Position numbers and translations under genes: made by a program. From Kineobactrum sediminis (GTDB lineage: Bacteria; Pseudomonadota; Gammaproteobacteria; Pseudomonadales; Halieaceae): DNA of 64,000 bases. The stretch covers positions 496,001 to 560,000 of the forward strand of contig NZ_PKLZ01000008.1 in the NCBI RefSeq assembly GCF_002868715.1, written 5' to 3'. The notes under the pieces were generated by a model. That model was not told where the DNA came from. It searched no databases and saw only the letters and a program-made list of their open reading frames with translations. Of the stretch, positions 1 to 64,000 are shown piece after piece. Positions within the stretch are counted from its first letter, which is position 1, and each line of letters starts with the position of its first letter.

Positions 1-457
1 AGTCCACCAGGCCATTGCCACCCGCCACCAGGTCTGTTTTGGTTGCCCACTCCTTGATCAGGTCATATTCACTGGGCGGCAGCCGGGCGCTACGGCGGGT
101 GGGATAGACCGGCATGCGGTAGGTGTCGGGGTAACGATCGAACAACGCCATTTGCCCGGGGGACAGCTTGTCGGCATATTCATCAAGGTTATCGGCCGTA
201 ATGGTGAACAGTACTTCGTCATCGGCATACGGATCGATCAGGCGCTGCCCCTCCCGGTACGCCGCCGGAAACTCCTGAAGCCCCCCCTCCCATGGAGGAA
301 TTGTACCTGCCGCATTACCCGCTCGCTCCGCGCCCACCGGGGTGAGTTCATCGCCGCCCAGTTTTGCCGCCTGCTCCGGGCTGATCTTCGCCAGACTCAG
401 CCCGCTGCCGAGCCCCAACAACGCGCCAAGTCCCAGGGTTACCAGTGTCTTATTCAT
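1..457 (-). CDS. DUF1329 family outer-membrane-associated protein, partial
   Basis: The gene starts at 457 and runs off the left edge, leaving about 152 N-terminal residues. It begins with a signal peptide (MNKTLVTLGLGALLGLGSG, cleavage near LSLA-KI), followed by the family's typical opening (ISPEQAAKLGGDELTPVGAE) and a TIPPWEGG motif. DUF1329 proteins are exported and resemble lipoprotein-carrier folds. They are commonly encoded beside DUF1302 proteins, as here, where the neighbour ends 24 bp upstream on the same strand. The two probably work together at the outer membrane, perhaps in handling lipids or hydrophobic substrates; that role is inference. The gene is too short for the usual 60-residue ORF cut only because its start lies near the neighbour; the reading frame is clean. 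Confidence 0.82.
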   Translation of the reverse strand, partial: MNKTLVTLGLGALLGLGSGLSLAKISPEQAAKLGGDELTPVGAERAGNAAGTIPPWEGGLQEFPAAYREGQRLIDPYADDEVLFTITADNLDEYADKLSPGQMALFDRYPDTYRMPVYPTRRSARLPPSEYDLIKEWATKTDLVAGGNGLVD

Positions 458-480
458 GCATGCACTCCAGTTGTTACCAT

Positions 481-2340
481 TCAGAACGCTACCGAGAAGC
501 TCAGTGAGAGGAAATCCCGATCTTCCTGTTCATCATAGTCCGCGTTAAAAAAGCTGGTGTAGGAAATCTCCGCGCGATAAATATTCAGGTAGTCGGCGAT
601 CACCCCGACGCTCACCGCAATTCGGTCTTCAATGAAATTGGGTGCCGGTGAATTACCGCTCACATCGTGGGACCACGCCACATTCGGGGTCATGTTAATG
701 CCCGCCAAGACATCCGTATAATCGAGACTGGCGCGAACGCGATAGCCCCAGGAAAAATCATCGGTGAAGCCGTCACTATTACAATAACTGCTGTTTGTAT
801 TCGGGCGTATACCGGCGAATGCCTCGGCGGCCGGGTGCGAGTCACACGCTACCGGTGAGCCTGGCCAGAGAAAGAAGTCACTTTCAAACGGCTCGAATTC
901 ACCAACACCGTAAGCCGGTGAGCGGCCATAGTTCTGGTTGCTGTCCATGCCACCCAGCCATACCCCACCGATTTCGCCGGCGAAGGACAGCCGCTGGGCG
1001 CCAAGAACCTGGTCAAAGAACTGGATAAAGGTCATCTGGTATTGGGTATAGGAGACATTGTCAAAACCCGACAAGGTGCCGCCCGGGCCCGCTTCCAGCG
1101 AGCGCGGCAATACCCGTGACCACTCCGCTGCCGTGCCCAGGGAGACTGCCTGTAGAATCTCGGTGGTGTTGATCTGCAGGGGAAAGTCCGGGCGGTGGCT
1201 CAGCTCACCCGATATCGCCCAGCTACCCAGGTTGGTAACGAAGGTGAGGCCCCACAATTCAATATCTTCCGGAAACTCAAAGAAAAAGTCCGGGTTGGCG
1301 CCGAAGTTTACCGGCAGGCCGAAGTTCTCCGTGGCATTGGTTGCACTCAGGATTGGCGTACGGCTGTGGTAATTCATGTAGTAAAGGCCAAATTCCGTGG
1401 AATTCAGGGGCTCCACGAAATAACGCAGGGCCAGGCCCCACTGCCCTGAGTCCGACGCTTCCCGATCATCTCCCCGCGGTAAAGTCAGGCCCAGATCCTG
1501 TTGCGCACCGTCGGGTACGGCAGTCGAAATGGTCAGGTAATCACAGCCTCCACCGTAAGGGTCAGCTGAGTTCCAGTACGTACCGCATTCGTCCAGAATG
1601 GTACGCTCCCAGTTGTACTGGTAAAAGCCTTCCACACTGAGATCGAAAGTAACGCCCAGATTGGCATATACCATGCCCACGGGCAGCAGCGCTTCCTTGA
1701 CCTCAGACCCCGGTTTGCGCAGTGCGGTGACATCAAACGGGTTGATAACATTGACGCCGTTCTGGATAAAGGTACTTTCCCCCCAGCTCAACACCATATT
1801 GCCCGCCCGCAACTCCAGCGGCATGGTGCCGAGATCAAAGCCTCCGTAAAGATAGTAATCAAGGAATTCAATGCCCTGTTCCTGGGCAAGATTCTCAAAG
1901 CCGGACATATCCAGGGTGGCATTGGGCACGTAATCATTGGCGGCATGGCCGTGGGGCACCGTGCTTTGATCGAGCTCGTAGTCGTACCAGTACTTAATCC
2001 GGGTAAAGAACCCGTAGTTGTCTTTGCTCAATTCAAGATCGTGGACACCCTTGAACAGCAGGGAGAACATATCGCCACTGTCATAGTTCAGGTTGCCATC
2101 GTCGGCCGTACTGGATGAGGCACTGCCGCGGCCATTCGTGTTTCCCGGCGAGAGCACTCCCAGGGACGCACTTTCCGTTCGCCAGCTCGCGCCCACCGAC
2201 AGGGTAGAACTCAGGTTGCCTTCAAACGGGCCCAGGTCGAACGTCACCGCGGCAGCCGGCAGGGTTGTTGAAGCGGCCAGCAGGGCCAACACCATGGGGG
2301 ACTTGTTAACAAACCGATTACAGCCAGGTGCTGCTTTCAT
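481..2340 (-). CDS. DUF1302 family outer membrane protein
   Basis: This 619-residue protein has an N-terminal signal sequence (hydrophobic MVLALLAASTTLPAAA, cleaved near residue 32). The rest alternates short aromatic-rich strands and Asp/Asn/Gly turns and ends in Phe (SLSFSVAF), which is the signature of an outer-membrane beta-barrel. DUF1302 proteins are large porin-like proteins, usually about 550-650 residues, found next to DUF1329 genes in proteobacteria that degrade lipids, sterols or aromatics. The DUF1329 gene follows with a 23-bp gap, so the two form an operon. Substrate and transport direction cannot be read from the sequence. Confidence 0.85.
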   Translation of the reverse strand: MKAAPGCNRFVNKSPMVLALLAASTTLPAAAVTFDLGPFEGNLSSTLSVGASWRTESASLGVLSPGNTNGRGSASSSTADDGNLNYDSGDMFSLLFKGVHDLELSKDNYGFFTRIKYWYDYELDQSTVPHGHAANDYVPNATLDMSGFENLAQEQGIEFLDYYLYGGFDLGTMPLELRAGNMVLSWGESTFIQNGVNVINPFDVTALRKPGSEVKEALLPVGMVYANLGVTFDLSVEGFYQYNWERTILDECGTYWNSADPYGGGCDYLTISTAVPDGAQQDLGLTLPRGDDREASDSGQWGLALRYFVEPLNSTEFGLYYMNYHSRTPILSATNATENFGLPVNFGANPDFFFEFPEDIELWGLTFVTNLGSWAISGELSHRPDFPLQINTTEILQAVSLGTAAEWSRVLPRSLEAGPGGTLSGFDNVSYTQYQMTFIQFFDQVLGAQRLSFAGEIGGVWLGGMDSNQNYGRSPAYGVGEFEPFESDFFLWPGSPVACDSHPAAEAFAGIRPNTNSSYCNSDGFTDDFSWGYRVRASLDYTDVLAGINMTPNVAWSHDVSGNSPAPNFIEDRIAVSVGVIADYLNIYRAEISYTSFFNADYDEQEDRDFLSLSFSVAF

Positions 2341-2510
2341 CAGTACTACTCCATTTTTATCGGATATTCTGGAAAACCAGGCTCGCTCCAGCCACTATGA
2401 ACATTCAACCAATGAATAACATTGTCCCTGATCAATATTTAATAGATCATTACTGTGCTGTCCAGCATCCCGTACGTTAATAATGCGGCCCTTTTCCAGC
2501 TCCCGGGAAA

Positions 2511-2538
2511 AAAACCATGTCTGTAAAACCATGTCTGT
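2511..2538 (+). repeat. 14-bp tandem duplication across a start codon
   Basis: The unit AAAACCATGTCTGT occurs twice head to tail (2511-2524 and 2525-2538) and is followed by a third AAAA. Each copy contains an ATG. The first ATG (2517) opens a seven-codon frame that ends at a TAA at 2538-2540, overlapping the second ATG (2531), which starts the long frame. Confidence 0.85.
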
Positions 2539-3001
2539 AAAACTGAAAGGCCCGTGGACGCGGGCAGAAACTGATGCCTTTTTGCAAAACTGCTCCTGGC
2601 CGCTGCGCCTGGCCTGTACCGGCGCTGATGGCTACCCACGGGTAGTGTCCGTCTGGTACCGCTTCCATAACAGCACCCTGCAATGCGTGTCTCACCGCAA
2701 CTCCGCACTTGTGCGACTGATCGAGCGGGACCCCCGCACCGGCTTTGAGCTGGCACCCAACGATCCGCCCTATCACGGCGTCAGGGGCCAGGGGCGCGTT
2801 AGCATGGCACCCCTTGGCGACAGCGATGTGCTGGAGGCCTTGCTTGATCGTTACCTGGGTGACCAGGAGTCCAGAGTCGGCAACTGGCTGTTATCCCGCA
2901 AGGACGAGGAAATGCTACTGACCATCACACCTGAACGCCTGTTCACCTGGGACTACAGGCAGCGGATGGCCGATGTTACGACGGATCCGGCACCACGATA
3001 A
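2531..3001 (+). CDS. Pyridoxamine 5'-phosphate oxidase-fold protein
   Basis: The 156-residue product resembles the flavin-binding split-barrel family: an N-terminal helix, then a strand reading RLACTGADGYPRVVSVWYRF, a typical place for 'no difference in colour/activity after change of solvent' cofactor contacts, and a later LTITPERLFTWDYRQR strand near the end. Members bind FMN, F420 or heme, and the specific reaction cannot be told. I chose the ATG at 2531 because the earlier in-frame ATG (2483) adds a low-complexity leader upstream of the duplicated start region. The last 26 bp overlap the 3' end of the convergent universal stress gene. Confidence 0.7.
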   Translation: MSVKLKGPWTRAETDAFLQNCSWPLRLACTGADGYPRVVSVWYRFHNSTLQCVSHRNSALVRLIERDPRTGFELAPNDPPYHGVRGQGRVSMAPLGDSDVLEALLDRYLGDQESRVGNWLLSRKDEEMLLTITPERLFTWDYRQRMADVTTDPAPR

Positions 3002-3725
3002 TGGGCACCGGTATTCTCGCCAGCAGGTCGGGGTCCTGCCCGCAGAGACGGTCGAGTTCCGCGCGATGCAGCAGCAGAGCGCCGCTGCGGGCGTCCGCCA
3101 GAGTGCGCTCCAGGGAGGCTGCATTTTGCGCTGGCAACTGCTCCACCCGATCACACAGCGGCAATCCCAGCAAGCCTTCCGGAACATGATCCGACAATAC
3201 CCGTAACGGGCCGTGATTGAGCGGCCGGCGCTCATCCCAGATAAGCACCATGCACGGCGCCTGCAGAATCAGGGCACGACACGTTGACCCCAGGCGCACA
3301 CCGCCGTAATGCCCTGCACTACTGGCTTTCCCGAGCACCACCAGATCACCGGGCGCCGCCAGGGATAAGGCCTCGGTCACGATTCTGCCCCGGCTTACGC
3401 GCAATGAGTGATGAATTTGACGGCCCTTCACCGCCTCGGCCAGGGCATGTGTGACTCGCTCGCGCTGTCGGCCAAGGCTGGATTCCACCTGTTCCGGTGA
3501 CAGCGGCCGGGTCAGCCCCGAGTGTCCCCCTACCTCCAGCGCAAACGGAAATCCGGCGGAATGGAGCAGATCCATATCTTCAACAAATAACGCTACCAGC
3601 TCTTCCTGGCGTAGCGTCGCGAGTTCCACAGCCGCACGCAACGCCGCCAGGCTGTGCCGCGATGCATCGAGTAGGGCCAGCACTCTGCGAGCAGAGCGTT
3701 GCGCGGGTTCAATCTCACTCGTCAT
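2976..3725 (-). CDS. Universal stress protein (UspA family)
   Basis: This is a 249-residue UspA-type protein. A first strand RVLALLDASRHSLAALRAAVELA is followed by EELVALFVEDMDLL, and GDLVVLGKASSAGHYGGVRLGSTCRALILQAPC matches the nucleotide-binding loop region (G-x9-G-S/T) in degenerate form. The C-terminal 80 residues look like a second, partial module, with a VRVLSDH-like strand and a final IPVPIIVVPDPS. The ATG at 3725 has GGAGG six bases upstream and is preferred over an ATG at 3731, which abuts the same GGAGG. The start overlaps the last 11 bp of the Lon-like protease gene, so the two are translationally coupled stress genes. Confidence 0.78.
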   Translation of the reverse strand: MTSEIEPAQRSARRVLALLDASRHSLAALRAAVELATLRQEELVALFVEDMDLLHSAGFPFALEVGGHSGLTRPLSPEQVESSLGRQRERVTHALAEAVKGRQIHHSLRVSRGRIVTEALSLAAPGDLVVLGKASSAGHYGGVRLGSTCRALILQAPCMVLIWDERRPLNHGPLRVLSDHVPEGLLGLPLCDRVEQLPAQNAASLERTLADARSGALLLHRAELDRLCGQDPDLLARIPVPIIVVPDPS

Positions 3726-6102
3726 TGCCATCCTCCCGGTCTTTGCCGCCGTTATCGGTCTTTGCCTCTTTTACGGCTTCACTGAAGGCAGCAAGCCGGT
3801 CCCGCACCTTTTCATCAATGCTGTCCATGCCCAGGCCGGTCAGCAGCGTCAGGGCCTGGTCAACATTATCGATGGCGTAAACCCTGAAAGACCCATTGGA
3901 GATCGCGGTCCGCACCTCCGATTTCAGCATCAGATGCTCCACGTTGGTGGCGGGCAACAGTACAGCGTGACCCTCGATATCACCTCGCGCCGCGCAAACA
4001 TCAAAGAAGCCTTCAATTTTTTCATTGACTGCACCGACTGCCTGCACCTGCCCATGCTGGTTGATAGAGCCGGTCACGGCAAAGGCCTGGTTCAGCTCCA
4101 CTCCGGCAATCGCCGATATCAGTGCGCAGACCTCGGCCACCGAGGCGCTGTCACCCTCAACGCCGCCATAGGACTGTTCAAAGGCAAGACTTGCGGACAG
4201 GGACAGGGGCTTGTCTGCGGAATAGCGGTTGGCGAAGTAGCGGGAGATAATCATGACCGCCTTGGAATGGATACGGCCACCGGTTCGCGCCTCGCGCTCT
4301 ATATCCATCACCTGGCCACTACCGGGGCGCGCCGTGGCGGTGATCCGGGAAGGCTGGCCGAAAGCGAAATCGCCAAGGCTCAGCACGGACAACCCATTGA
4401 TCTGGCCTATAACGGCACCGGTAGTCGAGATCATTACCGTGCCGCGATGGATCAGTTCGTGGCTGCGCTCGCGCAGGCGACTGGCGCGCCACAATTGCTG
4501 GGTAACCGCCTGTTCAATATGCGGGCGCCCAATCACCGGAGAATTCGCTTCACAGGCCCAGTGCTCCGCTTCCAGCAGCAGATCGCGCAATTCGCGATGT
4601 CGCGCAGTGAGCTTGCACTGGTCGCTGGCAAGCCGACTGGCGCGCTCGATGACGGCAGCCACACCCCCGCGATCCAATGGCCGCAACGCCGACTCGCGCG
4701 CCAGTGTGGCTAACATGCGTGCGTAAAAGCCCTGGTTGGCCGGATTGCGCTCAAGCTGGTCTTCCAGGTCCGCCTGCACCTTGAACAACTCGAGAAACTC
4801 CGGGTCGTGTTCGCACAGCAGGTAATACAGCAGGCGTTCACCCAGCAAAACCACCTTCACATCCAGCGGGATAGGTTGCGGTTCCAGGCTCACGGTACTG
4901 ATCAGGCCATAGGCCTGTTCCAGTGACTCGGTACGGATTTCATTGGCTCGCAGTATCCGTTTCAGCGTCTCCCATGCCCCGGGCTGGGTCAGTAGGGCGC
5001 GCACATCAATAACCAGGTAACCACCGTTGGCCCGGTGCAGGGCACCGGCGCGGATCAGGGAGAAGTCGGTGATGAGTGTACCGTTGTGTACGTGGTGCTC
5101 TATACGCCCCACCAGATGCTGGTGACTGGGGAGATCCTGGTAAACCACCGGTGCGCCAGTGGTATCGGCGTTATCAACCAGCAGGTTGACCTGGAATCGG
5201 CTGAACAACCCCTCCGGTGCCACCTCGGGTGATTCGCTGATAAAAATGTTGACGTGGGACAGGATGGCCTGGCGGCAAGCTTTGAAATGCGCAAGTACTT
5301 CCGCTTGGGCCGCGTACCGCCGCTCCAGTTCTGCCAGCGGTGCGCCAATTACCGCTTCCATCATCTCCGCATTCAGTGCCTCCATTTTTTCGCGCAGCTC
5401 CCTGGCCAGCATGGGCATCTGGCGGATAGCCTGGGTGAGCCGGCGTTGCAGCGCCTCAACGGTCGCCTCTATCCGCTCTCGCTCTTGCTTTGGCAGCGAA
5501 CGGAAAACTTCCGGGGTCATCATGTCCTCGTTATTACCCTTGTCATCCGCCTTGTTATCAATCGGGGCAAAGGTAAACCCATTGGCGGTTGATACCAGCA
5601 GAATGCCCTGCTCACGGGCGTCGCGACGAATCTCCTCTATCACTTCACGCTGCCGCTGGCTCGTGCTCTGGTTCATTTCCTGCAGACGATTCTGGTACTC
5701 CTCGCTCTCAAACAGGGCCGGGATCGCGGTGCGCAACTCGTCAATCAGCTTTTCAATGTCCGCCTGCAGCTTGCTGCCAAGTCCCTGTGGCAACGCCAGG
5801 TATCGGGGTTTGGAGGGATTGTCGAAGTTATAGAGGTAGGCCCAGTCACCGGGCGTTGTCTCATACCGGGCGCGATCCGCCAGAAACTGCCCCACCAGAT
5901 CGTGCCTGCCGTGAGCGGGGTCACCCAGCACATAGAGGTTGAATCCATCACTCCTGATGGAGCTGCCGAAACCCAGGGCATCCCGCGCTCGATCATGGCC
6001 ACAGAGCAGATCAAGCGATTCGAGCTCGCTGGTGATTTCGAAGTTGAGCGTATCCTCTGAACAGGCTCGGTAAACATCTTCCACCCCCAGGGGTTCCAGC
6101 AT
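3715..6102 (-). CDS. Lon-like ATP-dependent protease (LonB/YcbZ type)
   Basis: The 795-residue protein combines an N-terminal AAA-like region (AAA_32 family) with a C-terminal Lon protease domain. The catalytic serine lies in YGGVEGDSASVAEVCAL and the lysine in AVGAVNEKIEGFF, giving the Lon Ser-Lys dyad. The nucleotide loop at residues 60-67 reads GDPAHGRH and lacks the usual GK(S/T), as in YcbZ-like members. A charged, helical insert (about residues 110-250) contains many Glu/Arg/Gln. AAGGAG lies six bases before the ATG. It is followed by an overlapping universal stress gene, so a role in stress proteostasis is likely but inferred. Confidence 0.85.
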   Translation of the reverse strand: MLEPLGVEDVYRACSEDTLNFEITSELESLDLLCGHDRARDALGFGSSIRSDGFNLYVLGDPAHGRHDLVGQFLADRARYETTPGDWAYLYNFDNPSKPRYLALPQGLGSKLQADIEKLIDELRTAIPALFESEEYQNRLQEMNQSTSQRQREVIEEIRRDAREQGILLVSTANGFTFAPIDNKADDKGNNEDMMTPEVFRSLPKQERERIEATVEALQRRLTQAIRQMPMLARELREKMEALNAEMMEAVIGAPLAELERRYAAQAEVLAHFKACRQAILSHVNIFISESPEVAPEGLFSRFQVNLLVDNADTTGAPVVYQDLPSHQHLVGRIEHHVHNGTLITDFSLIRAGALHRANGGYLVIDVRALLTQPGAWETLKRILRANEIRTESLEQAYGLISTVSLEPQPIPLDVKVVLLGERLLYYLLCEHDPEFLELFKVQADLEDQLERNPANQGFYARMLATLARESALRPLDRGGVAAVIERASRLASDQCKLTARHRELRDLLLEAEHWACEANSPVIGRPHIEQAVTQQLWRASRLRERSHELIHRGTVMISTTGAVIGQINGLSVLSLGDFAFGQPSRITATARPGSGQVMDIEREARTGGRIHSKAVMIISRYFANRYSADKPLSLSASLAFEQSYGGVEGDSASVAEVCALISAIAGVELNQAFAVTGSINQHGQVQAVGAVNEKIEGFFDVCAARGDIEGHAVLLPATNVEHLMLKSEVRTAISNGSFRVYAIDNVDQALTLLTGLGMDSIDEKVRDRLAAFSEAVKEAKTDNGGKDREDGNDE

Positions 6103-6144
6103 GTCAAATCTCCTTTGCGTTGATGACTACTGAATATAGCAGGC

Positions 6145-6178
6145 GAAAAAAAACCCGGAGCCGTTGGGCGCCGGGTTA
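6145..6178 (-). terminator. Rho-independent terminator
   Basis: Read on the minus strand, AACCCGG and CCGGGTT form a stem that is followed directly by a run of T residues (the A-run at 6146-6153). It sits just after the small exported protein gene and before the Lon-like gene, so it ends the former. Confidence 0.8.
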
Positions 6179-6195
6179 CGGATGGTTACATCACA

Positions 6196-6483
6196 TCAGA
6201 TCGATACATCAAGCTCGCGCGCAAGTCGGGCTTCCAGCTGCGCATCCAGCTTTTCCGTCAACTCTAAGGCAGCGTCGGACAACTGGACCTCAATTACCCG
6301 GGTTGGTACCGAATCATTCATCCGCACCTGCAGCTTGCGCCAGGTCGTTGTTACCGGGGCATCATTCATTGCCAACTGCAGAGCAGACTCAGCTGCCGCG
6401 GGGGACTGCGCAAGGGCCATGCCGCTTGTTGCAGCCGCGACTGCCAGTGCGCCGTACATGGCTATTCCAGCCAACCTTCTCAT
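6196..6483 (-). CDS. Small exported protein of unknown function
   Basis: This 95-residue protein starts MRRLAGIAMYGALAVAAATSGMALAQS, a clear signal peptide cleaved near ALA-QS. The mature part is about 70 residues and has a repeated amphipathic end (LTEKLDAQLEARLAREL). The start at 6483 is fixed by AGAAGGAGAA ending five bases upstream; a longer frame from 6549 lacks this. A strong terminator follows. The upstream 284 bp to the PAS gene is AT-rich with several T and A runs and is the probable promoter region. I do not recognise a family. Confidence 0.62.
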   Translation of the reverse strand: MRRLAGIAMYGALAVAAATSGMALAQSPAAAESALQLAMNDAPVTTTWRKLQVRMNDSVPTRVIEVQLSDAALELTEKLDAQLEARLARELDVSI

Positions 6484-6767
6484 TACCGTTCTCCTTCTCT
6501 TGCCGAGGCCAGCACCGGACAACCCGGCCTGCACCCTAAGTGTTACCACAATTCACAAATGGTAACACATATACCGAAACCCGCGCGTTTCGGATCATGA
6601 AGGATTTGTCATAATGAGATAAAAAGCTAATATCAGACATGTCAAAGCGCTAAAAAAGAACTTTAACGCCTTGTTTTTTATAGTTTTTTAATATTTTCAT
6701 GGTAAAGATGTGAATATTAACGACAGGTGCCACACCGGTCGGCGACACACTGTTACCTGCAACTTTG

Positions 6768-7421
6768 TCAGCGCAGCTTGCGCTCCATGTGGCGGCCACT
6801 AATATCGGTCACCACGACCCAGATACTGTCCTCCGGCTCGCCGTCCTTGGCAACCGTAGCAATGAGCTTGGCCCAAAATTCGCTGCCATCGCTGCGTACC
6901 ATACGCAACTCGCAGGAGGGCGACTCCTCCGGCTTCCGTATACCGCCCAAACCAAAGCCGGTTCCCTTCAAGGCCCGGGATATCACTCTGGCCGGGGTAT
7001 CGAGTACCTGTTTGCGCAGCAGGTAAAATGCATCCTGGTCATCCCAGAGAACAAACCGGGAAAAAGGGCGATTGACCAGCTCCTCCGGCGCTAGCCGCAC
7101 TAACCTGGCAAAGGTGAGGTTCGCTTCGAGAACCAGCCCCTTTCCACTGACTGACACATACCCTACCGGGGCGACATCGTAGAGCTCGAAATACCGTTCC
7201 CGGGATAGAGCAAGTTCATGCTGGATCTTCCTCAGCTCCTCGTTCTGCATCTCCAGCTCTACCTGGTGCACATGCAGTTCGTGCAACAGCGAGCGCATCG
7301 TCTCCGGACTCAGCTCGGTCCAGCTTGCCGGCGGCTCGCCGGACTTTTGCTCCAGAGCCCGCTCCGCGCGGCGGCGCAGTTCGGCTTTCTCGTCTGGTGT
7401 TTGCCTGTCATCGTCTGTCAT
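6768..7421 (-). CDS. PAS domain protein
   Basis: The 217-residue product has a charged N-terminal helix (about residues 1-75, with PETMRSLLHELHVHQVELEMQ, a pattern found before PAS domains in sensory proteins) and one PAS domain (about residues 75-200, from RERYFELYDVAPVGYVSVS to FWAKLIATVAKDGEPEDSIWVVVTDI). There is no kinase, cyclase or output domain after it. It lies 67 bp downstream of the CheB-CheR-PAS gene on the same strand and may receive or modulate the same signal. A GTG nine bases upstream is an alternative start. Confidence 0.75.
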   Translation of the reverse strand: MTDDDRQTPDEKAELRRRAERALEQKSGEPPASWTELSPETMRSLLHELHVHQVELEMQNEELRKIQHELALSRERYFELYDVAPVGYVSVSGKGLVLEANLTFARLVRLAPEELVNRPFSRFVLWDDQDAFYLLRKQVLDTPARVISRALKGTGFGLGGIRKPEESPSCELRMVRSDGSEFWAKLIATVAKDGEPEDSIWVVVTDISGRHMERKLR

Positions 7422-7488
7422 TGAGCGCACCCCGCGCAGCCAACCCCGGAAACTCCGGCATCAGAAAACTCATACGGTACACAGAAGA

Positions 7489-10400
7489 TTACGGAACACT
7501 CCCCATAGCGCGTTCCGTGGTTGAAATAGCGTACATCTCTCCGGCATCGTTGAATAGCGCGGTGGAAATCACCGATACCTCCACCTCCTCGCCACTTTTG
7601 GTCAGCCGTCGGGTACGGTAGGGTTCCAGCGTTTCAGCCCGACTCAGGCGATCCAGGGTCTGCAATACCTCGTCGCGCAGGCCCAACGGTAGACGATCGC
7701 GCAGGTTCATCACCAGTGCCTCGGCTTCCGTCCAACCGTAAAGCTTCTCTGCGCCCGGGTTCCAGGCCAGGGTCTTGCCGGTCAGATCGTAAACCGTGAT
7801 CGCATCGCGAGCGTCGTGCACCACGACCGCCAGACGTTGCAGCTCACGGTTGGCCTCGCGCAGGGCATTGCGCGCGCGGTTAATTTCAGTGATATCCAGG
7901 AACGTAATCACCGCCCCTTCAATCACGTTATCCAGTGTCCGATAGGGCAAAATACGCATGGTGTAACTGTGACCATCTGAGGCCTGCACTTCCACCTCCT
8001 TGCTTACCAGGGTATCGAGCACTGACTGCACATCCCGCACCAGGCTGTCATAGCCGACCAGATTCGATGCCAGGTGCGCCACCGGCCGACCCACATCGGA
8101 CGGAATAAGGTTGATAATCACGCTGGCCGTCGGCGTGTAACGAAGAATGCGCAGATCATGGTCAACGAATACCGTACCGATACCAGTGCCGGCCAGCAAG
8201 TTGTTCATGTCATTGTTGGCTCGCAACAAATCGGTCACTTTGGTCTGCAACTCGGTATTGACGGTAGCCAGCTCCTCGTTCACCGACTGCAGCTCCTCCT
8301 TGGACGTCTCCAGCTCCTCATTGGCAGATTGTAGCTCCTCATTGACAGACTGCATTTCTTCATTTGAGGATTTGAGCTCTTCGCCGGAGGTCTCGAGCTC
8401 TTCAATCGTGCTCTGGAGATATTCCTCCTTGCTGCGCAGCTCGTGTTTGAGAGCCGCGATACGCGCTTTCGCACTGGCGGACCCGGACTCTGCCTCCGGC
8501 GTTTCAGTCGTTGCGGAATCGACCGGTTCCGCCGCAAGCCCCAGCGGCAAAGGATGCTGCGTCTCCTGCAAGATAACCAGGAACAACGGCTCTTCGCGAC
8601 TGGCACCGGAACCGCTGGTCACCGGGCGCACCGTGAGGTTAACCGTAGTGAAATGGCCATTGGTCTTGACCCGCAGGTCCGGTGAAATAACCCTGTCCCT
8701 GTTTTTTGCCGCCTGGTGCAGGGCCGGGCCAAGGGCGGGACGCAGACCCTGTCGGGCCATTTTGATGATGTTATTAACCCCGGCCTCACCCGGTGCCGGC
8801 TCCAGGAACAAGCCAGTACGACCGTGCAGGTAGAGAATATCACCCTCCTTATCCACCAGGATTCCCGCCGCAACAATCTCCTGCAGCAAGGCCTGCTCGG
8901 TAGTCTCCCGCAGGGAACCGCGTGGCGCAAAAGAAGACCTGGGCTCACTGTGCTCTATCGGCGGTGCAGAGGCTGACGGTTCAGTCGAGTCGATTGACGG
9001 CACAAAGCGCCCAAAGGCTGCCAACTCCCCACCGTTGGAAGACCTTTTACGCTGATAGATTTTAGCTTTACGGTCAACCACATCGAACAGGGTTTCAAAC
9101 TCTCCCACCCCCTCCGAAGTACCCAGGAACAGCCAACCACCGGGCTTCAGCGCATAGTGAAACAGGGGAATGACCTTCTTCTGCAGTTCTGCGCCCATAT
9201 AAATCAGCAGGTTGCGACAGCTGATCAGATCCATTTTCGAAAACGGTGGGTCGCGAATCACGTTCTGGTCTGAAAAGATCAGCAGGCTCCGGATATCCTT
9301 TTTAATACGGTATCCGTCATTTTCCTCGTCATACCTGAAGAAACGGGCCAGGCGTTCGCTTGATACGTCCGCGGTAATGCTGGCGGGATAGAGACCGGTG
9401 CGAGCAGTGGCAACGGCCTGTGGATCAATATCGGTTGCAAAAACCTGCAGTGTACGCCCGGTGTTAAGCGTTTCCATGTATTCAACCAGTAACATCGCGA
9501 GCGAATAAGCCTCTTCACCGGTTGAACAACCTGGAACCCACACCCGAATAGCGGCTTTGGAAGACTTGTCGGCAAATAATGCGGGAATAACCTTCGCTGC
9601 CAGGGTTTCGAATACCGCGGGATCTCGAAAAAAATTGGTGACCCCGATGAGCAGATCCCCAAACAGGGCTTCTACCTCCGCAGGATGTTCCTTCAGGTAT
9701 GCCGCATAGCGGTCGATCGATTCGAACTGCTGTACCGCCATACGCCGCTCGATACGTCGGTAAATCGTACTGGTTTTGTATTGCGAAAAGTCATGCCTGG
9801 TTTGAGTGTGCAGCAGGCCAAAGACTTTCTTAAGTGAAGCCTGGGCCTTTCCCGGAGCCTTTGCAGTCGTTATGGCCAGTTTATCGAATGCCCGTTCCGC
9901 GTACGCCATGAGCTCCTGGGGCATCTTTCCGGGCGGCAGTTCGTAATCGACGAGACCGGTAGCCAGTGCACTGCGCGGCATGCCATCAAACTCACAGGAA
10001 TTCGGGCTTTGCGCCATTGCCATCCCACCCTCGCCCTTGATGGCCCGCAAACCCTGGGTGCCATCGCAGCCGGTCCCCGAGAGGATGATGGCCACCGCCC
10101 ACTCCCGCTGGTCAGCGGCAAGAGAGCGCAAGAAGAAATCAATGGGCAAACGCTGACCGCGCGGCGCAGAAGGCTCAAACAATTGCAGAGCGCCGTTATT
10201 TATTGCCATATCGCGACCTGGCGGCATAATATGAACGCTATTGACCTTAACCGCCATGCCGTCCTCAACCTCGAGTACCTGCATGTTGGTATAGCGTCCC
10301 ACCAGTTCGGTGAGCATGCTCTTGTGAGTGGGATCCAGGTGCTGCACCACCACAAAAGCCATACCTGGGACGGCGCCATCCGAAAAACCCGAAAAAAAGG

Positions 10401-10527
10401 CTTCAAATGCAGGCAGTCCGCCGGCGGAGGCGCCGATGCCGACAATCGGGAAAGGGCTGGCTTCAGACTCTTTCCCTTCCGTGGAAGCTTGGGCTGTTGC
10501 GTCATTCTTTTCTGAATGCGAGGGCAT
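7489..10527 (-). CDS. CheB-CheR-PAS fusion protein
   Basis: This 1012-residue protein fuses several chemotaxis-like modules. Residues about 25-215 form a CheB methylesterase with Ser34 (GASAGG), His63 (VVQHLDP) and Asp155 (GTGCDGTQGL) as the catalytic triad. A CheR methyltransferase follows (about 235-500: NFFRDPAVFE, VWVPGCSTGEEAYSLAML, FATDIDPQAV). A long coiled coil of repeated E-E-L heptads spans about 690-760, and two PAS domains close the protein. No histidine kinase or receiver domain is present. Fusions of this type are found outside the classical flagellar chemotaxis operons. The neighbouring PAS gene completes the unit; the target receptor is unknown. Confidence 0.9.
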   Translation of the reverse strand: MPSHSEKNDATAQASTEGKESEASPFPIVGIGASAGGLPAFEAFFSGFSDGAVPGMAFVVVQHLDPTHKSMLTELVGRYTNMQVLEVEDGMAVKVNSVHIMPPGRDMAINNGALQLFEPSAPRGQRLPIDFFLRSLAADQREWAVAIILSGTGCDGTQGLRAIKGEGGMAMAQSPNSCEFDGMPRSALATGLVDYELPPGKMPQELMAYAERAFDKLAITTAKAPGKAQASLKKVFGLLHTQTRHDFSQYKTSTIYRRIERRMAVQQFESIDRYAAYLKEHPAEVEALFGDLLIGVTNFFRDPAVFETLAAKVIPALFADKSSKAAIRVWVPGCSTGEEAYSLAMLLVEYMETLNTGRTLQVFATDIDPQAVATARTGLYPASITADVSSERLARFFRYDEENDGYRIKKDIRSLLIFSDQNVIRDPPFSKMDLISCRNLLIYMGAELQKKVIPLFHYALKPGGWLFLGTSEGVGEFETLFDVVDRKAKIYQRKRSSNGGELAAFGRFVPSIDSTEPSASAPPIEHSEPRSSFAPRGSLRETTEQALLQEIVAAGILVDKEGDILYLHGRTGLFLEPAPGEAGVNNIIKMARQGLRPALGPALHQAAKNRDRVISPDLRVKTNGHFTTVNLTVRPVTSGSGASREEPLFLVILQETQHPLPLGLAAEPVDSATTETPEAESGSASAKARIAALKHELRSKEEYLQSTIEELETSGEELKSSNEEMQSVNEELQSANEELETSKEELQSVNEELATVNTELQTKVTDLLRANNDMNNLLAGTGIGTVFVDHDLRILRYTPTASVIINLIPSDVGRPVAHLASNLVGYDSLVRDVQSVLDTLVSKEVEVQASDGHSYTMRILPYRTLDNVIEGAVITFLDITEINRARNALREANRELQRLAVVVHDARDAITVYDLTGKTLAWNPGAEKLYGWTEAEALVMNLRDRLPLGLRDEVLQTLDRLSRAETLEPYRTRRLTKSGEEVEVSVISTALFNDAGEMYAISTTERAMGSVP

Positions 10528-10678
10528 TATGGTCTCCGGTCACGACCCCAGGCCGCCTGGGACAGAATCCTATCGCCTGAGCAAATATCTCCGGATAACA
10601 TTATATGTTATCCCTCAACTTGTACTGTAATCGCGTAGACTATTGTTTATCCAGTCCTTTTAAAGGTAATTGCCCCGA

Positions 10679-11821
10679 ATGAGTTACGCTACCCCGCTCG
10701 CGTTTTGTACCACCCTGTTGGCCAGCGCTTACACATTTGCCGCCCCGGGTTTTGCCCCGGCTGCCACCATTCCCAAAGGCGATTGGCCGGACCACTCCAG
10801 TGCACTGTGCGATGTTGCGCACGAAACCGGCGCCTACCTGGCCCGGGGACAGGCGTATGACCCGGCCGCCATCCATGGTGGCACCTACAAGGCTGGCCGG
10901 GTGCCGGCCGAGCGTATTCGGGATACGCTGGCATTTATCTGTGCCGTCCACGACGAGGACAGCAGCCGCGGCCAAACCTCGCGCCTTGTCGACCCCACCT
11001 TTATTGAACAGCATTTTGACCTGGTAAAATGGCACCCCGACCAGGCCGGGGCCGCGGCGCTCAGTGATGCCAAGCCGCTTTTGCAGAAGCTTCCCGCCGA
11101 TAAGCTACTACTTACCAAGTATTATGTGCGGCTGGCGGAAGGCAGCCCAGGGCAAACCACAAGTAAGCCCCATGCCCTGTATGGTTTGCCCCACGATGAA
11201 GCGGGGTTGTCATTAAGCGTCGCCGACGCCCGCAAGGACACAATCACCCGCTACGCCCATGGCAAGCAGCGTATCATTGAACTGGAGAAGAATGCCGATA
11301 GCGCAGGCCACCTCGCCAGACTGGCGCCACCGTTGGTCTGGCTTAACCGGGCAGACCTGGAAGGCGCCCTGTTGCAGGGCACTGCAGTCGTTAATGATGA
11401 GGACGGCCGGCGCCGCTATTTCAATGTGCACCGCAATAATGGGGTAGCTTATGACCGCACCCGCAAACCTGAAGAACAGGAGCGTTACTGGTATTTCAAG
11501 GAGGTACCGGGCGTGCTGGGTTATGGCAAGGATGCGGATTATAAAATCCCGGTGAAGCCCCTGGTAACAGTAGCAGGGGATATCTTCCAACTCGGGCTTG
11601 GGCGGCTGATTTTATTGCGCACCGAAGAAGCCGGAAAGCCGGTGTTGCGGCTGACGGTGCTGGCCGATACCGGCGGTGCCTTTCACGATAACCTCTATCA
11701 ACTGGACTGGCTGAGCGGTTACTACCACGGCTGGGAGGATTATCACGCAGCCAATCGCCATCGGGGAGATTATGCCCAGGCGTGGCTGTTGTTGAAGAAA
11801 GAGTCTGTGCCGTCCAGGTAG
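10679..11821 (+). CDS. Exported protein with MltA/3D-like C-terminal region
   Basis: The 380-residue protein has a signal peptide (MSYATPLAFCTTLLASAYTFA, cleaved near FAAPG). The N-terminal half (DTLAFICAVHDEDS, FIEQHFDLVKWHPD) is not recognised. The C-terminal half contains LVTVAGDIFQLGLGRLILL followed by TVLADTGGAFHDN, which resembles the double-psi barrel and the Asp-containing DTGGA motif of MltA/3D-domain peptidoglycan enzymes. I infer a periplasmic cell-wall role with modest confidence. It is convergent with the SbcC-like gene, with only three bases between the stop codons. Confidence 0.55.
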   Translation: MSYATPLAFCTTLLASAYTFAAPGFAPAATIPKGDWPDHSSALCDVAHETGAYLARGQAYDPAAIHGGTYKAGRVPAERIRDTLAFICAVHDEDSSRGQTSRLVDPTFIEQHFDLVKWHPDQAGAAALSDAKPLLQKLPADKLLLTKYYVRLAEGSPGQTTSKPHALYGLPHDEAGLSLSVADARKDTITRYAHGKQRIIELEKNADSAGHLARLAPPLVWLNRADLEGALLQGTAVVNDEDGRRRYFNVHRNNGVAYDRTRKPEEQERYWYFKEVPGVLGYGKDADYKIPVKPLVTVAGDIFQLGLGRLILLRTEEAGKPVLRLTVLADTGGAFHDNLYQLDWLSGYYHGWEDYHAANRHRGDYAQAWLLLKKESVPSR

Positions 11822-11824
11822 ACG

Positions 11825-14443
11825 CTACAGTCTCACCACACCCACATCGCCCACATACATGAAACGCCCCGGTGTACAGGTTAATATCACCACCTGGGTA
11901 TCCCGCCCCGCGGCTGCGATAACGGCGCCCATTCCCTGCAGGCGGGTGGGGTCTGCAAAACCCAGGGCGTCGTCAATGATCACCGGCACGCCCCCGCTGT
12001 CGGCGATGATTCGCGCCGCCGCCAGGCGGGTGATGATCCCCAGCTGCTCCCTCGCGCCCACGCTCAAGGATTCAAAAGGCACAGTTCGGCCGTTGCGGGT
12101 GCAACTGAGTATTGTCCAGTCTTCATCCAGGGCGACTTCAAAATCGTGGCCAAACACGATTTTCCCGAGGCTCTGAATGCCTTCCTGCAAAGGTCGCACA
12201 TAGGCCTGGCGGGACGCATCGCGATGCTCATTGAGTGTGCGCCACAACAGTTGTACCGCGCTGGCCCGACGCTCGGTGGCGCATAACTGCTCCCGGGCTT
12301 CGGCCAATGCCTGCTCGGCTGCCTCGCGTTCTTCAAACAGACCGTTGGCCTGGGCACGGTCCAGCCGGCTTCTAATTATCGCCTGCTCCTGTTGCCGGTC
12401 TATCAGGTCTTTTCCGGCGCGCCGGCAGGCCTGGGTAGCATTATCCAGCAATACCTTTGCAGTGTCCGGGTCCTGCACCCGCAGTTGCTGTCGCAATTCC
12501 TGCAACTCGCGATTGATGGCGTCTACTTTTTCGGCATGGGCGGCAACCCGTTCTTCCAGAGCGGCATCGGGCGCTGCGTTGCGCTCGCTGGCGAGCATTG
12601 TCTCTTTTTCCTGCAGCACACTGTCCAGCGCATTCACTTCGGTACTGGCCCCAAGCTGCGCAGCCTGCTCTTGCGCAAGGGCCTCTCGCTGCTGTTCCAG
12701 TTGGGTATTTTCCTGCTCAAGCTCTGCGTCCACAGCTTCCAGTGCCTCGTTCGCCTGCTCGAGACGGTTGGCAACATCGCTCGAACTGGTGGGCAGGGAA
12801 GCCAAGCCACGCAGACCCGGATAACCCTCGCAGGCCTGTCGCAGACGCACGACGTGGTCGCGCAATATCTCTTCATCGGCCCCTTGCAAGGTATCTTCCA
12901 GGCGCTGCCGGGCCGCGCGTAATGAACGACTGGCATCCTCCCGATATTCGTCCGCACTGATGGCCGCCTCCACATCGGGCACCTGGTACCTGGCAAGCAA
13001 CTCGTCAAGCTGCCGCTGCTGTGCGGCCACCTCTGCCGCCAGCTCACTGGTGCCGGCGGTGGGAGCAATAGTCATCAGCGCCAGCTCTGGTATATCAATA
13101 GCCAGGGTTTCCGCCAGGCTGCGACTGATCTGCTCACCCGCGACAATGCTCACAGGTTCATCATTCAAGACAAACTGCGCATCGCGGTAGGCGGCAATCG
13201 TGAGCCGGGTAGCCGCGTTGTCACGGGTTTTACAGGCCACTTCCACTGCGCTCGCAGCGGCCTGTACGGCCTTGCGACCGGCACTGTCAATGCGGACATC
13301 CGCCAGGGCTTTATGCAGCGTTGACACTTCCTTCCGCCGGGTACTTACCTGCTCCAGCAATTGCTGCAATCGCGACAATTCCGCACTGTCGCTCAGGTAA
13401 TCTGCATCCTGCCGGGCCTGAGCCACGGTTTGCCGCAAGCTACTGCGCTGGCCGTGAAGGGTTTTCAGCAGCTCGGCCCCTGCCTTCACATTGGCCTCCA
13501 GCTCGGCCACCTTCTGCGCCAGCGGTTGCAGCTGCTCGCGGCGCTCGCCGAGCACGGCTCGACGCCGACTGATATCCGCCACCGCCTGATGCCGGCGAGC
13601 CAGCTCGGTCTCGGCATTCGCCAGCAGCTGCCGCAGGGGCTTGCCCTCTTCCTCTTTGGCCGCCAGCCGTGCCTGCAGGCTGCTGATCGCCTGCCAGCGA
13701 ACGCCCTGTTCCTCCAGGGACTGCTCCAGAACCGGGAGCGAGCGCTGCAGCCGCTGTATATCGGCGGATATACTCTCGAACCGGTGCACGTCGTCCTCCA
13801 GCTCCCGCAATTGTTCGCCAAGCCTCTCTACCCGGTTTGCATATTCCTGAACCTGTTCCTGTTCGCTGCCGAATCTGGGCTTGCCCGTCCTGGTGAAATA
13901 GCGACCGTATTCGGCCTGTACGGCGTCGTATAGTGCGCTCTCTTCCCCACTGGCGCCGGCACCACCGGCAGCGCTATCAAGCGCTCGCGCAAGACCGTCC
14001 GAATCAGACAGTTTAACGCCGCCAATTTCTTTACCCTGTTCCACCAGCAGCGCATCCCACAGCGCAATATCAATAGCACCTTCCAGAATACCCCAGGCGC
14101 GATTATGGGCATCGCCGCCCACCAGCTGCTCCTGCACAGGTTCCAGTATGCGCAGCTCAGTGGCGGTTTTTTTGTTGTAGGTTTTACTGTAAATAAAGTG
14201 GTATTCGCCACAGCGCACTTCCGCCTCGACAAAGCTGCCGACGTCGGTGCCCACGGGCTGGACTGCTTTCACGCCCTTCTTTTTCGAGGAGTCCTGTTCG
14301 CGAAACAGCATGCGCAGCGCTTCTACCAGGGATGACTTGCCGATTTCGTTATCACCTTCAATCAGGGTAACGCCCTCGGCAAAGCGAATGGATGTCTCGC
14401 TCACACCGCGCCAGTTCCTGAGCGTCAGTTCCAGTAGCTTCAC
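11825..14443 (-). CDS. SbcC/YhaN-like SMC-type ATPase
   Basis: The 872-residue ATPase has a Walker A (GDNEIGKSS) near residue 35, a long coiled-coil region (about 190-700), and a C-terminal ABC-type signature (LSVGAREQLGI) and Walker B (VPVIIDDALGFAD). It pairs with the nuclease gene immediately upstream and should use ATP to open DNA ends for it. No CPxC zinc-hook motif is visible at the coiled-coil apex, unlike Rad50/SbcC, which favours the YhaN type. The start is a GTG (14443) that overlaps the TGA of the upstream gene by four bases, so the two are translationally coupled. Confidence 0.84.
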   Translation of the reverse strand: MKLLELTLRNWRGVSETSIRFAEGVTLIEGDNEIGKSSLVEALRMLFREQDSSKKKGVKAVQPVGTDVGSFVEAEVRCGEYHFIYSKTYNKKTATELRILEPVQEQLVGGDAHNRAWGILEGAIDIALWDALLVEQGKEIGGVKLSDSDGLARALDSAAGGAGASGEESALYDAVQAEYGRYFTRTGKPRFGSEQEQVQEYANRVERLGEQLRELEDDVHRFESISADIQRLQRSLPVLEQSLEEQGVRWQAISSLQARLAAKEEEGKPLRQLLANAETELARRHQAVADISRRRAVLGERREQLQPLAQKVAELEANVKAGAELLKTLHGQRSSLRQTVAQARQDADYLSDSAELSRLQQLLEQVSTRRKEVSTLHKALADVRIDSAGRKAVQAAASAVEVACKTRDNAATRLTIAAYRDAQFVLNDEPVSIVAGEQISRSLAETLAIDIPELALMTIAPTAGTSELAAEVAAQQRQLDELLARYQVPDVEAAISADEYREDASRSLRAARQRLEDTLQGADEEILRDHVVRLRQACEGYPGLRGLASLPTSSSDVANRLEQANEALEAVDAELEQENTQLEQQREALAQEQAAQLGASTEVNALDSVLQEKETMLASERNAAPDAALEERVAAHAEKVDAINRELQELRQQLRVQDPDTAKVLLDNATQACRRAGKDLIDRQQEQAIIRSRLDRAQANGLFEEREAAEQALAEAREQLCATERRASAVQLLWRTLNEHRDASRQAYVRPLQEGIQSLGKIVFGHDFEVALDEDWTILSCTRNGRTVPFESLSVGAREQLGIITRLAAARIIADSGGVPVIIDDALGFADPTRLQGMGAVIAAAGRDTQVVILTCTPGRFMYVGDVGVVRL

Positions 14444-15570
14444 GGGGCTCTCCCGCCACCGGCAAGGCGATACATCAGGCGCAGGGCATCGGTGGCGGTT
14501 TCGTCCTCCATTGACCGCCGCAGCAATGCCTTCCATGTGCTGTCTGCGTAACCGCTCAGGGAGATAGTACTGTCATCCAGGGCGTCGGGGATTACCGCCA
14601 GATCCGTGGTGCGATCTCGGCGCTTGAGACTGGCAAACACTTCCGCCTGTTCCTGCATCAGGATATCAAGCTCAGCCGCCAGCGCCAGATTTACGCTGCC
14701 GGTGAAGCCGACCTTCAGCACGGTGCACTCCTTTGCCTGAAAACCATCCAGCCAGCGCGCGAATACGATCAGGTCGTCGCGGTTGTTGATCGGTTGCTGC
14801 AGCGCCTGGAATTGCCAGTGACCGGTCACCAGTTCTGTAAGCCTGCAACTGCCTCCCTCAAGCTCAACCAGCAGCGCCTTGTTGGGATCAACCTCGTCGA
14901 AGTCGGTCACCAGCGGGGCACCTGAATAACACAGGCGACCGTTGCCGCCCACATTCGTCAGGGAGTGGCGATCCCCCAGCGCCACATAATTCACCGTGCC
15001 GTCGGCCAGGGCCTGTTCCAGCAGCGCCTGCTCAATGACACCGGGCTGGCTCTTGTCCGGCGCCAGGCTGTCTACCTGGCCATGCCCAACCAGTATCCGG
15101 CTTACCCCCGGGGCCGGCACCAGCGTTTGCAGGGCCCGGGCACAGGGATCCGCCGCCGGGCGCTTACTGAACCAGGGGGCTCCAACGATCTCCACATTGG
15201 CCACACCGGGCACGGCAACAGGCTGGCTGTCGGTAATAACCACAATGTGGTCACCAGCCTTGCCGCGGAAGGTCTCGCTGTGAAAGATCGAGCTGGCATC
15301 GAGCGGGTCGTGGTTGCCCGGCAATAAAAACACCGGAACCGGCACGGCATTGAGGGCGTCCAGCGCACGGCTGAGGGTTTGCCGGGACAGCTGGTTGGAT
15401 TCGAACACATCCCCCGCCACCACCATGAACTGGGCACCCTGTGCCTGCGCGAGCTCACCCAGTGTGCGTATGGAGTCGATACGAGCCTGGCTGTAACGCG
15501 CAGCCGCTTCGTGACTCAAAAAGGCGCGGGTCATGCCGATCTGCCAGTCAGACGTATGAATGAATTTCAC
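14440..15570 (-). CDS. SbcD/YhaO-like DNA repair nuclease
   Basis: The 376-residue protein is a calcineurin-like metallophosphoesterase of the Mre11/SbcD group. Metal-ligand motifs are TSDWQIG (residues 6-12, with Gln in place of the usual His), VAGDVFE, LPGNHD, VGHGQVD and GDRHS. The N-terminal catalytic domain (about 1-240) is followed by a capping region. It is expected to be a DNA-end nuclease working with the coupled SbcC-like ATPase. It lies 22 bp after the TetR gene in the same direction. Confidence 0.84.
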   Translation of the reverse strand: MKFIHTSDWQIGMTRAFLSHEAAARYSQARIDSIRTLGELAQAQGAQFMVVAGDVFESNQLSRQTLSRALDALNAVPVPVFLLPGNHDPLDASSIFHSETFRGKAGDHIVVITDSQPVAVPGVANVEIVGAPWFSKRPAADPCARALQTLVPAPGVSRILVGHGQVDSLAPDKSQPGVIEQALLEQALADGTVNYVALGDRHSLTNVGGNGRLCYSGAPLVTDFDEVDPNKALLVELEGGSCRLTELVTGHWQFQALQQPINNRDDLIVFARWLDGFQAKECTVLKVGFTGSVNLALAAELDILMQEQAEVFASLKRRDRTTDLAVIPDALDDSTISLSGYADSTWKALLRRSMEDETATDALRLMYRLAGGGRAP

Positions 15571-15592
15571 GTTTCAGTGCCCTCCTTCTGGC

Positions 15593-16183
15593 TCAGGATG
15601 CCGGCACCAGTTCCGTCAGCAGGTCTACGATAATTACAACACTCTGTTTTTTGCTCAGGCCCTGGTATTCACGCAGCCGGTGCCACATCTCGAAGGAGGC
15701 AATGGCATCAACCGCATCGCGGCTGGACCGGGACAGTGTTTTCAGCTCCGGTAACCAGTCATCAAGATCGTTACGCAGCCCGCGCTGGTAGTGCGCATAA
15801 TTCTTGCGCAGAAGCTCATAGCGCCACATCTGGGCCTGGGTGGATAAAATGGTATTCCAGATTGCTTCATAACCATTGGCGTGGCGTTCCGCTGCATGTC
15901 GGATACGCTTTTTCAGGGTACCGCGGCGATCGCCGCCCGAAAACAGGCTGAAATACCACTCCCGGCTTTGTTCATCCGCCGCCGCGAACAGGTTTTCCAT
16001 ATCGGAAAAATGTCGAAACACGGAGCGGATTCCAACCCCTGCCCGATCCGCCACCTGCTGGGCAGTAGGTACCAGATTACCCTCTTCGATAAGCGCCAGC
16101 ATGGCATCAAGTATTATCTGCCGGCTCCGCTCGCTGCGCAGGCGGCGCCCGTCTGCGGTCGGCTCCGCCTTTTCCTTCGACAT
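15593..16183 (-). CDS. TetR/AcrR-family regulator
   Basis: This 196-residue protein has an N-terminal helix-turn-helix (about residues 18-63: RQIILDAMLALIEEGNL, then QQVADRAGVGIRSVFRHFSDMENL) and a C-terminal helical domain that would hold the ligand and dimer surfaces. It lies between the M28 peptidase and the SbcD-like gene, all on the minus strand, and could regulate the run. The start at 16183 was chosen because the longer frame would overlap the stop of the peptidase gene and carries no homology. The ligand is unknown. Confidence 0.8.
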   Translation of the reverse strand: MSKEKAEPTADGRRLRSERSRQIILDAMLALIEEGNLVPTAQQVADRAGVGIRSVFRHFSDMENLFAAADEQSREWYFSLFSGGDRRGTLKKRIRHAAERHANGYEAIWNTILSTQAQMWRYELLRKNYAHYQRGLRNDLDDWLPELKTLSRSSRDAVDAIASFEMWHRLREYQGLSKKQSVVIIVDLLTELVPAS

Positions 16184-16221
16184 ATTTCCCACGTAAAGCC
16201 CTATGAAATGGGTGCCACAAC

Positions 16222-17643
16222 CTATTCGGAGCGGAAATTGACGGTACTGTCCGCGGCCAACCAACTGAACACCACATACGCAGCCACGTTCTGGTCCAGT
16301 GCCACCGGGTCAATCTTGTCCAGGGTATCATCCGGGGTATGGTGCAAATCAAAGTAGTCCATTCCATTCTGAACCAGGCGCAACGACGGCAGGCCCGCTT
16401 CTACCAGTGCGGTAAGATCAGGGCCGGAGCCCGATTTATCCATGTCGCCCCGGGCCACGCCGATGGGAGCCAGCAATTCACCCATTATATCGACCACTTG
16501 CTGCCCTTCCGCCGATACCTGCGCGGTCATCTGCCAGACCCGTTCCGCACCAAAATCGCTCTCGGTACCAATAATCTGCTTATCAAGATCCTTGCGATGC
16601 GCCTCCAGATAGGCCTTACCGCCCAGTAATCCCACCTCTTCTGCACCCCACAAAACCAGGCGAATGGTACGCCGGGGCCGCTTGCCTGCATCAAGGATCA
16701 TTTTTGCAGCGGCGGTGGTAATGGCCACGCCGGCGCCATCGTCTATTGCGCCGGTGCCCTGGTCCCAGCTGTCCAGGTGGCCACCAATGATCACCACTTC
16801 CTCCGGCCGCTCGCGACCGGTTATTTCGGCGATGACATTGCCGCTGGAGACCGTACCCAGACTCTCCGGGCTCATATTCAGGTAGACCTGGACGGGCTGG
16901 CCACGGCGGGCAATACGTTCAATCTGGTCCGCGTCCGGATTGGACAGCGCCGCGGCGGGAATTTGTGCAACATCCTCGGCATAGCGCATCTGCCCGGTAT
17001 GGGCAAAACGGTGGCTGGAGGTTCCGATGGAGCGGATCATGATTGCCAGGGCACCTTTCTGTGCCGCTATACTGGCACCCTCCCTGCGCAACTTGCCAAA
17101 AAATCCATAGCTGGAACCGTCCTGGCTGCGCTGCATGGCGTGGCTGACGTAGGCAATTTTGCCCTCCAGACTGCCCGGGGCAGCCGCCTTGAGAGCGTCG
17201 ATCCCCTCAAACAGCGCCAGCTCAGCGGTTATTCCGTTCTCCGGCGTTGCGACGGACCCACCCAAAGCGGTGATTTCAAGCGGCTGGGGGAATGGCGCCA
17301 GCAATGCCGCGCGCTCTGCTCCCCTTGTCCAGGCCTGGATCTCAAACGGTTCAATCCGCACCTTGTCGAAGCCCATTGCGGTAAGCCGCCGTACCGCCCA
17401 CGCCCGCGCCCGGGCTTCCGCCTCGGAACCCGCGAGGCGCGGCCCGATCTCTGTGGTCAGGGACTCCACAATATCCCAGGCCATGGTGCCACCCATCGCC
17501 AGATCCCGCAGCTGGCGGGCATGGTCAATGCTGGCCGGGGTAAGACCGGTATCCGGCCGGGTATCGGCAAGCCCGTTGTGGGCGAACACCAGCAGCATGC
17601 CGGCGATGGTAATACGCAAAAAACGCGGGATGTCAGTTATCAT
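16222..17643 (-). CDS. Exported M28-family zinc peptidase
   Basis: The 473-residue protein has a signal peptide (RITIAGMLLVFAHNGLA) and a typical M28 layout: a protease-associated insert in the first half and the di-zinc core in the second half. Likely metal ligands are in GGHLDSWDQGTGAIDDGAG (His and Asp), WGAEEVGLLGG (catalytic Glu and ligand), GTESDFGA and DLHHTPDDT (His). It resembles carboxypeptidase Q-like aminopeptidases that trim peptides in the periplasm. The ATG at 17643 is preferred over a TTG two codons upstream. It is the first gene of the run that continues into TetR and the SbcDC-like pair. Confidence 0.86.
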   Translation of the reverse strand: MITDIPRFLRITIAGMLLVFAHNGLADTRPDTGLTPASIDHARQLRDLAMGGTMAWDIVESLTTEIGPRLAGSEAEARARAWAVRRLTAMGFDKVRIEPFEIQAWTRGAERAALLAPFPQPLEITALGGSVATPENGITAELALFEGIDALKAAAPGSLEGKIAYVSHAMQRSQDGSSYGFFGKLRREGASIAAQKGALAIMIRSIGTSSHRFAHTGQMRYAEDVAQIPAAALSNPDADQIERIARRGQPVQVYLNMSPESLGTVSSGNVIAEITGRERPEEVVIIGGHLDSWDQGTGAIDDGAGVAITTAAAKMILDAGKRPRRTIRLVLWGAEEVGLLGGKAYLEAHRKDLDKQIIGTESDFGAERVWQMTAQVSAEGQQVVDIMGELLAPIGVARGDMDKSGSGPDLTALVEAGLPSLRLVQNGMDYFDLHHTPDDTLDKIDPVALDQNVAAYVVFSWLAADSTVNFRSE

Positions 17644-17797
17644 AATCAATACGATTCACTCTCTGTTTGAGGGCTGATCCGGCAACAGCACCAGCCTGTG
17701 CTCGCTACCGTCGCGTTATCACCAGCAGCAACGATGCGGACCCTGATCAGCGCAGAAAGAGACATGATACATTAAGCGTCGATCACGATCGACGACG

Positions 17798-18292
17798 TTA
17801 ATACTTCCCCTCGCCCCGCGGTGGCTTCAAGGTGGTGATTGCGGGGTCATCCATAATAACGCTCCGGCTCATCCAGGCACCGAAAGCGACCAACACCAGG
17901 ACAATCAACAGTATTCCCAGCAGAAGAACAGGGCGCGCTCGCGCCAGGCGATGCAAACCCGAAGGCGGTTGTGGAGCCGTTATCGTAGGCGGCGGAAAAT
18001 GGGCGATATAGCCCCTTTTCAGCACTGTTGTTATACATTTATCGGTACCGTCCGCAGCCAGCGCATGCCGGAGTGACGATACCGCCCGGCGAATTGCGTC
18101 AACCGATACGACGCGGCCATCCCAGACCGCAATGGTCAGCTGTTGGTGGGTGAGAAGTTCGCCGGGATTAGCCAGGAAGCATTCCAGCAGACGGGCAACT
18201 CGAGGCTCCAGTACCACTGACACCCCCGATCTTTCCAGCACATAGCTGTCAGGGCAAAAGCTCCAGTCGCCGAATCGGACTTGCTGACTCAT
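17798..18292 (-). CDS. CadC-like membrane-anchored winged-helix regulator
   Basis: The 164-residue protein has an OmpR/PhoB-type winged-helix domain (residues about 5-95, FGDWSFCPDSYVLERSG to TVLKRGYIAHFPP), a Pro-rich linker, and one membrane span (VLLLGILLIVLVLVAFGAWM). Only about 25 residues follow outside the span, so there is no substantial sensor domain. This is the CadC/ToxR plan with a missing periplasmic domain. It is divergent from urcA, 245 bp away, which is a candidate target. The start at 18292 avoids a Cys/Arg-rich leader in the longer frame. Confidence 0.78.
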   Translation of the reverse strand: MSQQVRFGDWSFCPDSYVLERSGVSVVLEPRVARLLECFLANPGELLTHQQLTIAVWDGRVVSVDAIRRAVSSLRHALAADGTDKCITTVLKRGYIAHFPPPTITAPQPPSGLHRLARARPVLLLGILLIVLVLVAFGAWMSRSVIMDDPAITTLKPPRGEGKY

Positions 18293-18537
18293 ACCACAGT
18301 CCCTCCCGCAACCTCTGCGGTACATCCCTAAAGGTAGTCAGGGAATACGCCAGATGCCACGCTCCTGCCTAACCGCCTGTTTTTACACGGCATCACAAAG
18401 AAATCAGGCATACATCACAAATCCATCCCGGCAAATACTGCAGGCAATGCTTAGCTTCTCACCGGGCCACCCCATAGGCCCTGTTCAGTAATGGCGGCAA
18501 AAAGCCGTACATCGACAACCAACAGTGAGGAATAGCC

Positions 18538-18927
18538 ATGAAAACGTTGCAGAGAAAGAGAGGTTGCACAAACAGCCTACCTGGCTGGGTAGCCCTGATA
18601 CTGGCCCTGGCCATGCCACTTACCGCGGGACAGGCGCTGGCTGAGGCTACCCGGGAACAATCAACCATTGTGTCGTGGGAGGATCTTAACCTGGCCAGGC
18701 CGGCTGGATTGAACCAGCTCTACCTTCGCCTCGAACAGGCATCCCGCGCCGTCTGTGCCCCCAGAGAGGATAGCCGAAATCCGCCCATGCACCGTGATTA
18801 TCAAGGTTGCCAGGCTCGAGCGATGGACGCTGCAGTAAATGACGTGGGACATCAGGGCCTCAGGGACTTGCACGCCAGCAGGAACGGTAAACCAGGTCTG
18901 CAAAAGGAGCAGATCGCGAACCGATGA
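18538..18927 (+). CDS. UrcA family exported protein
   Basis: The 129-residue protein has a signal peptide (GWVALILALAMPLTAGQALA) followed by the UrcA pattern: W/YxDLNLxxPxGxxxLYxRLxxASRAVC, here VSWEDLNLARPAGLNQLYLR. A second Cys comes about 30 residues later (YQGCQARAMDAAVNDVG). The two Cys probably form a disulphide. UrcA proteins are small exported proteins of unknown function, common in proteobacteria. The C-terminal tail after about residue 110 is charged. A strong terminator follows. Confidence 0.8.
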   Translation: MKTLQRKRGCTNSLPGWVALILALAMPLTAGQALAEATREQSTIVSWEDLNLARPAGLNQLYLRLEQASRAVCAPREDSRNPPMHRDYQGCQARAMDAAVNDVGHQGLRDLHASRNGKPGLQKEQIANR

Positions 18928-18960
18928 CAGGGTTGCCCGCCAGGACCCTGAAAACGCTTG

Positions 18961-19000
18961 CCTCGTGAGTGGGCGTAACAGCCGCCCACTCACGAGGTTT
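18961..19000 (+). terminator. Strong hairpin terminator after urcA
   Basis: A perfect 15-bp stem (18961-18975 pairing with 18983-18997) has a 7-base loop and is followed by TTT on the plus strand. It lies 33 bp after urcA and 24 bp from the end of the convergent DUF4397 gene. Confidence 0.75.
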
Positions 19001-19020
19001 CAGTCAGCTTCGGGGCCTCC

Positions 19021-20433
19021 TCAGTCGGTCAGTATTGTCAGGCGAATCAGCGGGCTGCCCGACACCTCTGCGGAAGATGGATCTCTCGCAATCACCGTGT
19101 AATTGACGCCACCACCAAGCGCAATCGGACCATTGCTGTCAAAGGCGACAACCGACTTGTCGCCAGTAGCGGTAACCGTGACCCAGTATTCACCGGGTGT
19201 GACGGGCAGCTGTCCGGTAGTGTCGGCATAGGCCAGGTTCTCTATCGCCGGCTCGGCGTCGGCGATGACACCATCCGCGGTGAGATAGACATCAACGGGG
19301 ATCTCACCCGCAACAATGGATGATCCGTGTATTACCTCTACTTTCGCCTCCGAGGCAACACTGCGCCGATCATCGACTGTCACCAGTGCCTGAACCGAGT
19401 TTTCCGCAAACGAACCTATCGCCAGAACGGTATAGCTCTGTGTCTCTACAAGAGTCAGGTCTGTATCAATTGGCGCAATGCTGTTGTCTGCACTCGCGGC
19501 AACCACGACATTGTAGGTACCTTCCTGCACCTGGATATCGTCGTAATTACTCGCTACGGGAAAGGGTACTGTCTCCAGCACGGCGGTATCATCTACCAGA
19601 ACATCAACAGCCGGGGTGTCTGCCGAATTGTGCACCACACGCACCTCAACCCCCATTGTGGGATCAACCACTTCGGTTGCACCTTCGGCATCCACCGCCA
19701 GCAGGTTGACCGGGTTGGTGCCCACTTTGTAGGTGTTGTTGACTGCCAGCACCAGCAGCTCGGTTCCAGCCGTGAAACTTAGTGTTCCACTGTCGTACAC
19801 CACAGCATCACTGCCATCGCCGGTAATGCGGACCCGATAATCGGTATCCGGTTCCAGTGCAAGGGGGCCGAGGGCGTCACCAAAAGCTGCATCAAGTGGG
19901 TCCACCGAAGACAGTGCATCTTCCGGTGCCGTTACATAGATATCAACCTCGGCCGCGGCGGGTGCAGCATGCATCACTGATAAACGAACATCCGTGATAT
20001 CACTTTCTATTGCTACCGGTTCCAGTATTTTTGCCTTGATATTCAGGTCGCCATTGGCGTCAAACAAGGTGTCATAGGCGACCACATCCGTCCTGATCCC
20101 TTCTTCCAGATCGAGATCGACCGGGCCAATCACCGACACCTCGGAACCATCAGGTAGTAATCCCCTCACCTCTATTTCAAATGAACCCGGCTCATCAAAC
20201 ACGATCAGGCCGGAACTTTGCCTGAAGGCCACGTCATCCAGCGCCAGTTCACCATCAACGTATACATTCACATTGGGAGCGTCGGGGGCAGCATGGGTAA
20301 TCCTTAGCTCAGCGGGTTCAATGACGGGGGGCGGCGGGATAACATCAGGGACGTCAAAGTTATCATCGCTATCACTGCAAGCAGACAAGACCAGCACAGC
20401 CGCCGAAGCAGCCAGAAAATTACGCATTTTCAT
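19021..20433 (-). CDS. DUF4397 repeat lipoprotein
   Basis: This 470-residue protein begins with a lipoprotein signal (LAASAAVLVLSAC, acylated Cys19), then an Asp-rich linker. It contains four tandem beta-sandwich DUF4397 repeats, each opening with a strand such as LRITHAAPDAPNVNVYVDG, LSVMHAAPAAAEVDIYV, VRVVHNSADTPAVDVLVDD and VEVIHGSS. The acidic composition (many Asp and Glu) suits a surface or periplasmic anchored protein. The role is unknown; DUF4397 repeats are thought to be extracellular adhesive or structural modules. The sorting end of the membrane is not settled. Confidence 0.84.
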   Translation of the reverse strand: MKMRNFLAASAAVLVLSACSDSDDNFDVPDVIPPPPVIEPAELRITHAAPDAPNVNVYVDGELALDDVAFRQSSGLIVFDEPGSFEIEVRGLLPDGSEVSVIGPVDLDLEEGIRTDVVAYDTLFDANGDLNIKAKILEPVAIESDITDVRLSVMHAAPAAAEVDIYVTAPEDALSSVDPLDAAFGDALGPLALEPDTDYRVRITGDGSDAVVYDSGTLSFTAGTELLVLAVNNTYKVGTNPVNLLAVDAEGATEVVDPTMGVEVRVVHNSADTPAVDVLVDDTAVLETVPFPVASNYDDIQVQEGTYNVVVAASADNSIAPIDTDLTLVETQSYTVLAIGSFAENSVQALVTVDDRRSVASEAKVEVIHGSSIVAGEIPVDVYLTADGVIADAEPAIENLAYADTTGQLPVTPGEYWVTVTATGDKSVVAFDSNGPIALGGGVNYTVIARDPSSAEVSGSPLIRLTILTD

Positions 20434-20561
20434 GGATCGTCACCTCGTAAACAGTTTATGAGCGTATAAACTCCTACGAACAAGCTTAGACGCTGGATGC
20501 TGCGTCGATGATCTCTTTCACTAAATTTCTTAACAAAAAATGGACAGCACTGATCCGCCTG

Positions 20562-21008
20562 TCATCCCCACTGCATGACCCCCAGGGTCAGCGCCGTTAG
20601 AATCAGATAGCGCCCGGCCTTGGCCAGGGTGACAATCCACAGGAAACTCCAGAAAGGTTCTTTCATGACACCCGCTACCAGGGTCAGCGGATCACCGATA
20701 AACGGCGCCCAGCTCAGCAGCAGTGACCAGCGGCCGTAACGATGGTATCCGGCTTGCGCCCGGTTGAGGTTACGCTCGCTGACGGGAAACCAGCGCTTGT
20801 GACGCCAGCGTTCTATATAACGGCCAAGCCACCAGTTAACAGCTGAGCCCAGCACATTACCAAGCGTCGCCACGGCAACCAGAACAGCCACCGGATAGGT
20901 GCCCTGGACCAGCAGGCCGACGAGCACGGCCTCGGACTGAAAGGGGAAAAGAGTTGCAGCACCGAACGCGGAAACAAAGAGTCCGGTCAAAATGAGGAGC
21001 GTTAGCAT
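20562..21008 (-). CDS. YqaA/VTT-like small membrane protein
   Basis: The 148-residue protein has about four hydrophobic segments (residues 1-20, 30-50, 90-110, 120-140) and the DedA/VTT-type core ATLGNVLGSAVNWWLGRY together with WAPFIGDPLTLVAGV. The size matches the YqaA family, a shorter branch of the DedA/SNARE-associated superfamily linked to lipid handling. It lies 39 bp downstream of wrbA in the same direction and is probably co-transcribed. Confidence 0.8.
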   Translation of the reverse strand: MLTLLILTGLFVSAFGAATLFPFQSEAVLVGLLVQGTYPVAVLVAVATLGNVLGSAVNWWLGRYIERWRHKRWFPVSERNLNRAQAGYHRYGRWSLLLSWAPFIGDPLTLVAGVMKEPFWSFLWIVTLAKAGRYLILTALTLGVMQWG

Positions 21009-21047
21009 TCAAGAGGATCGAGTACCCGGGACAACCCGTATACCCTA

Positions 21048-21647
21048 TCAGCCAAACAGTTTCACCGCCAGCTCGGCCACAGTCTTGCCCTGAAAACGGG
21101 CGATGGACAGCTCCCGCTCATCGGGTTGCCGCGAGCCGTCGCTGCCCGCCAGAGTGGTGGCGCCATAGGGTGTACCCCCACTAACGCTTGAAATATCAAA
21201 CAGTTCGGACGCTCCGTAACCGATAGGCACAATCACCATGCCGTGATGCGCGAGCGTAACCCATGTGGTGGTGATGGTCTGTTCCTCACCACCTCCAGTA
21301 CCGGTGGAAGCGAATACGCTGGCCAGCTTGCCAAACAGCGTGCCTTTGGCCCACAGAGCACCGGTCTGGTCAAAAAAGGTGCGCATCTGCCCGCACATAT
21401 TACCAAATCGCGTTGGTGTGCCGAACAGGATGGCATCGTAATCTGCCATGTCATCCGGGCTTGCCACTTCGGCTTCCTGGTCGGTTTTGCCGCCGGCTTT
21501 TTTGAAAGCCTTTTCATCCATGGTCTCGGCAACACGCTTGATGGTGACTTCGGCGCCCGACACCTCACCGACACCTTCAGCGACGGTTTTCGCCATGGTT
21601 TCCATATGGCCGTACATTGAATAGTAAAGTACCAGAACCTTTGCCAT
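21048..21647 (-). CDS. wrbA: NAD(P)H:quinone oxidoreductase WrbA
   Basis: The 199-residue flavodoxin-like protein has the phosphate-binding loop near the N-terminus ([12 protein letters not shown]) and the WrbA-specific FMN loop [21 protein letters not shown], with the later GTGGGEEQT and PIGYG segments conserved in the family. It performs two-electron reduction of quinones and so protects against redox cycling. AAGGAG precedes the ATG at 21647 at a suitable distance; a GTG two codons upstream would be too close to it. Neighbouring katG suggests an oxidative-stress group, though a terminator separates them. Confidence 0.92.
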
Positions 21648-21695
21648 GCTCACATCTCCTTGTCGCGTTGCCGGTTAGCCCGACAATTGAAAGGG

Positions 21696-21742
21696 CCCGG
21701 GGCCGCTCGTTACCGGCTAAACCGGTAACGAGCGGCCCCGGG
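21696..21742 (-). terminator. 21-bp perfect hairpin after katG
   Basis: Arms 21696-21716 and 21722-21742 are perfect inverted complements around a 5-base loop. Read on the minus strand, the stem follows the katG stop by about 10 bp and is trailed by CCCTTTCAATT. It should insulate wrbA from katG transcription. Confidence 0.8.
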
Positions 21743-21751
21743 CAGTCGAGT

Positions 21752-24395
<2,644 letters not shown>

Positions 24396-26024
24396 GTGAT
24401 CAGCGCAGCAAACGTCACCATGCAATTTGGCGCCAAGCCATTGTTCGAAAATATTTCCGTCAAGTTCGGCGACGGCAACCGTTATGGCCTGATCGGCGCC
24501 AACGGCTGCGGCAAGTCGACCTTCATGAAGATCCTGGATGGCAGCCTTACGCCCAGCGCCGGCAACGTGTCAATTACGCCCAACGAGCGTATCGGCAAGC
24601 TGCACCAGGACCAGTTCGCCTTTGAGCAGTACTCGGTTATCGACACGGTGATCATGGGCCACGCCGAACTGTGGGCGGTTAAGCAGGAACGCGACCGCAT
24701 CTACGGCCTGGCGGAGATGTCCGACGAGGACGGCATGAAAGTGGCGGAGCTGGAAACCCTGTTCGCGGAGATGGACGGCTACACCGCTGAAAGCCGCGCC
24801 GGTGAGATTCTGCTGGGCGCCGGTATCGAGACCGAGCTGCACTTTGGTCCCATGAGCGAGGTGGCGCCAGGCAGGAAACTGCGGGTCTTGCTGGCCCAGG
24901 CCCTGTTCTCGGACCCGGATATCCTGCTCCTGGACGAGCCTACCAACAACCTGGATATCAACACCATCCGCTGGCTGGAAGGCATGCTCAGCGAGCGCAA
25001 GAGCACCATGGTGATCATTTCCCACGACCGCCATTTCCTCAATGCCATCTGCACCCACATGGCGGACATTGACTACGGTGAATTGCGTCTCTACCCCGGC
25101 AATTACGACGATTTCATGACCGCCTCCACCATGGCCCGGGAGCGCCTGCATTCGGAGAACGCGAAGAAATCCGCCCAGATCGCTGACCTGCAGCAGTTCG
25201 TCAGCCGCTTTTCCGCCAATGCCTCCAAGGCCAAGCAAGCCACCTCACGGGCGAAGCAGATCGACAAGATCAAGCTGGATGACATCAAGGCCTCAAGCCG
25301 GATGAGCCCTTACATCCGCTTCCGGCAGGACAAGAAACTGCATCGCCAGGCCCTGGTGCTGGAAAACCTGGGCCACGGTTTTGACGGCCAGCCACTCTTC
25401 AACGGCAGCAACCTGATCCTGGATGCCGGTACCCGACTGGCGGTCATTGGCGAGAATGGTGCCGGCAAAACCACGCTGCTGCGCTGTCTGCTCAATGAAC
25501 TACAGCCCACCACCGGCGTGGTGAAATGGGCCGAAAACGCCACCGTCGCCTACTGCCCCCAGGACAGCACTGCGGATTTTGACTGCGAGCTGAACCTGTT
25601 TGACTGGATGAGCCAGTGGCGCAGGCCCCACCACGACGACCAGATCGTGCGCGCCACCCTGGGCCGGCTGCTGTTTTCATCCGACGACTTCCTGAAAAAA
25701 GCAAAAGTCTGCTCCGGCGGTGAAAAGAATCGGCTGCTGTTCGGCAAAATGATAATGACCGACGCCAACGTGCTGATTCTGGACGAGCCCACCAACCACC
25801 TCGACATGGAGGCCATCGAGTCGCTGAACCTGGCGCTGGAGAACTACGACGGCACGCTGATTTTTGTCAGCCACGACCGCGAATTCGTCTCCTCACTGGC
25901 AACCCGGGTGATTGAGATCAAGGATCACCAGCTGGTGGACTTCAAGGGCACCTATGAGGAGTACCTGGTCGAAACCTCGGCGGAAACCCCACAGGGTCGG
26001 GGTTACGCGTCGGCAGGCGGCTGA
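24396..26024 (+). CDS. ybiT: ABC-F ATPase YbiT
   Basis: The 542-residue protein has two ABC domains in tandem: Walker [10 protein letters not shown] near residue 35 and GENGAGKTT near residue 350, with Walker [12 protein letters not shown] and [11 protein letters not shown]. The signature of the second domain is [13 protein letters not shown]; that of the first is degenerate ([13 protein letters not shown]). The inter-domain linker ([20 protein letters not shown]) is typical of YbiT. ABC-F proteins act on the ribosome and not in transport. I place the start at GTG 24396, since homologues begin M-I/L-x-x-x-N-V/I-T-M-Q-F-G; an ATG at 24339 would add 19 unmatched residues. Confidence 0.93.
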
Positions 26025-26037
26025 TAAACGCCCCCTT

Positions 26038-26802
26038 TCAGCCCTTGAGCGGGCCGCCGTTAGTCCCCAACCAGCGGGAATTGCCGATGGTGCTGGCCCA
26101 GGGTTCAAAGGCGTCGGCATCCAGCGGGTCACCCAGGTCCACACTGCGTCCCAGGAACTCGGGCGTCCACAACCAGGTTTCCGGCCTGGAGGATGGCGGC
26201 AGGCGCTCGGTAATCGGGTCCCAGGGGCTATCGCGCAGGATCAGTTCACCCTCCACTTTCAGCTTCTGCACTGTGCCGTAGTTACTGACCACATTGACCA
26301 CGTGCGGGGGGAAATCAAAACCCGGCTTGGTATAGGACGCGGCACGTGAATACTTGACCCAGAACTCGTATTCGTCAAAACGGGGGCCGTTGTCCAGCGT
26401 GTCCGTTACCTGGCCACTGAACTCGAGAAAGGTATAGCCCTGGTGGCAAACCCGGGCTCCCACCTGGTCCATCAGGCGATAATAAAGTATATCCGCCGGG
26501 TATTTGGGCTGGCCAAACTTCTCCTGGCTGATGAAGATCTCCGCTTCCTTGTCGATGGCGTAACCGAGCGCGAACTGCCCTTCCCTGCCCTTGTAGGTAC
26601 AGCTCACCGTGGTCAGCAGCCCCTGCTCGGGCTCGCCATTAACCGGCACATTGTAAACCGTCAGGGTCACTTCGGGGCGGCTGCCGGGCTCAAAACCCGG
26701 CGGCAACACTGCCGCCAGTTTCGCGGGGTCCGTCAGGTAACGGATTTTCAGCATCGGCCAGTTGTAGTGATCGCCAGGCGTGGTTGCGAGATTCTCATTC
26801 AT
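26038..26802 (-). CDS. Acetoacetate decarboxylase-fold enzyme
   Basis: The 254-residue protein has the acetoacetate decarboxylase fold. The key segment SQEKFGQPKYPAD places Lys100 in the position of the Schiff-base lysine in the E-x-x-G-x-P-K context. It is the third gene of a run with a P450 and a Rieske oxygenase on the minus strand. The family includes decarboxylases, dehydratases and aldolases, and the reaction here may act on an oxidised intermediate. Which one is not shown by the sequence. Confidence 0.8.
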   Translation of the reverse strand: MNENLATTPGDHYNWPMLKIRYLTDPAKLAAVLPPGFEPGSRPEVTLTVYNVPVNGEPEQGLLTTVSCTYKGREGQFALGYAIDKEAEIFISQEKFGQPKYPADILYYRLMDQVGARVCHQGYTFLEFSGQVTDTLDNGPRFDEYEFWVKYSRAASYTKPGFDFPPHVVNVVSNYGTVQKLKVEGELILRDSPWDPITERLPPSSRPETWLWTPEFLGRSVDLGDPLDADAFEPWASTIGNSRWLGTNGGPLKG

Positions 26803-26867
26803 AATTCTCTATCCTCTGTTATCGTTTATTGGAAAAAATCATCATGCATACCGGAGCGGGACACCGC

Positions 26868-27839
26868 TCAGGCATAGAACTGCTGGAACCACTTGCGGTA
26901 TTTTGCAATCGGGCCGTCGCCGTCGCACAGGGCGGGGTCTTCCAGATACACCTTGTGCTCCCAGATCGGAATGTCCTGCTCTACCTGGCGCACGATCTCC
27001 TGCACCGTACCGCTCGCCATCATGCTGTTGTCTTCCGACTGTTTGCGCGGCACTGAGAAGTTGAAGCGCAGCTGCACGTTCTGGTCATCGATCGGCGTTA
27101 CGGTGCCCATCATGACCACATCGAACAGGCGCGAGAAACGCTGGAAGGTAAACCCGGGGCCCACGCTTTCAGAGCGCAGGTGAACGGCGTCGTGGCTGTC
27201 GCCGCTGAGATCGACATTACCCTGCTCGTCGATACTGTGGGCCTGGGAGTCGAACTCGGTGACCCGGCGGGGGCCGCTCAGCTCAACACTGCCCTGGGGC
27301 ATGGCCGGGTTGCCGTGCACGGTAATGAAGTGCGCAAGATCCGCCGCATTCTCGCCCGTCTCCTGGATAATCGTGTTGATTTTCCACTCGTAGGTTTCCA
27401 GCGGCATCCAGTCCGGGGACTGCAGTTCGGGGACATCGTCGATTTCAAAGGCGGGAGCAACGCCCTGGGGGTGATACCAGGCCCAGATCATCTGGTTGCG
27501 CTCGAGGGTGGGGTAGCTGACGATACACTGTTTGTCCGCAACCTTCGGCGGTATGCGGTTGGCATAGGGCACCGAGGTACAGTAACCCTCGCCACTGAAT
27601 TCCCAGGCATGAAACGGACAACTGATGGCCTCGCCTTTCACCACGCCGCCATAGCCCAGGTGCGCCCCAAGATGGGGGCAGTAGGCATTAAGCACGGACA
27701 CCGCGCCGGACTCGGTGCGAAACATCACCAGTTCGCGACCGAAGTAGGTCACGGGCTTTACCTCGCCCGGCTGCAGGTTGTCGCTGTATTCGATCGCGAA
27801 CCAGCCGTAGGGAATGGGTTTCTGGTAACGTTTGTTCAT
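26868..27839 (-). CDS. Rieske-type non-heme iron oxygenase
   Basis: The 323-residue oxygenase carries the Rieske [2Fe-2S] ligands at C54-P-H56 and C74-P-F-H77 (YCPHLGAHLGYGG and SCPFHAWEF) and the mononuclear-iron His pair H170 and H175 (AADLAHFITVHGN). It resembles single-component oxygenases such as KshA and the sterol 7-desaturase group. Electrons must come from a reductase encoded elsewhere. The start at 27839 is preferred since the preceding frame overlaps the P450 gene; the P450 stops 10 bp upstream. Substrate could be a steroid or other polycyclic lipid (inference). Confidence 0.87.
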   Translation of the reverse strand: MNKRYQKPIPYGWFAIEYSDNLQPGEVKPVTYFGRELVMFRTESGAVSVLNAYCPHLGAHLGYGGVVKGEAISCPFHAWEFSGEGYCTSVPYANRIPPKVADKQCIVSYPTLERNQMIWAWYHPQGVAPAFEIDDVPELQSPDWMPLETYEWKINTIIQETGENAADLAHFITVHGNPAMPQGSVELSGPRRVTEFDSQAHSIDEQGNVDLSGDSHDAVHLRSESVGPGFTFQRFSRLFDVVMMGTVTPIDDQNVQLRFNFSVPRKQSEDNSMMASGTVQEIVRQVEQDIPIWEHKVYLEDPALCDGDGPIAKYRKWFQQFYA

Positions 27840-27849
27840 GACACCTGCC

Positions 27850-29100
27850 TCATGATTTGTCGATGTTGGTGCGTACGCGCAACTCGCGAAACACGATGGC
27901 GTTGTGATCTGAATTATCCTTTTCCGGCTCGCCATCCAGCTCCAGGTTGGGAAAGCGCCGGAACAGCTCAACCATGGTGAGATAGAGCTGGCGCTTGGCC
28001 ATGGCCGCACCAATACAGAAGCGCGGACCGTAGCCGAACAGGACATCGGGATTGAACTCGCGCTTGACGTCAAAGCGCTCCGGCTGGTCATAGTATTCCG
28101 GGTCGTGGTCCTTCAGGTGCGGCATCATCAACACCATCTGGCCCTTGCGTACCGCCTGACCCAGCACCTCCATGTCCGCGGGTGCATAGCGCGCAAAACC
28201 CATCTTGGAAGAAATTGACCAGCGCATGATCTCGCTGAAGGCGTTGGAAAAAGCCTCCGGCGACTCCAGTGCCGCGGGGATCTGCTCGGGGTGCTTGAGC
28301 AGGGAATACAGTGTCCACTGCTGGGCAACGAGGGTGGTATCTGCCCCCGCGCCAATCAGTGCCAGTACCAGGGTAATAATATCCCATTCGCCAAAGCTCT
28401 CATTTTCCGCTTCGATCTTCAGCAGCACACTGAGAAAATCATCCTCCCCCGGATTGGCCCGCCGCTCGGCGATCACCCGCTGCAGGATCTCGATGGCGCG
28501 GTTGCTGTCCTGCCGCGCCGCCTCCCGGCGCTCATCGCTGATAGTCGGATTCCAGGCCTCGGTAAAGGTGAGGATTACCTGCTTGATCTCGGGCCAGTAT
28601 TTCTCGGGCAAACCCACCATTCGACTGATGGAGATGAAGGGAATGTGGTTGGCCACCTTGTCGATATAATCAAAGCTCTCAAGGTCACCCAGCTCATCGA
28701 TCAGCTTTACCACATCGGGCGCGATGCGACGCTGGATCTCATCCACCACGTTGCGGGAGAAGGCCGGGGACACGACGCGCCGCACCAGCCGGTGATGACC
28801 GTGATCTGCCAGCAGGCTGTGGCCTATCATCGCCTTCTCGAAATTACTCCACTTGTCTTCCGGCGGCCGCGGGGGTGCAAATTCCCAGTCATAGAAATCG
28901 GAGGAGAGGTATTCATTGCGCCAGCATTCCATGATGTCCGGCATGCGGGTCATGATCCATGCCTGCCAGGGCTCGTACCAGACCAGACGTCCGCGCCGCG
29001 CCAGGGCGAGAAACTGGGGCACCGGGTTTTCGAGGTATTCCGGGGATGCCGGATCGAACAGGGCATCGATGGGTTGCTGTGATTCGGTGGCGGCCTGCAT
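27850..29100 (-). CDS. Cytochrome P450 (first of two)
   Basis: The 416-residue class I-type P450 has an oxygen-binding I-helix (LIGAGADTTLVAQQW), the ExxR motif in SEIMRW and the heme loop FGYGPRFCIGAAMAKRQL, with Cys as proximal ligand near residue 360. A Shine-Dalgarno AGGAGCAG sits before the ATG at 29100; a longer frame adds an Arg/Cys-rich leader. It heads the P450-Rieske-decarboxylase run, so it probably makes the first hydroxylation. No ferredoxin gene is nearby. Confidence 0.9.
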   Translation of the reverse strand: MQAATESQQPIDALFDPASPEYLENPVPQFLALARRGRLVWYEPWQAWIMTRMPDIMECWRNEYLSSDFYDWEFAPPRPPEDKWSNFEKAMIGHSLLADHGHHRLVRRVVSPAFSRNVVDEIQRRIAPDVVKLIDELGDLESFDYIDKVANHIPFISISRMVGLPEKYWPEIKQVILTFTEAWNPTISDERREAARQDSNRAIEILQRVIAERRANPGEDDFLSVLLKIEAENESFGEWDIITLVLALIGAGADTTLVAQQWTLYSLLKHPEQIPAALESPEAFSNAFSEIMRWSISSKMGFARYAPADMEVLGQAVRKGQMVLMMPHLKDHDPEYYDQPERFDVKREFNPDVLFGYGPRFCIGAAMAKRQLYLTMVELFRRFPNLELDGEPEKDNSDHNAIVFRELRVRTNIDKS

Positions 29101-29240
29101 GATTCTGCTCCTGTGCCTGCGACGGAGAAGAAAGTATACACATGTGCATCTTTGCAAGCCAGTCGAGCTTATCAGGAATAGTGCAGACCACTGGCGATAT
29201 TAAAGCCTGCCATCACCACCGACAGCAGGCTATCGCGAAA

Positions 29241-30518
29241 TCAGGCCTGGCTTACCGCCAGGGCCTGATCGATATCCTCCAGGATATCGTCGATGTGCTC
29301 GATACCAATGGACAGGCGAATCATTTCTTCGGAAACCCCGGCGCTGGCCAGCTCGTCGGCATTAAGCTGGCGATGCGTGGTGCTGGCGGGGTGACAGGCC
29401 AATGATTTGGCGTCGCCGATATTCACCAGGCGCAGGATCAGTTGCAGTGCATCGATGAACCTGGCACCGGCCGCCGTGCCGCCCTTGATGCCGAAGCTCA
29501 CGATACCCGATGCGCGCCCACCGAGAATGCGCCCACACACCTCGTTATAGGGGCTGTCTGGCAACGCCGCATAATTCACCCAGTTGACCGCGGGGTGGGC
29601 CTGCAGATGTGCCGCCACTTTTTCCGTATTCTCACAGTGGCGCTCCATGCGCAGCCCCAGTGTCTCCAGGCCCTGCATGATCAGGAAAGCGCTGTGTGGC
29701 GACAGCGCCGCACCGGTGTTGCGCAGGGGTACGACACGGCAGCGGCCGATGAAGGCGGCGGCGCCCAGCGCCTCGGTGTAGACCACGTCGTGATAGCTTG
29801 GGTCGGGCGTATTCAGTACCGCGAATTTCCGTTTGTCCGCCGTCCAGTCGAACCTGCCTGAATCCACAACCGCGCCACCAATGGTCGTACCGTGGCCGCC
29901 GATGTATTTGGTCAGGGAATGAATGGCGATATCGGCGCCGTGGTCAAACACGCGACACAGGAAGGGGGTAGCAACGGTGTTATCCACCATCAACGGGATA
30001 CCGTGCTCATGGGCGAGATCGGCCCAGGCGCGAATATCGACCACGTTGCCCGCGGGATTCCCGATCGATTCGCAAAAAAGCGCTTTGGTATTGTCATCGA
30101 TCAGCGCACGCGCCGCATCCAGATCGCCGGCACTAGCCATGCGCACCTCGATACCTTGCTTGGGAAAGGTGTGGGCAAACAGGTTATACGTACCACCATA
30201 CAATTGACTGGTGGACACAATGTTGTCACCCATGGCGGTAATGGTTTCGATGGCATAGCGGATGGCGGCCATACCCGACGCCACGGCCAGGGCGCCGATA
30301 CCGCCCTCCAGTGCCGTCAAACGCGCCTCGAGCACGGCGTTGGTCGGGTTCATTATGCGCGAATAAATATTCCCCGGCACAGCCAGGTTAAACAGGTCAG
30401 CGCCGTGTTGGGTGTCGTTGAATGTAAACGACGTGGTTTGATAAATCGGCGTGGTTGCGGCGTTGGTGGCGGGATCACCGTCGTAGCCTTCGTGCAGGGC
30501 AATGGTTTCCGGGCGCAT
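29241..30518 (-). CDS. metY: O-acetylhomoserine sulfhydrylase-like PLP enzyme
   Basis: The 425-residue Cys/Met-metabolism PLP enzyme opens with the family motif TNAATTPIYQTTSFTF, and the Schiff-base lysine is Lys204 in HSLTKYIGGHGTTIGG. Length and sequence match O-acetylhomoserine (thiol)-lyases, which make homocysteine from O-acetylhomoserine and sulfide. AAGGAG lies six bases before the ATG. It is separated from the P450 run by 140 bp. No recognisable SAM riboswitch is seen upstream. Confidence 0.88.
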   Translation of the reverse strand: MRPETIALHEGYDGDPATNAATTPIYQTTSFTFNDTQHGADLFNLAVPGNIYSRIMNPTNAVLEARLTALEGGIGALAVASGMAAIRYAIETITAMGDNIVSTSQLYGGTYNLFAHTFPKQGIEVRMASAGDLDAARALIDDNTKALFCESIGNPAGNVVDIRAWADLAHEHGIPLMVDNTVATPFLCRVFDHGADIAIHSLTKYIGGHGTTIGGAVVDSGRFDWTADKRKFAVLNTPDPSYHDVVYTEALGAAAFIGRCRVVPLRNTGAALSPHSAFLIMQGLETLGLRMERHCENTEKVAAHLQAHPAVNWVNYAALPDSPYNEVCGRILGGRASGIVSFGIKGGTAAGARFIDALQLILRLVNIGDAKSLACHPASTTHRQLNADELASAGVSEEMIRLSIGIEHIDDILEDIDQALAVSQA

Positions 30519-30665
30519 GAGCTCTCCTTGAATACTGCGTAATGTTGAATGAGCGTGAGCTCCATCAGAGCATTACAGCGTTGGCCTGCGGGAAAGTCAA
30601 ATTGGTATCGTTAGTGTCCCGGGTGACGAGGGGCATGAATGGAGTTCAAACGGCGGTGGCGGCTC

Positions 30666-31103
30666 CTACCCGATGCCAATAACCGAGGGATCACCGTAGT
30701 GCGCAGACCATGTTGCCTCGCGACGGACAATCCGCCAGCCCACATCGCGGCGCTCCCACCAATCCTTGTATTCGCCATTGGTGTCGAAGAACAGATGCGC
30801 CTTGTCACCAGAACCCTGGTGGCGCGCCTGGACATAACTCCTGCTCTCCGCCTTATCGCCGTCGACTTTGATGACTATGCTGCCGAGCAAATGCTGTGTG
30901 GCCGCGCAGACATCCAGATGCCGTCGGTTCAGGTCAATGAGCGTATCAAGTCCCTCCTGCTCACCTCCGCCATAATTAAAGGTGAGATCATCGGTATATA
31001 CCTCGGCCAGCCCAGCATAATCTTTGCTATCGACCGTGTGTGCAAAACGCACCAGGACCCGCGTTATATCGCGCTCATCTAGCAACTCTTGCAATGTGTC
31101 CAT
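30666..31103 (-). CDS. SnoaL-like/NTF2-fold protein
   Basis: The 145-residue protein has the SnoaL/NTF2-fold pattern: an N-terminal helix (LLDERDITRVLVRFAHTVDSKD), then VYTDDLTFNYGGG, HLLGSIVIKVDGDKAESRSYVQARH, and a final WWERRDVGWRIVRREATWS strand. Members include ketosteroid isomerase-like enzymes, polyketide cyclases and non-enzymatic proteins. The ATG at 31103 has AGAGGAAA in place. It is divergent from the second P450, with 189 bp between them, which suggests one shared control region. Confidence 0.78.
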   Translation of the reverse strand: MDTLQELLDERDITRVLVRFAHTVDSKDYAGLAEVYTDDLTFNYGGGEQEGLDTLIDLNRRHLDVCAATQHLLGSIVIKVDGDKAESRSYVQARHQGSGDKAHLFFDTNGEYKDWWERRDVGWRIVRREATWSAHYGDPSVIGIG

Positions 31104-31292
31104 GGATTTCCTCTCGCTTGTTGGCATTGGACTCGATGAACAATATTAAACGCCAGCTTGCTGTAGAAGCCACCAGGCAAAGGAAAGCCACGACAGCCCG
31201 GGGTACAAAGACTTGGTCCAGCCCGTCTCGAAACCACCGATCGGCCGGGTTATGATCGACCGGATCGATAACCCTATTGCCTGGATCCCGCC

Positions 31293-32534
31293 ATGAGCCG
31301 CTGCCCCTTGCATCACGACTTGCTCAATCTCGCCAATTTCGAGGAGGGCACGCCCCGCGAAGCGATCGCCGAACTGCGGGCAAACCATCGCGTTATCCGC
31401 CAGGAGGACCCGAACGGGGAACCCTACTGGCTGGTATTGCACAAGGCCGATATCGACCAGGTACTGCGCGAGCCGGCCACGTTTTCCAGCCGCAACGGAC
31501 CGCTGCTGGAGGACATCCCTGAACCCCTGCTCAGCACTTTGCGCCAGGCGATGACCTTCACGGATCCGCCCACGCATCGCGCCAAACGGGGCCTGGTAGA
31601 TCACGCCTTCAAGCCGGACGTACTTGAGCAACGCCGAGGCATGATGCAACGCAAGGTGGCCGAGATTGTCGACGGCGTTGCCGCAAAGGGCCACTGCGAG
31701 TTCGTCAGTGAGATCGCCATGCCCCTGCCCGTGCATGTCATCTTCACCTTGCTGGGTTTTCCGGAAACGGAACAGACCTACCTGGTGAACCTGGTCAACA
31801 GTATGACCCTGGCCAACGATCCGGACTATACCGGCAGCCGGGAAGAAGGCTTCGCCGCGTCTGCCGAACTGATCCGCTGGGCTGCCGAATGGGCCGCCCG
31901 GCGCCGGCTTGATACCCCCAAAGATGACATGACCCAACACCTGCTGGAAGCCGAGATTGAAGGCCAGCGATTAACCGATGAGGAATTTGGTGCGGCGGTG
32001 CAGGGCGTCATGGTGGGTGGCACCGAGACTACCCGCAATACCCTGTCGTGGCTGTTCCACGAACTGATCAAGCATCCGCAGCAGCTGGCTTTGCTACAGG
32101 CGGAACCCGAGCGGATTCCGGACGCGGTGGAGGAGATCCTGCGCTACCGCAACACGGTAGTCTATACCCGCCGCACCGCGACCCGTGAGGTGGAATTGGC
32201 GGGCCAGACCCTGCAGGCAGGCGACAAGGTGGTGTGCCTGCTCTCCTCTGTCGCTCATGATCCCGAGCTGTTCGACAACCCCGAGTGCTTTGATATCACC
32301 CGGGACCGCGCTGCAACCCGCCGCCACCTGCGCACCTTCGGTTTTGGGGTACATGTTTGTCCGGGCCAGCATCAGGCGCGCCTCAACCTGGAAATGATGA
32401 CCCGGGAGCTGCTGATCCGGTTCACGGACTTCGAGCTGACGGCGCCCCCCACCCACTTTCGCTCAAATTTCATGGACGGCTTCAAGCGTATGCCGTTGGC
32501 TTTCCGGCAGCGGGACGGGGTCGCCGTCACCTGA
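31293..32534 (+). CDS. Cytochrome P450 (second of two)
   Basis: The 413-residue P450 has an I-helix (GVMVGGTETTRNTLSW), an ExxR in VEEILRYRNTV, and a heme loop FGFGVHVCPGQHQARLN, in which His replaces the usual Arg before the Cys region. The N-terminus has no membrane anchor, so it is a soluble bacterial type. It is transcribed opposite to its neighbours and ends 6 bp from the convergent SDR gene. The substrate is unknown. Confidence 0.9.
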   Translation: MSRCPLHHDLLNLANFEEGTPREAIAELRANHRVIRQEDPNGEPYWLVLHKADIDQVLREPATFSSRNGPLLEDIPEPLLSTLRQAMTFTDPPTHRAKRGLVDHAFKPDVLEQRRGMMQRKVAEIVDGVAAKGHCEFVSEIAMPLPVHVIFTLLGFPETEQTYLVNLVNSMTLANDPDYTGSREEGFAASAELIRWAAEWAARRRLDTPKDDMTQHLLEAEIEGQRLTDEEFGAAVQGVMVGGTETTRNTLSWLFHELIKHPQQLALLQAEPERIPDAVEEILRYRNTVVYTRRTATREVELAGQTLQAGDKVVCLLSSVAHDPELFDNPECFDITRDRAATRRHLRTFGFGVHVCPGQHQARLNLEMMTRELLIRFTDFELTAPPTHFRSNFMDGFKRMPLAFRQRDGVAVT

Positions 32535-32540
32535 GGCGCG

Positions 32541-33395
32541 CTATCCCAACCCCATGCCCGCCAGTAATTCCGCGGGCAACGCCGGGTCCGCCAGATTGGA
32601 CAAGTGACTGGCGCGGTTATTGGCAAACTCACGGGTCACCTCGGGGTGGGTCGAGACCCAGAATTTGCCAGCGGCTATTTGCGGCAGGATGCGCTCTGCA
32701 GCTTCGTCGCCGCTGATCCCTTCACTGGCCAGCATGTTGTGCATGATCTGGCCATGGTTCGCATTCATGGGATCTTCCGCGGTTTTCGAGTCTTCGAAAA
32801 TGCGGGTAGCCACCGGGCCGGGCAGAATTGCGGAGACATGGATCGGCGCCCTCTTCATCTGCATTTCCAGATAGAGGCATTCACTGAATGACAGGACCGC
32901 GTGCTTGCTAAGCACGTAGGAGGTCTGGATCGGCATGATTCCCAGGCCGCCGATGGAAGACGTGTTGGCAATCCAGGCCCGCTTGCCCGACGCCAGCATT
33001 CCTGGGGCGAACGCGCGGACACCATGGATCACCCCGTTAATATTGATGTTCAGGGTCTTTTCCCACAGTGCCGCCGGAAGTTCCCAGACATAACCCAGGG
33101 TTTCAATACCGGCGTTGTTCACCAGCAAGGTGACATCGCCGAAGGTCTCGTGGGTGATGGCCGCCAGACGGTCCAGTGCCTCCGGCTCGGCAACGTCAGT
33201 ATGGACGACCAGCACATCAGTACCGCCGGCCCGGATCTCCTGCGCCACACGCTCCGTACGCTCCATGGCTACATCCGCCAGCACCACGCGCATACCTTGC
33301 TTGGCTGCAAGGCGCGCGAGGCCTTCTCCAATCCCTGACCCCGCGCCGGTGATGACTGCCACACCGCCCTTGAAAACCGCCATGTCCTGGCTCAT
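32541..33395 (-). CDS. Short-chain dehydrogenase/reductase
   Basis: The 284-residue SDR has the cofactor motif TGAGSGIGEG near residue 16, NNAG near 92, and the catalytic Tyr-Lys pair in TSYVLSKHA, after an upstream Ser (NTSSIGG). The Asp at the end of strand 2 (LADVAMER) favours NAD over NADP. The long C-terminus (about 60 residues after the active-site region) includes GKFWVSTHPEVTREF, often seen in bacterial SDRs with unresolved substrates. It fits the oxidative district around it. Confidence 0.85.
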   Translation of the reverse strand: MSQDMAVFKGGVAVITGAGSGIGEGLARLAAKQGMRVVLADVAMERTERVAQEIRAGGTDVLVVHTDVAEPEALDRLAAITHETFGDVTLLVNNAGIETLGYVWELPAALWEKTLNININGVIHGVRAFAPGMLASGKRAWIANTSSIGGLGIMPIQTSYVLSKHAVLSFSECLYLEMQMKRAPIHVSAILPGPVATRIFEDSKTAEDPMNANHGQIMHNMLASEGISGDEAAERILPQIAAGKFWVSTHPEVTREFANNRASHLSNLADPALPAELLAGMGLG

Positions 33396-33458
33396 AAATT
33401 GCGTCCGCGAATTAGTATGAAGCCTTTACCGTATCATTAAATCGACAGCTCGCCACCC

Positions 33459-34316
33459 TCACACTGGATACTGAAATCCCACACTCTCCTCGGTAATACG
33501 CCACAATTGCTGTGCCGCCTCCTCGTCCCGCGCCCAGGGCTTGGGCCGCACAGGCTTGCAGTTGGCGAAATATTCCCCGCTGGTCCCGGCCACTGCATCA
33601 CTGGTGCACAGGTAAATGGAGGTCTGTGCGCCCTGCTCCGGCGTGCGGAAAAAGGGCTTGATCAGGAGCGGCACTATCCGGCTCATTACGCCGCCGTTCT
33701 GCGTGCCCAGGGAGGTAGATACTGCACCAGGGTGCAGGCTGTTTACCGTCACCGGGTAAGCGGCAAGCCGCTGCGCGAGGCTGCGGGTGAACAGGATATT
33801 CGCCAGCTTGGACCGCCCATACTCACGGAAGGTCTTGTAGCCGTGTTCCGCATGCAGGTCATCAAAACCCATACCGCGCACAAAGGCGTGGGCGGCGGAG
33901 GCTACGTTGACAATGCGCGCGCCGGGTACCTCCAGCATGGTGGGCAGCAACAGCCCGGTGAGCAGGAAGGGCGCGAAGTGGTTAACGGCCAGCGTCTCCT
34001 CGAAACCATCCACCGTGGTCCGGCGGCTGGTGTTCACGATGCCCGCGTTATTGAGCAGCACATCCACCGGGCGCCCCAACTCCAGGCACTCCTGTGCCGC
34101 CTGGCGTACACTGGCCAGACTGGCCATGTCCAACATCACCACCGTTGGCGCCACTCCACCCGCAGCGGTGATTTCATCGGCCAGGGCCGCGCCCTTATCG
34201 GGGTTCCGACACAACAGGGTCAGGCTGGCACCCTGTGCGGCCAGGGCCAGCGCCGTGGTCCGGCCAATCCCCGCGGTGGGGCCGGTGATAAGCACGTGCT
34301 TGTCTTGCAGGGTCAT
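33459..34316 (-). CDS. Short-chain dehydrogenase (retinol dehydrogenase-like)
   Basis: The 285-residue SDR has cofactor motif TGPTAGIGRTTALAL, NNAG near residue 92, an upstream Ser in NVASAAHAF and the catalytic YGRSKLANILF (Y-x3-K followed by LANILF, the retinol dehydrogenase/WWOX-like pattern). An Arg after strand 2 (LLCRNPDKG) indicates NADP preference. It is likely an oxidoreductase of a lipid-like alcohol or ketone. It lies 63 bp after the other SDR's start. Confidence 0.85.
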   Translation of the reverse strand: MTLQDKHVLITGPTAGIGRTTALALAAQGASLTLLCRNPDKGAALADEITAAGGVAPTVVMLDMASLASVRQAAQECLELGRPVDVLLNNAGIVNTSRRTTVDGFEETLAVNHFAPFLLTGLLLPTMLEVPGARIVNVASAAHAFVRGMGFDDLHAEHGYKTFREYGRSKLANILFTRSLAQRLAAYPVTVNSLHPGAVSTSLGTQNGGVMSRIVPLLIKPFFRTPEQGAQTSIYLCTSDAVAGTSGEYFANCKPVRPKPWARDEEAAQQLWRITEESVGFQYPV

Positions 34317-34379
34317 GGTGTGCCTCCTGGGCGGAATCTATTTGATACTCCAGATTACAGGAGCTTCAGCAGCACGCCT

Positions 34380-34616
34380 ATTATCATTTCTGCGATCAAG
34401 GCGCTTCGCTCAGTACCGCAAAAAGACCTGAAACGTATCCTGGCCAAAATTGAAGGCCTGGCGGAAAATCCAAGGCCCGTGGGCTGTGAAAAGCTTACCG
34501 AGCAGGAACGCTATCGCATCCGACAGGGAGTGTATCGGATCATTTATGAAGTCAGTGACTCGGTGGTAACCGTTCCTGTCGTCAAGATTGGTCATCGACG
34601 TCTTGTATACCAGTGA
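34380..34616 (+). pseudogene. Orphan RelE/ParE toxin lacking an ATG
   Basis: The frame from 34380 encodes 78 residues typical of RelE/ParE toxins: ALRSVPQKDLKRILAKIEGL, then RPVGCEKLTEQERYRIRQG and VYRIIYEVSDSVVTVPVVKIGHRRLVYQ at the C-terminus. The N-terminus has no ATG, GTG or TTG in a sensible place; the first plausible codon is ATT (34380) with CAGGAG about 16 bases upstream. The usual M-x-F-x-x-S strand is missing. No antitoxin gene is found either side (both neighbours are on the other strand). It is probably a decayed remnant, though a rare ATT start cannot be excluded. Confidence 0.7.
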
Positions 34617-34630
34617 GTGGGCCGCTCGGG

Positions 34631-34993
34631 TCAGAATGGAATGTCGTCATCACTGTAACCGGGATCACCATCCTGGCTGGGCATGCCCTGGTAGCTGTCA
34701 TAGTCCGGAGCGGGCTCGAATGAGGCATCGGCCGCGGCAATCTTCCAGCCCTGCAGATTATTGAAGTAGCGACCGTTGTATTCCCGGCCCCGAATGTCAA
34801 AAGTGACAGTGACTTCCTGCCCCGGCTGCAGGCCATCGAGCAAGGCGATCTTGTCCTGCACGAACTCCAGGTTGATCTCCTGCGGATATTTTCCGTCCTC
34901 GACGGTGACTACCATTTCGCGTTTGGTAAAGCCGCTGTTGAACGTCTGCGGTTCCTGGATGAGCTTGATCTTGCCGGTTAAATCGTAGGCCAC
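34631..34993 (-). CDS. DUF3127 protein with SSB-like tail
   Basis: The 120-residue protein has an OB-fold-like pattern (VVTVEDGKYPQEINLEFVQ, VTVTFDIRGREYNGRYFNN) of the DUF3127 family. It has an acidic flexible C-terminus ending GYSDDDIPF, the same final residues as bacterial single-stranded DNA-binding protein. The SSB tail recruits repair and replication proteins, so this protein may compete for or mimic those contacts. That is inference; family members are described as unknown function. Confidence 0.82.
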   Translation of the reverse strand: MAYDLTGKIKLIQEPQTFNSGFTKREMVVTVEDGKYPQEINLEFVQDKIALLDGLQPGQEVTVTFDIRGREYNGRYFNNLQGWKIAAADASFEPAPDYDSYQGMPSQDGDPGYSDDDIPF

Positions 34994-35041
34994 GCGCCTG
35001 GTCTCCTTGTACGGTATTGGTTGGGATTGCCATCGGTTTCA

Positions 35042-35980
35042 TCAGCGGGTGTAGCGCTGCGACAAGCCCTTGATGGTGTCGTGAAAGGCCGTAATTGTAT
35101 CATCGATGACCTGTTCGGCGCTGACCACGTTATCGATACGCCCACAGACTTCACCGGACAGCGGGATGGCCGCTTCCATATCGCCGCCAAAGTACAATTG
35201 TGGAATTCCAGCCATGTTTTCCATGATATCGAACTTGCCCAGCGGCTCCAGGGCAGCCGTGCGTGCCGTACGCAGGGCGCGTAGGGCCGGGCGTGATTGC
35301 TGGTTGAGGAAGACGGTATCCGTTTCTCTGGCCGCCACCACAGCTTGCTTCCAGTTATCGTGCACCGGCGACTCCAGACAACACAACATCCGCGTACCCA
35401 TCTGCACCCCCTCAGCGCCCATGGCGAAGGCCGCTGCCATCGACACACCGTCACTGATGCCGCCAGCGGCAATAACCGGCACTTCAACACGGGAGCAGAT
35501 GAGGGGCAGCAACACCATGGTAGATACCGGGCTGGGGTTCTTGAAACCGCCACCCTCACCGCCTTCAACCACCAGCCCGTCGACCCCCGCATCAATCGCC
35601 TTGAGGGCCATCTCCAGGGTGGGTACCACATGAAACACGGTGATACCTGCGGCCTGGAAATCCCGGGTACAGACACTGGGGCTACCGGAGGATGTAGTGA
35701 CAAAGCGAATGCCCTGTTCGATCACGAAATCGATGATATTGCTGCCTTTAACATAGGACAGGGCCACATTCATGCCAAAAGGCTTGTCGGTCAACTCGCG
35801 CATCAGTGCCACTTCGCGCTTGATAATATCCAATTCCCCCGATGAGGTCTCAATGATCCCCAGGCCCCCGGCGTTGCTGACGGCGGAAGCGAGTTGCGAA
35901 CGGGCTATCCAGCCCATGGGTGCCTGGATGATGGGGTACTGGGTGCCAGTGAGCCTGGTCACGCGATTTTCGATGGTCAT
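35042..35980 (-). CDS. Nitronate monooxygenase-like flavoprotein
   Basis: The 312-residue TIM-barrel flavoprotein belongs to the nitronate monooxygenase/2-nitropropane dioxygenase family. Typical motifs are the N-terminal PIIQAPMGWIA, AVSNAGGLGII, VVEGGEGGGF, PVIAAGGISDG and GAEGVQMGTRML. It uses FMN to oxidise alkyl nitronates, and related proteins handle other substrates such as thiol-ester precursors in lipid metabolism. It is monocistronic, with 338 bp upstream before the divergent amidohydrolase gene. Confidence 0.86.
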   Translation of the reverse strand: MTIENRVTRLTGTQYPIIQAPMGWIARSQLASAVSNAGGLGIIETSSGELDIIKREVALMRELTDKPFGMNVALSYVKGSNIIDFVIEQGIRFVTTSSGSPSVCTRDFQAAGITVFHVVPTLEMALKAIDAGVDGLVVEGGEGGGFKNPSPVSTMVLLPLICSRVEVPVIAAGGISDGVSMAAAFAMGAEGVQMGTRMLCCLESPVHDNWKQAVVAARETDTVFLNQQSRPALRALRTARTAALEPLGKFDIMENMAGIPQLYFGGDMEAAIPLSGEVCGRIDNVVSAEQVIDDTITAFHDTIKGLSQRYTR

Positions 35981-36318
35981 TTTCCGGGTCCTTGTTCTAC
36001 TTGAATTCCCCCCCCCGAATCAACGGCGAAGGGCAGCTACAGAAACGGCATATTGGCATTTTTTATGACATTACGTCACGGTTTATGCCTATCCGGTCAC
36101 GTATACCGTCACACAACGAAATCCGGTGATCCATGCCGGCCCGCTTTTACCAGCTGATATGCGACGACGGCCCCGCACCAGCCGTGACATCACCCTCTTC
36201 ATCCGTGAGCTCGCCCGACTGCGGTGACACGCTTGTGATAGGGCAACAGCTGATTTAATCTGCATAGTACGACCCCGGGGACAACCCGAACTCAATAACA
36301 ATAAAAGAGGCAATCACT
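35981..36318. promoter_or_regulatory. Divergent promoter region of nitronate oxygenase and amidohydrolase
   Basis: These 338 bases carry no supported gene. They hold a run of ten C residues near 36008, and several GTCAC repeats (for example GGTCACG and CCGTCACA around 36090-36110), which could be half-sites for a shared regulator. The downstream end includes AAAAGAGG, the ribosome site of the amidohydrolase. Confidence 0.4.
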
Positions 36319-38073
36319 GTGGCAAAATTCGATCTGATAATTCGCAACGGCACCATCGTGGACGGAACCGGTGCGCCCGGCTATTCCGGTGACGTCGCCG
36401 TGAAAAACGGCCTGATTATCCAGGTCGGCACTGTCACCGGTGATGCCGTCGAGGAAATCGATGCGGGTGGCAACATCGTAAGCCCCGGCTTTGTGGACAT
36501 CCACACCCACTATGACGGGCAGGCGACATGGGACCCTGAAATGGCCCCATCCAGCTGGCACGGTGTCACCACGGTCGTTATGGGCAATTGCGGTGTCGGC
36601 TTTGCGCCCGCCAGGCCCGACCGCCATCAATGGCTGATCAGCCTGATGGAAGGCGTGGAGGATATCCCGGGTACCGCCCTCGCAGAAGGCATTACCTGGG
36701 ACTGGGAAACCTTCCCCGAATATCTCGATTCACTGGAAAAAATGCCGCGTGCCGTCGATGTCGGGACCCACGTTCCTCATGGCGCAGTCCGGGCCTACGT
36801 GCTGGGCGACCGGGAGAAACCGGGCGCCGTGCCGACCCGGGACGATATCCGGCAAATGTCCGCCATCGTGGAAGAAGGCGTTGCGGCAGGCGCCCTGGGC
36901 TTTTCCACCAGTCGCACCGTTTTGCATCGTTCAGTCGATGGCGAACTGGTGCCCGGGACCACGGCCACGGAGGAAGAACTCGTGGAGATCGGCAAGGCGA
37001 TGGGCCGCGTCGGGCATGGCGTGTTTGAAATGGCCAGCGACATGAAGCATGAATGGAACGAATTCGGCTGGATGGGGAAGCTCAGCCGTGAAACCGGCCT
37101 GCCCGTCACCTTCGCCGCCCTGCAAAGTATCGCCAAGGACATGTCACTGGTGGAACAGATCGCCGGAATGCGTGCAGAAAACCGGGCTGGCGCGAACATC
37201 GTCGCGCAGATCGCCCTGCGCGGCAACGGCATCATCATGGCCTGGCAGGGAACGGTACACCCGTTCCTGTTCCGCCCCAGCTGGCATGCCATTGCCGAAT
37301 TGCCATGGCATGAACAGAAAGCAAAATTACTCGACCCGGCATTCAAGACACAACTGCTGGCCGAGGACAGCGATTTGTCGGGAACGCCCACCGAACTTCG
37401 CGAACTATATAACGTGATCATTCAGGGGTTCGTCGCCCAATACGAAATGGATGATGATTTTGATTATGAGCCGACCCCCGATGGCAGTGTCGCCGCACGG
37501 GCGGCGACGGCAGGCAAGGATGCGGCGGAGTACGCCTATGACCTGCTCTGCCATGACGACTGCACCGGCTTCATCTATTTCCCGATCCTGAATTACACTG
37601 ATGGCGACCTGGAGTTTCTGTTACCGCTGCAACATAGCGACGACACGGTAAATTCCCTGTCGGACGGCGGCGCGCATTGCGGCACCATCTGCGATGCGGC
37701 CTCCACCACATTCATGCTGGAGCATTGGGTGCGCGACCGGAAACGCGGTAACCGGATCGCGCTGGAACACGCCATCAAGCGTCAATGCCAGGATACGGCA
37801 CGACTCTATGGCCTGAATGATCGCGGAGTCATTGCGCCGGGCTATCTGGCAGACCTCAATATCATCGACCTTGACGCGATCAAGCTGGGCAAGCCATGGC
37901 TGGCCTTCGACCTGCCCGCCGGGGGGAAACGTCTGCTGCAGAAGGCAGACGGCTACCTCGCCACGATAAAAGGTGGGACGGTCACTTTTCGGGATGGCAA
38001 ATGGACAGGCGCCACACCGGGCGGCCTCATTCGTGGACCCCAGAGCGTGGGTCAGGGCGACGTGGCGGCGTAA
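36319..38073 (+). CDS. N-acyl-D-amino-acid deacylase-like amidohydrolase
   Basis: The 584-residue metallohydrolase has an N-terminal beta-sandwich ([15 protein letters not shown]), the metal motif DIHTHYDGQ near residue 60-68, and a barrel containing [10 protein letters not shown] and [22 protein letters not shown]. The C-terminal return strand [14 protein letters not shown] closes the urease-type fold. Family members are D-aminoacylases and related hydrolases that cut acyl or amide bonds. The start is GTG with AGAGG eight bases upstream. The substrate is uncertain. Confidence 0.85.
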
Positions 38074-38095
38074 ATGTCGTTTCGCAAGTAGCCCA

Positions 38096-39178
38096 TCAGG
38101 GCTCGATCACAATCCCCAGGGACGGGTCGACCTCACCGCCAGCCATTTCCACAAATGCAGCGCGCGCCTGGTCGATGCCGCTGCGAACGTCTACGGTAAC
38201 CGTACCTTCCGCATCCGCCAGGAAGTGGTGCCAGCTTTTGGCAATATCCCGACCAAATGCTGCAGCACCCTGCTCCTTGATTGCCGCAACCGCATGATCC
38301 GGCGCGAAGAACAGGACCGGCTCGGGCCCTGCCATCTTATCGACGCCACCGAGCGCACCGCCGCGCGCCTCCACATGGGTAGCGCCAACGAGACAGGAAT
38401 ACTTCAGGTTATCCGCCAGGTGCGCGTGTATCCGCGCAAGCACCGCGCCATTTCCCGCAAAATCCACAGAGACGCTGGGCACCTGGGCGAGCTTGTCCAA
38501 CGCATCATAGGCTAACACCTCATCGTAAAGCCCGGTCTCCTCCACAAATTCCATGTTAGCTGCTGAGGTAAGCCCTATTCGGCGGGTAGCCGGTGAACGA
38601 TGCCTGGCCACACTGGCAAGGCCCAGCGCGGTTTTGGACGATGCGCTGGTGAGAATCACGGCCTCGGCACCAAACCAGTGTTCCCGCCGCATGAAGCTCT
38701 CGATCAGAAAACCGGTCTTGAACAACGGCCCAAAGATCATCCGCTCCGCCTCTTTCGATGCGTCGTGTTCGGGATCATGGGCGAGGCGCATGTATTGATT
38801 GTAAATCGGGCTCATGGGCTGGCGGTGAGCAGCCATGTCCATGAAGCTGCTGTCGGAAATTTTTCCCGGCACCACATCCAGGTGTGTCGCCATCGGGAGG
38901 TAACCGTACACCCGCTCACCCTCGACAACATCGGGATGGCTGGATGCCTGCACCACGGCATGGCCCCACATCGGCACCACGCCCCAATCACCCTCGCCCG
39001 GAAAGAAGTTCCAGTAACCGAACACATCACCTATCACCGCATAAGTGACGTTGTTGGATGTTACCGCAAAGCTTTCAATCTTCAGCCGGACCGCGCTTTC
39101 CGCCAATGTACCCAGTGGCGTGTCCTGGGTGCGTGCGGTGGTAATGTTATTGCGAAGGACCTGAACAGTCTGTGCCAT
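38096..39178 (-). CDS. DUF2855 family protein
   Basis: The 360-residue protein matches DUF2855, a family with a medium-chain dehydrogenase-like layout. Seen here are ITYAVIGDVFGYWNFFP-like N-terminal residues, VVPMWGHAVVQASSHPDVVEGERVYGY and a C-terminal alpha/beta part with VILTSASSKTALGLA and FAGNGAVLARIHAHL. Family members lack clear metal or cofactor assignments. It is convergent with the amidohydrolase (23 bp apart). A function in acyl or ester metabolism is possible but not shown. Confidence 0.78.
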   Translation of the reverse strand: MAQTVQVLRNNITTARTQDTPLGTLAESAVRLKIESFAVTSNNVTYAVIGDVFGYWNFFPGEGDWGVVPMWGHAVVQASSHPDVVEGERVYGYLPMATHLDVVPGKISDSSFMDMAAHRQPMSPIYNQYMRLAHDPEHDASKEAERMIFGPLFKTGFLIESFMRREHWFGAEAVILTSASSKTALGLASVARHRSPATRRIGLTSAANMEFVEETGLYDEVLAYDALDKLAQVPSVSVDFAGNGAVLARIHAHLADNLKYSCLVGATHVEARGGALGGVDKMAGPEPVLFFAPDHAVAAIKEQGAAAFGRDIAKSWHHFLADAEGTVTVDVRSGIDQARAAFVEMAGGEVDPSLGIVIEP

Positions 39179-39370
39179 GGTTGTCTCCTGCTATTTGGTG
39201 GAAAGCATAGCGCGGCTAAGGGGGGAATGCGATGGGTATACCGGTGATAGACGCGCAGGCCTCACGGATGGCCAGCAGACCTACTCCCTTGCCATACCCG
39301 AGCGAATCGGATGTACGGCTTTGCCAGCGGACCGCGCATACTTGGCGGATCGCCGCAAGGAGGCTATGCT

Positions 39371-39766
39371 ATGGCAACACTCGCATTTGATTCATTGCGC
39401 TATGCCCGGCGCCTGAAAAGTGCCGGGGTGCCGGAATCGCAAGCAGAGGTACAGGCAGAGCTGATGGCGGAAGCATTCGGGTTCTACGCAGACAATATCG
39501 TTACGAGGGACTATCTGGATGCGACCCTGCGCGCAACGTTTGCGGAGCAGGATGCGAAGCTTGAGCAACGGTTTACTACCATCGATCAGCGCTTTGTGGA
39601 CATTGGAGCCCAGCTGGAGACAGCATTGAACAGCCGCCTCAACCAGCAGGACATCAAACTCGCCTCCATCGAAGCCACTACGAGCGGCAACTTCCGTGTG
39701 CTCTCCGCCCTCATGGGCGTGATCTTACTGGCCGTGGCGGTGCCGGCTCTCCAGAGCCTCTTTTGA
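39371..39766 (+). CDS. Coiled-coil membrane protein (CCDC90/DUF1640-like)
   Basis: The 131-residue protein starts with a conserved FDSLRYARRLKSAGVPESQAEV segment, typical of the DUF1640/CCDC90 family. It continues as a coiled coil (about residues 45-105, rich in Glu, Gln and Leu) and ends with one membrane anchor (LMGVILLAVAVPALQSLF). AAGGAGG lies seven bases before the ATG at 39371. Small proteins of this type often occur beside recombination or toxin-like loci. The function is unknown. A hairpin terminator follows. Confidence 0.75.
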   Translation: MATLAFDSLRYARRLKSAGVPESQAEVQAELMAEAFGFYADNIVTRDYLDATLRATFAEQDAKLEQRFTTIDQRFVDIGAQLETALNSRLNQQDIKLASIEATTSGNFRVLSALMGVILLAVAVPALQSLF

Positions 39767-39781
39767 TTGCCCTATCGCATG

Positions 39782-39822
39782 AGCATGCCGATCAACGCAA
39801 AAAACGTGATCGGCATGCTGTT
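39782..39822 (+). terminator. Hairpin terminator after the coiled-coil gene
   Basis: Arms AGCATGCCGATCA (39782-39794) and its perfect complement (39807-39819) enclose a 12-base loop, followed by GTTTCC. It lies 16 bp after the plus-strand gene and 22 bp from the 3' end of the minus-strand gene, so it may act in both directions. Confidence 0.7.
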
Positions 39823-39843
39823 TCCCTCAAGGAAGACGGGCAT

Positions 39844-41991
39844 TTAGCCCTTGTCGCGAACCAGGGTCATGCCCTGGGCGCTGGAGACGACCTGGCCATC
39901 AACAGTCACCGTGGCTGTCCAGAGAACCTCGGTGCGCTGGGCCGGGCTGGTCCAGCGAAACTTGAAGTTTTCCTTCTTGCCGGGCTCGATATCAGAGAAG
40001 CTCGCGGAGAAATTCCCAACCTCAGCTCCGGTGCCATCAATGCCACTGATATTGACTGTGCCGGACCCGCTTGCCAGGGCACTGGGATCATTACCCACTA
40101 CTGCCGATATCAGGATGTTGCTGCGTAAAGTATTTACCTTACTCGGAACCTTGAAGTTGGTTATCGACATATCGCTGTCTGGTACCGGTACTTCTACATC
40201 CTCATTGATGATCAATTGAGCAGTGAACACTGCCGTGGGCTTGCGGTCACCTTTAACATAGACCGCGAGGTCGAAGTCATTGGTCATCGGCAGGCCATTG
40301 GTGGTGACGGGAACACCGTTGATAGTATCAGCGACAGTGACAAAGTCGTTTTCGAGAACGTCTACCCAACCCTTACTCGTGGCCAGCGGCGAAGGCCCTT
40401 CCGACTCGTCCCAGTCCAGCAGATTGATGACCGTGGTCACCGTCTCGCCTACTTCATAGCGTACATTTTCCCTGGCGAAAGGCGGTGCGCTGCACTCGAT
40501 AAGGGGTATCTCCAGCCCGGGAATATCCTGGCCGAATTTGTTGGCTTTCAGGCGCCAGCGTGGTCCGGAGACCAGCTCCAATCCGCGGTCGGCAACTTCC
40601 ACCGGGCTTAGTGGCAGCGCCGTGCCGATGAACTCGAATTCGCCACTGGCAGCGGCCACGGGATCAACGTAGGACCACTCGAAAGGGTCGCGATTGATGC
40701 TAGTATAGAATGCGTTGGTAAAGCCGCCGACCAGGTCGGAAGAAAACGGTTCTGGTGGATTGATACCGGCGGGAATTGAATAGTTGGTGCTGTTGTTCTT
40801 GAAGATGGTTCCCACACCAATTGCGCCGGGATCCGAGGAACCCTCCTCGCTATCAATAAAGTCACCATCGCCCTCGTAACATTCACGAGTTGACACCCAA
40901 TTGCCCGCGGCATCAACACGATAGGAAGGCTTGCGTCCGGTGGCGGCTTCGTTCTCCAGGTCTTCCGGTCGCAGCTGGTCATTGGGGTTGTTGGTAATCC
41001 AGTGGGTTACCACCAGTTTTGCGCTTTCAATCTGGTAGTCGGCATCCGGTTCTTTCCAGGCGTCAGGCAAGGGTAAGCGAGCGTACAGGCGGACGTCATT
41101 GGGGCGTTTAATCAAAGCGCCCCAGCGGTAGAGAGGTTTACCGTCATCCTTCAATGTGATCGAGTAGTCGCTGCTGACGGCAATGTCATTACGGACCGTT
41201 GTGTTGTCATTGGCATCCATCTGCACACCCGGCTTTACGTCGGTCAATAGTCCTCCTATTGGCATTCCATTAACCAGGATGCTGGCATTGTCGTCAAGCT
41301 CAGCATCGGCACAGGAAAAAAAGTCACTGCCGTCCGGTAAGCTCAGGTAGGCCTGGCTGCCGTCAGTGGGGTCCGCAAAGAAATAGGGCACGACTTCGTG
41401 GCAACTCAGGGTATGTTCCATCACCACATAATGTTCTGTTGAGCATTTCACTGATGTCCCACCCAGCCCCTGGCACCAGGTGCCCATCGGCGGTTTCACC
41501 TTATAGGTGTCGGTAGCGAAGTTGGATATCTTGATTCCCACGACCTCTGCGCCGTCGAAGATGTTGCCGACAAATCCCTCCTGATAATCCCGAGGCGCTT
41601 CGCGGGTCTTCGCCTGGGCGCCAAGGAAGTCCACTACCTCGAAGCCGAACTCCGAGTCGACCGGATACAGTATCACTCCATCTTTGTCAGTAAAGGGCGC
41701 GACGAGCGGCAGCCCGGTCGCCGGGTCTGTTGTTGCGGGGCAAGCCGTACCTCCCGGTAATCCACAGATGGCATCCGGGTCCTGGGCTGCCCCGGCGGGG
41801 CCAAAGGTACTGCCATCAAAGCCGGACTGCAGGTCCTGGATGGAGAAAACATGTACCGGCGACTCCCAGGGCGGCGAAATGTCCTGCGCCAACGCCGTGC
41901 CGGCAACCAGCGTGGCTCCGCTGGCAAGCATGGATATCGTTATCGCCAGGCGACGTCTGGAAAAGGGAAACAACTGTATATTTTTGTTCAT
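39844..41991 (-). CDS. Large exported protein of unknown function
   Basis: The 715-residue protein has a signal peptide (RRRLAITISMLASGATLVAG, cleaved near ALA-QD). The body is rich in acidic residues and short strands, with several paired Cys (GLPGGTACP, MGTWCQG...KCSTEHY, SFFSCADAE). The last 120 residues read like an Ig/CARDB-type beta domain (INEDVEVPVPDSDMSITNF through VLWTATVTVDGQVVSS). The pattern suggests a secreted or surface protein. No family is recognised. It is the second gene after the small repeat protein, 32 bp away. Confidence 0.72.
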   Translation of the reverse strand: MNKNIQLFPFSRRRLAITISMLASGATLVAGTALAQDISPPWESPVHVFSIQDLQSGFDGSTFGPAGAAQDPDAICGLPGGTACPATTDPATGLPLVAPFTDKDGVILYPVDSEFGFEVVDFLGAQAKTREAPRDYQEGFVGNIFDGAEVVGIKISNFATDTYKVKPPMGTWCQGLGGTSVKCSTEHYVVMEHTLSCHEVVPYFFADPTDGSQAYLSLPDGSDFFSCADAELDDNASILVNGMPIGGLLTDVKPGVQMDANDNTTVRNDIAVSSDYSITLKDDGKPLYRWGALIKRPNDVRLYARLPLPDAWKEPDADYQIESAKLVVTHWITNNPNDQLRPEDLENEAATGRKPSYRVDAAGNWVSTRECYEGDGDFIDSEEGSSDPGAIGVGTIFKNNSTNYSIPAGINPPEPFSSDLVGGFTNAFYTSINRDPFEWSYVDPVAAASGEFEFIGTALPLSPVEVADRGLELVSGPRWRLKANKFGQDIPGLEIPLIECSAPPFARENVRYEVGETVTTVINLLDWDESEGPSPLATSKGWVDVLENDFVTVADTINGVPVTTNGLPMTNDFDLAVYVKGDRKPTAVFTAQLIINEDVEVPVPDSDMSITNFKVPSKVNTLRSNILISAVVGNDPSALASGSGTVNISGIDGTGAEVGNFSASFSDIEPGKKENFKFRWTSPAQRTEVLWTATVTVDGQVVSSAQGMTLVRDKG

Positions 41992-42023
41992 GATGCATCC
42001 TCATAGATTAAAACAACATGTCA

Positions 42024-42383
42024 TTAATATCGGGGGAATCCCGGCTTTTTGGCTTTCTGGCGGTCCCCGTAAGGACCCTCTCGAACAGGTACATCGTCTG
42101 GCGCTACATCATCTGGTGGTACATCGTCTGCTGGTACATCGCTATCACTTCCCGACTTGAGGCCACGACCGGGATCTTCGGGTGGGTTACCGCTTCTCCG
42201 TCGCTGGCGCTCTCCCTTCTGGACGGACCGCTCCCGCTCCATAGCAAAGTCATCGGGTTCTTCCCCGAGCGTTTCGTTGACAGGAGCTTGTGTAGTAGAC
42301 GCGTCGGGTGGGGATTCGGCCGACGTTGTCGCTGACATGACCAGGACGGCGATCGCAAGTAGCAATTTATTTACTTCCAACAT
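42024..42383 (-). CDS. Small exported protein with DVPPDD repeats
   Basis: The product (119 residues from the ATG at 42383) has a signal peptide (MLEVNKLLLAIAVLVMSATTSA). A charged, Arg/Glu-rich central part follows, and a C-terminal tract of near-repeats reads DVPADDVPPDDVAPDDVPV (42,0xx-42,1xx). The repeated Asp-Val-Pro pattern is low complexity and could be flexible or metal-binding. It precedes the large exported protein in the same direction, so the two probably act together. An alternative ATG at 42395 adds four residues. Confidence 0.55.
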   Translation of the reverse strand: MLEVNKLLLAIAVLVMSATTSAESPPDASTTQAPVNETLGEEPDDFAMERERSVQKGERQRRRSGNPPEDPGRGLKSGSDSDVPADDVPPDDVAPDDVPVREGPYGDRQKAKKPGFPRY

Positions 42384-42625
42384 GACGTATTGCATCCGCC
42401 GTAATGAAAATTGGGAGGGGGAGCTAACAGGTAACTGCAGCTGACTAATACAGCGTAGTCACCGATGTCGAAATGAAATTGATTTCAATCAATAAGGGGG
42501 GTTAAAAGGATCATGGCGTGGACACTCATAAACCCATGGCTTTAACGAGTTGGGAATGAAGTGCAGATCAGCCACTACCGGCAAAGCTGATGATCGCCGG
42601 CGGTGAGTTGAGAATTAAAAAGCGC

Positions 42626-43120
42626 CTAGCGCGGTTCGCAAATAAAAACCGGGATATCACGATCCGTCCGAGCCTGGTATTCATCAAAGCCCGGGTAGAG
42701 CGTTAACAGGTGAGGCCATGCTTCGCGTTTCTCATCAGGACTTACTTGCCTGGCCCGGTAAGGTTTTTTAAGCCCGCCAACCATAATTTCAACATCAGGG
42801 TTTGCCGCGATGTTGTAATACCAAACCGGGTTTTTTTCCATACCCCCCTGCGAAGCCACCAGGTATCTATTTTCACCTTGGGGGAGATTAATAAGGGCGA
42901 TCTCACGCGGCTGGCCAGACTTGCGCCCGACCATGGTAACAATACAAATCGGATAACCACCTGGGAAGTTTTTCAATAACCTGCCATTGCTCTTCTTGTA
43001 TACCCAGACGTTGAAACGGGTATAAACCTTCATTACACGCCTTACCAGCGGCACCATTTTGGTCGGAATCTCGTCAACGTCCTCACGGCGGGTTTTGACA
43101 TAGTCAAATTTATTCGTCAT
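42626..43120 (-). CDS. Deazaflavin/F420-type nitroreductase-fold protein
   Basis: The 164-residue protein matches the DUF385 family of split-barrel proteins that bind F420 or FMN. Diagnostic parts are VYKKSNGRLLKNFPGG, a core VTMVGRKSGQPREIALINLP and QGGMEKNPVWYYNIAANPDVEIMVGG. Many bacteria with such genes do not make F420, and the cofactor here is not known. It lies downstream of the efflux operon on the same strand, but with a 95-bp gap and no clear coupling. Confidence 0.82.
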   Translation of the reverse strand: MTNKFDYVKTRREDVDEIPTKMVPLVRRVMKVYTRFNVWVYKKSNGRLLKNFPGGYPICIVTMVGRKSGQPREIALINLPQGENRYLVASQGGMEKNPVWYYNIAANPDVEIMVGGLKKPYRARQVSPDEKREAWPHLLTLYPGFDEYQARTDRDIPVFICEPR

Positions 43121-43215
43121 TTCATCAGTTCCCTGAACACAGTTACCCGGATCATACTAAAGACCAAGGTATTTAACATGCTCTCACAAGCTGGGTGAGA
43201 AAGCTTCGCCCACTT

Positions 43216-46200
43216 CTACTGGCGGGCACTACCCAACCAACGGTAAACAGCCGGCACGACCAGCATGTTCAGTGCAGTTGCACTTACCAGCCCCCAAAGA
43301 ATTACTACCGCCATGGGAGACTGTATCTCGCTGCCGGGTTCACCGCTGGCCAAAGCCAGGGGCACGAGTGCCAGAGCAGTAGCCGCGGCTGTCATCAGAA
43401 TTGGAATAAGTCGCTCTTCGGCGCCCCGACGAATGGCACTGTCGATATCAAGCCCCTGTTCACGTACCAACCGCCCGATATGATCAACCAGAATTACCCC
43501 GTTGCGAGTAGCAATACCGAACAGGGTGATGAAGCCGATCACCGCCGCGATGGTCAGGATACCCCCGGAAAGCCACACCCCCACGACGCCACCGATCAAC
43601 GCCAACGGCAGGTTCAGCATTACGACACCTGCGTCCCGAGCCGACCCGAATGCCGCCATCAACAGGAAGAATATGCCTACGATCACACCTCCACCCAGCA
43701 GCAACAGGCGAGTATTGGCGGCCTCGGCACTTTCGAACTGACCACCGTACTCGATATGATAGCCGGCGGGCAGCTCGATATTGGTATTGATCGTGCCGCG
43801 AATTTCTTCCACCAGACTGATTAGATCCCTTCCGGCGACATTGGCCATCACGACCATGCGACGCTGTACGTTCTCACGCCCAATTCCGTTCGGGCCGCGC
43901 TCTGTACGGATATCCGCCAAGGCTGCAAAGGGAACAACCGCGCCAGAGGGCAGGGTCAGCAGGGTCTGCTTCACCGCCTCAATATCGTCTCCCGCAGATT
44001 CCTGCAGGCGCACAACCAAATCTATACTCGCCTGCCCTTCGAGTATGCTACCCACCGTAGTGCCAGTAAACGCGGTTTCAAGGGACTCGGCAGCCTCCGC
44101 CATGGTCAGGCCATAATTGGCAAGGGCTGCGCGATCAAACCTGACGCTCACAAAGGGAATCTCACTTTGCTCTTCCATGGCCACGTCAACGGCTCCCGGA
44201 ATGTCTGCGGTGAGAGTCTCTACCTGGAGTCCGAGTCGGCGCAGTTCAGTCAGATCCTCGCCGAAGATCTTGATGGCGATGTTAGCCCGCGTGCCTGAGA
44301 GCATGTGATCGATGCGGTGGGAAATGGGTTGGCCGATGATGACATTGGTACCGGGCAGGCGCGAGAACGCGCCGCGGAGGTCCGCCAACAGTGCTTCCTT
44401 GCTGCGCGACTGCATGGACAGCATGACATCGATTTCCGAAGCGAACACCTGCTGGGCATGAGGATCAAGTTCCGCTCGCCCGGTACGTCGCGCCGTGGCA
44501 ACCACTTCGGGTTGCTCAAGGAGGATCAATTCTACTTTGCGTCCGATCTCATCGGAGGTCTCCAGTGCGGTTCCCGGCAGAGTCACCACACTCAGGGTAA
44601 GGCTACCCTCGTTGAATTCCGGCAAAAATCCCCGTCCAGCCATACCCAGGAATACCACCGCTACCAGCAACAGCAAAAACGCACTGGTCATCACCAGACG
44701 GGGGTACCGCATTGCACCTGACAACATTGGGCGATAGGCCGCTTTCAGCCAACTGATGAATCGGGTGTCGTGATCGTCGCGAACGGTCTTGCTACCAGGC
44801 AATCCCAGCAGACACAGCACCGGGGTGACGGTGAGCGCCACCAGCAGCGACGCAGCCAGTGACACCACATAGGCCAGGCCCAGAGGCTGTAACAGACGCC
44901 CCTCCACCCCACTGAGAAAAAAGAGAGGCAGGAACACCAGGATGATAATGAGCGTGGCGAAGACAATCGAACCTTCGATCTCCCGCGTCGCTTCGAATAC
45001 CACGGTAGCGACATTGCGTTGCCGGTCTTTTGGATGGGCCTGATTCTCCCGCAGGCGCTTGACGATGTTCTCGACCACAATGATGGCGTCATCTACCAGC
45101 GCCCCCACGGCTATGACCATGCCGCCCAACGTCATGGTGTTGATACTGCCGCCCATGGCCTTGATCGTCAGCACTGCCACCAGCAGGGAGAGTGGTATCG
45201 CCACCAGGGCAATACCTGTGGCCCTGGCACTGAACAAAAAGGCGAACATGATGGCTACAACGAGGATGGCGCCATCGCGCAGGGCGACACTGAGATTGTC
45301 GATGGCAGTACCAATGAAGTCCGCCTGGCGGAAAGCGTCGGTTTCTATGGTCATGCCCTCAGGCAAACCCACCTGAATGTCAGCAAATACCCTATCCAGG
45401 CGCCCAGTCAGTTCCAGGGTATTAACCCCCGGCTGCTTCTGGATACCGAGAACCACAGCGGGTTCTCCCTTGTAGGCGCCGGTACCACGCCTGGGCGCGG
45501 GACCGATGCGAACCTCTGCGAGATCGCGAATCAGGATGGGTTCACCGTTGCGACTCTCTACCAGCGCCTGCTCCAGCGACTGAATGTCGGCCACGCGCCC
45601 AATGCCCTGAATCAGAAATTCCTGGTCGTTGCGGGTAATGAATCCCGCCGATGCATTGCGACTGGCGGCAGCGGCAGCTTGCCGCAGGGAATTGAGGGTA
45701 ATGCCATAGGCGGAAAGCCTTTCCGGATCTGCGATGACCTGATACTGCCGGGTTTCACCACCGATGGGGATAACTTCAGCAACGCCCGGCACTGCCAGCA
45801 AGCGCCGCCGTACCACCCAGTCCGCGGTGGTTTTCACGGTCATCTCGTCGTGGGTTTCCGAGCGCAGGGCGATGAACAGGATCTCACCCATAATGGAGGA
45901 CACCGGTGCCAACTGCGGTGGCGGGAGGTCCACGGGCAAGCTGGCCCGCGCCCCTTGCAGCTTCTCCGCCACAATCTGCCGCGCCCGGTAGATGTCCGTG
46001 CCCCATTCGAATTCGACAGTAATAACACTGCTGCCGACGCCGCTGTTGGAGCGGACTCTACGTACCCCCACGGCCCCGTTCATGGCCGTTTCAATCGGGT
46101 GGGTCACCAGCAGCTCTACATCCTCCGGCGGCATGCCGTGCGCCTCGGCGACCACGGTAACCGAGGGCGCAGTCAGGTCCGGAAATACATCCACCGGGGT

Positions 46201-46299
46201 ATTGCGGGCCACTATACTGCCCCAGACCAACAGGGCCAGAGCGCCTACCAGCACCAGCAAGCGGTTGGCCAAAGACCACTGAATTATGCGATCAATCAT
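43216..46299 (-). CDS. HME-type RND metal efflux pump (CusA/CzcA family)
   Basis: The 1027-residue inner-membrane pump has the RND plan of 12 membrane spans and two large periplasmic loops. The transmembrane acidic motif reads VGALVDDAIIVVENI, close to the DFGxxxDGA...EN relay of HME pumps but with DD in place of DG. It should drive proton-coupled export of a metal or other cation through the adaptor and channel encoded upstream. It is the last gene of a six-gene operon, 15 bp after the adaptor stop. Confidence 0.9.
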   Translation of the reverse strand: MIDRIIQWSLANRLLVLVGALALLVWGSIVARNTPVDVFPDLTAPSVTVVAEAHGMPPEDVELLVTHPIETAMNGAVGVRRVRSNSGVGSSVITVEFEWGTDIYRARQIVAEKLQGARASLPVDLPPPQLAPVSSIMGEILFIALRSETHDEMTVKTTADWVVRRRLLAVPGVAEVIPIGGETRQYQVIADPERLSAYGITLNSLRQAAAAASRNASAGFITRNDQEFLIQGIGRVADIQSLEQALVESRNGEPILIRDLAEVRIGPAPRRGTGAYKGEPAVVLGIQKQPGVNTLELTGRLDRVFADIQVGLPEGMTIETDAFRQADFIGTAIDNLSVALRDGAILVVAIMFAFLFSARATGIALVAIPLSLLVAVLTIKAMGGSINTMTLGGMVIAVGALVDDAIIVVENIVKRLRENQAHPKDRQRNVATVVFEATREIEGSIVFATLIIILVFLPLFFLSGVEGRLLQPLGLAYVVSLAASLLVALTVTPVLCLLGLPGSKTVRDDHDTRFISWLKAAYRPMLSGAMRYPRLVMTSAFLLLLVAVVFLGMAGRGFLPEFNEGSLTLSVVTLPGTALETSDEIGRKVELILLEQPEVVATARRTGRAELDPHAQQVFASEIDVMLSMQSRSKEALLADLRGAFSRLPGTNVIIGQPISHRIDHMLSGTRANIAIKIFGEDLTELRRLGLQVETLTADIPGAVDVAMEEQSEIPFVSVRFDRAALANYGLTMAEAAESLETAFTGTTVGSILEGQASIDLVVRLQESAGDDIEAVKQTLLTLPSGAVVPFAALADIRTERGPNGIGRENVQRRMVVMANVAGRDLISLVEEIRGTINTNIELPAGYHIEYGGQFESAEAANTRLLLLGGGVIVGIFFLLMAAFGSARDAGVVMLNLPLALIGGVVGVWLSGGILTIAAVIGFITLFGIATRNGVILVDHIGRLVREQGLDIDSAIRRGAEERLIPILMTAAATALALVPLALASGEPGSEIQSPMAVVILWGLVSATALNMLVVPAVYRWLGSARQ

Positions 46300-46314
46300 G
46301 CGCGGTCTCCGGGG

Positions 46315-47841
46315 TCAATGAGCGTGGCCATGGCCAATGTCATCGCCGCCGGCTGCGGCCAGCCTGACGTAGTAGGCGCCTTCACTCACCACCCGCTCGC
46401 CCGCGCTCACCCCGCGCAGTACTTCCACCCAGAGTCCGTCGATCATGCCGGTTTCCACCACCCGGCGGGCAAAGGTCTCGCCACTGGTCTGCACATACAC
46501 CACCTGGCGACCACCGTCGTCCACCAGGGACGAACGCGGCACCGCAAGGCGAGACTCCGGGGCGCTGGTAAACACACGCGCCGGGTACCGGCTGCCAAGC
46601 AGCGTTGGTCCCTGCGTTGAGGGGTATTCCAGGGTCACGCTGGCCGTGCGAGTTTCGGGCTCTATCGCCGTCACGACCTGCACGATGCTGGCGCCGCTGT
46701 CGGCGTCGAGAATCGTCGGACTGGCGCTGGGAAGCTCCAGCCACAGGCCGCTCGCTCCGGACAAATCACGGGCGAAATGTTCTGCAACCCTGACCTGCAG
46801 CCAGCGACGCTCCCGCTCGGCAATCCGGAACACTCGATCGCCTTCACTCACCATCGCTCCGGGGCGAACGCGGCTCTCCACGACTTGGCCAGACACCGGT
46901 GCCCTGAGAGCGATGCCCGCAGCATCATCGCCACCCAGGCGCTGATCCACTCGTGCCTGGGCTGTGCGCACTTCCGCTTCGGCTATGGCATGCGCTTGCC
47001 TGGCCTCGTGGAGACGCCGCTCTGGAACCGCGCCCTGTGCAACCAGACCCGTGACCCGCTGCAGCTCCCGGTCGCTGAGCTCAAGCTCGCTGCGTGCCCG
47101 TTGCAGCGCGACCAGGGCATCGCCCCAATCCCTGCCTACACCAAGGCGGGGCACCAAAAATCCCAACACGTCACCGGCGGCCACGGTCATCCCGGCCTTC
47201 GCAATATCGACGCCGGCAAAATACCCGTCCTCGGGGGCAAGGATAACGGCGCCACCGTCAATAGGGGCCATCACCGTCGCAAACCCCGGTACCGAGGGCC
47301 GCAGAGGACGCTCGGCGACCACTGCGGTGGCAAAGTTGGCCTCCCACTGCTGCTCCTTGAGGTAACTGATATCTCCTTCAGGCTCGGCCTGATGAACGTC
47401 CACCTGATCAGCTGTTGGATAAACCCTGACACTGCCCAGATCATGGGTGGCGTTCAACTCAGGCCCACTCAGCTTTATCAGCAACTGATATTCGCCCGCA
47501 TTGCGCGGCGTGATCTCCGGAGTGAACAAACCGTCCCGAGTGGGTGCTGAGACTCTGAACCGGGCCACGGTCTGCCTCGCTTTTACCAGAAGTGCATCCA
47601 CTGTGCCCTCTCTGACCGGCGTGTAGTCTGCCATGCGAGTGAAATGCGCCAGGGCCCGGGACGTCTCATCCGCAATCAGCGGCGGGAACTCTACGAAGAG
47701 TTCCGTCGTCTCTGTGTAATGGGTGTATACCAGAGGCTCCGGGCCATGGGCGTCGTGCTCCTCGCCGCTGTGATCGTGGTCGGAGCAGGAGGCCAGAAGG
47801 AGCAGAAGCGCACTGGCAAGAATACGCCGCTCAATGGTCAT
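46315..47841 (-). CDS. Membrane fusion (adaptor) lipoprotein of the RND system
   Basis: The 508-residue adaptor has a lipobox at ALLLLLASC (acylated Cys19), followed by a His/Glu/Asp-rich segment (DHDHSGEEHDAHG). An N-terminal domain of about 130 residues precedes the usual HlyD-type hairpin (VALQRARSELELSDRELQRV), lipoyl-like (RAPVSGQVVESRVRPGAMVSEGD) and barrel domains. The C-terminus ends GHGHAH. The His-rich ends suit periplasmic metal capture. The start at 47841 overlaps the previous gene by 11 bp. It joins pump and TolC-like channel. Confidence 0.88.
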   Translation of the reverse strand: MTIERRILASALLLLLASCSDHDHSGEEHDAHGPEPLVYTHYTETTELFVEFPPLIADETSRALAHFTRMADYTPVREGTVDALLVKARQTVARFRVSAPTRDGLFTPEITPRNAGEYQLLIKLSGPELNATHDLGSVRVYPTADQVDVHQAEPEGDISYLKEQQWEANFATAVVAERPLRPSVPGFATVMAPIDGGAVILAPEDGYFAGVDIAKAGMTVAAGDVLGFLVPRLGVGRDWGDALVALQRARSELELSDRELQRVTGLVAQGAVPERRLHEARQAHAIAEAEVRTAQARVDQRLGGDDAAGIALRAPVSGQVVESRVRPGAMVSEGDRVFRIAERERRWLQVRVAEHFARDLSGASGLWLELPSASPTILDADSGASIVQVVTAIEPETRTASVTLEYPSTQGPTLLGSRYPARVFTSAPESRLAVPRSSLVDDGGRQVVYVQTSGETFARRVVETGMIDGLWVEVLRGVSAGERVVSEGAYYVRLAAAGGDDIGHGHAH

Positions 47842-48196
47842 GCTGGTGTTCGGCGCCATCACTGTGGGTATGGCCAGCCCCTTGCTGCGACTCTGATGGT
47901 TCCGCCTCCAGCTCGGGTGCCGACATGGCTTCGGGGGACTGTGTCTCTGCCGGTTCGCCGTAGAAGGCTTCAGTGGCTGGCGCCGCATCATCAGTGTGGG
48001 CCTCTTCTCCATGTTCATGCGCCTCGGCTTGAGACTCATGTTCATGGCCGTGATCGTCACTGACTTTTGCGTCACAGCCTCCCAGCAGCAACGCCGCCGA
48101 CAGCAGCAAAATTCCCGACAGAGCCCTCTGGAGGCAACTTGTTGTGCCGATCTCCCTGATGTCTGCTGTGCTCACATAACCAAGTTTCATCATCAT
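47831..48196 (-). CDS. His-rich metal-binding lipoprotein
   Basis: The 121-residue protein has a lipobox (LLSAALLLGGC, Cys41) and an unusual composition: HGHEHESQAEAHEHGEEAH just after the lipid anchor and HTHSDGAEHQHDH at the end, with an Ala/Glu-rich middle. It should sit at the membrane surface and bind divalent metal, perhaps as a buffer feeding the efflux pump. It is coupled on both sides: its start overlaps the TolC-like stop (48193-48196) and its end overlaps the adaptor start by 11 bp. Several in-frame ATGs make the exact start uncertain by a few residues. Confidence 0.78.
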   Translation of the reverse strand: MMMKLGYVSTADIREIGTTSCLQRALSGILLLSAALLLGGCDAKVSDDHGHEHESQAEAHEHGEEAHTDDAAPATEAFYGEPAETQSPEAMSAPELEAEPSESQQGAGHTHSDGAEHQHDH

Positions 48197-49377
48197 TCTC
48201 CGGTGAAAGTTTGCCAGTCGATGTAGGCCTGTCTCGCGGCCAAGGAACTGCTGATCAATTGCAGTTGTGTATTCAGCTCAGCGCGCCAGGCATCCATCAG
48301 CTCCATAACGGAAATTTCCCCGGCTTCGTAGGCCGCCTCGGCCATGCCAATCAGACCCTGGGATTGCTCGCGACCCAGGGCATCCACTGCGCCGATACTT
48401 GCCTGCCAGCGCCGCACTATGGCTCTGGCCTCAACCAGCAGACGCTGCTCTTCAAGCTGACGCTCCACCGTGATTAACCGGGAGCGTTCTTTCGCTGTAT
48501 TTTTCCGACCCTGTCCGCGGTCGAACAAGGGCAGCTCGATACCCAGCGAGATCATGGTACCGTCGGCCTGCATACCCGGTTGCCGGCTTTCCTTGTAACC
48601 CAGGCCCAGACTGACCTGGGGCCAACGCTCGCGGTTCGCCGCTTCCTGCAACTGCGCCGCACTGTCAGCCTCAGCGCCCAGTGCATCAAGCAGGGGGTGA
48701 CGGCCCACAAGTGACGGCAAACTATCGGGCGGAGCACCGGGCGGCAGCACCTGGCCAAGTAGTTCGAAGCTCTCCTGGCCTGTCAGTGTCGCGAGCCCAT
48801 CGCGAGCGGATTCTGCTTCACTACTCACCGCCAGCGACTCGCCTTCCAGCAGGGCCAGCTCCCGCGCAACCCGGGTCTCATCGTAGCGGGACACATCACC
48901 GGCCTGAACCCGGGCCGCGATCGCCAGCGCCAGTTCTTCCAGGCGCGCCTGCCAGCGCTTGACTTCACGCTGACGTCGCTTGGCAGCCATGGCGGAATAA
49001 AAGACTTCGCGCACCTGGGACACAAGCTCCCGCTTGCTTAACTCAATACGCGCCTGTTCCGCCTCCATGTCCAGACTGGCCGACAATCGTTCGAGTCGCT
49101 TCACCCCAGCGAGATCGAAGCGCTGGCGAACCAGGAAACTGTTTTCATCGACTGATCCGCCGGCATAGTCCAGCGATTCCCAGTCATATTCAATTTCGGG
49201 ATTGTCCCAACGACCGGCAGACTCTACGCGTCCCCGAGCGATACCGCGCCGGGCGTCCAGCTGGTTGGTAATCGCGGGACGGCGCAGCGCCTGCTCAACA
49301 GCCTCGTACTCCGCCAGGCCGGAAGCGAGTAGCGAACCACTGACCAAGAACAGGATTGAACCGAGGATCAGCCTCAC
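48193..49377 (-). CDS. TolC/CusC-like outer membrane channel
   Basis: The 394-residue protein belongs to the TolC family and has a signal peptide (MRLILGSILFLVSGSLLASG). The body is long amphipathic helices with repeated Glu/Ala/Leu, including the duplicated pattern of two hairpins (VREVFYSAMAAKRRQREVKR and ARAIVRRWQASIGAVDALG). It would form the outer-membrane exit duct for the RND pump. The start is GTG at 49377, one base after the M56 gene's stop codon. It lacks an obvious lipobox. Confidence 0.85.
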   Translation of the reverse strand: MRLILGSILFLVSGSLLASGLAEYEAVEQALRRPAITNQLDARRGIARGRVESAGRWDNPEIEYDWESLDYAGGSVDENSFLVRQRFDLAGVKRLERLSASLDMEAEQARIELSKRELVSQVREVFYSAMAAKRRQREVKRWQARLEELALAIAARVQAGDVSRYDETRVARELALLEGESLAVSSEAESARDGLATLTGQESFELLGQVLPPGAPPDSLPSLVGRHPLLDALGAEADSAAQLQEAANRERWPQVSLGLGYKESRQPGMQADGTMISLGIELPLFDRGQGRKNTAKERSRLITVERQLEEQRLLVEARAIVRRWQASIGAVDALGREQSQGLIGMAEAAYEAGEISVMELMDAWRAELNTQLQLISSSLAARQAYIDWQTFTGE

Positions 49378-49378
49378 A

Positions 49379-50347
49379 TCACCCCCCGGTCAGCCAATAG
49401 GCAAGAGTTTCCATACCGTGGTGATAGTAACTTCCCACCAGTACCACTCCGACCAGTGAGCAGAGACAGAGCGCTTCAAGCCACGGAGAACTTGGCTGTC
49501 GTACCGTAGAAGGCGCCAGCAGACGCTGGATACGGTGAATCGTCCCGGCTCCAGACATGGAGAACATTCCCGAACTATTTGTCCTGCTGACCCTCGCTAC
49601 CTGGATCAGTGTTTCTGCCACGGCCTCCCGGCCAAACTGTTCGACCGCACTGTCGTCCGCGCTTTCTTCCAGCGCCTGTCGCCAGTGATCGCGAAGCTTT
49701 TTTGCCTGCCAGAAGGGATGAATGGCCAGCATTACTTCGAAAATGACATTGCGCAATGTATCGCCACGACGAAGGTGAGCCACTTCGTGAGCCAGCACCA
49801 CGCGACGCTGGCGAGGGGTCAGTCGAGCAAGCAAGCCACGGGAGAGTAATACAAAAGAATCGCGGACTCCGACCGCCAGGGCCAGCGGAGTAACATCATC
49901 AAGGATACGCAACTTGCGGCGGCCCTGGGAGAGGCGGGACAATGTGGCGACTCTCTTATGCAAACCTCTCTCACGTACAGCAATGCGAGTCCAGTTGAAG
50001 CCCACCAAAAACAGAAGAATGCCCACGACGGTCAACTCAACCGCCCCAGACGCAAGCAAATATTCACTGGAAGAGCAGGCATGCAGGTGTCCGTGGCTGT
50101 GCGATGAACAATGGGCTCCCTGACGATATATGGCATCAAAAAGAGAAGCGCTGTTTACGGTGAGCACCAGCAGTATTGCCCATATCCAGGGCAACCCGGC
50201 GAGCAGCATGAGTCGCCGCTCGCGAATGGAGGGAGCAGGGTCACTACGCCACGCATTCGCGAGATAAAGCGACACGGCAATGACACCGAACCCCCATGCA
50301 ATCAGTGCAACCAGGGCGAACGGCCAGAGCAGATTGACCCAGTCCAT
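49379..50347 (-). CDS. BlaR1-like M56 metallopeptidase with His/Cys-rich loop
   Basis: The 322-residue protein has about four membrane spans (near residues 5-30, 45-66, 103-120 and 285-305). The zinc protease motif VLAHEVAHLRRGD (H187, E188, H191) lies in the large cytosolic loop between spans 3 and 4, with a Glu in EESADDSAVEQFG as probable third ligand. No penicillin-binding sensor domain follows. Instead the loop between spans 2 and 3, periplasmic in BlaR1, reads AHCSSHSHGHLHACSS (H79, C80, H83, H85, H87, H89, C91), a strong metal-binding candidate. I infer that metal binding triggers cleavage of the neighbouring BlaI-type repressor. Confidence 0.85.
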   Translation of the reverse strand: MDWVNLLWPFALVALIAWGFGVIAVSLYLANAWRSDPAPSIRERRLMLLAGLPWIWAILLVLTVNSASLFDAIYRQGAHCSSHSHGHLHACSSSEYLLASGAVELTVVGILLFLVGFNWTRIAVRERGLHKRVATLSRLSQGRRKLRILDDVTPLALAVGVRDSFVLLSRGLLARLTPRQRRVVLAHEVAHLRRGDTLRNVIFEVMLAIHPFWQAKKLRDHWRQALEESADDSAVEQFGREAVAETLIQVARVSRTNSSGMFSMSGAGTIHRIQRLLAPSTVRQPSSPWLEALCLCSLVGVVLVGSYYHHGMETLAYWLTGG

Positions 50348-50351
50348 ACCG

Positions 50352-50759
50352 CTAGACTCCTCTGCTCCCGCGACGCGATTTCAATTCGTTTTCAAGCGCC
50401 TGCAATGCGTCCCCGTCCAGCTGCTCAGCAACTTCAACAAATGCGGCCAGAGACGATACCTTGTCGTTTTCGAAGCGTTGGAGTACCTCGTTGATCAGTC
50501 CTGCAAGGAGTTTCTCTCGCGGTACCCGGGCACTGTAATGAAAGGCGTAGCTGATTTTCTCGCGGTTCAGAAGCTGCTTGCGAAAGAGCCTGTCCAGGGT
50601 CGACTGGATGGTATTCAAGGCCAAGCCTCTTTCGACGCCCAGCTCGGCATGAACCTGTTTGACACTCGCTTCCGGTGTTCGCCAGACAAACTCCAGTACA
50701 GCGATTTCCAAATCACCCAACGAGGAGAGCCCGGGGGTACTGTTCGTGTTCAAATCCAT
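50352..50759 (-). CDS. BlaI/MecI/CopY-family repressor
   Basis: The 135-residue repressor has a winged-helix DNA-binding half (LGDLEIAVLEFVWRTPEASV through NTIQSTLDRLFRKQLLNREK) and a C-terminal dimerisation helix region (LINEVLQRFENDKV). It should repress the operon by binding its own promoter and be inactivated by the neighbouring protease, as for BlaI-BlaR1 and MecI-MecR1. The ATG at 50759 is preferred to an upstream ATG at 50813, which adds an unmatched leader. An inverted repeat overlaps the promoter 70 bp upstream. Confidence 0.85.
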   Translation of the reverse strand: MDLNTNSTPGLSSLGDLEIAVLEFVWRTPEASVKQVHAELGVERGLALNTIQSTLDRLFRKQLLNREKISYAFHYSARVPREKLLAGLINEVLQRFENDKVSSLAAFVEVAEQLDGDALQALENELKSRRGSRGV

Positions 50760-50822
50760 AAAATCTCGGCTTGCGTAGTCAGAAAGCGGAATGAGGGAAC
50801 ACCCCTTTCTCAATGGTGAAGC

Positions 50823-50862
50823 ACGCTATAGGTCATAAAACCCATTGTCAATCGGTTTTATG
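50823..50862 (-). promoter_or_regulatory. Operator-promoter of the blaI-efflux operon
   Basis: The 11-bp arms GTCATAAAACC (50830-50840) and GGTTTTATGAC (50852-50862) are perfect inverted complements with an 11-base spacer that is itself nearly palindromic. On the minus strand a perfect TTGACA lies in the spacer (50844-50849), and TATAGC (50823-50828) could be the -10, though the spacing (15) is short. A bound BlaI-type dimer would cover the -35. Confidence 0.72.
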
Positions 50863-50973
50863 ACTGACCGGGTCGGGAATGCTCCAAGCCGGGCAAGGAT
50901 CGCTTGCCCGTGAACAGCTCGGTACCACGCGCCCGGGATTCATCGGCACCGCCCCTCCCGTCTCGAAGGGATC

Positions 50974-52774
<1,801 letters not shown>

Positions 52775-52778
<4 letters not shown>

Positions 52779-52948
52779 GACAGCGATTCCTGTGTTGGAT
52801 TGCTGCCGGTGAACTTGAGGTTGACCACCGCTGCCTCGTATCCGTCACCGAGGTCCAGGTCGTGCGCGGCGGTCTTCCGCGACACCGAAATATGGATCCA
52901 GCGCAGCCTCGTGCCATGACGAACCCTGGAAATATCGCGATCACGCAT
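52775..52948 (-). CDS. Possible small protein ahead of the sorbosone dehydrogenase gene
   Basis: The 57-residue frame from the ATG at 52948 has AGGA seven bases upstream and ends in a TGA that overlaps the TTG start of the next gene by four bases, as in translationally coupled pairs. It is rich in Arg and Asp and has no recognised domain. It may be a small leader or a truncated gene; I cannot tell which. Confidence 0.35.
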
Positions 52949-53377
52949 GTGCTTATCCTTGTGCTGAAGGGGAGCTTCCTGGCAGCAACTGTACAATTTT
53001 TCTCAGCCACTGCTGAATATAGTAGTTTGCACTCCTCCTGACCAGGTGGACTGTGCGGCTGGGTTGCAGAAGTTCAGGTTGCTCACGGTGCTTTCTTATC
53101 TCGGTTAGCGTTTCTGCGACGACTGTCGCGATGTGGATGAAAATGTTGCCCCAAACGGTCGAGGGCGAGCGCCCTCTTTGCCACTGATCCGCAGTGGCCA
53201 CGGGTAATTCTGTCTACGGCAGGTAGTCTACGAACCCGTCACGCGTGCGTCCTGCCGAAAACCTGCCTCCCAGCAGGGTAGTTTCTGGGCTCGAAGCCAT
53301 CGTCACTACCCCGCTACGCTCGCTAGTGACGATCGCCGGCCTGGCACTCAGGCGAGAACAAAACTATTTCGGCTTCC
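52949..53377. other. Intergenic stretch before the antitoxin gene
   Basis: No supported gene is present in these 429 bases. A 10-bp inverted repeat (53299-53308 with 53324-53333, around a 15-base loop) lies before the large palindrome. Frames on either strand are Arg- or Ser-rich and look non-coding. Confidence 0.5.
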
Positions 53378-53411
53378 ATGATGTCAGAATTATATATAAT
53401 TCTGACATCAT
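53378..53411. promoter_or_regulatory. 34-bp perfect palindrome before the antitoxin gene
   Basis: The left arm ATGATGTCAGAATTATA (53378-53394) and the right arm TATAATTCTGACATCAT (53395-53411) are exact inverted complements with no spacer. TATAAT (53395-53400) could be the -10 element, with the gene starting at 53426, so repression by a bound protein is plausible. Confidence 0.8.
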
Positions 53412-53425
53412 CCAGAGATGCCCCA

Positions 53426-54022
53426 ATGAAGACCTTACCCGAAACCATCCTTCGACATGCCCGCTCCCTCCCCGAGGGTGGCGTGCTATCGCCTAAAGAA
53501 TTCCTGCACCTCGGAAGCCGAGCCGCTGTTGATCAGGCGTTCTCACGGCTGACCAAAGGAGGCAATCTGATGCGCGTGGCGCGCGGCACCTACGTGGCCC
53601 CGGTTTCAAGCAGGTTTGGGACTCGCGCACCCGCGCCTGAAAAGGTTATACGGTCGCTGGCAGAGCGAAGCGGTGAAACCGTGGTTCGGCACGGCGCAAA
53701 CTCAGCTAACGCTCTGGGCCTGACCCAGCAGGTACCCATCAAGGAGGTTTACTTGACGTCCGGTCGCACCCGAAAGCTCAAGCTGGGCAAGGGGGAAGTC
53801 CTGATCAAGCACACCCCCCGCTGGATGCTGATGCTTGGACCGCGGCCTGCCGGCGAGGCCGTCCGGGCGTTGGCCTGGATCGGATCGACACATGCCGATG
53901 CATCCCTGGCATCGCTGCATCGCACTCTTCCCCCGGCCGAATGGAGAGCGTTGACATTGGCCCGCGCTGCCCTCCCTTCCTGGATGGCTCAGGCCATCGG
54001 AAAGGAAGGGGCGCATGCCTGA
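53426..54022 (+). CDS. DUF6088/AbiEi-like antitoxin
   Basis: The 198-residue protein has an N-terminal winged-helix part (LPETILRHARSLPEGGVLSP then GSRAAVDQAFSRLTKGGNL and VARGTYVAPV), the usual AbiEi/DUF6088 arrangement, followed by a helical C-terminal domain. AbiEi-type antitoxins repress their own promoter and counteract the AbiEii nucleotidyltransferase toxin. The ATG at 53426 lies 14 bp after the palindrome; an earlier ATG inside the palindrome (53378) is excluded. The stop overlaps the toxin gene start by 8 bp. Confidence 0.82.
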   Translation: MKTLPETILRHARSLPEGGVLSPKEFLHLGSRAAVDQAFSRLTKGGNLMRVARGTYVAPVSSRFGTRAPAPEKVIRSLAERSGETVVRHGANSANALGLTQQVPIKEVYLTSGRTRKLKLGKGEVLIKHTPRWMLMLGPRPAGEAVRALAWIGSTHADASLASLHRTLPPAEWRALTLARAALPSWMAQAIGKEGAHA

Positions 54023-54613
54023 GAGTTTTTTTGAACTCGGTCAGAAAGACCAACGGGGTATATAGCGCCGGTTGTCACACTGGAATTCGGCGGTAGAGCA
54101 ACGGGCGAGCCGCACGAAAGACAATCTGTAGAATGCGACATTGCCGAGCACCTGGCTGAGATCGAATTCCCAACTGCATCACCACAGGTCATGAGCCTTG
54201 CTCGAACGTTCTGGGAAAAAGCGACGGCTGCCCACGTATTCTGCGCCCAGGGCCGTCTCCGCGGAGAGCGTTATGCTAGACATTGGCACGACCTGGCCGC
54301 GATCAGTCGCAGCCAACATTACGCTGCTGCAATATCGAATCACGCAATTGCCTCAACTGTTGCTGAGCACAAGTCACTTTTCTTTATCGAAAAAGACATG
54401 GACGGCGAAACCATTGACTATTTCGCAGCAACGACGGGGAAGCTGAAGCTCGTTCCAGACGGCGATGCGAGAACTGCCCTTGCCAAAGATTATGAAGCCA
54501 TGATCGCTGACGAGGTCATGGTTGGTGACGCACTTCCGTTCAATGCTCTGCTGGACGCCTGTGCTACCATCGAAGCAACCATCAACGAATCCACTACGAT
54601 AATGAGACCTTAG
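54015..54613 (+). pseudogene. AbiEii-like toxin, internally deleted
   Basis: The original start is the ATG at 54015 (after AAGGAAGG), reading MPESFFELGQKDQRGI and then a TAG. After that the sequence resumes in another frame as VVTLEFGGRATGEPHERQ and continues to the family's C-terminus (FWEKATAAHVFCAQGRLRGE, RHWHDLAAI, SLFFIEKDMDG). The missing middle is expected to hold the nucleotidyltransferase GS-x10-DxD core, so the toxin is inactive. An ATG at 54191 could still give a C-terminal fragment. Confidence 0.82.
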
Positions 54614-54736
54614 TGTGGGATCGGTGATAGCGGGGGCCATTCTAGACCCTACCGAGCGCTTATTATTTGCCGGGTAGGTTGGTGAGTATTTGAAAGATTT
54701 CGTTTTAAATTATTGATTTTAAATCTTATATGAAAA

Positions 54737-54750
54737 TGGCGGAGAGAGAG
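54737..54750. other. Possible attachment-site core
   Basis: TGGCGGAGAGAGAG matches the reverse complement of a tRNA 3' end (CTCTCTCTCCGCCA) commonly targeted by P4-type integrases. It lies 170 bp before the integrase gene. Only this fragment is present, with no tRNA body, and the flanking GGCGGA/TCCGCC can also form a small hairpin. Confidence 0.25.
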
Positions 54751-54762
54751 TCCGCCTTCCCG

Positions 54763-54902
54763 ACGTTCCATAAGGTATCATAAGATTTCATAAGAGATTT
54801 ATTTATTTTTTATAATCAATGACTTATCAGAACATAACGTTCCATAAGGTTTCAAGACACTTCACTACATCTCACTCAAAATGGTATACAATATGGTATA
54901 CA
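54763..54902 (+). repeat. Direct repeats upstream of the integrase gene
   Basis: ACGTTCCATAAGGT occurs at 54763-54776 and again at 54837-54850. ATGGTATACA occurs at 54881-54890 and 54893-54902. A degenerate ATAAG/ATTTCATAAGAG lies between. Such repeats before an integrase gene may be arm-type binding sites. Confidence 0.55.
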
Positions 54903-54915
54903 GGAGAGGGATCTG

Positions 54916-56157
54916 ATGACAAAGCGAGACCACCTACCGGGGAAGTTAAAACCGATATCATTGAAGGGCCTGCCAAATGGCTGGCATGCCGATGGTGGAA
55001 ATTTATACCTGTTCGTGAGGGGGAATAGCCGTAACTGGATCTTCCGGTATGTGGCACCTGACGGCACCCGCCGAAATATGTCATTGGGCCCGTTGAGGGG
55101 CCTCACTCTGGCTCGGGCCAGAGACGTGGCCCGAGAGTTGGTGATCAAGGTTAAAGACCCCGTCAACCCAATTGACCCTATGCGCGAGGCCCAGTCGAAG
55201 CGCCAAGAAGAAAAAGCCACTGAAGAGTTCAAGCGTACATTTAAACAGTGTGCAGATGCCTTTATCGAGTCAAAGCGGCACGGATGGAAGAACGCCAAAC
55301 ATGCTTCGCAGTGGGAAGCGACGCTGAACACCTACGTCTACCCCAAAATTGGCAGTATGGCAGTTAATGAGATAGATACACCACATATAGTCTCCGTCCT
55401 GGAACCTATTTGGCACGTCAAGTCGGAAACTGCGTCCCGGGTGCGGAGCCGTATGGAGAATATCATCAGCTGGGCGACGGTCAGTAAGTTCCGGGAAGGT
55501 GAGAACCCCGCCAGGTGGCGCGGCCACCTGGACCATATATTCCCCCCTGTACGCAAGGTCACCGCAGTCAAACACCACCCCGCTTTACCCTACCATCGAT
55601 TACCTGAGTTTATTACGATACTCAGAAAGCGTGCCGGCATGGGCGCCAGAGCATTGGAGTTTACAATATTAACGGCTGCGCGATCGGGTGAAGTACGCGG
55701 CGCAACATGGGACGAGATCAATCTCAACCAGGGTACGTGGACCATACCCGGCAGCCGCATGAAAACAGGGAAAGAACACCGCGTACCGCTAACCGATGCG
55801 GCGATTGAGCTGCTCCAAGCGCTCCCACGAGTGGCAAAAAACCCTCTCGTGTTTCCAGGCAGCAAGAATGGCGCCCCGATGTCGGATATGTCGCTAACCG
55901 CTGTTTTAAGGCGGATAGGTGAACAGGAGATTACGGTCCATGGATTCCGGTCCACGTTCCGCGACTGGTCTGCAGAGCAGACAACCTACCCCCGGGAGGC
56001 CTGCGAGCTGTGCCTGGCGCATACGGTCGGGGATGCTGTGGAGCGCGCCTATCGCCGGGGCGATCTCTTCGATCTACGGAAACAGCTTATGGCAGACTGG
56101 GCGAGCTTCTGCTCGTCGAGCAATCGTGATATCAATTGTACGCACCGGAAAAACTAA
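54916..56157 (+). CDS. P4-type tyrosine integrase
   Basis: The 413-residue recombinase has an N-terminal arm-binding (DUF4102-type) region (LKGLPNGWHADGGNLYLFVR and GLTLARARDVARELV), a core-binding domain and a catalytic domain. Catalytic residues are Arg in TAARSGEVRGATW, His-x-x-Arg in VHGFRSTFRDW, a His in LAHTVGDAV and Tyr in ERAYRRGD. It would integrate and excise the element at an attachment site, often in a tRNA. GGAGAGGG precedes the ATG. Orientation is away from the presumed left end. Confidence 0.92.
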   Translation: MTKRDHLPGKLKPISLKGLPNGWHADGGNLYLFVRGNSRNWIFRYVAPDGTRRNMSLGPLRGLTLARARDVARELVIKVKDPVNPIDPMREAQSKRQEEKATEEFKRTFKQCADAFIESKRHGWKNAKHASQWEATLNTYVYPKIGSMAVNEIDTPHIVSVLEPIWHVKSETASRVRSRMENIISWATVSKFREGENPARWRGHLDHIFPPVRKVTAVKHHPALPYHRLPEFITILRKRAGMGARALEFTILTAARSGEVRGATWDEINLNQGTWTIPGSRMKTGKEHRVPLTDAAIELLQALPRVAKNPLVFPGSKNGAPMSDMSLTAVLRRIGEQEITVHGFRSTFRDWSAEQTTYPREACELCLAHTVGDAVERAYRRGDLFDLRKQLMADWASFCSSSNRDINCTHRKN

Positions 56158-56178
56158 TAGCTAAGACGGGACGGAAAA

Positions 56179-57006
56179 ATGGGTAACCAGAGAAAAAAAA
56201 ACGACCTTCGTGCTATCGGTTGCGATGGAAAAAAAGACTCGCCCGAGGCCACTGCACGCATCAGACATTTGAAGTGGCTAGAGAAAAAGGGGGTACTCGA
56301 CCGAGTGCTTGATGTCATCTTGTCTGAACTTGAACCCGAACAGGGTATCCTCGGAAGGGAGGCACTTGAAACTGAGCAGGATGTCTTACCAGTGGAATCT
56401 CTTCTCCACGGATCGGCTCTCATTGAAGGTTTACGTAGCGCTGGTATGCGTCTCGACGATGGCACCTTAACCACACCGTTTTTGGCGTGCTACGAGAAAT
56501 TTTGCGGATACGATCATGTAAGCAATATTATTGACTATTCCCCTGCAACCATCGAAAGGGGCGATCACCCCGCGTGGGATATACTCATCGGTCTTGAGCA
56601 CCCCCCCCAGGGACAGACGACAGAGGAAAATAACGATAACCGTCCAGCGGAGAAGATTAGCGTGCTAACAGAAGCTACGACTAGGGCCCGTCACTCCGGC
56701 GGCCAGCCCGGGAGAGTGTATGTCTATAACAAAGTGGTAGACATGATTATCGATGATATTTTGAAAGGTCACCCAGAAATCTCACCTGCAGATGCTTGGG
56801 ATCGATTCTACCAACGGGCGCCAGGCTGGCAAGATTTCTACCATCAGGACGACAACACCTTTGCAATTACCTTCGAACCAGGCCCTCCCGGAAGTAGGCC
56901 GCCATGCCTGGCGCTCAGCTACTGGACAACACACTTCGAATCGAGGAAAACGGAGTATACGAAGGCGACATTCAGTAGACGCCTAAGGAAGCAGCGACCG
57001 CGCTGA
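56179..57006 (+). CDS. Unknown protein of the integrative element
   Basis: The 275-residue protein, 21 bp after the integrase, starts with a charged stretch (MGNQRKKNDLRAIGCDGKK). It contains a helical part (HLKWLEKKGVLDRVLDVILSEL) and a later HPEISPADAWDRFYQRAPGWQDF segment, and ends in basic RRLRKQRPR. No domain is recognised. Its place suggests a satellite regulator or replication accessory factor; this is only inferred. Confidence 0.6.
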   Translation: MGNQRKKNDLRAIGCDGKKDSPEATARIRHLKWLEKKGVLDRVLDVILSELEPEQGILGREALETEQDVLPVESLLHGSALIEGLRSAGMRLDDGTLTTPFLACYEKFCGYDHVSNIIDYSPATIERGDHPAWDILIGLEHPPQGQTTEENNDNRPAEKISVLTEATTRARHSGGQPGRVYVYNKVVDMIIDDILKGHPEISPADAWDRFYQRAPGWQDFYHQDDNTFAITFEPGPPGSRPPCLALSYWTTHFESRKTEYTKATFSRRLRKQRPR

Positions 57007-57465
57007 ACGTAAGTTTTCCTCTACCAAAACTCTTCGACAGACGAGGACACGGTCGGAAAGCAGTCATAGAACAGAAGTTCACTGGATACCAAACCACCCC
57101 CACATAAGAGAGCTTGGCATATCGGAGCGTGGCTGCTACCTACTATCGAAGGCAGCAGTAGCCTCAGTTACCACCAGATCCCACTGATTTGCAATGGACC
57201 CTCGGGACGCGGCTAAACTTATCTGGCCGCCCTTCTACCCCCTTCCCGATATGATCTCCGGCCAGCTAACGTAGCACGATATCCCTCAGCTGATGAATTA
57301 CCCCCCTCCCCCGCTTCATTTCATATCTAGCTCCGCCTAGCCCGGTTGAGGCATACCTCATGGGCGGACGCGTAGTCGGTCGTGTAGCTATTTTTCTATG
57401 CGTAGCGCTACGCATCCGGTGGCCGTTGTTTAATGGCGTCAACACCCGAAACGCGGAGCAATCGC
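57007..57465. promoter_or_regulatory. Intergenic region with an 18-bp palindrome before alpA
   Basis: No supported gene in 459 bases. A perfect 18-bp palindrome (ATGCGTAGCGCTACGCAT, 57398-57415) sits 50 bp before the alpA start and is a candidate operator. The remaining sequence is moderately AT-rich and holds the alpA promoter. Confidence 0.6.
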
Positions 57466-57669
57466 ATGCATTCACATCAGCAAGACCGCCTCCTGCGCTG
57501 GCCTGAAGTCCAGAGCATGACAGGCATATCCCGCACTACAGCCTGGCGCCTAGAAAAGCGGTGCCAGTTCCCGAGGAGCCTTCAGATCAGTACGCGCACA
57601 GTGGCGTGGCGAGCAACCGATATCCAGGCATTCATCGCATCAAGACAGCCAGCAGGGGGAAATAAATGA
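57466..57669 (+). CDS. alpA: AlpA-family regulator
   Basis: The 67-residue protein has the AlpA/MerR-like helix-turn-helix: LLRWPEVQSMTGISRTTAWRLEKRC with FPRSLQISTRTVAWRATDIQAFIASR. AlpA proteins switch on excision or integrase expression in P4-type satellites. The ATG at 57466 is used; the frame opens further upstream (57433) without homology. Its TGA overlaps the ATG of the next gene (ATGA). Confidence 0.85.
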   Translation: MHSHQQDRLLRWPEVQSMTGISRTTAWRLEKRCQFPRSLQISTRTVAWRATDIQAFIASRQPAGGNK

Positions 57670-58454
57670 TGCCGATCATGTCAGTTTTTTCAGGTCCACA
57701 TCACTTCTACTCAACCAACACGACAAAGGCGACACAACCCATGAAAACTACCCGCAATCATCCAATCACGGATTCCATCATTAACCTCCTGGCCAAACGC
57801 ACTATCAGGCCTAGAGGCTCTGATATAAGCCGGAGCCTACCCTACAAAATAATCAATCCCATCCTCTCCGGCGGATCACGTGAAGCCTTTTACTACAACA
57901 ACGACATATGGAATGCGTGCGCTGACCATGGGCATGATGCGCGGTTTCTCAAGCCGCTAAAGACAACATGCCATATAAAGGCACTATTAAGGGCAGAGCT
58001 ATTAGCAGAAACCCGCGCCGTGTTGTGCTGCGAGCACAGAAATGCCTACAGCCGAGCGTTAAGCGCCATGGACTTCCATAGCAAAGTACAACACGCAGTG
58101 GCAGTTTCAGAACTAGCCGAATATCCAGGCTGTCCGAATACGATCACGGAGCTCGCCGCCAGAACTGACATCAAGATGCTTGTAGATATAGCGAGCCCAA
58201 GCCTCAAAAACGTCCCCCGAGAAATATGCCAGCAGGATATCGCTCTCTTTAAAGCAGCGCTGAGCACTGGGCCTAAAACCTCAGATGAACTGAGGACACT
58301 CGGCATTCAGTACCCCGCTAGCGTGGCCAGCAGGCTGGACAAAACCAAGTTTGAAGTAACTACGGTTGAAATTGCCGATTACGAGTTTGATTGGGATGAT
58401 CAAAACCAAATCGCCATATCCTACAGCCTCCTAGAAATGGGGGGCCAACAATGA
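57666..58454 (+). CDS. Unknown protein of the integrative element
   Basis: The 262-residue protein overlaps both neighbours by four bases (ATGA), so it is translationally coupled between alpA and the primase gene. It has basic segments near the N-terminus and Leu-rich helices (SVQHAVAVSELAEY-like stretches around residue 135-150) and ends YSLLEMGGQQ. No domain is recognised. A later ATG at 57741 is an alternative start. Its position suggests a replication accessory factor. Confidence 0.6.
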   Translation: MMPIMSVFSGPHHFYSTNTTKATQPMKTTRNHPITDSIINLLAKRTIRPRGSDISRSLPYKIINPILSGGSREAFYYNNDIWNACADHGHDARFLKPLKTTCHIKALLRAELLAETRAVLCCEHRNAYSRALSAMDFHSKVQHAVAVSELAEYPGCPNTITELAARTDIKMLVDIASPSLKNVPREICQQDIALFKAALSTGPKTSDELRTLGIQYPASVASRLDKTKFEVTTVEIADYEFDWDDQNQIAISYSLLEMGGQQ

Positions 58455-60601
58455 GCGACGCAGCCCGCTTCATAGACCACCTCGCCAGTAACCCCGGCGA
58501 CACACACACCTTCCAAGTGATACCGCTCAAAGCGGGCCAGCCCAGGATACTGCATGGCACACTGTCCAAAGTGCAGGACCAGCTCGGCCAATTAAACGCC
58601 GCTGGAATGGGCATTTTTGCTTGCGTCAATGAAACTGACGGCAAAGGGCGAAGCGCGGCAAATATTACCAGGGTAAGATCCCTTTTTCTTGATCTGGACG
58701 GCCCGCCGCTCGAACCCGTACTGTCTGCGGGCCTGCAGCCGCATATGATTGTGGAAAGCAGCCGGGGGAAATGGCACGCCTACTACCTGGTCAGCGATTG
58801 CAACCTGGACGAGTTCACCACGTTACAGCGGCGCCTCGCTGCCAGGTTCAATGGAGATCCGTCAGTAAATGACCTGCCGCGCATAATGCGCGTCCCAGGG
58901 TATTACCACAGGAAGCTCGACAAGGTCACGGGCAAGCTCTCTGAGCCTTTCTTGACCAGAATTGAGAGACTGTCCCATCATCCTGCCTATACCGTGGAGA
59001 CAATAACCCGTGGGCTAGAACTGTACGAGGAACCTCCAGAGGCGGCGTCAGCCGCAAGTTTACCGCCATTCAAGCCAGAGCAGGTCTACCACGACGGCCA
59101 ACGCACCAGCGCGCTGGCAAGCTATGCCGGTCGGCTCATTAGCCAGGGGTGCAGCGACGATGAGGCAGTGGCAATACTCACTGACTGGAATAAAACGTGC
59201 TGCAGCCCTCCTCTTCCCACGAAAAAGGTCCAAATGACCTACGCGTCAATCAAGAAAACCGACGCTCGGAAGCGGGCAGAGGCCCGCGTAGTACCCAAGG
59301 AGATAGCGGCACTGAACCGGGACCATGCGGTCGTTACGGTCGGCGGCAAAACCCTCGTGCTGCGTGAACGGGAACGCGGGGTGGACTTCATGGGGCCCTC
59401 CGATTTTCGAAATTTTTATAATAACCATCAGTTTGAAGGTAAACCCCTAGGCAGTTGTTGGATGAGCCACCCTACTCGCCGGTCATATTCGGACATCACC
59501 TTCGACCCTTCCACCACGGCGGCGAACGACGATGTCTACAACCTATGGCGAGGACTCGACGTGGAACCGCGCTCCGGAGATTGCTCCCTGTTCCTGGAGC
59601 ACCTTCGTGTCAACATATGCTCCGGTAATGACGCGTGCTATGACTACCTGCTGAACTGGATGGCTCATCTCGTCCAGTTCCCGGGAAAATTACCAGGTGT
59701 CGCGGTCGTCATGAAAGGACGGCAGGGTACCGGAAAGGGTGTGGTGGCATTAAACTTTGGCCGTATTTTTGGTAACCATTTCCGGCATGTAACCAGCCGT
59801 GAGCACCTGCTGGGGCGCTTTAACGGCCATCTCCAGAATGCTGTTCTTGTATTTGCAGACGAGGTCATTTGGGGAGGCAACAAAGAGCAGGAAGGCACCC
59901 TCAAGACTTTGATCACAGAACCCCGGCGGCAGTACGAGCAAAAATATCAAGGCGTGATTGAGCTGGGCAACTACACCCGAGTCATCATGGCGACCAATAG
60001 TGACTGGGCCGTCCCTGCCGGTTTAGAGGAGCGTCGATTTTTCGTGCTGCAAGTGGCCGATACACACATCCAGGACCACACGTATTTCGCCACACTACAG
60101 CAACAGATGGACACTGGTGGCCGGGAGGCGCTGCTGCACGAACTGCTGAGCCGAGACCTATCTGGCGTAGAAATCCGGCAGTTTCCGCGCACCGCTGCCC
60201 TGGCCGAGCAAAAAGAACTATCATTGTCGTCGGTTGAACGCTGGTGGCTTGACGTGCTTGACGAAGGCGGCATTGGCCCTTGCGATAGTAGTGGCAACCT
60301 CGAGTCGGCAGCAGCATTTAGTGCTCATAGGCAGAACGCATGGCCTGCTTTTGCTGGCTCAGGCCGCCTCCATGACTACTACCTCAATAACGCCAGGAAA
60401 CTCGGGGAACGTTACCCATGCACCCTGGCTATATTCGGTAAAAAAATAAAAAGTTTCGTTAACCTGAGTCCCACGCGACCCACGGTTGATGGCAGACGGG
60501 TGAAGGGATACCTGATGCCCACGCTCTCCGCAGCCAGACGCCAGTTTGAACAGGCGCTGGGGCAGCCACATGACTGGGGGGAACAGGATAACGACGCGTG
60601 A
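58451..60601 (+). CDS. Primase-helicase of the integrative element
   Basis: The 716-residue protein has an N-terminal RepB-like/archaeo-eukaryotic primase region (SLFLDLDGPPLEPV with LPRIMRVPGYYHRKLDK) and a C-terminal DUF5906-type/SF3-like helicase. The helicase has Walker A MKGRQGTGKGVVALN near residue 420, Walker B AVLVFADEVIWGG and sensor IMATNSDWAVP. It is expected to initiate replication of the element autonomously, as P4 alpha does. The iteron-like repeats after its stop support this. It starts four bases inside the previous gene. Confidence 0.88.
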   Translation: MSDAARFIDHLASNPGDTHTFQVIPLKAGQPRILHGTLSKVQDQLGQLNAAGMGIFACVNETDGKGRSAANITRVRSLFLDLDGPPLEPVLSAGLQPHMIVESSRGKWHAYYLVSDCNLDEFTTLQRRLAARFNGDPSVNDLPRIMRVPGYYHRKLDKVTGKLSEPFLTRIERLSHHPAYTVETITRGLELYEEPPEAASAASLPPFKPEQVYHDGQRTSALASYAGRLISQGCSDDEAVAILTDWNKTCCSPPLPTKKVQMTYASIKKTDARKRAEARVVPKEIAALNRDHAVVTVGGKTLVLRERERGVDFMGPSDFRNFYNNHQFEGKPLGSCWMSHPTRRSYSDITFDPSTTAANDDVYNLWRGLDVEPRSGDCSLFLEHLRVNICSGNDACYDYLLNWMAHLVQFPGKLPGVAVVMKGRQGTGKGVVALNFGRIFGNHFRHVTSREHLLGRFNGHLQNAVLVFADEVIWGGNKEQEGTLKTLITEPRRQYEQKYQGVIELGNYTRVIMATNSDWAVPAGLEERRFFVLQVADTHIQDHTYFATLQQQMDTGGREALLHELLSRDLSGVEIRQFPRTAALAEQKELSLSSVERWWLDVLDEGGIGPCDSSGNLESAAAFSAHRQNAWPAFAGSGRLHDYYLNNARKLGERYPCTLAIFGKKIKSFVNLSPTRPTVDGRRVKGYLMPTLSAARRQFEQALGQPHDWGEQDNDA

Positions 60602-61153
60602 TCCATTGGCCATTAAGTGCCGGAACCCACCTGTAACTGCCGCCAGCCGCCCCTCACCAGGCTGGCTGGCGGCAGAACTCGTTTTGGCAGCCACTAACGA
60701 CTGCGTATTCCGGACCATAGCAACATCACAGCGCGCATCCACCCAAACTACTGGCTTGTGTCATGGCTGTCATGGCTGTCATGGCTGTCACCCTAATTTA
60801 AACACTTTTGCGCGTGTCACGACCGTGATAACCGCTAAAAATACTCCTACTTATCTTTTTAAAATCTAGCTATGACTACTATGACACCCCTGACCGGCTC
60901 AGTGTAGACGCGGCCTCGCGGCGGCTCGGCATTGTGAAGAGGTCGCCTCTAACGCTGACAGCCCTGCCATCTACCGAGCGGACTCGCGGTCTCGCGGTAA
61001 AACTACATGAAACCCAATATTCAGCGCGTAAGTCCGGAATAGATCGGCAAGATTGTCGGCGGGTATAGTATCGGGCGCACTACTAACGGCTATCGGTCGG
61101 GTATCGGGTCGAGGCGAGTTAATGAGATTAAATCTGGCGAGGACACTTCCGAG
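60602..61153. other. Non-coding region after the primase, with iterons
   Basis: No supported gene in 552 bases. The left part holds three and a half 9-bp repeats (60759-60790), further GTGTCACGACCGTG and ATGACACC variants, then AT-rich DNA (60830-60880). A TATCGG repeat cluster lies near 61070-61125. It is a candidate replication origin or element end. Confidence 0.5.
60759..60790 (+). repeat. Tandem 9-bp repeats (iteron-like)
   Basis: TGTCATGGC is repeated three times head to tail from 60759 and followed by a partial copy TGTCAC. It lies 158 bp after the primase-helicase stop, where P4-like satellites carry origin iterons bound by the primase protein. Confidence 0.7.
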
Positions 61154-61822
61154 CTAGACCCGACATTCCGCATAGAGGCGTCTGGAGTGGCCGAGGCTCG
61201 GATTTGGATCTTCAACGGACTCCCTTTTAGCGGCTGTGTTAATCATAGGATCGAAACACTGAAGGTAATTATCCAGCTGACGGTTTTGCATGTCGTATGC
61301 TGGATCGCGTATTCCTGGACCATAATCATGTTCTGTTGCTAATAAATTCATTACTGCGGTGCTAGTTTTATGAAGTTCGAGTTCATCCAAGTGGTTGTAT
61401 TGGTTTCGGGCTGCGTAGATGACCAACCCGAGCTGGACATTACGGATCAGTCTTCCAGTGCAAAACTTTTCTTGGCGAGACCCTGCCTTGATCGAGGGAT
61501 AGATATTGCCGGGAATAATTTGATTTCTTCCGTATCGCTCGACACCTACTGCCGCAATTTGAAGAAGTGAACCACACAGCACACCCATGGCATCTTGCTC
61601 AGCCATGTAGTCGCGTTGAACTTGCTGAGCCTGCTGGAATTCGGATTGATTATATTTTATCCATCTTGCCATGGCTGCTCCTCGTTCCGCTTGAGTTTTA
61701 TATATACCCACGAGGATTGGCCCCGCTGCGGGATTCAAGATGGCTATGTATTCGTTTATGCCATCGAGTAAATGTTCTACAGCACTTTTTGTTCGCTCCA
61801 AAAAATCGAAAGGTGTTTGCAT
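61154..61822 (-). CDS. HEPN-like protein of unknown function
   Basis: The 222-residue, largely helical protein contains YAARNQYNHLDELEL with Arg139-Asn-x3-His144. That is the R-N/D/H-x4-6-H motif of HEPN ribonucleases such as those in toxin-antitoxin and phage-defence systems. Flanking helices (residues about 125-165) suit the four-helix HEPN bundle. No partner antitoxin or nucleotidyltransferase is found beside it. AGGA precedes the ATG. It is read against the mobile genes and may be a defence passenger. The assignment rests on the motif only. Confidence 0.45.
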   Translation of the reverse strand: MQTPFDFLERTKSAVEHLLDGINEYIAILNPAAGPILVGIYKTQAERGAAMARWIKYNQSEFQQAQQVQRDYMAEQDAMGVLCGSLLQIAAVGVERYGRNQIIPGNIYPSIKAGSRQEKFCTGRLIRNVQLGLVIYAARNQYNHLDELELHKTSTAVMNLLATEHDYGPGIRDPAYDMQNRQLDNYLQCFDPMINTAAKRESVEDPNPSLGHSRRLYAECRV

Positions 61823-62152
61823 GTTCCTAACTCGCTAGGCCTGAACTTAAAGAAACCGCATATGACCTCTGTAGGGCCCAGGGAAGGCCCGCATCAGGCG
61901 CTCTTTCGTTAACCATACGGAGTAATGGGATTCGGGTCAGACGGTAGTCCCCGTTCCCTCGCTCGCACCTCGTCCTCAGCCGACGTGTACTGTCCGCGCC
62001 GCTCCACGGGCTGCTCATTGGCAACAGAGAGCCCCGCCAAGATACGCGGGAATCCGCTTGCAGGTCATTACGCGGCTACATCCGAGCAGACTTTGATCGT
62101 TTTTACGTTGATAGGAAGTACCCTGCGCTTTGCAGCGACGTCCGGCGCGTTG
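61823..62152. other. Intergenic stretch
   Basis: I see no supported gene in these 330 bases. The stretch lies between the HEPN-like gene and the broken GIY-YIG gene and has no clear repeat. Confidence 0.5.
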
Positions 62153-62438
62153 TTAAGAGCCGGTGAAGCGAGGCCATCGATTGTAGCCAACCATGGGATC
62201 ATTCGCGTTATAAGCTCGGATGTATTCTACTTCTTTCTTTGAAAGCTCGGCTTCCGAACAGCTCTCACAGGACTTGCTTCCTGACGATATAATATTTTTT
62301 GATGGAATCCGGCAAGCTGGCAAAGTCGTCGTTGACCACTCTCATGTCCGGGCTACCAAAATACCTATGACTGCCGATACTGTCTTTGCCGACGTAAATT
62401 TTCCCCGTGGGATATGTGATCAAATAAATTTGCTTCAT
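62153..62438 (-). pseudogene. GIY-YIG nuclease broken by a 2-bp deletion
   Basis: From the ATG at 62438 the frame reads MKQIYLITYPTGKIYVGKDS and then SHRYFGSP and KKYYIVRKQVL before a TGA (62265). The next frame continues with ESCSEAELSKKEVEYIRAYN and GYNRWPRF to a TAA at 62153. Joined, these give a complete GIY-YIG domain of about 95 residues, with the two Tyr-containing motifs, Arg in HRYFG, Glu in the EVEYIR helix and Asn in GYN. The break falls in the expected VLWES stretch and fits loss of two bases of the Trp codon. It could also be a sequencing error. It ends 10 bp after hsdR. Confidence 0.78.
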
Positions 62439-62447
62439 GCTCCCAGG

Positions 62448-64000
62448 CTAGGCACCCGAGCTCCCCATTAACGCCCCAGCATGAATATCCCGCATCGCCA
62501 GCACCTGCAGAATCGTCATGGCAAAATGGCGTCCGCACTCGTCGCTGTCGAGAATGGGCAGTGACAATTTCTCATTATCTCCCAACGCATCCAGCACCGC
62601 ATCAAGAACCCGCTTCGGGAACAGTCCATGCATGATCTTGTCCCGGGAATGGTTACGGATCTGGGCCATGACTTCTTCGTCGCGCTCAATGCGGTCAGCA
62701 ATGCCATTGGCAAAATGTAACTGGTCGTCGTCGCCCACCTCGGCTCCAAAGAGTTCGTTGAGTTTGTTGATGATCTCGGAGAGCCGCTCCTTCTCTGGGT
62801 CGTAGGGCTTGCCCGACCCCACTTCGGTGAGGGGCTTAAGTCCGTACTCACCTTCTTCATCGGCAATACGCAATTCAAGCTCTGCCCGCTTGGTCAGCCG
62901 GTAATGCGTAAGGGAGAGTTCGGTAACATCAATCTGGTCTTCTTCCAGCCGGTCGATGCGCAGTAATGGGTACAGGTGTCTGGCGTAAACGCAAAGCTGC
63001 TCAAGCTCCGGATCGTCGTAGTGCACAATCTGTGACAGGAACTCATAGGCGCGGACGAAGCTCTGCAGGTTTTTGCGGAACAGCTCCAGGGCGTCGCGGG
63101 CCTTGCCTGCTTCCTGATGCTCCCGCTCAGCCCGGGCAAGACCTTCCCTGTCGCCCGTTCCTTCAGCTGCGGCACTGCTCTGGCCCCACAGCCGTACATC
63201 CTCCACAGCGGCCTTGTAGCGCACACTGAAGCGATTCACCGCCGGCTGGCAGTAGAAGCTCAGCTTTGACGCAGGCGCCTTGGGGTCAAAGAAGGCGGTG
63301 GCAAAGCCGGCAACCTCCTCGCCATGGTAAATACCCTCCTGATCCAGAGTCTTCTGGATGTCATAGACCACCTGAGTGTCCGAGACATCCTCCAGTTCAG
63401 CCTTGCCATAGTAAGGTGCGAAAGCATCGAGAATATCCTGGGTGTCGTTGAAGAAGTCCAGGATGAAGGTTTCCTTGCCGGGGAAGGTTCGATTCAGCCG
63501 GGAGAGGGTCTGCACACAGTCAACGCCCTGCAACTTCTTGTCGACGTACATGGCGCACAGCTTGGGCTGATCAAAACCGGTCTGGTACTTGTTGGCGGCG
63601 ATCATCACATTGAAATCGGCGGTATCAAACGCATCGGCAAGGTCCCGGCTCTTGAGACCCGGGTTAAGCAAACTACTGGTTTCGGACACTTCCTCCGGAA
63701 TGACCTCATCGGCCGGCACAGTGCCAGAGAAGGCCACTAACGGGTGCACGTCCTGGTAGCCTCTATCAGTGGCGTACTGGCGCATGGCCAGCGCATAGCG
63801 CACTGCCTCCTGGCGGCTGCCGGTGACCACCATGGCCTTCGCCTGCCCGTCCAGCAGGTGGCGAATATGCTCACGGAAGTGCTCCACAATAATCTCAACC
63901 CGCTGGCTGATATTGTAGGGATGTAGCCGAACCCATCGAGCGAGCTTGGCGGAGGCTTTGCGGGACTCCACCTCAGTACCGTCCGCATGGGGATGAGACA
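62448..64000 (-). CDS. hsdR: Type I restriction HsdR, C-terminal part
   Basis: The frame is open to the window edge and gives about 517 residues of the R (motor) subunit. It retains the late SF2 helicase motifs: MVVTGSRQEAVRYALAM (motif IV), GFDQPKLCAMYVDKKL (motif V) and VQTLSRLNRTFPGK (motif VI, Arg finger). The C-terminal helical domain that contacts the modification complex follows. The N-terminal nuclease and Walker motifs are outside the window. HsdM and HsdS are not visible, though the rest of the operon may be off the right edge. Confidence 0.85.
   Translation of the reverse strand, partial: SHPHADGTEVESRKASAKLARWVRLHPYNISQRVEIIVEHFREHIRHLLDGQAKAMVVTGSRQEAVRYALAMRQYATDRGYQDVHPLVAFSGTVPADEVIPEEVSETSSLLNPGLKSRDLADAFDTADFNVMIAANKYQTGFDQPKLCAMYVDKKLQGVDCVQTLSRLNRTFPGKETFILDFFNDTQDILDAFAPYYGKAELEDVSDTQVVYDIQKTLDQEGIYHGEEVAGFATAFFDPKAPASKLSFYCQPAVNRFSVRYKAAVEDVRLWGQSSAAAEGTGDREGLARAEREHQEAGKARDALELFRKNLQSFVRAYEFLSQIVHYDDPELEQLCVYARHLYPLLRIDRLEEDQIDVTELSLTHYRLTKRAELELRIADEEGEYGLKPLTEVGSGKPYDPEKERLSEIINKLNELFGAEVGDDDQLHFANGIADRIERDEEVMAQIRNHSRDKIMHGLFPKRVLDAVLDALGDNEKLSLPILDSDECGRHFAMTILQVLAMRDIHAGALMGSSGA

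Follow-up and report, generated by a model that had tools for sequence, protein, structure and literature searches.

Six genes were found on the minus strand between positions 50759 and 43216 of the window, the 64,000-nucleotide stretch of Kineobactrum sediminis DNA that was analysed. The first, blaI (50352..50759), codes for a BlaI-type repressor of 135 aa with a winged helix and a dimerisation region. It was followed by a short BlaR1-type membrane protease of family M56 with 322 aa (49379..50347), a TolC/OEP-family outer-membrane channel of 394 aa with a GTG start (48193..49377), a His-rich lipoprotein of 121 aa (47831..48196), an RND periplasmic adaptor that is itself a lipoprotein with a His-rich N-terminus (46315..47841) and an HME-type RND permease of 1027 aa (43216..46299). 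Repressor, protease, channel, adaptor and permease passed curated models in profile searches. The His-rich lipoprotein was recognised as an open reading frame with relatives and matched no family in Pfam or NCBIfam. The junctions along the operon were a 4-nt gap, a 1-nt gap, a 4-nt overlap, a further overlap and a 15-nt gap. Because of these short gaps and overlaps, the six genes very likely form one transcription unit. An earlier note on this DNA had described a coupled run of six genes, and the profile matches and the junctions agreed with it. An extension of the operon into an F420-dependent reductase-like gene (42626..43120) was rejected, as a gap of 95 nt intervenes and no such linkage was observed in relatives.

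Upstream of blaI, a 33-bp inverted repeat, GTCATAAAACC-GATTGACAATG-GGTTTTATGAC, was located at 50832..50864 on the minus strand, with a -35-like TTGACA at its centre. The operator core in the window is AAAACCGATTGACAATGGGTTTT (50837-50859). Across relatives the core reads AAAACCGATTGnCAATCGGTTTT, centred on the -35 TTGACA, and the palindrome sits over the -35 box of blaI. A search of the window for the operator returned one match, and 100 shuffles returned none. In the 4.06-Mb genome, one site was present at three or fewer mismatches; a reversed-pattern control gave no site in ten genomes. Of 33 pump-linked loci, 30 had a best site upstream of blaI with a score of 17 or more out of 22, which none of 3250 first-order Markov shuffles reached. 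In many relatives a second operator copy lay where the channel gene encodes its signal peptide (KNRLxxGF); the window and the class relative G247 have none at the channel-gene start. A strict sigma-70 scan found no promoter, the -35 TTGACA being perfect and the -10 weak or oddly spaced. The operator is of the AAAACCGATTG type and differs from the TACA/TGTA operators that BlaI, MecI and CopY recognise. The region outlined in the earlier note ended at position 50862 and covered most of the operator.

The repressor matched PF03965 with 79.1 bits (cut-off 22.6). The ATG at 50759 is its likely start and was preferred over the mechanical TTG at 50813. The protein aligned nearly full length with MecI and BlaI structures, the alignment with MecI spanning residues 18-129 of the query. 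BlaI of Staphylococcus aureus is reported to be cleaved at N101-F102 (PMC3305447). The equivalent position was A/S-F in most members of the family and AAFVEV in the window BlaI. BlaI and CopY belong to one superfamily, and BlaI itself might sense metal as CopY does, the protease merely clearing or tuning it. The window BlaI reached 42.8 bits with the CopY model TIGR02698, but this was far under the cut-off of 121.95, and the protein has two His and no Cys. Sensing by the repressor is thus highly improbable, and direct metal sensing of the CopY type was ruled out, since a protein with no Cys has no CxC metal site.

The M56 protease matched PF05569 with 38.5 bits (cut-off 31). Its active-site motif HEVAH lies at residues 187-191, and H187, E188, H191 and E227 were invariant among aligned relatives. 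Hydropathy and an AlphaFold2 model (pTM 0.83) placed four membrane helices in the 322 residues. Foldseek comparison with the PDB returned the cryo-EM structures of S. aureus BlaR1 8exq, 8exs, 8exp and 8ext as top matches, with a probability of 1.00 and modest E-values of 1.5e-3 to 6e-3 and TM scores (query) of 0.35-0.41. The chain stops directly after helix 4, and a Pfam search found no C-terminal penicillin-binding domain in it. Beta-lactam sensing by the protease was ruled out because this sensor domain is absent. Searches with peptide patterns returned no close relatives of the protease in the genome contigs or viral contigs searched. According to the positive-inside rule, residues 66-100 and 300-322 lie outside and the protease domain inside. 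The absence of an antibiotic sensor domain had been pointed out before; what that account had left unmentioned is a short periplasmic loop rich in His and Cys.

This loop, YRQGAHCSSHSHGHLHACSSSEY (residues 74-96; codons at 50060..50128, minus strand), contains seven His/Cys and is the proposed metal site, on the grounds of conservation and topology. In an alignment of 12 sequences, comprising the window protein and eleven relatives found by whole-protein search and not by the loop, C80 and C91 were invariant and H79, H87 and H89 were conserved in at least 90%. The window loop, HCSSHSHGHLHAC, is a divergent version in which D78, H86 and H94 of the relatives are changed, and it was modelled with a pLDDT near 50. 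A second conserved element was the HHxxE motif in the C-terminal periplasmic tail (residues 309-322; codons at 49382..49423, minus strand), where H309, H310 and E313 were invariant in a set of 18 sequences. In all short M56 proteins from 44 fully read neighbourhoods, the loop position held His/Cys. Most fell into three classes: class I with DHCxxHxxHxHLC, class II with HWHH...SWH and no Cys, and class III with HCHxxxCxxH. As a control, 19 long BlaR1-like M56 proteins were inspected. Their matching stretch held zero to three scattered His/Cys and no cluster, and no pump gene adjoined them within the short loci examined.

As an independent test, genome contigs were scanned for DNA encoding the loop motif alone, which gave 37 matches, 24 of which encode M56 proteins. 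Channel, adaptor or pump genes were present in the fetched stretch at 20 of these 24 loci; among the other four, three end at the edge of the locus or contig and one is truly without pump genes. The loci include Pleionea, Marinimicrobium, Gilvimarinus, Cellvibrionaceae, Lysobacterales, Rhodospirillales and Myxococcota. Since this set was chosen by the loop, weight was given in it only to the neighbouring genes and the HHxxE tail.

The gene order was not confined to the window. The class relative G247 has the same six genes, with 71% identity in the pump and 31% in the protease. The same order was found in Lysobacterales bacterium SP244 and several Cellvibrionaceae-type genomes, some of them incomplete in the fetched stretch, and it also recurred in Myxococcota genomes. 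The His-rich lipoprotein recurred between the channel (or the protease) and the adaptor, and its TEAFYG-type motif was kept. The comparison of neighbourhoods of M56 proteases without a penicillin-binding domain, which the earlier note had put forward as a check, therefore recovered the same order elsewhere. Plasmids of Shewanella, Pseudoalteromonas and Pseudomonas carry clusters annotated as blaI-M56-TolC-adaptor-CusA/CzcA, without a described function; the Pseudomonas aeruginosa carrier is an isolate from a human swab. The regulator pair, the order of the pump genes and the operator of these plasmid clusters were as in the window, but the pump is of the CzcA type and often followed by HupE/UreJ and DUF6488. 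No His-rich lipoprotein of the window kind was identified in them, and the loop in Shewanella and Pseudoalteromonas is the HWHH type without Cys, unlike that of the window. No study of these clusters was found in the open-licence literature. The pump clade also occurs without the BlaI-M56 pair, on a Magnetospirillum plasmid. Pump-linked loci, and likewise receptor-linked loci (described below), share descent, so their counts are not independent.

The export genes were assigned from profile matches and individual residues. The channel matched PF02321 with 75.2 bits. The His-rich lipoprotein has the lipobox LLGGC and 11 His in its 121 aa. The adaptor reached 113 bits with TIGR01730 (cut-off 94.9) and 102 bits with TIGR00999, and it probably starts at the ATG at 47841, later than the mechanical start of the open reading frame. 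The permease matched TIGR00914 with 817 bits, above the HME cut-off of 701.45, which bears out the view that the downstream genes are of the metal-export type. Its residues were compared with those of CusA, SilA, CzcA, CnrA and NccA. The Cu(I)-binding Met triad of CusA consists of M573, M623 and M672 (PMC8092243). At these columns the window permease has S, A and H, and E625 is kept. Export of Cu(I) or Ag(I) by the CusA route was disfavoured because the Met triad is absent. The helix-4 motif DFGxxxDGA of CzcA, CnrA and NccA was absent, with AVGALVDDAIIVVEN in its place, and the permease belongs to a clade with SHRIDHMLSG. The exported metal is probably a divalent one of the Zn/Cd/Co class, as suggested by a site that contains His and Glu and by other loci in which this regulator precedes Czc-type pumps.

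A signal other than metal was considered for the M56 protein, either envelope or peptidoglycan stress or a redox change at C80-C91, with the pump as part of a general response. The known BlaR1 and MecR1 respond to cell-wall drugs (PMC7593790), and the two conserved Cys of the loop could form a disulfide and act as a redox switch. However, the 322-aa protease has no penicillin-binding domain, the loop class without Cys retains the His cluster, and the RND pumps behind the BlaI-M56 pair in relatives were metal-type HME permeases where tested. A non-metal signal is accordingly unlikely. Metal sensing, which the earlier note had put forward, is backed independently by three features: the His/Cys loop is conserved, a conserved operator lies at the promoter, and the regulators are paired with metal pumps.

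Judged from sequence and models, the locus is probably a self-contained operon for metal efflux, governed by a proteolytic switch of the BlaR1/BlaI type that responds to metal and not to penicillin. The proposed steps were modelled on BlaR1 (PMC7593790). In the absence of metal, a BlaI dimer would bind the palindrome that covers the -35 box, keeping all six genes repressed. A divalent metal, most likely of the Zn, Cd, Co class, would upon accumulation in the periplasm bind to the His/Cys loop of the M56 protein between helices 2 and 3, and the HHxxE tail after helix 4 would probably join in binding. The change would be relayed to the cytoplasmic zinc-protease domain, and BlaI would be cut near the Phe that matches N101-F102. 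With repression lifted, the metal would be exported by the channel, the adaptor and the RND pump. The His-rich lipoprotein may serve as a periplasmic buffer or delivery protein.

A sister branch of the family pointed to a different cargo. Eighteen short M56 loci had no pump, and 16 of them encode an orthologous TonB-dependent receptor divergently beside blaI (E <1e-150). This receptor was present at none of 23 pump-linked loci. Neighbours in the branch included PepSY and ferric-reductase-like proteins (L115) and DUF1775 (L129). TonB-dependent receptors usually import. The loop class tracked the cargo, with classes I and II next to export genes and class III next to the receptor, a match that favours metal traffic as the function. 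An importer would hardly be expected to be derepressed by metal, so activation of the protease by metal may not apply throughout the family and the sign of the response may differ between branches. The reverse logic was weighed for the window as well: loop-bound metal would keep the protease inactive and shortage would activate it, with efflux under another signal or the operon serving a housekeeping function. Derepression upon shortage fits better for the class III relatives adjoining the receptor, but an exporter made on shortage is not sensible, and several pump-linked relatives are plasmid-borne, a common situation for acquired metal resistance. For the window operon we regard this reading as very unlikely and retain activation by metal excess. 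For the family, we see an even chance that short M56 proteins are a widespread and so far undescribed class of one-protein transmembrane metal sensors whose different His/Cys loops read different metals or metal levels. Acting through BlaI proteolysis, they would govern the passage of metal across the outer membrane, namely HME export with the loops DHCxxHxxHxHLC and HWHH..SWH and TonB-dependent uptake with the loop HCHxxxCxxH.

Textbook accounts present BlaR1-type proteolysis as a means of sensing antibiotics. A literature search limited to open-licence papers returned no report of a metal-sensing M56 protease, and the window operon looks like an overlooked metal-sensing use of this known design. 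If this is true, BlaR1-type machines would widely sense periplasmic metal in Gram-negative bacteria and pass the signal directly to a repressor, with no kinase involved. With a sensor of 322 residues, one operator and one operon, it would also be a small and convenient system for studying M56 activation, which is still debated for BlaR1. The finding would also bear on plasmid-borne metal-resistance gene sets, one of them from the human-swab isolate.

Among characterised systems, the export part resembles CusCFBA of Escherichia coli and CzcCBA, CnrCBA and NccCBA of Cupriavidus, which are tripartite HME-RND efflux systems of channel, adaptor and permease, in some cases joined by a small helper protein that binds metal. 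The window permease differs from these in that it lacks both the Met triad of CusA and the DFGxxxDG of CzcA, CnrA and NccA. Two-component systems or sigma/anti-sigma sets control those operons, unlike the one described here. CopY/TcrY shares the placement of a BlaI-superfamily repressor over metal export, but CopY binds metal itself, whereas the window BlaI lacks Cys and has a protease as its partner. Closest in design are BlaR1-BlaI and MecR1-MecI of S. aureus, in which an M56 HExxH domain between helices 3 and 4 is encoded beside a winged-helix repressor of the BlaI family, and BlaR1 is the best fold match of the window protease in the PDB. In place of the penicillin-binding domain of these systems, the window protease has the His/Cys loop and the HHxxE tail; the operator is of the AAAACCGATTG type and the target is a metal pump. 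As the system would work like BlaR1-BlaI but lacks its sensor domain, it was classed as a variant of BlaR1-BlaI.

At loci L014-L017, L109, L120-L124, L127, L133, L136, L137, L140 and L141, the beginning of the channel gene carried a second copy of the operator, the palindrome proposed as the BlaI site. The copy lay mostly within signal-peptide codons (KNRLxxGF), so a single DNA stretch appears to double as operator and coding sequence. Pump clusters of loop class II, defined by HWHH...SWH in the periplasmic stretch of the protease, were often extended by HupE/UreJ_2 and DUF6488 genes, and some had a DUF3147 gene close by (clusters concerned: L016, L017, L120-L123, L127 and L137). None of these three genes was seen in the operon of the window.

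A TEAFYG-like motif was shared by a family of short, His-rich lipoproteins comprising the window protein (47831-48196) and those of L139, L072, L050, L061, L063, L064, L070, L084 and L049. The window member had no Pfam entry, and neither of two members tested had an NCBIfam entry. The genome of the window encoded another HME permease (locus L195, G000:C11:3592-6699), scoring 1266 bits against TIGR00914.

Window positions 54916-60601 probably represent an integrated element adjoining the operon. Two genes in this stretch, which has lower G+C, were named by eye: 54916-56157 resembles an integrase gene, and 58451-60601 encodes a protein resembling a primase/helicase. An AbiEi-like gene was present at 53378-54022.

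A sister branch comprised blaI-M56 pairs with the loop HCHxxxCxxH, with no pump genes nearby. An orthologous TonB-dependent receptor gene adjoined these pairs divergently at 16 of 18 loci (L107, L108, L110, L112, L114-L119, L125, L126, L128, L129, L135 and L138).
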